A stretch of 33,964 nucleotides of DNA from an uncultured Lutibacter sp. (GTDB lineage Bacteria > Bacteroidota > Bacteroidia > Flavobacteriales > Flavobacteriaceae), in contig CAMZLV010000160.1 of the NCBI GenBank assembly GCA_947311835.1, forward strand, positions 1-33,964, in the 5' to 3' direction. The notes beneath the pieces were generated by a model that searched no databases, was not told the DNA's origin, and saw only the letters and a list, made by a program, of their open reading frames with translations. The position numbers and the translations under genes are program-made. Below, piece after piece: positions 1 through 33,964 of the stretch (position 1 is its first letter; every line of letters starts with the position of its first letter).

Positions 1-731
1 CGCAACCACGATTTAATCTGATGAATTATGATGTGTAATTTCTTAAAATTCTTTCCATTTTCACTTTTAATTTGTGTAATATTATAGTGTTCTTTTAAAG
101 GTTCGTAACCTCTCCATTTATCAGTGAAAATTTTAGCAGAAGTGCTTATATGCTCTTCAAAAATTGGCGTTAAAGATTTGCAAGAATAATCATCAATAGA
201 CTTAATGTATACACGTTTTACTTGATGTTTTCCTGTTAATTCAACGGCTATGATTGCTTTTTTCTTTTTAGTATCATAACTTCTTCCTTGCTTTCCCTCT
301 TCTTTCCCTCCAACTGTAAATTCATCGACATGAACTAAATCTGATAAAGGATATTTTTTACTACTTTCCATTGATTTTCGCACTTTTTGCATAAAAAACC
401 AAGTAGAAGTCTGACTTATGCCATAGCGTTCTCCCAATTGAACGCTTGACAAACTTTTACTACTTGTTGTCATTTCAAAAACAATACAAAAGGCTTTTTG
501 TACTCCAAATTTAACCTTATGAAATAAGGTGTTTGCTGTTGAACTTTCTACATGATGACAAGAATAACAATGATATTTATAATCTTTTTTCATACATCCT
601 TTTGTACCTCCACATTTACTACAAATAAAGCCATCTTGCCATTTATATTTAGCCAAATAGGCTTTACATGCATCGTCATTTGGCAGTTCTTTTACAAAGT
701 TTAGTATATTTTTACCTTTAAATTGTTCCAT
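1..731 (-). CDS. IS1595-family (ISXO2-like) transposase, 3' end cut by window edge
   Basis: Not in the ORF track. Reading minus from ATG at 731: MEQFKGKNILNFVKELPNDDACKAYLAKYKWQDGFICSKCGGTKGCMKKDYKYHCYSCHHVESSTANTLFHKVKFGVQKAFCIVF...LVHVDEFTVGGKEEGKQGRSYDTKKKKAIIAVE... Zinc ribbon followed by an ISXO2-like DDE domain (VDEFTVGG). Confidence 0.88.
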   Translation of the reverse strand, partial: MEQFKGKNILNFVKELPNDDACKAYLAKYKWQDGFICSKCGGTKGCMKKDYKYHCYSCHHVESSTANTLFHKVKFGVQKAFCIVFEMTTSSKSLSSVQLGERYGISQTSTWFFMQKVRKSMESSKKYPLSDLVHVDEFTVGGKEEGKQGRSYDTKKKKAIIAVELTGKHQVKRVYIKSIDDYSCKSLTPIFEEHISTSAKIFTDKWRGYEPLKEHYNITQIKSENGKNFKKLHIIIHQIKSWL

Positions 732-768
732 ATCCTTAATTTTAAAGGGTAAATATACAGAATTTATA

Positions 769-1077
769 TTAATAAGTCAAAAAAACAATTCCAATTTTGT
801 CAAATGGAGCAATAATTTCAGAAGTTCTTAATTGTTTTTGTATTCCAGAGTATAGAAAACTGAAATCTGTTTTTGTATCAGGTTCTGTTCTTGAGTGTTT
901 ATCACTAAATGTTACTTTTGAATTTTTATATATGGTTAGGGCGCTTTTTATATTTGGATAATAGATGTATTTTTTACTTTCATAATTACCCAAAGAATTA
1001 TGAAAGTAATAATATGAAATGTATTGTTGTAAAAAAGGACTGTTAGGTTTTTTTGTGATAAATTCTTCTCGTTTCAT
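769..1077 (-). pseudogene. N-terminal fragment of an AraC-family-type regulator, truncated at its 3' end by the adjacent IS1595-type element
   Basis: 102 aa starting MKREEFITKKPNSPFLQQYISYYYFHNS, resembling AraC sensor N-termini. It stops abruptly after ...FDKIGIVF-LTY* next to the transposase; no HTH domain. Confidence 0.5.
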
Positions 1078-1127
1078 TTATGTTTGTCTTAATTGCTGCA
1101 ACATCTTTTTTTATAAGTTATACCATT

Positions 1128-1652
1128 TTAAATTAATAATGTCGCGTTAAAAGCATTTAAATAATGATGATTACTCGTTATAGACTTTATGATTTTTTTA
1201 TCCATTAGATTAACTGTTTCATATAACCAATTTTTCAAGTTTTTCATATCTTCAAATCGTTGATTTTTATACCTATTTTTTATGTATTGCCAAACCTGTT
1301 CACAAGGATTTAGTTCAGGAGCATATGGTGGAATTCTCAATAAGAAAATATTATCAGGTACTTCTATATTTTTAGTTGAATGAAAACCTGCATTGTCAAT
1401 AACAACAATTTTATATTCTTTTGGTTTATATTGAGAGAAGTGGTATAAATACGATTCAAATATTTTAGTATCTACACCGTTTATTTCCCAAACAAAACTG
1501 TTGCCATTAATTGGTGAATAACTTCCATAAAGGTAGGTTGTTTTAAATTTATGTTGATAATTCACAATTGGTTTTACACCTTTAGCAGTTAAACATTTTC
1601 CTAAATGCGTCATTAATCCAAACCTTGATTCGTCTTGAAAATATAAATTCAC
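1128..1652 (-). CDS. IS630 transposase, C-terminal DDE half (out of frame with the N-terminal half)
   Basis: MNLYFQDESRFGLMTHLGK...VVIDNAGFHSTKNIEVPDNIFLLRIPPYAPELNPCEQVWQYIKNRYKNQRF is the typical IS630 DDE domain. The frame is open upstream of the ATG as LPNTLNQIRLSLNKDKYNDV. Confidence 0.88.
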   Translation of the reverse strand: MNLYFQDESRFGLMTHLGKCLTAKGVKPIVNYQHKFKTTYLYGSYSPINGNSFVWEINGVDTKIFESYLYHFSQYKPKEYKIVVIDNAGFHSTKNIEVPDNIFLLRIPPYAPELNPCEQVWQYIKNRYKNQRFEDMKNLKNWLYETVNLMDKKIIKSITSNHHYLNAFNATLLI

Positions 1653-1701
1653 ATCGTTATACTTATCTTTATTTAGACTTAATCTAATCTGATTTAGCGT
1701 A

Positions 1702-2196
1702 TTAGGGAGTTTTTAAAAAAGCATTTACTGCTTTATCATCTTTTTTATAATGAGATTTTCTAGGTGATTTGAGTTTGGTTTTAAAATGCTTAATTAAATG
1801 GTATCTCAACAAATGATAATTGATTGAAACACCATATTCTGATTTCACCCAATCCACAGCATCCCAATATCCTAAAAATGGATTCTCACTTGAGTTGACT
1901 CGTTTTGATAAACCATCATGGATATCAGAAGTAATAATTCTTGACTTCAATTTTTTAGGAGCATCAGATAAAAGTTCTTGAATTCCTCCTTTTTGATATT
2001 TAATACTCCAACGTTCCTGAGTTCTTGTTGTTATGCCTAAATATTTAGCAAGTTCAACTCGAGTTTTAAAACGTTTTTCTTGTAATTCAATCAACCAAAT
2101 TATTCGCTTTTCAAATTTAAAAAAAGTTTGTTGTTTGCGTAGTGATTTGAGAGTTAAAATATCTTCTTTTATTATAAATTCTTTAGGTTTTGCCAT
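1702..2196 (-). CDS. IS630 transposase, N-terminal helix-turn-helix half
   Basis: ...KTRVELAKYLGITTRTQERWSIKYQKGGIQELLSDAPKKLKSRI...SEYGVSINYHLLRYHLIKHFKTKLKSPRKSHYKKD, typical IS630 HTH plus linker. Confidence 0.85.
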   Translation of the reverse strand: MAKPKEFIIKEDILTLKSLRKQQTFFKFEKRIIWLIELQEKRFKTRVELAKYLGITTRTQERWSIKYQKGGIQELLSDAPKKLKSRIITSDIHDGLSKRVNSSENPFLGYWDAVDWVKSEYGVSINYHLLRYHLIKHFKTKLKSPRKSHYKKDDKAVNAFLKTP

Positions 2197-2249
2197 ACGT
2201 AAAGATACAATAAAATAACGACTTTACCTATTTAAATTGGTGTTACTTA

Positions 2250-3248
2250 CTTGTACTAACAACAACTGCACAAACAATTCATACTGTTGACAATCGCTCT
2301 CAGTCAGGAGCAATGTTTACCAACATTCAAAACGCTATTGATGCTGCTACATCAGGTGATATTATTCAAATACATCCATCAGCAACTACTTATAGCAATA
2401 TAACTATTAACAAAACCCTTACTCTTGTTGGCTTAGGACACGATCCTATTACAAATAATCAAGGTTTAACAGCAACACTTTCTACCATATACTTTACAGA
2501 CAACGCAACCAATAGTGAGATAAAAGGACTAACTATTGGAAGTATAGGAAAAAATGGAACAATCACTAACTTAGATAACATTCATATAATCCATAATAAA
2601 ATATTTAGCATTAGCATAACTCAAGCCAATGGTCTTGCTGATAACTGGATAATTGAAGGGAATTATATTTACAATCAAAATACTTGCGTACAAACAACAT
2701 CTGACGGATGGCTCATAAAAAACAATTTTATGTTAGGAGGCGTTTCAAACTTAAATGTAACAAACTTAGTAACGAATAACATTTTTTTTAGTACTAATAA
2801 TACTATCGACAACTTTTTTTTGACTTGTACAAATACCGTAATTTCAAATAATATTTTTGTAACCAATGGCAATATGACTGAGTTTGGCATAAGCAATAGC
2901 ACAAACTTAGATTTCAGAAACAATCTTACTTATAGTTACGCAGGAAATACAATTGTTACACTTCCAGGAACTAATAACTTAGACAACACCAACCCAATGT
3001 TTGTAAATACACCTTCTGGTACAGAGCACGAGTTTTATAATAATGACTATCATTTATCAAACTCTTCTTTAGGAGTAAATTACGGTACAGACGGCACCAA
3101 CATTGGAATCTTTGGAAATAATTTTTTGTTTGATATGCAAGGAAGACCTGATTTAATGCCTTATCCTACTGATATTACTATCAACAACAATGTCATTGCT
3201 CCTGGACAAAATTTAAATGTTAATTTTTCAGCAATACAAAAACAATAA
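2250..3248 (+). pseudogene. Parallel beta-helix (pectate-lyase-like fold) secreted protein, 5' end displaced by IS630
   Basis: The frame is open upstream of the listed ATG (2313): LVLTTTAQTIHTVDNRSQSGAMFTNIQNAIDAATSGDIIQIHPSATTYSNITINKTLTLVG. This is the end of a signal peptide followed by a beta-helix N-terminus; N-rich repeats follow. Confidence 0.7.
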
Positions 3249-3259
3249 ATAACATCACG

Positions 3260-4279
3260 ATGAAAAATATAATCATATTTATAAGTTGTGTTAGTTTTTT
3301 TCTTTCAGGATTTAGTCAAATTACAAGTGCTGAATATTATTTTGATACTGATAATTTGGGAGTAGGAAATCAAAATGCACTAACAGTCACTTCTGGAAAC
3401 AGTATAGATGAAAACTTTAGCATTCCTACAACTGGATTACAAGATGGTTTACATGTGCTTCATATTCGAGTAAAAGGAACGAATAACGTTTGGAGTTTAT
3501 ATAAACGAGCCTATTTTTATGTACAAACTCCAACTACTAATTATACTGCAAAAAATATTGTAGCAGCCGAATATTACTTTGATACTGATAATTTAGGAGT
3601 AGGTAACCAAAATGCACTTACTATTTCATCAAGTATGGCAATTAACGAAAATTTTAGCATTCCTACAACTGGCTTACTTGACGGTTTGCATACAATTCAG
3701 ATTCGCGTAAAAGATGATGATAATACGTGGAGTTTGTATAAACGAGCCTATTTTTATGTACACTCTTCAAATTCTAACATGTCGCCAACTCCTATTGTTG
3801 CTGCTGAATACTTTATAGGAAACAATTCAGGTGACGATCCTGGAACTGGAAATGCAAATTCGCTTACAGTAACTCAAGGGATGACTCTTAATGAAACCTT
3901 TACTATCCCTATTCCAACTACGCTTACCAATGGAGATTATTATTTGCACATACGAGTACAGGATCAAAATGGAACTTGGTCGTTATATAAAAGAGCCCTT
4001 TTTACTGTTGACAATACAGTTTCTGTTGATGAGTTTAATTCCGATGTGTTTTCTGTTTATCCAAATCCATCAAATGACAAAATATTTGTAGATTTTAAAC
4101 AAAAAAGTGACTATATCATTACACTATTTGATAGTACAGGAAAAGAATTATTTTCAATAAATGAATTAAAACTTCATAATCAAATTGATTTATCTATCTT
4201 CAATACTGGTCTTTATTTCTTGAAGATAAAGGAAATAGCAACCAATAAAGTTCAAAATTTCAAAATCTTAAAAAATTAG
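3260..4279 (+). CDS. Secreted three-repeat protein with C-terminal T9SS type A sorting domain
   Basis: Signal peptide MKNIIIFISCVSFFLSGFSQ; three copies of AEYYFDTDNLGVGNQNALTV...ENFSIPTTGL.DGLH...IRVK....WSLYKRAYFYV; C-terminus VYPNPSNDKIFVDF...TGLYFLKI...KVQNFKILKN. Confidence 0.87.
   Translation: MKNIIIFISCVSFFLSGFSQITSAEYYFDTDNLGVGNQNALTVTSGNSIDENFSIPTTGLQDGLHVLHIRVKGTNNVWSLYKRAYFYVQTPTTNYTAKNIVAAEYYFDTDNLGVGNQNALTISSSMAINENFSIPTTGLLDGLHTIQIRVKDDDNTWSLYKRAYFYVHSSNSNMSPTPIVAAEYFIGNNSGDDPGTGNANSLTVTQGMTLNETFTIPIPTTLTNGDYYLHIRVQDQNGTWSLYKRALFTVDNTVSVDEFNSDVFSVYPNPSNDKIFVDFKQKSDYIITLFDSTGKELFSINELKLHNQIDLSIFNTGLYFLKIKEIATNKVQNFKILKN
3329..4009 (+). repeat. Three tandem ~65-aa in-gene repeats (units start at about 3329, 3566 and 3803)
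   Basis: The first two units are near-identical at protein level and similar at DNA level (gaatattattttgatactgataatttgggagtagg / gaatattactttgatactgataatttaggagtagg). Confidence 0.85.
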
Positions 4280-4302
4280 CAAAACTCTAAAAGGCATTTG
4301 AT

Positions 4303-4340
4303 AACAAACGAGATTGTAATTAATCTCGTTTGTTTTTTTA
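4303..4340 (+). terminator. Rho-independent terminator after the T9SS gene
   Basis: AACAAACGAGATT-gtaatt-AATCTCGTTTGTTTTTTT hairpin plus T-tract. Confidence 0.75.
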
Positions 4341-4421
4341 AAAAAACAGAAACACTTATGAATGGGAAATTTTTACCTAAAATAAATCATAAATCATTCT
4401 TTAAAATTAAAATTTCTATTT

Positions 4422-4429
4422 TACCTTTG
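4422..4429 (+). promoter_or_regulatory. Candidate Bacteroidota -7 element (TAnnTTTG) ahead of the TPP riboswitch
   Basis: TACCTTTG at 4422-4429 directly upstream of the riboswitch. Confidence 0.55.
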
Positions 4430-4439
4430 CAGCGTTCTC

Positions 4440-4515
4440 AAAAAAGGGGTGCTTAACGGCTGAGATCATACCCATTGAACCTAGAACAGGTAATGCTGTT
4501 TAGGAAAGACGAAAA
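4440..4515 (+). ncRNA. TPP (thiamin pyrophosphate) riboswitch, THI element
   Basis: GGGGTGCTTAACGGCTGAGATCATACCCATTGAACCTAGAACAGGTAATGCTGTTTAGGAAAGA carries the conserved CTGAGA...ACCC..TGAACCT.....GGTAATGC..G motifs. Confidence 0.93.
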
Positions 4516-4661
4516 TCGTCAATTAAAAATGTGAGTTCTATAACGCATGTTACCTTGAGCGCAGTCAAAAAGTCTCATCATAAATGGAACTTCATTAATT
4601 ATTTTAATTTTTAACCAAAAGAATAATTACCTCTTTTTATTCGATTTTAAATGTAATCGTA

Positions 4662-6797
4662 ATGAAAAATTTATTCGCTTTTTTAAGCCTTTTTGTACTA
4701 ACAGTCAGTATGTTTTCTCAAGAAAAACAACAAGATTCAATCAAAATCAACAACCTAGACGAAGTGCTTGTAAAAGCCGTTCGTGTAAATTCTGAATCGC
4801 CAGTAACACACTCTAATTTATCAAAAAAAGAAATCTCTAAACGAAATTTAGGTCAAGATATCCCTATTTTGATGAATTATATGCCCAACGTTGTAACCAC
4901 TTCTGATGCAGGTGCAGGCGTTGGCTACACAGGAATAAGAGTACGAGGAAGTGATGCAACTCGTGTAAATGTAACCATTAACGGAATACCTTATAATGAT
5001 GCAGAATCTATGGGAACTTATTGGGTTGATTTACCTGATTTCTCTTCGTCTACTGAAAGTTTACAACTACAAAGAGGTGTTGGTACATCAACCAATGGCG
5101 CTGGAGCATTTGGTGCTAGTTTAAACTTATTGACAGATGCTATTGCCCAAAAATCTTCAGCAACATTGAGCAGTTCTATTGGCTCGTATAATACTTTTAA
5201 AAACACACTAAAATTTACTACAGGAAAACTGAACGAGCATTTTGAGGTTGCAGGAAGACTGTCTAAAATCACATCTGATGGTTATATTGACAGAGCTTCT
5301 TCTGACTTAAAATCATACTTTTTACAAGGTTCTTATGTTGATGATAACACGCTAATTAAAGCACTAGCATTTGGCGGTTTTGAAGAAACTTATCAAGCAT
5401 GGTATGGTGTTACTGCTACTCAATTAGAAGAAAACAGAAGACAAAACCCTTATACATATGACAATGAAGTTGACCATTATAATCAAGACCATTATCAATT
5501 GCATTGGAATCAAAAACTAAATAACAATTGGTCTTCAACCATTGCTATTCATTATACCTATGGTCGTGGATATTACGAGCAATTTAAAGAAAATGAAGAT
5601 TTTTCTGATTATGGGTTAGCTGAAATTACTATTGGAGCAGAAACCATAAACACAACTGATTTAATCAGAAGAAAATGGTTGGAAAACGACTTTTACGGTA
5701 CTACTTTTTCATTAAATTACTCTAATAACGATGATTTTAATTTAACATTTGGAGGTGCTTGGAATTATTATGAAGGTTCTCATTTTGGCGAAATTATTTG
5801 GGCTCAATATGCTAGTGACAGCCAAATAAGGCAACGTTATTACGATAATTTTGGTCATAAGTCTGACTTTAATGTTTATTCAAAAGCAAAATATCAAGTG
5901 AATGACGAACTAAATTTATTTGCTGATTTACAAATAAGAAATATCAACTATAACGCTACAAGTGTTGATTTTGCAGAAGTTGATGATTCTTTTTCGTTTT
6001 TTAATCCGAAAGCAGGAGTAACTTATAAATTGAATAACAAAAACAATTTATATCTTTCTTATGCGCGTGCAAATAGAGAACCGAATAGAACTGATTATGA
6101 AAATGGAAACCCGAAACCTGAAACATTAAACGATTTTGAATTAGGTTGGAGATTAAAAAATTCAAAATCGAATATCAATACCAACTTGTATTATATGCGC
6201 TACAAAGATCAATTGGTTTTAACTGGCGCAATTGATAATACAGGCGCTCCTATTAGAGCAAATGTTGGCGATAGTTATCGTTTAGGTTTAGAAATTGACG
6301 CTAAATTTAAACTATCAAATCAACTGAGTATTCAACCAAACATAGCTATCAGTGATAATAAAAATATCAAATATTCAAGTAGTTGGGATGGTGAAATAGT
6401 TAATCTTGGAGATACTAATATTGCTTTTTCTCCAAATTTAGTTTTTGGAAATATTTTAGAATATCATCCAAAAGAAAATTTACAGATTGACTTATTGTCA
6501 AAATATGTAGGAGAACAATTTATGGCTAATATAGACAATCAAAATTCTAAATTAGACGCTTATTTTGTGAATGATTTTAATATTAATTATGAAATAAAAT
6601 CAGCTAAAATCGCAAAAACTGTAGTGTTAAGTCTTTTGATTAATAATATTTTTGATACCGAATACGTATCTAATGGATATTACTACACGTATGATGACAC
6701 TTGGTCGGTTGCAGGGCAAACTACTACTTTAGATGGTGCAGGATATTACCCTCAAGCTACACGAAATTTTTTAGTTGGTGCAACTCTTAAATTTTAG
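4662..6797 (+). CDS. TonB-dependent outer membrane receptor, probably for thiamin or a thiamin precursor
   Basis: Signal peptide, plug domain (NVVTTSDAGAGVGYTGIRVRGSDATRVNVTINGIPYND), C-terminal beta-barrel ending ATLKF; TPP riboswitch in its leader. Confidence 0.9.
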   Translation: MKNLFAFLSLFVLTVSMFSQEKQQDSIKINNLDEVLVKAVRVNSESPVTHSNLSKKEISKRNLGQDIPILMNYMPNVVTTSDAGAGVGYTGIRVRGSDATRVNVTINGIPYNDAESMGTYWVDLPDFSSSTESLQLQRGVGTSTNGAGAFGASLNLLTDAIAQKSSATLSSSIGSYNTFKNTLKFTTGKLNEHFEVAGRLSKITSDGYIDRASSDLKSYFLQGSYVDDNTLIKALAFGGFEETYQAWYGVTATQLEENRRQNPYTYDNEVDHYNQDHYQLHWNQKLNNNWSSTIAIHYTYGRGYYEQFKENEDFSDYGLAEITIGAETINTTDLIRRKWLENDFYGTTFSLNYSNNDDFNLTFGGAWNYYEGSHFGEIIWAQYASDSQIRQRYYDNFGHKSDFNVYSKAKYQVNDELNLFADLQIRNINYNATSVDFAEVDDSFSFFNPKAGVTYKLNNKNNLYLSYARANREPNRTDYENGNPKPETLNDFELGWRLKNSKSNINTNLYYMRYKDQLVLTGAIDNTGAPIRANVGDSYRLGLEIDAKFKLSNQLSIQPNIAISDNKNIKYSSSWDGEIVNLGDTNIAFSPNLVFGNILEYHPKENLQIDLLSKYVGEQFMANIDNQNSKLDAYFVNDFNINYEIKSAKIAKTVVLSLLINNIFDTEYVSNGYYYTYDDTWSVAGQTTTLDGAGYYPQATRNFLVGATLKF

Positions 6798-6830
6798 ATT
6801 TGTATTAAACCAATTTAACAATTATTATTT

Positions 6831-6874
6831 AAAACGAAAAAAACCTTTATTTTTAAAGGTTTTTTTCGTTTTAA
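6831..6874. terminator. Bidirectional rho-independent terminator
   Basis: AAAACGAAAAAAACCTTTatttttAAAGGTTTTTTTCGTTTT between convergent genes. Confidence 0.8.
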
Positions 6875-6875
6875 A

Positions 6876-7349
6876 TTACTTTTTAGCCAATATCCGCTTA
6901 ATTCTTTCTTCAAATGTTTGTGCTTCTACAGGCAAACAAATTTGATCAAATAATTTCATAAATTCATTAGAATGTTGTGTTGATCTCATTGTTTTCATAT
7001 CTATATGAATAAATTTAGACCACATTACTGATTTTAATTGTGTTTTTGATTCATTATACATTCTAAATTCAACCAAAGTACTTAGTCCTGTAACTTTAAT
7101 TATTTGTGATTGAATTACTACCGTTTCGTTAGTAGCTGCAGGTTTTAGATAAATTATTTGATTAGAACCTGTAACCCATCCCACTTTTTGGGTACGCGCT
7201 ATTTTAAAATAATCAAAATCGTAATTTTCGATCAATTGATCTTCTCTTACATTAATAAAATAATCAATATATTTAGAGTTATTTAGATGATTATACGGAT
7301 CACAATCTTGAAATCTAACCTTTATTTTACCTTCTATTACTTTATTCAT
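6876..7349 (-). CDS. Acyl-CoA thioesterase (4HBT/YbgC-FadM-like hotdog fold)
   Basis: VIEGKIKVRFQDCDPYNHLNNSKYIDYFINVREDQL, typical 4HBT N-terminus. Confidence 0.82.
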   Translation of the reverse strand: MNKVIEGKIKVRFQDCDPYNHLNNSKYIDYFINVREDQLIENYDFDYFKIARTQKVGWVTGSNQIIYLKPAATNETVVIQSQIIKVTGLSTLVEFRMYNESKTQLKSVMWSKFIHIDMKTMRSTQHSNEFMKLFDQICLPVEAQTFEERIKRILAKK

Positions 7350-7427
7350 TCACTTTTATATTTGCGTTTTATAAAACGGATTAATAATAAGAAATCCATT
7401 AAAATTAATTAATGGATTTCTTAGATA

Positions 7428-7646
7428 TTACTCTTTATAATTAACTTTACAAGTACTTTTTCCTGTTAATGAATAACAAGGACAACTTCCTGTAAGTGCC
7501 GTAAGTAGCATTATAAATGCGACTGCCCAAAGGACATAACCTTGCCATGGCTCAGCAGAAAAATCTCCAGTATATGCAAAATATGTTGCTATTAAAGCTA
7601 CTATAATACGAACAAGTTTATCTATTGTTCCAACGTTTTTTTTCAT
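7428..7646 (-). CDS. DUF2892 (YgaP-like transmembrane domain) protein
   Basis: MKKNVGTIDKLVRIIVALIATYFAY...VLWAVAFIMLLTALTGSCPCYSLTGKSTC. Confidence 0.88.
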   Translation of the reverse strand: MKKNVGTIDKLVRIIVALIATYFAYTGDFSAEPWQGYVLWAVAFIMLLTALTGSCPCYSLTGKSTCKVNYKE

Positions 7647-7659
7647 AATTTACTACGGT

Positions 7660-8088
7660 TTATTTTGATATTTCCTTTCCAGATGCTTGCCAATTCATAA
7701 AACCACCTTTTAAGTCATAAACTTTTTTAAATCCTGCTGCTTTTAATTTTTGTGCTGCTCTACCACTTCTTCCGCCGCTTTTACAGTAAACATATACTGC
7801 TTCATCTTTATTTAATTTTGACATTTGGTCTACAAAATTAGCATCAAAAAAGTTGATGTTCTTTGCGTGTTTAATATGACCTTGACCATATTCTTGAGGT
7901 GTTCTTACGTCAACTAATTGAACCGAAGAATCAACCTTGTCTAAGTCATTTGGCTGTATCAACGAAATTGTTTTTTGAACCTGTTCTTGATTGTTTTTCG
8001 CTGTTACTTTTTTGTCTTTTTGTTGTCCGTTACAACTTGCAAATGATATTGCAATGACTAATACTAAAATAAATTTAATTGTTTTCAT
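7660..8088 (-). CDS. Rhodanese-like domain lipoprotein
   Basis: Lipobox ISFASC; VQLVDVRTPQEYGQGHIKHAKNINFFD and active-site loop VYVYCKSGGRSGRAAQKLKAAGFKKVYDLKGGFMNW. Confidence 0.9.
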   Translation of the reverse strand: MKTIKFILVLVIAISFASCNGQQKDKKVTAKNNQEQVQKTISLIQPNDLDKVDSSVQLVDVRTPQEYGQGHIKHAKNINFFDANFVDQMSKLNKDEAVYVYCKSGGRSGRAAQKLKAAGFKKVYDLKGGFMNWQASGKEISK

Positions 8089-8105
8089 TTGTTATATATT
8101 TATGT

Positions 8106-9128
8106 TTAAAATAATTCTCCTTGAATTTTTCCTTTGATTTTACCAAGATGTTTGTATGCTAAATCTGTTACTTCTCTTCCTCTTGGTGTTCGCATTATAA
8201 AGCCTTGTTGTATTAAAAATGGTTCGTACACTTCTTCAATAGTTTCAGCGTTTTCACTAACTGCAGTTGCGAGTGTACTAATTCCAACAGGACCTCCTTT
8301 AAACTTATCAATAATGGTTGTTAAAATTTTATTATCCATTTCGTCTAAACCATGCGCGTCCACATTAAGAGCTTCTAAGGCGTATTTAGAAATTTCTATA
8401 GTTATTGTACCATTTCCTTTTATTTGTGCAAAATCACGCACTCTACGCAATAAAGCATTTGCTATCCTTGGTGTACCTCTACTTCTTCCTGCAATTTCTA
8501 TTGCTGCTTCCATAGAAATTGGTACTCCTAAAATAATGGCACTACGCTGCACAATGGTTGTGAGTAATTCTGTTTTATAATATTGTAATCGACTACTAAT
8601 ACCAAAACGTGCACGCATTGGTGCGGTTAACAATCCTGATCGTGTTGTGGCACCAACGAGTGTAAAAGGTTCTAAATCTATTTGAACAGAACGTGCATTT
8701 GGTCCAGACTCTATCATGATATCAATACGATAATCTTCCATTGCAGAATATAAATATTCTTCTACAATAGGACTCAATCGGTGTATTTCATCAATAAACA
8801 AAACGTCACGTTCACTTAAATTAGTCAATAATCCTGCTAAATCTCCAGGCTTATCTAATACAGGACCTGAAGTGATTTTTATACCAACTTCTAATTCTGA
8901 TGCTAATATATGTGCAAGTGTTGTTTTTCCTAATCCTGGAGGACCATGAAAAAGAGTATGATCAAGCGCTTCTCCACGTTGATTTGCAGCTTGAACGAAA
9001 ATTTTTAGATTCTCTAAAACTTGATCTTGTCCTGTAAAATCTTCAAACGATAGCGGTCGTAATTTTTTTTCAACTTCAAACTCATCAACTGAGAAATTGT
9101 TTTTTTCTGGATTTAAATTTTCATTCAT
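8106..9128 (-). CDS. ruvB: Holliday junction branch migration DNA helicase RuvB
   Basis: [26 protein letters not shown]...[16 protein letters not shown]...[26 protein letters not shown]...[18 protein letters not shown]. Confidence 0.98.
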
Positions 9129-9146
9129 CTTAAAAACAAAGATACT

Positions 9147-9180
9147 AAAAAACCTTTCTAAATCAATAGAAAGGTTTTTG
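9147..9180 (-). terminator. Rho-independent terminator after the cytochrome oxidase subunit I gene
   Basis: AAAAACCTTTCTattgatttAGAAAGGTTTTTT hairpin on the minus strand. Confidence 0.7.
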
Positions 9181-9203
9181 TATGTTATTTTAAGTGTTTT
9201 TTT

Positions 9204-10952
9204 TTATGATGGTTCTTCGCCTTCAGCTAAAGGAACTGTTTGTGGTATAAAATCTACATCGCTTCCTGGTTTACTGTAATCATAAGACCATCTGTGAACT
9301 TCTGGAAGTTTTCCATGCCAGTTTCCATGTGTTTGTTCAACTGGTGTTGTCCATTCAAGTGTTGTTGCTCGCCAAGGGTTTTGAGTTGCTTTTTGCCCTT
9401 TATAAATACTCCAAAAGAAGTTTCCTAAGAAAATTAATTGTGCGGTTCCTCCAATTAATGCAAATATTGTCATTACAATATTTATATCTGCTAAGTCATC
9501 AAAGTAAGGGAAAGCCGTATTCATATAATATCTACGAGGTAATCCTGCTAATCCAACGAAATGCATTGGGAAAAATACTCCATATGCTGCAATTGCTGAA
9601 ATCCAAAAATGCCAATAACCTAATGTCTTACTCATCATTCTTCCATACATTTTAGGGAACCAATGATAAACTCCTGCAAACATTCCAAATATTGCAGAAA
9701 CTCCCATTACAAGGTGAAAGTGAGCAATAATAAAGTAAGTATCATGAATGTTAATATCTAATGCAGAATCTCCCATTACAAGTCCTGTTAGTCCACCTGT
9801 AACAAACATTGAAACAAACCCTATAGAAAATAGCATTGCAACGTTCATTTGTAGGTTTCCTTTCCAAAGTGTTGTAAGCCAATTAAATGATTTTACTGCT
9901 GATGGTATGGCAATTAATAGAGTTGTAAATGTAAATACTGATCCTAAAAACGGGTTCATTCCTGTAACAAACATATGGTGTCCCCAAACGATTGTTGATA
10001 AAAATGCAATTGCTATAATAGATCCAATCATTGCACGATACCCAAAGATTGGCTTACGTGAGTTGACTGCCATAATTTCTGATACAATTCCCATTGCTGG
10101 TAATATTACAATATATACTTCTGGATGTCCTAAGAACCAAAATAAGTGTTCAAATAAAACTGGTGACCCTCCTTGATAGTGCAATACACTTCCGTCAATA
10201 AAAATATCTGACAAATAAAATGACGTACCGAAACTTCTATCAAAAATCAATAATAATGCTGCTGATAAAAGTACTGGAAATGAGACTACACCAATAATTG
10301 CTGTAACAAAAAACGCCCAAATAGTTAATGGTAAACGTGTCATTTTCATTCCAACAGTTCTTAAATTTAAAACGGTTGCTATATAATTTAATGCTCCTAA
10401 TAATGAAGATGCAATAAAAATAGCCATAGATACTAACCAAAGTGTCATTCCAAATCCTGAACCTGGAATTGCTTGTGGCAATGCACTTAACGGCGGATAG
10501 ATAGTCCATCCTGCTGCTGCAGGTCCTGCTTCTACAAATAATGATAATATCATAATTAATGATGAAAGGAAAAACAACCAGTAAGAAACCATGTTTAAAA
10601 ATCCTGATGCCATATCTCTTGCACCAATTTGTAATGGTATTAATAAGTTACTAAATGTTCCACTTAGTCCTGCTGTTAATACAAAAAACACCATAATTGT
10701 ACCGTGAATGGTTACAAGTGCTAAGTAAATATCAGGATTCATTACACCATCTTGTTGATGATGTCCTAAAAATGCTTCTATAATGCTAAATGATTGTTCT
10801 GGCCATGCTATTTGTAAACGGAATAGCATTGACATAAAAACACCTATAACTCCCATAAATATACCTGTAATAAGGTATTGTTTAGAAATCATTTTGTGGT
10901 CTTGACTAAAAATATATTTAGTTATAAATGTTTCTTTATGATGATTTGACAT
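9204..10952 (-). CDS. ctaD: Cytochrome c oxidase subunit I
   Basis: HGTIMVFFVLTAGLSGTFSNLLIP, WFLGHPEVYIVILPAMGIVSEIM, HHMFVTGMNPF, HDTYFIIAHFHLVMG. Confidence 0.97.
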   Translation of the reverse strand: MSNHHKETFITKYIFSQDHKMISKQYLITGIFMGVIGVFMSMLFRLQIAWPEQSFSIIEAFLGHHQQDGVMNPDIYLALVTIHGTIMVFFVLTAGLSGTFSNLLIPLQIGARDMASGFLNMVSYWLFFLSSLIMILSLFVEAGPAAAGWTIYPPLSALPQAIPGSGFGMTLWLVSMAIFIASSLLGALNYIATVLNLRTVGMKMTRLPLTIWAFFVTAIIGVVSFPVLLSAALLLIFDRSFGTSFYLSDIFIDGSVLHYQGGSPVLFEHLFWFLGHPEVYIVILPAMGIVSEIMAVNSRKPIFGYRAMIGSIIAIAFLSTIVWGHHMFVTGMNPFLGSVFTFTTLLIAIPSAVKSFNWLTTLWKGNLQMNVAMLFSIGFVSMFVTGGLTGLVMGDSALDINIHDTYFIIAHFHLVMGVSAIFGMFAGVYHWFPKMYGRMMSKTLGYWHFWISAIAAYGVFFPMHFVGLAGLPRRYYMNTAFPYFDDLADINIVMTIFALIGGTAQLIFLGNFFWSIYKGQKATQNPWRATTLEWTTPVEQTHGNWHGKLPEVHRWSYDYSKPGSDVDFIPQTVPLAEGEEPS

Positions 10953-10986
10953 ATCGCTATATTTTTGTTTAGTTAGTTGTTGTAGT

Positions 10987-11997
10987 TTATTTTTTTACTA
11001 GTTGAGTCATCGTTTTTTGATCGCTAATCCATTTGTCGAAATCTTCTTGGCTTTCAACAATTATTTTCATTTGCATATTGTAGTGAGATGCACCACAAAT
11101 TTTATTACAAAGTAGTAAAAAATCAAATTCATAAGGATCTTCTCCCTTTTCTGCTCTAATTTTATTAATATTTTTAACTTTAGCAATTATTTTTTCATCC
11201 TTACGCATTTCTTCTGTTGTTTTAGAAGGTGTGTAAGCAAATTGTGTAACCATTCCTGGAACGCAATTCATTTGAGCTCTAAAGTGTGGCATATAAGCAG
11301 AGTGTAAAACATCTTGAGAACGGAACTTGAAAATAACTGGTCGTCCTTTCACTAAATGTAATTCGCGAACTGGTATATCATCTGCAGCATTTTTATCTGT
11401 CATATCAACACCCATTGTATTAATTCCTTTAATGTTTCGAACATTTCCTCTACCTAACTCTTTGTCGTTTCCAGCATATCTTGCTTCCCAAGAAAATTGT
11501 TTTGCGTATACTTCAACCAATAATGGATCTTCTAAATCTGAAATATCTGTGATGTCAATCCAAACCGATAATCCGAAAATAATAATTCCTGTTAACACGA
11601 CTGTTGGTGTAACTGTCCAAATTGCTTCTAATTTATGACTATCTACATAAAATTTTGCTTTTCTACCTTTTACACCACGATACTTATAGGCAAAATAAAA
11701 GATTAATACTTGCATAATTCCTTGTACGACCAGTATAAGTAGCATTGTTACATTATACAAACTATCATACATTTCTCCTTCAATTGAAGCTGCGTCAGGT
11801 AGTAATACAGCATTGTATTTCCATAAACAATAAATCATAAAGGCATAAAACCAAATCATAAAGGCGAACATAAGTTTCCCTTGTTGGTCGTTGTTTTGTT
11901 CTGTTGCAATTTCGTTTTTTAAATTAAAAACGTTCGTTAATTGCCAAAAAACACTTGCTACGGATATAGCAATTAAAATATAAATTAGTGCTGACAT
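10987..11997 (-). CDS. ctaC: Cytochrome c oxidase subunit II
   Basis: Two TM helices; VDSHKLEAIWTVTPTVVL; QFSWEARYAG; CuA motif CNKICGASHYNM. Confidence 0.95.
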   Translation of the reverse strand: MSALIYILIAISVASVFWQLTNVFNLKNEIATEQNNDQQGKLMFAFMIWFYAFMIYCLWKYNAVLLPDAASIEGEMYDSLYNVTMLLILVVQGIMQVLIFYFAYKYRGVKGRKAKFYVDSHKLEAIWTVTPTVVLTGIIIFGLSVWIDITDISDLEDPLLVEVYAKQFSWEARYAGNDKELGRGNVRNIKGINTMGVDMTDKNAADDIPVRELHLVKGRPVIFKFRSQDVLHSAYMPHFRAQMNCVPGMVTQFAYTPSKTTEEMRKDEKIIAKVKNINKIRAEKGEDPYEFDFLLLCNKICGASHYNMQMKIIVESQEDFDKWISDQKTMTQLVKK

Positions 11998-12055
11998 TTT
12001 TAGTTAGTTGTATTAAGATTAAACTTTGGTTTTTTTTAGTGGTTAAATATAACAT

Positions 12056-12097
12056 AAAAAAAGTTCCTACGAAAATTAAATCTCGTAGGAACTTTTG
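12056..12097 (-). terminator. Terminator hairpin between the ACIII cluster and the cox genes
   Basis: AAAAGTTCCTACGA-gatttaatttt-TCGTAGGAACTTTTTTT on the minus strand. Confidence 0.75.
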
Positions 12098-12113
12098 TAT
12101 TTATATTTTTATA

Positions 12114-13472
12114 CTAATAGTGAAAGTGTTCGCTTTCTTTCATAAATGGATTTCCTTTAACTTTCAAAGGAGCTTTTGATAGTGCTGTAAATATTACAAA
12201 AATAAATAAGCCTAAGAAAAATAATGCAGAACCAATAACTTCTGGTGATATAAACTTCCATTGAGCACCAACAGTACTTGGTGTTATCAAAATATAAATA
12301 TCAATATAATGACCTACTAATATAATAGAACCAGCCATTACAATAAACCAAGGTATTCTTTTATAATCACTATTCATTAAAATTAAAATAGGGAAAACAA
12401 AATTCATAACTACCATTGCTAAGAAAGGAACTTTTAATTCATTAAATCGTTGTGCAAAATAAGTTACTTCTTCTGGTATGTTTGCATACCAAATTAGCAT
12501 AAATTGTGAGAACCATAGGTATGTCCAAAAAATACTAAATCCAAACATGAATTTTGCTAAGTCGTGTAAATGACTATCATTTACAAATTCTAAATAACCT
12601 CTTGATTTCAAATAAATTGATACAAGTGCAATAGTTGTTATAGCCGTTACTATCATTCCTGAAAAAATATACCATCCGTATAAAGTACTATACCAATGAT
12701 GATCAAGTGACATTAACCAATCCCAAGACATTGCCGATTCGGTAACTAAAAAGAATGCTAAAAATTTAATAGACGCTCCAAATAATTTTTTGTAATGTGT
12801 TAAATCTCCATCTGCAGCAGTATCTAACGCTAATGTTTGTTTTCTTGAGTATTGACGATAGAATATCCATCCTCCAATGTAAATTACTGCTCTAATTAGA
12901 AAAAAAGGTATGTTTAAGAATAGACTTTTTCCTGCTAAAACTTTGTCATAATCTGCACTTTCAGGATCTGCAAGTAAATCTGGATTCATCCACGCAAACA
13001 TATGGTTCATGTGTGTAGTTGACAATACCAAAAATACGAATATAATAACTGCACCTATAGGTAAATAGGAAGCAATCCCCTCCATTACTCTAAGTAGCAC
13101 AATTGACCATCCTGCTTGTGCTGCATGTTGTATTGCATAAAAAGCAAGTGACCCTAATGCTAACAACATAAAGTAGAACATTGCTACATATAATGCAGAC
13201 CAAGGTCTATTTTGTAATTGATGAAAAACATGCTCGTCATGAGCAGCATCGTGATGTTCGTTTGCCGTAGCATGTTCATCGCCATGAGGTTTAACCTCAT
13301 GTGTTGTTGCTTGCTCGTGGGTTGAACCATGTGAGTTTGATTGAGCCGCTATAATTCCTTTAGCTTGTTCAACAGTGCTTGGAGCATTAATAAAACCCCA
13401 AGTGATTCCTATAGCACCAATAACCATTAATGCAATTGAAAACGTCTTTAATTTTTTTGAAAACTTATACAT
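12114..13472 (-). CDS. actF: Alternative Complex III subunit ActF (quinol:cytochrome c oxidoreductase membrane subunit)
   Basis: About 10 predicted TM helices, His-rich first loop, position in act cluster order. Confidence 0.85.
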   Translation of the reverse strand: MYKFSKKLKTFSIALMVIGAIGITWGFINAPSTVEQAKGIIAAQSNSHGSTHEQATTHEVKPHGDEHATANEHHDAAHDEHVFHQLQNRPWSALYVAMFYFMLLALGSLAFYAIQHAAQAGWSIVLLRVMEGIASYLPIGAVIIFVFLVLSTTHMNHMFAWMNPDLLADPESADYDKVLAGKSLFLNIPFFLIRAVIYIGGWIFYRQYSRKQTLALDTAADGDLTHYKKLFGASIKFLAFFLVTESAMSWDWLMSLDHHWYSTLYGWYIFSGMIVTAITTIALVSIYLKSRGYLEFVNDSHLHDLAKFMFGFSIFWTYLWFSQFMLIWYANIPEEVTYFAQRFNELKVPFLAMVVMNFVFPILILMNSDYKRIPWFIVMAGSIILVGHYIDIYILITPSTVGAQWKFISPEVIGSALFFLGLFIFVIFTALSKAPLKVKGNPFMKESEHFHY

Positions 13473-13502
13473 ATCTTTAAAATTCTAATTAAAAAGAATT
13501 AT

Positions 13503-14057
13503 TTAATTGTTTTTTAATTGTTGAACATAAGCAACTACTTGCCAACGTTCTTCTTCTGTTAATTGTGATGCGTGTGAACCCATCATATTTAGACCATACA
13601 TAATTACATGATAAATACTTCCTTCTGTAATATCTCTATCTTTATAATTTGGTATTCCTAAAAACTTTTCTCTTTTAACTAATTCACCTTGTCCATCTCC
13701 TTTTTTACCGTGACAAGAAATACAGTAGATGTCATACAATTTTTTTCCTTTTTTAAAATCTATTTTAGTAGAGTCTAAAGGGTTTTTTAATTCGGCTTTT
13801 GCTAATTTATAACCATCAATTGTATTTTCATATTCATAAGGCAATTCTGAATTTCTAGCTACTGTTCCTTCAACTGGTAACCGAGAGGCCATATTATTTG
13901 AATATATAGAATTTTCACCATATGTATCATAACTAACTGATTCATACATGTTAGGCATATATTGAAGATTAGGTTTTCTTTTACTTTTATCACATGATGT
14001 AATAAGTGTAATTAATGCCAATAAAACGATACTGTTTTTTATAACTCTTTTCATCAA
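13503..14057 (-). CDS. actE: Alternative Complex III subunit ActE, mono-heme cytochrome c lipoprotein
   Basis: Lipobox LITSC; heme motif CISCH; GMNMMGSHASQLTEEERWQVVAYVQQL. Confidence 0.88.
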   Translation of the reverse strand: MMKRVIKNSIVLLALITLITSCDKSKRKPNLQYMPNMYESVSYDTYGENSIYSNNMASRLPVEGTVARNSELPYEYENTIDGYKLAKAELKNPLDSTKIDFKKGKKLYDIYCISCHGKKGDGQGELVKREKFLGIPNYKDRDITEGSIYHVIMYGLNMMGSHASQLTEEERWQVVAYVQQLKNN

Positions 14058-14582
14058 TTAATGTTTTTCAGTTATTTTAATTTCTACTGCTCCTGTTCCT
14101 TTTAAGAATGAAGTTAATTCTTGTTCATTTCCATCTACTGATACTTCCATAAGAAACATATCGTCAGTCGTTCTTGGATCTGGATTTTCGGCTTCTTTGA
14201 ATGGCCATATTTTACTACGCATATAAAATGTAATAACCATTAAATGCGCTGCAAAGAAAACGGTTAATTCAAACATAATTGGTACGAATGCCGGCATGTT
14301 TTTAAAATATGTTACATTTGGTTTTCCTCCTATATTTTGAGGCCAATCTTCAATCATCATAAAATTCATCATCCATATAGCAAATGATAGACCTAATAAC
14401 CCATAAATAAAAGCTGTTATGGCTAATCTTGTTGGTGCTAATCCCATTGCTTTATCGAGTCCATGAACTGGAAATGGTGTATATACTTCTTCGATATGAT
14501 GATGTGCAGCACGTGTTTCTTTAACTGCCGACATCAAAACATCGTCATCATTATACATTGCTTGTATTACTTTTGAACTCAT
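14058..14582 (-). CDS. actD: Alternative Complex III subunit ActD (DUF3341)
   Basis: HHHIEEVYTPFPVHGLDKAMGLAPTRLAITAFIYGLLG, two TM helices. Confidence 0.9.
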   Translation of the reverse strand: MSSKVIQAMYNDDDVLMSAVKETRAAHHHIEEVYTPFPVHGLDKAMGLAPTRLAITAFIYGLLGLSFAIWMMNFMMIEDWPQNIGGKPNVTYFKNMPAFVPIMFELTVFFAAHLMVITFYMRSKIWPFKEAENPDPRTTDDMFLMEVSVDGNEQELTSFLKGTGAVEIKITEKH

Positions 14583-14587
14583 ATCCG

Positions 14588-16324
14588 TTATTTATTAATT
14601 AAGTTTTTAGCTTGCTCAGCCCAATTATCTCTTTTTGCTCTTCCTTGGAATGAACCCATAATTGAATCTAATAAACTATATTCTTTATCTGTCATTTTAC
14701 TAACTTGTTCAAACTTATAAATACCAATAGTATTTAACGTTTTTTCTAATATAGGCCCAACTCCACTAATTAGTTTTAAATCATCAGCCGTATCAGTTGA
14801 AGCATCAAATGACCCTAAACTATCTATTAAACTAGTTGTTTTAGATGCTTTTTCTTCAGGACTATCTGAAACTACTTCTGTTGTTTCTTGAACTACAGTT
14901 TTAACTGAAGTTGGTGTTTCTATTGGATATTTTCCTCCAAAATCTCTATGTTTTTTAAAATTATCTCCTGATGATTTTAAAATAGATTTTACTTCGGCTT
15001 GTGCTATTACAGGGAACGTTCTTGCGTATAATAAGAATAATACAAAAAAGAATCCTATTGTTCCAATAAATATTCCTATATCAACAAATGTTGGTTGAAA
15101 CATTGTCCAAGTAGATGTTAGTCTGTCTTTTGAAAGGTCAATAACAATAATATCAAAACGCTCAAACCACATTCCTATATTAATAACAATTGATACAAAG
15201 AAAGTCCAAACTATATTTACTCTTAATTTCTTGCTCCATAAAGAAAGCGGAACAATTAAATTACAAATAATTAACGCCCAAAACGCCCAAGCGTAAGGTC
15301 CAGTTGCCGCACCAAATGATAAATAGGTGTAATTTTCATATGATATTCCTGAATACCATCCTATAAAATATTCTGTCAAATAAGCGACTGTTACAATACC
15401 TCCTGTAAGAAGTATTACTTTATTCATATTTTCAATATGAACAATAGTAATATAATTTTCAAGATTAGAAACTTTACGCATTGTAATTAATAGCGTTTGT
15501 ACCATTGCAAATCCAGAAAAGATTGCTCCTGCTACGAAATATGGTGGGAAAATTGTACTATGCCATCCTGGAACTACAGAAGTTGCAAAGTCAAACGATA
15601 CAATTGTATGTACTGAAAGTACTAAAGGTGTTGCTAAACCAGCTAATACCAATGATACTTCTTCAAAACGTTGCCAATCTTTGGCTCTACCAGTCCATCC
15701 AAAACTTAATAAACTATATATTTTCTTTTGAAAAGGCTTCGTTGCTCTATCACGAATCATAGCAAAATCAGGTAATAAACCTGTCCACCAGAATACTAAT
15801 GAAACTGAAAGGTATGTTGAAATTGCAAATACATCCCAAAGTAATGGTGAATTAAAGTTTACCCATAATGATCCAAATTGATTTGGAATTGGTAACACCC
15901 AATAAGCCAACCATGGACGTCCCATATGAATAATTGGGAAAGTTCCTGCTTGTACTACTGCAAAAATGGTCATTGCCTCAGCAGAACGGTTAATTCCCAT
16001 TCTCCATTTTTGTCTAAACAGTAATAATACTGCAGAAATTAGTGTTCCTGCGTGACCAATACCAACCCACCAAACGAAGTTAGTAATATCCCAAGCCCAG
16101 TTTATAGTCTTATTTAGACCCCAAACTCCAATTCCTGTACCTATAGTATATGAAATACAACCTATTCCCCAAATAAATGCAGAAAGTGCTATTCCAAATA
16201 CCATCCACCATTGTTTATTCGCTTTTCCTTCTATTGGAGCCGCTACATCAACTGATACGTCATGGTAACTTTTATCTCCTATAACTAAAGGCTCTCTTAT
16301 TGGTGCTTCGTAATGCGATGCCAT
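14588..16324 (-). CDS. actC: Alternative Complex III subunit ActC (NrfD/PsrC-like) with C-terminal helix-hairpin-helix extension
   Basis: NrfD-like multi-TM core (WWVGIGHAGTLISAVLLLFRQKWR, HMGRPW); extra C-terminal domain DDLKLISGVGPILEKTLNTIGIYKFEQVSKMTDKEYSLL. Confidence 0.92.
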   Translation of the reverse strand: MASHYEAPIREPLVIGDKSYHDVSVDVAAPIEGKANKQWWMVFGIALSAFIWGIGCISYTIGTGIGVWGLNKTINWAWDITNFVWWVGIGHAGTLISAVLLLFRQKWRMGINRSAEAMTIFAVVQAGTFPIIHMGRPWLAYWVLPIPNQFGSLWVNFNSPLLWDVFAISTYLSVSLVFWWTGLLPDFAMIRDRATKPFQKKIYSLLSFGWTGRAKDWQRFEEVSLVLAGLATPLVLSVHTIVSFDFATSVVPGWHSTIFPPYFVAGAIFSGFAMVQTLLITMRKVSNLENYITIVHIENMNKVILLTGGIVTVAYLTEYFIGWYSGISYENYTYLSFGAATGPYAWAFWALIICNLIVPLSLWSKKLRVNIVWTFFVSIVINIGMWFERFDIIVIDLSKDRLTSTWTMFQPTFVDIGIFIGTIGFFFVLFLLYARTFPVIAQAEVKSILKSSGDNFKKHRDFGGKYPIETPTSVKTVVQETTEVVSDSPEEKASKTTSLIDSLGSFDASTDTADDLKLISGVGPILEKTLNTIGIYKFEQVSKMTDKEYSLLDSIMGSFQGRAKRDNWAEQAKNLINK

Positions 16325-16358
16325 ACTTTATTGTAATTATCTTATTATTATTAATTTT

Positions 16359-19300
16359 TTATACTCCTGTGTTTTTTACTTTTACGTGATAGAAAACATT
16401 TGGTTGTGTACCAACATTTTCAAGTAAATAATACATTCTTTTATCTTCTTTTAATTTAGAAACTTCGCTTTCAGCGTCATTTACATCTCCAAATACCATT
16501 GCTCCTGTACTACAGGCGTTTGAACATGCTGTTTGGAATTCACTATCAGCAACTGGTCTTCCTTCTTTCTTCGCTTTAAGGATAGATGCTTGTGTCATTT
16601 GAATACACATAGAACATTTTTCCATAACTCCTCTTGATCTTACTACAACATCTGGATTTAAAACCATTTTCCCTAAATCATCATTCATGTTGAAATCAAA
16701 TTCATCATTATTAGCATAATCAAACCAGTTAAATCGTCTAACTTTATACGGACAGTTATTTGCACAATAACGTGTTCCTACACATCTATTATAAGCCATA
16801 TGGTTTTGACCTTGTCGCCCGTGTGATGTAGCTGCAACTGGACAAACACTCTCACATGGAGCGTGATTACAGTGCTGACACATTACAGGTTGAAATGCTA
16901 CTTCAGGATTTTCTTGAGAAGCAAGTTCAACTTTTTCGTAACTTTCAAATGCTGGTAAATTTTCTAAATCTTCAATTTCTTTTTCAAAAGTGTCATTAGA
17001 CGAGTAATATCTATCAACTCGTAACCAATGCATATCTCTAAAGTTTCTTATTTCTTTTTTACCAACTACTGGTACATTGTTTTCTGCATGACATGCTACA
17101 ACACATGCTCCACAACCTGTACAAGCATTTAAATCTATAGACAAATTAAAATGATGTCCTATTGATGTGTCAAACGTATCCCATAAATCAGCATTTTCAT
17201 CACGAACTGTAATTTCGCTGTGGTCATATGGCACTTCTGGAACTGGATTCCAAGCGTGTTGATCTTTCGTATTGAATACAGTAAGGGAAGTTGTTCTTAT
17301 GATATCTTCGCTTCTACCAACCATCGTATTTTGCATTTGAACGCTTGCAAAGTGATGTGTTCCTGATGCTAATTCAACGGTTACGTTTTGAGAAGTTAAA
17401 AAGTCTTTATATATAGGAAATGCATCTACTCCAACTTTCATCTCATCTTTAAGACCTTCTTTTTTACCATATCCTAGAGCTAATCCTATAGAACCTTTTG
17501 CTTGTCCTGGCTGAATAATAACTGGCACTTTTTCTAACACTACTTTTCCTGATTTTAGTGTTATATAACTACCATTTAATGCGCCATTAGATGTAATATC
17601 ATTAGTTACTCCTAATACTTCAGCGTCTACTGCTGACATAGTAATGTAATTATCCCAAGTTGTTCTAGTTATTGGGTCAGGCAACTCTTGCAACCAAGGA
17701 TTGTTTGCTTGTTGACCATCACCTAATGAAGTTTTTGTATATAATTGCAGTTCGAAAGCATTCTCTTTTACTGAAGATACCTTTTGGTATGCAACAGCTA
17801 AATCAACTCCATTTGTTATTACTGTATCTATTTCTTCTGATGAAACAGTAAATGATCCATCATGCAATGCTTGACCAAAGGATTTATTTGCTCCAAAATC
17901 AGCAAAAGTATCTTTGATATAATTATAGTAAGCAGTATTATTTCCTGACCATTTTAATAAACTTTCTTCAAATTGACGCGTATCAAATAACTGTTGAATA
18001 GTTGGTTGAATTAAACTAATTTCACCTTTTTTCATTTCAACAGTTCCCCAAGATTCTAAAAAGTGAGGAGTTGCTAATACATAATCAACTTTACTGGTCG
18101 TTTCATTTTCTACAGTAGAAAAAGCAACGGTAGTTTTAACTTTACCTAACGCATCAACAAAATCTTTAGAATTTGGTAAGGTATAAATAGGGTTTGTGTT
18201 ATTCATAAATAACACACCTATTTTACCTGATTTCATATCAGCAATTAGTTGTGAAACTTCTGCATCATTTCCTTGACGTTTATTATTAGTAATCGTTACA
18301 TCAATTACTTGACTTGCTAGTTTATTATTAATTGCTAATGCTAATAATTGCGCTTCCTTAGTTTGGATTCCAGTTACAACTACGGCACCGTTTCCTCCTT
18401 TTTTTAATTGCTTAACAGCATTAACTACATTTTTGTCTTTAGCGGAAACATTGTTTACAATAGCATTATAAATTTCTGCTAAAACTAAATTTTGTTTTGA
18501 TGGCTTTACAGGAACTCTAAGATCTGCATTTGCTCCTGAAAGTGTCATATTAGATTCAAACTGAATATGATGTGACATTTTTCCATTTGATGGATTTCTA
18601 CTTGCCGCATATCCTGCGTCATGTCCTCCTCCTTGCCAATCGCCTAAGATATCTGCACCTATAGAAACTATAGTCCTTGCTTTTGAAAAATCGTATGATG
18701 GCAATGCTCTTGAACCATGAATTGCAGCATAAGCATCAATTGCGGCTGATTCAGAAATTGAATCGTACGTTACTTGACGTACATTTCCGAATTTTTCAGA
18801 AAATTCTGCCATTACTTTTGCAGTTGATGGACTTGCATGCGTACTTGTTAAAAATGCAATTTCTTTACCTGAAGTTTTAACATCATTTAAAATTTGTTGC
18901 ATTTTAGCATCAACATCTGACCAAGAAATAGACGCTCCTTTATTTGTAGAGCCTTGCAATCTCATACTATCATATAATGACAGTACTGACGCTTGAACAC
19001 GTGCATTGGTAGATCCTCCTATTTCTTTATTTGGTTCAATTTTTATTGGACGTCCTTCTCTAACCTTTACTAAAATGTTAGCAAAATCAAAACCATCAGC
19101 AATAGCAGTTGCATAATAATCTGCAACTCCAGGAATTACTTGATTAGGCTTAACAATGTAAGGTATTGCTTTTTTTACAGGACCTTCACATGATGCTAAC
19201 GTAGCAGCAGCTGTGGAAAACCCAACGTATTTTAAGAAGTCACGACGTGTTGTAGAAGATTTTTCTAATGATTCTTTATCTCCTAAAAAGTCATCTGTTG

Positions 19301-19400
19301 GAATTTCTTCAACAAATTCTTTACTTTTCAACGTATCAACAATAGAACTGTTTTCGTTTAGTTCTTCAACACTTCTCCAGTATTTTTTGTTTGATGCCAT
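16359..19400 (-). CDS. actB: Alternative Complex III subunit ActB (molybdopterin-oxidoreductase-like plus Fe-S ferredoxin domain, Tat-type leader)
   Basis: TTRRDFLKYVGFSTAAATLASCEGP; CTGCGACVVACHAENN; CQHCNHAPCESVCPVAATSH; CVGTRYCANNCPYKVRRFNW. Confidence 0.95.
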   Translation of the reverse strand: MASNKKYWRSVEELNENSSIVDTLKSKEFVEEIPTDDFLGDKESLEKSSTTRRDFLKYVGFSTAAATLASCEGPVKKAIPYIVKPNQVIPGVADYYATAIADGFDFANILVKVREGRPIKIEPNKEIGGSTNARVQASVLSLYDSMRLQGSTNKGASISWSDVDAKMQQILNDVKTSGKEIAFLTSTHASPSTAKVMAEFSEKFGNVRQVTYDSISESAAIDAYAAIHGSRALPSYDFSKARTIVSIGADILGDWQGGGHDAGYAASRNPSNGKMSHHIQFESNMTLSGANADLRVPVKPSKQNLVLAEIYNAIVNNVSAKDKNVVNAVKQLKKGGNGAVVVTGIQTKEAQLLALAINNKLASQVIDVTITNNKRQGNDAEVSQLIADMKSGKIGVLFMNNTNPIYTLPNSKDFVDALGKVKTTVAFSTVENETTSKVDYVLATPHFLESWGTVEMKKGEISLIQPTIQQLFDTRQFEESLLKWSGNNTAYYNYIKDTFADFGANKSFGQALHDGSFTVSSEEIDTVITNGVDLAVAYQKVSSVKENAFELQLYTKTSLGDGQQANNPWLQELPDPITRTTWDNYITMSAVDAEVLGVTNDITSNGALNGSYITLKSGKVVLEKVPVIIQPGQAKGSIGLALGYGKKEGLKDEMKVGVDAFPIYKDFLTSQNVTVELASGTHHFASVQMQNTMVGRSEDIIRTTSLTVFNTKDQHAWNPVPEVPYDHSEITVRDENADLWDTFDTSIGHHFNLSIDLNACTGCGACVVACHAENNVPVVGKKEIRNFRDMHWLRVDRYYSSNDTFEKEIEDLENLPAFESYEKVELASQENPEVAFQPVMCQHCNHAPCESVCPVAATSHGRQGQNHMAYNRCVGTRYCANNCPYKVRRFNWFDYANNDEFDFNMNDDLGKMVLNPDVVVRSRGVMEKCSMCIQMTQASILKAKKEGRPVADSEFQTACSNACSTGAMVFGDVNDAESEVSKLKEDKRMYYLLENVGTQPNVFYHVKVKNTGV

Positions 19401-19455
19401 TCTTTTTATTTATTTAATGATTGAAAAATCAATCTTTTAATTATCAAAACTTTAA

Positions 19456-20775
19456 TTAATAGTGGCATTTACCACATTCCATTCCACCCATTTGGGCTTC
19501 TGTAACTTTTTCTACTCCGTATTTATTAGCCAATTGCTCGTGAATTTTCTTATAATAACCATTTTCGGTCATATCAATTTCACTATCTTTATGACAGTTT
19601 ATACACCATCCCATGGTTAGTGGAGAGAATTGATAAACTTCATCCATCGTTTCAACTGGTCCATGACATTTTTGACATTTAAATCCTGCAACGGTAACAT
19701 GCTGTGAGTGGTTGTAATACACAAAGTTAGATAAATTGTGTACTCTCACCCATTCGATAGGTTGTGTTTTTCCTGTATATTCTAATTTATCTGCATCCCA
19801 ACCTACGGCTGTATAAAGTTTTTCTTGAATTTCTTTATCCAAAGCTTCCTTGCCATAAGTAATTCCATCTAAAACAATCTTAGTATCTTCTGCTACTTCT
19901 GAAATGTTTTTATGACAGTTCATACATACATTTGCTGACGGAATCCCTGAAGTTTTACTATGTTTTGCTGATGAGTGACAGTATTGACAGTCTATTTTAT
20001 TATCTCCTGCATGTATTTTATGCGAAAACTTAATTGGTTGTATTGGTTGATATCCTTGATCAACTCCTACTTGAAACAACCAACTAAACACAAACCATGT
20101 TCCTAACAATGTAAAGAAAATCAATAGCAAGAAATGTAAGAACTTATTTGCTTTAAACGCATCACACACACTTTTAAGTTGTTCTGATAAATTCTTTGAC
20201 TTCGTATCATCTTTCATTTCTATTACTGTACGATATAAATTATATATCATCAATAACATTACAAACATTATAGCTCCTAAAATATAGGTGAGTGTATTAT
20301 CCTTATTTTCGGGTTTGTTTGTTGACTCCACATTATCAGTAGTTGCCTTAACAACCTTTTTTACCGGCGGAGCGGAAGTAAACGCTAAAATATCATCAAT
20401 ATCTTGATCTGATAATTGCGGAAATGCTGTCATTGAAGCAGGACTAAACGCCGCAGCCTCTTTTGCATCTGCATCTACTTTTTGAAATGCTGCATTGTCT
20501 TTAATCCATGCTTTTAGCCATGCATTATCTCTTTTTTCAGTAACACCTCCTAATGCTGGTCCTACAACTTTCTTATCTAACTTATGACAAGCGGCACAGT
20601 TGGCATTAAACAACTTCTTACCTTTTGCCGCATCTCCTTGAGCTGATAAATTAATTGAAAAAAAGAAAAGGAATGCTAGACTACTAAGGGTCAATCTTGA
20701 TATTAGATTGTGTTTTTTCACACTTTTCATACTTCTATATATATGGTTCTTTCTAGTTTGGTACAATATTTTCAT
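19456..20775 (-). CDS. actA: Alternative Complex III multiheme cytochrome ActA with an N-terminal class I cytochrome c domain
   Basis: Six CxxCH motifs: CAACH, CQYCH, CMNCH, CQKCH, CINCH, CGKCH. The start may be the internal Met of MKSVKKHNLISRL. Confidence 0.92.
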   Translation of the reverse strand: MKILYQTRKNHIYRSMKSVKKHNLISRLTLSSLAFLFFFSINLSAQGDAAKGKKLFNANCAACHKLDKKVVGPALGGVTEKRDNAWLKAWIKDNAAFQKVDADAKEAAAFSPASMTAFPQLSDQDIDDILAFTSAPPVKKVVKATTDNVESTNKPENKDNTLTYILGAIMFVMLLMIYNLYRTVIEMKDDTKSKNLSEQLKSVCDAFKANKFLHFLLLIFFTLLGTWFVFSWLFQVGVDQGYQPIQPIKFSHKIHAGDNKIDCQYCHSSAKHSKTSGIPSANVCMNCHKNISEVAEDTKIVLDGITYGKEALDKEIQEKLYTAVGWDADKLEYTGKTQPIEWVRVHNLSNFVYYNHSQHVTVAGFKCQKCHGPVETMDEVYQFSPLTMGWCINCHKDSEIDMTENGYYKKIHEQLANKYGVEKVTEAQMGGMECGKCHY

Positions 20776-20810
20776 TCTTACTACGTATAGTGAAATAATA
20801 TAATGATGTA

Positions 20811-20818
20811 CAAAAGTA
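20811..20818 (-). promoter_or_regulatory. Candidate -7 element for the act operon
   Basis: CAAAAGTA on plus = TACTTTTG on minus, matching TAnnTTTG, about 40 nt upstream of the actA ORF. Confidence 0.45.
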
Positions 20819-20917
20819 CTATTTATTAATTAAATTTTAAATCTAAAAATAATGTTAAATATAATTTATTGTTATTCTAAATAACAGATTTCGTTAACAA
20901 ATTAAATAACAATAGCA

Positions 20918-20925
20918 TAGATTTG
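20918..20925 (+). promoter_or_regulatory. Candidate -7 element for the SPOR-domain gene
   Basis: TAGATTTG matches TAnnTTTG, about 40 nt upstream of the ATG at 20965. Confidence 0.45.
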
Positions 20926-20964
20926 CATAACCAACTTAAAGCACATAAAAAACAATAAATAATT

Positions 20965-21330
20965 ATGATATTAAATTTAATAAAAAAAATAATGTTGTTC
21001 GCCTTTTTTATAACAGCAACTACTATTATTGGTCAGGAGGATACAAAAATTAATGAAATTCTTACCAAAAAAATAGAGTATAATAAAACACATCGCACTG
21101 GAAAAGGATTTAAAATTCAATTGTATAATGGTGGTGAGTCTAGAGCGTATAACATTAAAAGTAATTTTGAAGCAACCTATGGGATTGTTGCTGTTATTGT
21201 ACCTGAACTTCCGGATTGGAAAGTACAAGTAGGAAATTATAAAACGCGCTTAGAAGCTGATAGAGCGTTGCTTCTTTTCAAAGAAAAATTTTCAGGTGCT
21301 ATTATTCTTGAAACTAAGATCTATTTATAG
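20965..21330 (+). CDS. SPOR-domain (septal peptidoglycan-binding) secreted protein
   Basis: Signal peptide; GFKIQLYNGGESRAYNIKSNFEATYG...WKVQVGNYKTRLEADRALLLFKEKFSGAIIL is a SPOR domain. Confidence 0.85.
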   Translation: MILNLIKKIMLFAFFITATTIIGQEDTKINEILTKKIEYNKTHRTGKGFKIQLYNGGESRAYNIKSNFEATYGIVAVIVPELPDWKVQVGNYKTRLEADRALLLFKEKFSGAIILETKIYL

Positions 21331-21522
21331 TTAGTTCGCGCCTTTATAAATTAAATTCATGTGATTTGCTTTTCTTTTATCTGTTGATATTGACTTCAAA
21401 ACACGTCAAATTCACTTCTAACAGGTAAATTAACACAACAATAACACTACAACTAAAAAATACGGTTACTTACCTATGTATATTTGCATAAGTATTTATA
21501 TTTTTAAGTTAATAGTAGGTAA

Positions 21523-21573
21523 GAGCCAAGAGCACTAACATTTTATAATGTTTTTGCGCTTGGCTTTTTTTTA
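21523..21573 (+). terminator. Rho-independent terminator hairpin (plus strand)
   Basis: AGCCAAGAGC-(acta-ACATTTTATAATGT-tttt)-GCGCTTGGCT followed by an 8-T tract; a T-tract is present only in plus orientation. Confidence 0.65.
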
Positions 21574-21656
21574 ATAAAAAACTATGCGATTCATTTAATC
21601 ACAAGACTTTAATATTGTTTTAAGCTACTACTTGATTGATGTCATATTCAAAAAAT

Positions 21657-22295
21657 TTATTTTTCAAAAACCAACTCAATAACATCACTAATCTTTAGAA
21701 TTGTTCCTTTTTTTGGTGTTGTAAGTTCAATTTTACGTTCGCCAATATCTTCTTCTTTAAGGTTTTTAATAATATAATCTAACCCAAATTCATTTAATTT
21801 ACTTTTAGCTTCTTCTATTGTTTTCCCTGTTAAATCAGGAACTAGTCTAAATTGTTCGGGAGGCGGAACAGGTTTTATCATAAATTCTAATTCGACACTA
21901 GAACGGTAATTAATATTGTATTTGTTCGAATTTGAAGCGTTTAAAGGCGTTGCGTAAAGTCTTGTTTTTGAAAGCCTTTGAGGTGCTACTTCTGAAGGTT
22001 TATTTGTAGTTATATTTCTAACTGAAGATTGAGATAAAGATAATGAAATCTTCATTTTAACCTTAGTTTCTGGCAATACATAAAAAGTGGGTTGATATCC
22101 AATTTCTCTAAGTTTCATCATTGTATTATTGGCTTCTTCACTTTTTGTAGAGTCGTCATATATTGCTAAAGTTTGCGCTAAAGAGCCTGCGTCTAAAGCT
22201 TTTTGAGCGTCCGCAACTCCTTCGCCTACAGACGCAATAAGGTCACCTAACGAACTAGATATGGAGTCTTGTAAATTATTAAAAGTATCTAACAT
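21657..22295 (-). CDS. Operon paralog-family protein with C-terminal PASTA-like domain
   Basis: VGEGVADAQKALDAGSLAQ...LREIGYQPTFYVLPETKVKMKISLSLSQSS...SSVELEFMIKPVPPPEQFR, then VPDLTGKTIEEAKSKLNEFGLDYIIKNLKEEDIGERKIELTTPKKGTILKISDVIELVFEK (PASTA-like). Confidence 0.78.
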   Translation of the reverse strand: MLDTFNNLQDSISSSLGDLIASVGEGVADAQKALDAGSLAQTLAIYDDSTKSEEANNTMMKLREIGYQPTFYVLPETKVKMKISLSLSQSSVRNITTNKPSEVAPQRLSKTRLYATPLNASNSNKYNINYRSSVELEFMIKPVPPPEQFRLVPDLTGKTIEEAKSKLNEFGLDYIIKNLKEEDIGERKIELTTPKKGTILKISDVIELVFEK

Positions 22296-22300
22296 AATAT

Positions 22301-23656
22301 TTAATTTTTATTTTCTTTGGCAAAAATTACTGTCACAATTTTTGAAGCATCAAATTCATCTCCTGCTTCGGGAAGTTGTTTAAAACTTTGACCAATTATT
22401 AAATTACTCGATTCTGAATTGATAGATTGATATATTGGATCTAATTTCAAATCATATTCCAAGAGTAATTTACGCACAGCTGTTTCAGTTAAACCGATAA
22501 CATTTGGTGTTAATTTGTTTTTGACAATTTTTGCAGGTTCTTTTGTTAAGTCTATTAGCACGTCACTTATTGCAGAACCATTAATTTTATTGGCTTTACT
22601 AATGTCTATTGGTTGAAATCGTATGCCATCTTCATCATGCTCTACAACGGTTTTTAAATTTAATTTAAAGCCTTCTAATTTATAACCAGAACTCACAGCA
22701 GAAGAATCGGCTATTTTTACATCTTTAATAATATTTGTATAGAGTTTATTTGCTGATATTGCTTTTGGAGTATATATTTTAGGCTCTAATTTTTTTTTAT
22801 CTAAAAGTAATTCTAAATCTAATTTATCCTTTTTTAATTCCGAAATTATTTTTTCTAATTCGAAGGTTTTACTTTTGTTTGAAGTGTTTTCTTTATTTAA
22901 ATTATCAATAATTTTATTATTTTTATTTATAGTTTTTTGTAATGATTCGTTTGTAAATGAAACTTGTTTTAAAGACTCTTTCGTTTTTGACAAATCAGTT
23001 GCTAATTGTAAATTTTTATTTTCAAGAACTCTTTTTTCGTTTTTAAGACCATCGAGTTCAACTTTTTTTAAAGATAATGATTTTACTGTTTTAAGTTTTT
23101 CTTTTGTCACATTTTCAAGCGATTTTTCAAGATCTTTAGCTTTTTTTTCAGAAACGAACCCTTTTTTTTCTAACATAGTAATATCTATTTTAGGAGTTAT
23201 TATTTCCTTAATAGTTTTATTAGAGATGACACTTGCTATTAAAATTGATTTTGCTGTTTTTAATTGTATCCAATTTTTTTTATCCAATAAGATTAAATTA
23301 CCAAAATCAAGATGGATAACGGTATTGTTTTCACTGCTTATTATACTCGTGTTGTAACTCAACACATAATTAATTTTAGTTTTAGTGTTTGTTTTAACAA
23401 TCCTAAACATAGGTAAACTTCCAGAATTGATACTAGTTTTAATATTTTTGGCAGTTTTATCTGTTCTTGCTATCTTTTCAGGAATTTTATAAGTAAGCAT
23501 TACTTTGCCGTCTTTAGACGTAGAAGGTTTTCCTAAAACAACCCATTGCATGGCATCTACAATAAAATATTGGATAGTTACCGAATAATTATTGGCAGGT
23601 TTATGGTTTTTATCTAAAATAGAAGCCGAAAATTGTATAGAACTAATTAGTGACAT
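22301..23656 (-). CDS. Ig-like N-terminus, long coiled coil, C-terminal PASTA-like domain
   Basis: MSLISSIQFSASILDKNHKPANNYSVTIQYFIVDAMQWVVLGKPSTSKDGKVMLTYKIPEK; heptad-rich about 170-310; C-terminus LTPNVIGLTETAVRKLLLEYDLKLD...GQSFKQLPEAGDEFDASKIVTVIFAKE. Confidence 0.75.
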   Translation of the reverse strand: MSLISSIQFSASILDKNHKPANNYSVTIQYFIVDAMQWVVLGKPSTSKDGKVMLTYKIPEKIARTDKTAKNIKTSINSGSLPMFRIVKTNTKTKINYVLSYNTSIISSENNTVIHLDFGNLILLDKKNWIQLKTAKSILIASVISNKTIKEIITPKIDITMLEKKGFVSEKKAKDLEKSLENVTKEKLKTVKSLSLKKVELDGLKNEKRVLENKNLQLATDLSKTKESLKQVSFTNESLQKTINKNNKIIDNLNKENTSNKSKTFELEKIISELKKDKLDLELLLDKKKLEPKIYTPKAISANKLYTNIIKDVKIADSSAVSSGYKLEGFKLNLKTVVEHDEDGIRFQPIDISKANKINGSAISDVLIDLTKEPAKIVKNKLTPNVIGLTETAVRKLLLEYDLKLDPIYQSINSESSNLIIGQSFKQLPEAGDEFDASKIVTVIFAKENKN

Positions 23657-23661
23657 AAGGT

Positions 23662-24333
23662 TTAATTTTTAGCTATTGAGATTGATTTGGTTACTGTTCC
23701 TGAGTTTAATTCGAAAATAAAAATATTACTATTATTATATGAGTTTTCAGGAAGTCTTATATTGAGAGTTACTCTTCCTTGTTCATCCGTTTTTTCTTCT
23801 GAAGTACTTAGTTTAGGAGGTTTTGATTCTGTTGTATTCAATTTATTGCTTTTCCCTTCATTATAATTGATTTCAATCATTGTGTTGGTTACAATTTCGC
23901 CAATACTATTTGTAAGTTCAATCGTTAGTTTAAACTCATAATAGTCATTATGTAATTCTGGTTTTGTACTAATTTGATAATTTAATATGAGTTGTGGAAT
24001 GCCTTCATTAGGTATTGTAGCGACAAATCTTCCTGAAATTGTACTTACAATTTGATTGTTACTCTTTGAAGAACTGGTCTTAGTTACAGGTCTGAATAAC
24101 ATAAAATTATTAAATCTAGAAGCGTTTGATTTGCTTTCTACAGCAGTTTCAAATTCAGATATAACTTGTAGATTAAAATCTAAATAAGGCAATGTGTACA
24201 TCGTGTTTAGTCGTCCAAATTCATCATAAGGAGGTAAACTACGCAGTTGATGTTGCGCTTGGTTTAAACTATCGGAAATACTTAATAATATTTCTTGCAA
24301 ACTTAATGCTACTGATTCTGATTGACTACTCAT
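23662..24333 (-). CDS. Divergent paralog-like N-terminus fused to an Ig-like/invasin-type beta-sandwich
   Basis: LQEILLSISDSLNQAQHQLRSLP...YTLPYLDFNLQVISEFE recalls the family module; GRVTLNIRLPENSYNNSNIFIFELNSGTVTKSISIAKN is Ig-like. Confidence 0.65.
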   Translation of the reverse strand: MSSQSESVALSLQEILLSISDSLNQAQHQLRSLPPYDEFGRLNTMYTLPYLDFNLQVISEFETAVESKSNASRFNNFMLFRPVTKTSSSKSNNQIVSTISGRFVATIPNEGIPQLILNYQISTKPELHNDYYEFKLTIELTNSIGEIVTNTMIEINYNEGKSNKLNTTESKPPKLSTSEEKTDEQGRVTLNIRLPENSYNNSNIFIFELNSGTVTKSISIAKN

Positions 24334-24345
24334 TATGGTTGTTTT

Positions 24346-25329
24346 TTATAAAAATTTATCTTTTAATCTTTCTAATCTACTTTGTTTTTGGCGCTCTTTT
24401 TTTTGCTCTTCTTTTCTTTCTAAGGCTTTAATTAGTGCTTTTTTTGCAATTTTTAACGCCTCTTTTTTTAACGCTTGTTTGTCTGCTATCTTTTGTTTTA
24501 TTAATGCTTCTCTCTTGTCAAACAATTTGGTGTCATTCACTATGTTTTTACTTTTTTCTGCAAGTTTTTCATACTTCTTTTTTTGAGATAAAATTTCCTG
24601 TCTTTTTTCTTTTATTCGTTCCCATTTTTCTTCGGCAAGATTAAGGTTGGATAATGCTTTTTTTACTTTTTTATCTGATTTTGGTTTTTCAACTATTTTC
24701 TCAAAACCAATTTTTTCGTTTTCTTTAAAAAAAGTTGATTTTTTAGCATTTTTTCGAATAAACTCTTCCTCTTTTGGTTTTGAGTTTGTAGTTATTTTCT
24801 TTTTTAATTTTTCACGTTTTTTTTCCCAATTAATCAAGTCAATTTTATTAGTGAGCCGTTTTTTAGCATTGGCATTCCTTTTATCTAATTTGTCTTGTAT
24901 ATTAATTTCTTTTTTAAACGGAACAATAGTTTTATTAGCAATAACTCTAACAAAATCGTTGCTTTTTTTAGTTTTAGACACACTGTTTTTTAAAACTTCT
25001 CTTTTTTTCTCCCAATTTTTTAATTCTAATTTTTTTGTAAAACTCTTTTTTAGTGTTTTTTCTCTGTATTGTAACCATTTCTGCTCTTTCTTTTTACGTT
25101 GTGCTGTTGATGGAATGCGATTATCAAACTTATTGGGAGTTTTATCTTTGTTTGTTAGTTTTTTTAGAGAATCTTCTAGTTGTTTTTGCTCTTTTAGCAA
25201 CTTGTTGAGATTTTCATCTTTACTACTCTTTTCTTTAACAATTACCATATTAGTTGATGTAGCAACACTTATAGAACTATCAGTATTTAGTTCATCATCT
25301 TCAATAAAATCTTTCCAATTTTTAGCCAT
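24346..25329 (-). CDS. Very basic Lys-rich coiled-coil protein with W-centred repeats
   Basis: Repeats EQKWLQYREKTLKK, LKNWEKKREVLKN, LINWEKKREKLKKK, EEKWERIKEKRQE. Lies in the tight operon. Confidence 0.75.
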   Translation of the reverse strand: MAKNWKDFIEDDELNTDSSISVATSTNMVIVKEKSSKDENLNKLLKEQKQLEDSLKKLTNKDKTPNKFDNRIPSTAQRKKKEQKWLQYREKTLKKSFTKKLELKNWEKKREVLKNSVSKTKKSNDFVRVIANKTIVPFKKEINIQDKLDKRNANAKKRLTNKIDLINWEKKREKLKKKITTNSKPKEEEFIRKNAKKSTFFKENEKIGFEKIVEKPKSDKKVKKALSNLNLAEEKWERIKEKRQEILSQKKKYEKLAEKSKNIVNDTKLFDKREALIKQKIADKQALKKEALKIAKKALIKALERKEEQKKERQKQSRLERLKDKFL

Positions 25330-25335
25330 TATCTT

Positions 25336-25794
25336 CTAATTTTCTTCTTTATTTTCTGCATCTTGCAATTCTCTTAAACGTTGCTCAAGAATTGGAGGTG
25401 ATGGTATGGTCACTAACTTTGTACGCATTAATGAGCTTCCTTCTGCTGAATATTGATATTTCTGAGAGTAACTTCCAGTAACAGAAGCACTAACAATACC
25501 TAAATAACTTGCGCCTACTGTTGCCTCAATTCCAACTTCTTTAGATTGCGTCATTGAAAACACCATTTTAATTTCTATTAAAGTATCTACATACTGATAA
25601 AACGTTGGCGTAAAACCAAGTGCTAAAAGACTGTATTCTTTTCCGCCCAAATCTACTTTAGTTGCTACCATTTCTTGAGCCAATTTCATAGAAACACGAT
25701 CTAAAGCATATTGTGCTTCAGCAATGCTTTTCCCAAGATTTTTTACCATCTCAGGAAAAGGAGCATTTAATAATTCTTTGGTAATCTGACTCAT
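25336..25794 (-). CDS. Operon paralog-family protein, minimal module (152 aa)
   Basis: NLGKSIAEAQYALDRVSMKLAQEM...LLALGFTPTFYQYVDTLIEIKMVFSMTQSKE...GSYSQKYQYSAEGSSLMRTKLVTIPSPPILEQRLREL. Confidence 0.85.
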   Translation of the reverse strand: MSQITKELLNAPFPEMVKNLGKSIAEAQYALDRVSMKLAQEMVATKVDLGGKEYSLLALGFTPTFYQYVDTLIEIKMVFSMTQSKEVGIEATVGASYLGIVSASVTGSYSQKYQYSAEGSSLMRTKLVTIPSPPILEQRLRELQDAENKEEN

Positions 25795-25814
25795 AACGCT
25801 TTGTAGTTTTTATT

Positions 25815-26609
25815 TTATGTAGTTGTTTCTGTTGCCGTTTTTTCTGCCATTGCAATTTCCATTTGCTGTTGTATGCGTTCTTCTAATATTGCTGGTGGCG
25901 GAATAGGCACTAACTTAGTACGTAGCAAACTTGAACCTTCGGCAGAATAACTGTATTTTTGTGAATACGATGCATTCACTTGAGTGGTACTAACATTGTA
26001 ATTTAAACTTCCTCCCAAAAAACCTCCTCTTAACTTAACTCCACCTGTTTTTCGTTTCCTTGAATACGAATAAGACGATGATCCAGATCTAGTATATTTA
26101 ATACTAATTTTAACTTCAATTATAGTATCTACAAATTGATAAAAAGTTGGCGAAAAACCGAGTTCTAACATAGATAAGCGCTGTGGTATAAATATTTCGG
26201 TAACTGCTGGTGAACTACTAGTTTTTAATTCAATTTTATCTGTTCCATCCTTTTTATATAAATCTGCATTAACTCCAGCAAATTCTGGAGTAGTGGTTTT
26301 TGGTTGATAAATTTGATTTTTTAACGCTTCATCATTTGTGGTATTATAAATGGTAACAGCATCACTCACAGAAACTTTTTCTTTACCAAAGAAAACACGA
26401 CTGTCTTTAAAGGTTATTTCTTGTTCTTTATCACCTTCTTCATTAATAAAATCTCGTGTTATTGTTTTGAGTCCGCCCATCATTTGAGCAACATCAATAG
26501 AGTTTTCGTCTAATCGCATTTGCGCATCTGCAATAGCAAATGCCATTTCGCGAATCATTTCGCCCATAGGCACATCAAGAAGTTCTTGACCAATTCTTGG
26601 ATTTCTCAT
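25815..26609 (-). CDS. Operon paralog-family protein with ~90-aa insertion in the module
   Basis: EMAFAIADAQMRLDENSIDVAQMMGG...[insert]...LSMLELGFSPTFYQFVDTIIEVKISIKYTRS...NASYSQKYSYSAEGSSLLRTKLVPIPPPAILEERIQQ. Confidence 0.85.
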   Translation of the reverse strand: MRNPRIGQELLDVPMGEMIREMAFAIADAQMRLDENSIDVAQMMGGLKTITRDFINEEGDKEQEITFKDSRVFFGKEKVSVSDAVTIYNTTNDEALKNQIYQPKTTTPEFAGVNADLYKKDGTDKIELKTSSSPAVTEIFIPQRLSMLELGFSPTFYQFVDTIIEVKISIKYTRSGSSSYSYSRKRKTGGVKLRGGFLGGSLNYNVSTTQVNASYSQKYSYSAEGSSLLRTKLVPIPPPAILEERIQQQMEIAMAEKTATETTT

Positions 26610-26632
26610 AATTTCAATTTTTAATGTTCAAT

Positions 26633-27136
26633 TTATTTTGTAATATTTATGGTTGATTTTAATATTTCTAAGTAAATATCTGGTGTTGGCAACGATACTA
26701 TTCGTGCTGCAATAGATGATGATGCTTCTGATGACATTTCAAATTTACGTGCATAATGACCAGAAATTGACAGTCCAGATATTCCAAAATTGGTACTTTT
26801 CCCTTCTTTTGTATCGTTACTTTCGCTTTTACTACTAGCAGTTTTATAGGCTGCTTTTATACCATACTCTTCTGATTCTGATATTGAAAACTCCATTTTA
26901 ATTTCGATTGTAGCTTCCGTAAACGCATAAAAAGTAGGGGCAAATCCTAGGCTTATTAGGTTGTGAGGTTTTCCTGCAACATCAATTTCTATAGTTGACA
27001 TTTCATTTGCTAGTTTTATAGAATTGGCATCTAAAGCAGCTTGCGCATTGGCTATTGACATTCCTAACTTTTCCAACATCATTGGCAAGGGCGCATTGGT
27101 TAAGGTTTGGATAATATTTGGTGCTTGGACTTTCAT
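26633..27136 (-). CDS. Operon paralog-family protein
   Basis: KLGMSIANAQAALDANSIKLANEM...LISLGFAPTFYAFTEATIEIKMEFSISESEE...GHYARKFEMSSEASSSIAARIVSLPTPDIYLEILK. Confidence 0.85.
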   Translation of the reverse strand: MKVQAPNIIQTLTNAPLPMMLEKLGMSIANAQAALDANSIKLANEMSTIEIDVAGKPHNLISLGFAPTFYAFTEATIEIKMEFSISESEEYGIKAAYKTASSKSESNDTKEGKSTNFGISGLSISGHYARKFEMSSEASSSIAARIVSLPTPDIYLEILKSTINITK

Positions 27137-27139
27137 CTT

Positions 27140-28909
27140 TTATGAATCACTTTTAGTATACAGTGTTTCTAAATACATTTTTAAGCCGTCTGGAGGTGGA
27201 AGTGAAATCATTCTTGCCGAAATGGCTGCATTTCCTTCTACTGACATTCCAAACTGTCTTGAATAACGTGCATCTATAGATCCACTCATTGCAAAACTAT
27301 TATCTCCACCAAATTTTTTTGTTGCTTGATCTAACCTACTTTGATCATTTTCAGTTTTACTTAAGTAAACTTCTGTTTGCTCTTTGTCAATTTCTTCTTC
27401 AGATTTACCATCAATTTTTATATTAATTTCTTTTTCTTCTTTTGAAGATACCAAATAAGTAATCTTTGAGTCTTCATGTAATAAGTAATAAATGTCGTTT
27501 ACTTTTTCAAAATAAAACTCATCATATTTTCCTTTTTGATTGGTGCCAAATTTGTTAGAACTAGTATCAATTATAGTAATCACTTTATTTCCATACTTAA
27601 ATTTAACATCATTTATATTTGAAGAAGTAGTGTCGTTCTCCTTAAATACAAAAGGATTCTTAGTATTACCATTAGCTCCTGTAGTTATTTCACCTCCATC
27701 AAAATATATAAAACTATTTGTACTATTTATTTCTATTTTAATTTTTCTTAGATTTGGATTTTTAGATTCATCAGTAGCTTCAGATTCGCCTTTTGATAGT
27801 ATTGTAAATTTATTATCACTATCGATATTTCCATATTCTTTCAGTAAATTTTTTACAGCGTTAGCTCTTTCTTTACCCAATTTTGAATTATAATCGGTTG
27901 CGCCACTTCCATCCGTGTAACCTGTAATGGTTATTTTTGTATCTGTACTGTTTTTTAGTAGCAAGGCTAATAACTTAAAATCATCCATATTTAAAGAAGG
28001 ATTATTTTGATTATGAGAATAGTCAAACTCAATGTTTTTTTTATCCCATCCAAAATAGAATTGCAAATCAATTTGGTTATTATCTCTATGTATTTTGTTG
28101 TTATTGATACCAATTACTATTCCTCCGTTTTTGGTTTTAGCATTGATTAGAGTTTTTGAAAAATCTGTTTCTTTTTTAAATGTATCAGGAGTGCTTTTTG
28201 CGTTTAATTTAATATTAATAGGTGAAGATGATGAAGGATATGTGCTGTCAAGCTCCAACAATGCTATTGTATTAGCATGTGTAGTTGGGATAGCAACAGT
28301 TATCAACCCATTTTCTTTTTCAATTTTTACTTCTGTTTGTGATTGGTTTTCCACAACTGTTTGATCATCTACAACGCTTTCTGCACGTATGTTTTGTGTT
28401 TCATCTCGCAAATGCTCTTCAGCTTTTAGTATTTTTGAAAGTGAGCCTTCTTCTTTGTGAATTTCAAAGGTTTTATTATGAATTTCTACATTCTTTTTTT
28501 TACTCGTTTTTAAAGCAATTATTTTTCTTGACTTTGCCTCGCTACTTTTAGATTCTTGTTTATTCTCTTCTAATCGCTTAAAATAGTCTTTGTCAAAATT
28601 TGAATTCTTTTTATATTCACCTGCTAAACTTAAAGCAATATCTATAGAATTACTCAACGCCATTTTTAAGTTTAGTGATGCACTAACATCGGCATATTCA
28701 AAAGCATAAAATGCAGGCTGAAAACCGAGTTCTAACAATGATTTTCCTGCGATTTCTAGTTCAGTTAAACGGCTAATCTGTCTTATTGAATTATCGTCTA
28801 ATTTTTCTTGTGCTTCGGCAATACCCAAAGCAAGTGATGTTATAATACTTGTCACATCTACTTGTTGTAATATTTGCGCACCTTCATTAAATTTTTGTAC
28901 TCCTCCCAT
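27140..28909 (-). CDS. Operon paralog-family protein with an OmpA-like domain inserted inside the module
   Basis: N-terminus SLALGIAEAQEKLDDNSIRQ...LLELGFQPAFYAFEYADVSASLNLKMALSNS; OmpA-like FDYSHNQNNPSLNMDDFKLLALLLKNSTDTKITITGYTDGSGATDYNSKLGKERANAVKNLL...RKIKIEI at about 27725-28033; C-terminus GSIDARYSRQFGMSVEGNAAISARMISLPPPDGLKMYLE. Confidence 0.85.
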   Translation of the reverse strand: MGGVQKFNEGAQILQQVDVTSIITSLALGIAEAQEKLDDNSIRQISRLTELEIAGKSLLELGFQPAFYAFEYADVSASLNLKMALSNSIDIALSLAGEYKKNSNFDKDYFKRLEENKQESKSSEAKSRKIIALKTSKKKNVEIHNKTFEIHKEEGSLSKILKAEEHLRDETQNIRAESVVDDQTVVENQSQTEVKIEKENGLITVAIPTTHANTIALLELDSTYPSSSSPINIKLNAKSTPDTFKKETDFSKTLINAKTKNGGIVIGINNNKIHRDNNQIDLQFYFGWDKKNIEFDYSHNQNNPSLNMDDFKLLALLLKNSTDTKITITGYTDGSGATDYNSKLGKERANAVKNLLKEYGNIDSDNKFTILSKGESEATDESKNPNLRKIKIEINSTNSFIYFDGGEITTGANGNTKNPFVFKENDTTSSNINDVKFKYGNKVITIIDTSSNKFGTNQKGKYDEFYFEKVNDIYYLLHEDSKITYLVSSKEEKEINIKIDGKSEEEIDKEQTEVYLSKTENDQSRLDQATKKFGGDNSFAMSGSIDARYSRQFGMSVEGNAAISARMISLPPPDGLKMYLETLYTKSDS

Positions 28910-28931
28910 AGTTTTATTTTTTTTAGCGTTT

Positions 28932-29486
28932 TTATATTGATTTCATTTCTGATGGTAATTCTACTGCAATTTCAGGATTAACAAGGTCTTTTCGAATTAT
29001 AAAATAGTTGAATTTTTTTTGTACAGATTCAACTTGTCTTTTACTAATTTGATATCCTTTTTGAACCCATTTTAGCAATTCATCAGTAATTGGTTGTTTT
29101 CCTTTTCCTGCTTTATGTTGCGCTAATTCGAGTAATTGCAATGCAATTTGGTTGTTTCCTTTTAATAGATATTGAATGGCTTTTTTTTCAAAAATTCGCG
29201 CATAATGCCTATCTATAAACGGATTTTTACTGTTTTTGGCATCTAAAAAAGTAACATAGCGTTCGCAATACGAAATAACATCATCATAAGATCCTGATTT
29301 TTCAAGAGTTTCCATTACACATTGCGTATAATGTTGAAAAAACAGTTCGCTTCCTTTTTCTTTTTGCATTATTTTAAGAGCTTCGCCAAAGTGACGCAAT
29401 GCTTCTTTGTAATTACCTTCTAAACAAAGTAGTTTACCTTTTTCGGCAATTCTTAAATGTAACATTTGTGTTTTTTTAGTTTTCAT
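28932..29486 (-). CDS. TPR-like helical-repeat protein
   Basis: AEKGKLLCLEGNYKEALRHFGEALKIMQKEKGSELFFQHYTQCVMETLEKSGSYDDVISYCERYV. ATG at 29486 (MKTKKTQ) overlaps the upstream stop (AATGAAAACTAA), preferred over the longer MQVI start. Confidence 0.78.
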   Translation of the reverse strand: MKTKKTQMLHLRIAEKGKLLCLEGNYKEALRHFGEALKIMQKEKGSELFFQHYTQCVMETLEKSGSYDDVISYCERYVTFLDAKNSKNPFIDRHYARIFEKKAIQYLLKGNNQIALQLLELAQHKAGKGKQPITDELLKWVQKGYQISKRQVESVQKKFNYFIIRKDLVNPEIAVELPSEMKSI

Positions 29487-30570
29487 TATTACTTGCATCT
29501 TCTTTTAGTTTAGCGTTTGTACCAATTGTTTTTAATTGCGCTACAGCATAGCGCATTAACAAATGATGTTGAGGTTTGTTTGATATCCATTTGTTTTTAT
29601 TTGTAGGAATTTCATTTTCGTTAAAAAAATTGGTTAAGATTGATCTTGTCTTTTTCAAATCGGTAATTTTGGTAATTACTAAATCGTGTTTTTTAGGAAT
29701 AATTACTTCTGAATGACAAGTAAGTCCAACATTAGCATATTTTTTTAAGGTTTTTTCGGTTTCTTTTTTTGATAAAGATTCGTGGAGTTGTATCGGTAAG
29801 TTTTCCAATACTTTGTCCAATATTTGTTTAGGAATTCCTATTTGTTTTACAAGAAATTCTCTTTGAAACCTATCATTCTTATCAATTTTTGTTAAAATTA
29901 TTTCAAAGCGTTGATAACTTTGATTAACAATTTTGATGTTCTTTTTTGATTTATATTTTCTCCATATTTCTTGACTAGTTTTAAAATCTAAATTCTCTAT
30001 AACATATTCTAAACCTGCTTTTTTAATAGAAAAACTATTTTTAAAAACATGTTTTAAATCATCGATAATACTTGATTGTTTAATTGGGAAATAGATAGCA
30101 TATAAATCCTTTTTTGGGTTGGTAATAGTAACTTTTGCATCTAATCTTTTTGATAGTGCTTTCAGCGTTGCTTTTGAAACACCTCCAATTACAATACTCG
30201 GTTCTTGCATCAGTATATTTAATGCTTCTTTTTGTTCGCATCCTAAAAACTCACTCAGTTGTTTAACTACTTTAGGTAACTTTATAGGATTATCTATATA
30301 TACACTTGCTTCATATAAATTGTTATTTGTTGGAAGTGATACCTTTGAGTCTTGTACCTTTACAATTAGTCCTAATTTATTTAAGGTTGTTTTTGCTTTT
30401 ACGGCAAGCTGCTCATCTACTTTATGAAATAGTACAGAAGGTGTATTATAAAGTAGTTTTAATACGATTTCTTGCGGTATTTTAAACGCTTCAGCAAGCA
30501 AAACTGAGGCTGAAGGGTTTGCTGTTCCGATAGATTTGATAATAACTGTATTGTTAAGTGTTGCATTCAT
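29476..30570 (-). CDS. Protein of about five tandem L7/L12-CTD/ClpS-like alpha/beta domains
   Basis: TVIIKSIGTANPSASVLLAEAFKIPQEIVLKLLYNTPSVLFHKVDEQLAVKAKTTLNKLGLIVKVQ and EALNILMQEPSIVIGGVSKATLKALSKRLDAKVTIT follow the L7/L12 C-terminal-domain pattern; further copies near residues 156-216, 220-290, 295-357. Confidence 0.7.
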   Translation of the reverse strand: MNATLNNTVIIKSIGTANPSASVLLAEAFKIPQEIVLKLLYNTPSVLFHKVDEQLAVKAKTTLNKLGLIVKVQDSKVSLPTNNNLYEASVYIDNPIKLPKVVKQLSEFLGCEQKEALNILMQEPSIVIGGVSKATLKALSKRLDAKVTITNPKKDLYAIYFPIKQSSIIDDLKHVFKNSFSIKKAGLEYVIENLDFKTSQEIWRKYKSKKNIKIVNQSYQRFEIILTKIDKNDRFQREFLVKQIGIPKQILDKVLENLPIQLHESLSKKETEKTLKKYANVGLTCHSEVIIPKKHDLVITKITDLKKTRSILTNFFNENEIPTNKNKWISNKPQHHLLMRYAVAQLKTIGTNAKLKEDASNNEN

Positions 30571-30582
30571 AGTTTCTTTTTT

Positions 30583-31257
30583 TTAATCTTGCTTTTGTAG
30601 TATTTCTTCAAGTTTTTCTCTTGATTCACTTCCATAAATACCATCTATTGTAATATGATTATCGCGTTGAAATTTTTGAAGTGCTTTTTCAGTATTTCCA
30701 CCGAAAATACCGTCAGCACTACCATTTAAGTAATTTAAATCTATAAGAATTTGTTGCAGTAATTTTACTCTAGAATTGCTTTCGCCTTTTCTTAAATATC
30801 CTGTTGGAATAGTTGTCGTTATTTCTTTCGTAGTATCAATTTTTCTAAAAGATAGTACCTTATATTTAGGATATAAAGTAATGTTTACTTCATCATTTTG
30901 ATTTCCTCCAATGCAGTAGACAGATTTGCCGCTTTTTGAATATCCAAGAAAAAAACCTACATGACCTAACGAGCCATTTTCACTCCCTCTCCACATTACT
31001 ATAATATCTCCTGGAGACGGTGAATCTGTTTCATTGCCAATTTGCAACCAACTTCTTGCCATTGCACTATTTGACCTTGGCAAACCTGCTTGTAGGGCAA
31101 CCCAATTTGCAAAAATACTACACCATGCAACTTCATCAGTTCCAAAGTCTAGACCTGTCATTTGTTGGTATTCTAATATCCGTTCATTATGGATACTTCC
31201 TGAAATTTCTTTTTGTCCGAGCTCGCCTAAAGCAATTTTTAAAGTAGTTGGTTTCAT
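30583..31257 (-). CDS. TIGR02594-type (CHAP/NlpC-P60-like) peptidoglycan hydrolase with C-terminal PG_binding_1 domain
   Basis: VAWCSIFANWVALQAGLPRSNSAMARSWLQIG...SPGDIIVMWRGSENGSLGHVGFFLGY...VYCIGGNQNDEVNI; LRKGESNSRVKLLQQILIDLNYLNGSADGIFGGNTEKALQKFQRDN. Start set at internal Met (MKPTTLKIALGELGQKEI), 18 nt downstream of a -7 element. Confidence 0.87.
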   Translation of the reverse strand: MKPTTLKIALGELGQKEISGSIHNERILEYQQMTGLDFGTDEVAWCSIFANWVALQAGLPRSNSAMARSWLQIGNETDSPSPGDIIVMWRGSENGSLGHVGFFLGYSKSGKSVYCIGGNQNDEVNITLYPKYKVLSFRKIDTTKEITTTIPTGYLRKGESNSRVKLLQQILIDLNYLNGSADGIFGGNTEKALQKFQRDNHITIDGIYGSESREKLEEILQKQD

Positions 31258-31274
31258 AACTTGCAATTTTAATT

Positions 31275-31282
31275 CAAAGTTA
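31275..31282 (-). promoter_or_regulatory. Candidate promoter -7 element of the 10-gene operon
   Basis: CAAAGTTA on plus = TAACTTTG on minus (TAnnTTTG), with TTG 22 nt upstream (TTGTGACTTTTAGAATAAGAGGAAGTAACTTTG). Confidence 0.6.
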
Positions 31283-31351
31283 CTTCCTCTTATTCTAAAA
31301 GTCACAAGGTAAAAAACCCTTTTTATCAAGGTGAAATCACCCTTTTTGACA

Positions 31352-31387
31352 CAAAAAAAAGCGTTCAGAATTTCTGAACGCTTTTAA
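31352..31387 (-). terminator. Terminator of infB
   Basis: AAAAGCGTTCAGAAATTCTGAACGCTTTTTTTT on minus. Confidence 0.85.
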
Positions 31388-31441
31388 AATTATAACTTAA
31401 GCCACTAAATCGATATCGAATATTTATAATATGCCAATGAC

Positions 31442-33964
<2,523 letters not shown>

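Follow-up and report, generated by a model that had tools for sequence, protein, structure and literature searches.

Which system is encoded by a tight run of genes between infB and a SPOR gene in an uncultured Lutibacter sp., and what would its products do at the cell wall, to which several of them are predicted to bind? We analyzed the whole stretch of 33,964 nucleotides that carries this run, hereafter the window. From 31257 down to 21657 it contains eleven collinear minus-strand open reading frames, all of them open: a hydrolase gene (g1) and a core of ten genes (g2–g11). The initial annotation spoke of a ten-gene operon, although its own list named eleven products. The locus is arranged as follows.

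21316..31443 (approximate limits): insert of about 10.1 kb between infB and the SPOR gene, missing from two congeneric genomes
31357..31385, minus strand: infB intrinsic terminator, located by a consensus scan upstream of the operon
30583..31257, minus strand: g1, leaderless peptidoglycan hydrolase, TIGR02594/CHAP (C46, H99) with a C-terminal PG_binding_1 domain; exchangeable partner of the cassette
29476..30570, minus strand: g2, about 350 aa, repeated domains like the L7/L12 C-terminal domain; first gene of the core in every case
28932..29486, minus strand: g3, TPR-like, highly conserved (dN/dS 0.04–0.17)
27140..28909, minus strand: g4, module paralog interrupted by a large insert with an OmpA-like domain
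26633..27136, minus strand: g5, module paralog
25815..26609, minus strand: g6, module paralog with a rapidly diverging insert of about 100 aa
25336..25794, minus strand: g7, minimal module paralog, predicted alpha–beta hairpin–alpha
24346..25329, minus strand: g8, strongly basic coiled-coil protein (pI 10.1), its position kept in most loci
23662..24333, minus strand: g9, probable degenerate module and Ig-like domain; profile homology to g11
22301..23656, minus strand: g10, N-terminal Ig-like domain, coiled coil, module-like hairpin and PASTA domain
21657..22295, minus strand: g11, module paralog with a C-terminal PASTA domain

The intergenic gaps from g1 to g11 are 12, −11, 22, 3, 23, 20, 6, 12, 5, and 5 nt, which agrees with the earlier figures of 3–23 nt and one 11-nt overlap on a single strand. 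The overlap of g2 and g3 is 11 nt with the g3 ATG at 29486 and 23 nt with the most upstream ATG at 29498. The infB terminator was found where it had been reported, at 31385–31357. A promoter had also been proposed at the head of the operon. The motif TAACTTTG is indeed present directly upstream of g1, but it is weak evidence for this putative promoter because just six of its bases are fixed and the surrounding DNA is AT-rich.

Comparison with two genomes of the same genus showed that the genes were gained or lost as one block. The spacing between infB and the SPOR gene is about 70 bp in these genomes. In the window, the flanks homologous to theirs stop at approximately 31443 and 21316, and the extra DNA contains exactly g1–g11; therefore, the hydrolase gene was gained, or lost, jointly with the ten-gene core. 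In the host genome, which is 84% complete, every paralog match belongs to this single operon.

Relatives of the cassette are rare and patchy in the host family (4 of 400 sampled genomes). A scan of 84,980 species genomes yielded 156 relatives, and 79 loci of these were returned. They are distributed over at least seven phyla: Bacteroidota, Pseudomonadota (Alpha-, Beta-, and Gammaproteobacteria), Myxococcota, Gemmatimonadota, Latescibacterota, Verrucomicrobiota, and Balneolota. Per-gene profiles found the complete g2–g11 set in identical order and orientation in 57 of 81 loci; a further 10 are collinear yet incomplete and lie mostly at the ends of contigs, and in the other 14, which are variants, some members are split, duplicated, or replaced. 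In GC-rich loci, genes were called from profile matches. Almost all neighboring gene gaps (692 of 716) fall between −60 and 100 nt. The flanking genes vary from locus to locus, except among close relatives. Across all ten core genes, dN/dS ranges from 0 to 0.36 in six close pairs, indicating purifying selection. The cassette is therefore conserved far beyond chance, with g2–g11 in identical order in 57 loci of several phyla and dN/dS below 0.4. The initial annotation had named a lack of conservation of this neighborhood as a possible refutation; the survey instead revealed a strongly conserved gene order in other genomes. The genes g2–g11 form the mobile conserved core, with g1 as part of the same insert in the window genome. 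The g6 tree mostly tracks the phyla, but its changes exceed the minimum, and Halomonas groups with Gemmatimonadota and Latescibacterota MAGs. This tree and the patchy presence suggest horizontal transfer of the cassette, although binning errors could contribute to the pattern. Reduced five-gene variants were observed in three related genomes of another family at the Bacteroidota level and on one Sphaerotilus plasmid. Among the cassette hosts, Caulobacter, Marinobacterium, and Kordia are culturable.

The proposal that the operon is a single unit built on one repeatedly duplicated module was borne out by profile-profile comparison with hhalign, in which g5/g7, g6, g4, and g11 group firmly. The N- and C-terminal halves of g4, on either side of its OmpA insert, align separately to g5/g7 at 99.6% and 98.0%. 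On this profile evidence, g4–g7 and g11 are paralogs. The g9 profile reaches 96% against g11 and 82% against g5/g7, and that of g10 reaches 97% against g11 across the hairpin and the PASTA domain, a value partly due to the common PASTA domain. Thus, g9 and g10 are probably module carriers as well, which would raise the five copies first counted to seven of the ten core proteins.

In the AlphaFold2 model of g7 (pLDDT 70), a long helix is followed by a beta hairpin, whose loop is disordered, and by a helix at the C-terminus; the g11 model (pLDDT 74) has a helix, a long hairpin (77–89/128–140), and a confident PASTA domain. The confidence is modest for both models, and the hairpin loops have pLDDT values below 50. 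According to these models, a single helix and hairpin would have no core of its own and could not form a globular domain alone; therefore, the module probably packs side by side with other subunits. The alpha–beta–beta–alpha arrangement may be reminiscent of GvpA. A speculative role of the amphipathic hairpins as a membrane pore was also considered. The inserts of g4 and g6 diverge far faster than the remaining protein. The identity of the g6 insert drops to 20–60% between species that are otherwise about 90–100% identical, which fits an exposed recognition element.

The domain calls made from the sequence alone for g1, g2, g3, g4, g10, and g11 were matched by profiles. The g1 product scores 2e-29 for TIGR02594 (102.6 bits, above the NCBIfam cut-off of 70.55), with the Cys/His pair C46 and H99 present, and 2e-15 for PG_binding_1. 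Matches to the L7/L12 C-terminal domain in g2 (7e-5; the same match in 22 of 49 homologues) and to TPR in g3 (1e-4) were also obtained. The OmpA-like domain of g4 (1.6e-11; 44.9 bits against a Pfam cut-off of 27.2) is kept in 26 of 29 homologues, and the PASTA domain of g11 (4e-9) in 27 of 32; the fold of the latter matched the PknB PASTA domain in Foldseek with a probability of 1.0. The PASTA match of g10 (3e-4) lies under the Pfam cut-off in the window sequence, yet it was found in all 30 of the g10 homologues scanned. Judging from their families, the OmpA domain of g4 and the PASTA domains of g10 and g11 are predicted peptidoglycan binders. A crude hydropathy scan detected practically no signal peptide or transmembrane segment in the core subunits or the adjoining hydrolases, which makes residence in the producer's own envelope the less likely variant.

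Nine loci have a leaderless wall hydrolase as the outermost neighbor of the cassette on the same strand, and these enzymes belong to four non-homologous catalytic families.

CHAP: the window and L117
Amidase_2: L057, L073 (twice), L094, L096, and L111
GH108: L081 (Pleionea), directly downstream
M15 peptidase with PG_binding_1: L107

The hydrolase lies within 30 nt of the cassette in eight of the nine loci, the exception being L107. In the Pleionea locus, a GTA_holin_3TM gene follows the GH108 lysozyme. Most loci carry no adjacent hydrolase. These hydrolases were used as phmmer queries across 1.64 Mb of locus sequence. The search, which detects homologues of the hydrolases already found against a background of locus flanks rather than whole genomes, gave no further homologue in the flanks except in L142, where a relative of g1 stands beside a true DUF2589 cluster. 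Among 60 flank-adjacent genes, mostly immediate neighbors on either strand, the commonest Pfam domains are Amidase_2 (5) and SH3_3 (4), with PG_binding_1 (3) tied for third. The hydrolase is therefore exchangeable: g1 is swapped elsewhere for unrelated hydrolases, or none is adjacent. The operon had been credited with its own wall-cutting enzyme; this is correct for the insert in the window genome.

The reading that we favor, with a probability of roughly 0.4, is a hetero-oligomer that is built in the cytoplasm, binds peptidoglycan after lysis, and is used with an exchangeable hydrolase against neighboring cells. The core g2–g11 would be a self-contained machine acquired horizontally. Variants of the module (g4–g7, g11, and probably g9 and g10) would pack side by side into the hetero-oligomer, with g2 (L7/L12-CTD repeats), g3 (TPR), and g8 (basic coiled coil) as possible assembly or scaffold parts, while g4 (OmpA) and g10 and g11 (PASTA) would display peptidoglycan-binding domains. 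Since export signals are lacking from all parts, assembly would take place in the cytoplasm, and the complex would reach peptidoglycan only on cell lysis or from inside the lysing cell. There, the leaderless hydrolase at the operon edge, or the holin/lysozyme pair, may cut the wall as cargo, release enzyme, or suicide effector. We count in favor of this reading the shared gene order, the insertion in one block with g1, the purifying selection, the retained OmpA and PASTA domains, the near absence of export signals, and the hydrolases at the cassette edges. The fast divergence of the g4 and g6 inserts is counted for it too because exposed recognition parts behave in this way. Several points count against it: in most loci the cassette has no hydrolase beside it, and lysis would then need genes elsewhere in the genome; phage structural genes and a general phage context are not linked; the module models are of modest confidence; and no immunity gene was recognized, although a weapon directed at kin could require one. 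The structural part of this reading is well supported, and we infer the oligomerization, the release by lysis, the target, and the biological role (weapon or suicide/defense). The fuller claim, a new kind of hetero-oligomeric nanomachine, not derived from phages, released by lysis, with up to seven paralogous helix/beta-hairpin subunits, OmpA/PASTA peptidoglycan binding, and an exchangeable wall hydrolase, spread horizontally through at least seven phyla, is put forward tentatively, as somewhat less probable.

A serious alternative, although less probable than the favored reading, is an intracellular conflict or abortive infection system, in which the modules would act as DUF2589- or Trypco2-like adaptors or sensors and the hydrolase or holin/lysozyme would kill the infected cell from inside. 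The rare, patchy occurrence of the cassette suits such a role, as does a weak likeness of the module to DUF2589 (PF11655; hhalign 67.5% over 71 columns), to Trypco2 (PF19631; one homologue at E 0.03), and to Pepco (a single weak match at E 0.1). A paper in eLife 2020 (PMC7159879) reports conflict systems that use Trypco adaptors, as well as iSTAND systems containing OmpA or PASTA domains. In addition, true DUF2589 mini-clusters in other Bacteroidota adjoin a TIGR02594/CHAP hydrolase or a subtilase. However, all these remote homologies are below significance. No DUF2589 match above the cut-off was found at the cassette in four cassette genomes or in 67 homologues of the g5/g7 type; likewise, the Trypco2 match stays below the cut-off, and no trypsin gene was recognized beside the loci. 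The cassette has no NTPase, sensor, or nucleotide-signal gene, and PADLOC identified no core protein of any system, only trace coiled-coil and PASTA matches. Moreover, conserved wall-binding domains would be odd in a purely cytoplasmic sensor.

The peptidoglycan-binding domains and the linkage to hydrolases would also suit a scaffold of the cell's own envelope on which a wall hydrolase is positioned to serve growth, division, or the tethering of the outer membrane. The lack of signal peptides and membrane anchors by hydropathy, shared by the leaderless hydrolases, and the sporadic occurrence (the 4 of 400 family genomes) in very different cell types make this explanation quite improbable.

The cassette is absent from 50,697 phage records and from viral contigs, none of its scanned core proteins (all but g3) matches a PHROG, and its surroundings contain neither phage structural genes nor a general phage context. 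A phage or plasmid origin was rejected, with no phage match and, among plasmids, only the one with the reduced variant. No sheath, TssC, tube, or baseplate gene lies near the cassette, and sheath and TssC are both missing in 6 of 19 cassette genomes, including the host genome (84% complete) and the complete genome G348. These genomes rule out that the cassette depends on, or is an accessory to, a T6SS or another contractile machine. Therefore, although g1 matches phrog_1259 (baseplate hub/tail lysozyme; 2e-26), Stenotrophomonas uses TIGR02594 proteins as T6SS effectors (PMC13055248), and one unnamed viral model resembles g7 in Foldseek (TM 0.52), membership in a phage tail, tailocin, extracellular contractile injection system, or T6SS is highly improbable and already largely refuted.

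A ten-gene order that is intact across phyla implies a machine with cooperating parts, and conserved multi-gene systems without any described member are rare. If the lysis-released, wall-binding particle that we favor is real, bacteria would have a class of weapon or release device that does not depend on phage tails; if the suicide system is, it would be a new defense architecture. Under either reading, specific and testable predictions follow from the exchange of the hydrolase and from the rapid change of the g6 insert.

The cassette is described in none of the curated families, phage collections, and papers that were searched. The initial annotation had recognized no described system, and profile searches likewise place the paralogs in no characterized family: they have no match in Pfam, NCBIfam, PHROGs, PADLOC, or PDB sequences, and the g7 model has none among PDB structures in Foldseek. 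No description was found in the searchable papers, whose coverage stops short of subscription papers and preprints. The DUF2589 mini-clusters of Bacteroidota are similar in being small and multi-gene and in encoding a protein that has a helix at its N-terminus, beta strands, and a C-terminal P.G...L; they also carry a second related protein, and some adjoin the hydrolases mentioned above. They differ in having three genes rather than ten and no OmpA, PASTA, L7/L12-like, or TPR partner. The Trypco/VMAP and iSTAND systems share small adaptor domains and exchangeable hydrolytic effectors with the cassette (PMC7159879), which, unlike them, has no vWA, MoxR, STAND NTPase, or signaling enzyme. Tailocins and extracellular contractile injection systems resemble the proposed assembly only in their working (lysis-released and leaderless, with wall hydrolases and peptidoglycan-binding parts); the cassette lacks their sheath, tube, baseplate, and tail genes and uses another subunit family. 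Finally, PASTA and OmpA domains are common to the cassette and to known proteins, but the latter are exported kinases, PBPs, and lipoproteins, whereas the cassette proteins are leaderless and carry these domains fused to the new module.

In the ten-gene cassette (g2-g11), the roughly 100-residue insert of the module paralog g6 falls to 20-60% identity between sister species, while the remaining g6 protein stays at about 90-100%. A LamG-like region, read by eye, opens one homologue of g10, the cassette protein with Ig-like and PASTA domains, and a Pfam scan of g10 homologues gave a Laminin_G_3 match in one of them (7.9e-18).

g6 residues about 85-185, fast-diverging insert (loci L052, L053, L044, L045, L061, L064)
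L113:12784-14322, g10 homologue, deltaproteobacterial MAG

The record of one compared locus, L066 (CP034120.1, Glaciecola amylolytica THG-3.7), looks mislabelled or contaminated; both its cassette and its flanks match Fluviicola (Bacteroidota). The window itself also holds a candidate transposase, recognised by eye.

1128-2196, minus strand, candidate split IS630-type transposase, two adjacent ORFs

In the reduced variants, two paralogs resembling g7, the minimal module protein, are joined by three further products: a small module protein, a coiled-coil protein and a small protein rich in strands. A Sphaerotilus plasmid carries one of these variants.

L139:2293-5658, five-gene reduced cassette variant
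L140:1202-4935, five-gene reduced cassette variant
L146:11640-14419, five-gene reduced cassette variant

The g7 model (window 25336-25794) resembles an unnamed viral protein, BFVD A0A516MP19 (E 9e-5, TM 0.52, 16% identity). True DUF2589 (PF11655) genes occur in small clusters, accompanied by a second helix/strand protein.

L142:4578-7414, DUF2589 cluster, TIGR02594/CHAP hydrolase among neighbours
L143:5076-8522, DUF2589 cluster, subtilase among neighbours
L141:7613-10318, DUF2589 cluster
L038:11662-13155, DUF2589 cluster
L039:7269-9197, DUF2589 cluster

These small clusters may be relatives of the cassette with a simpler make-up.
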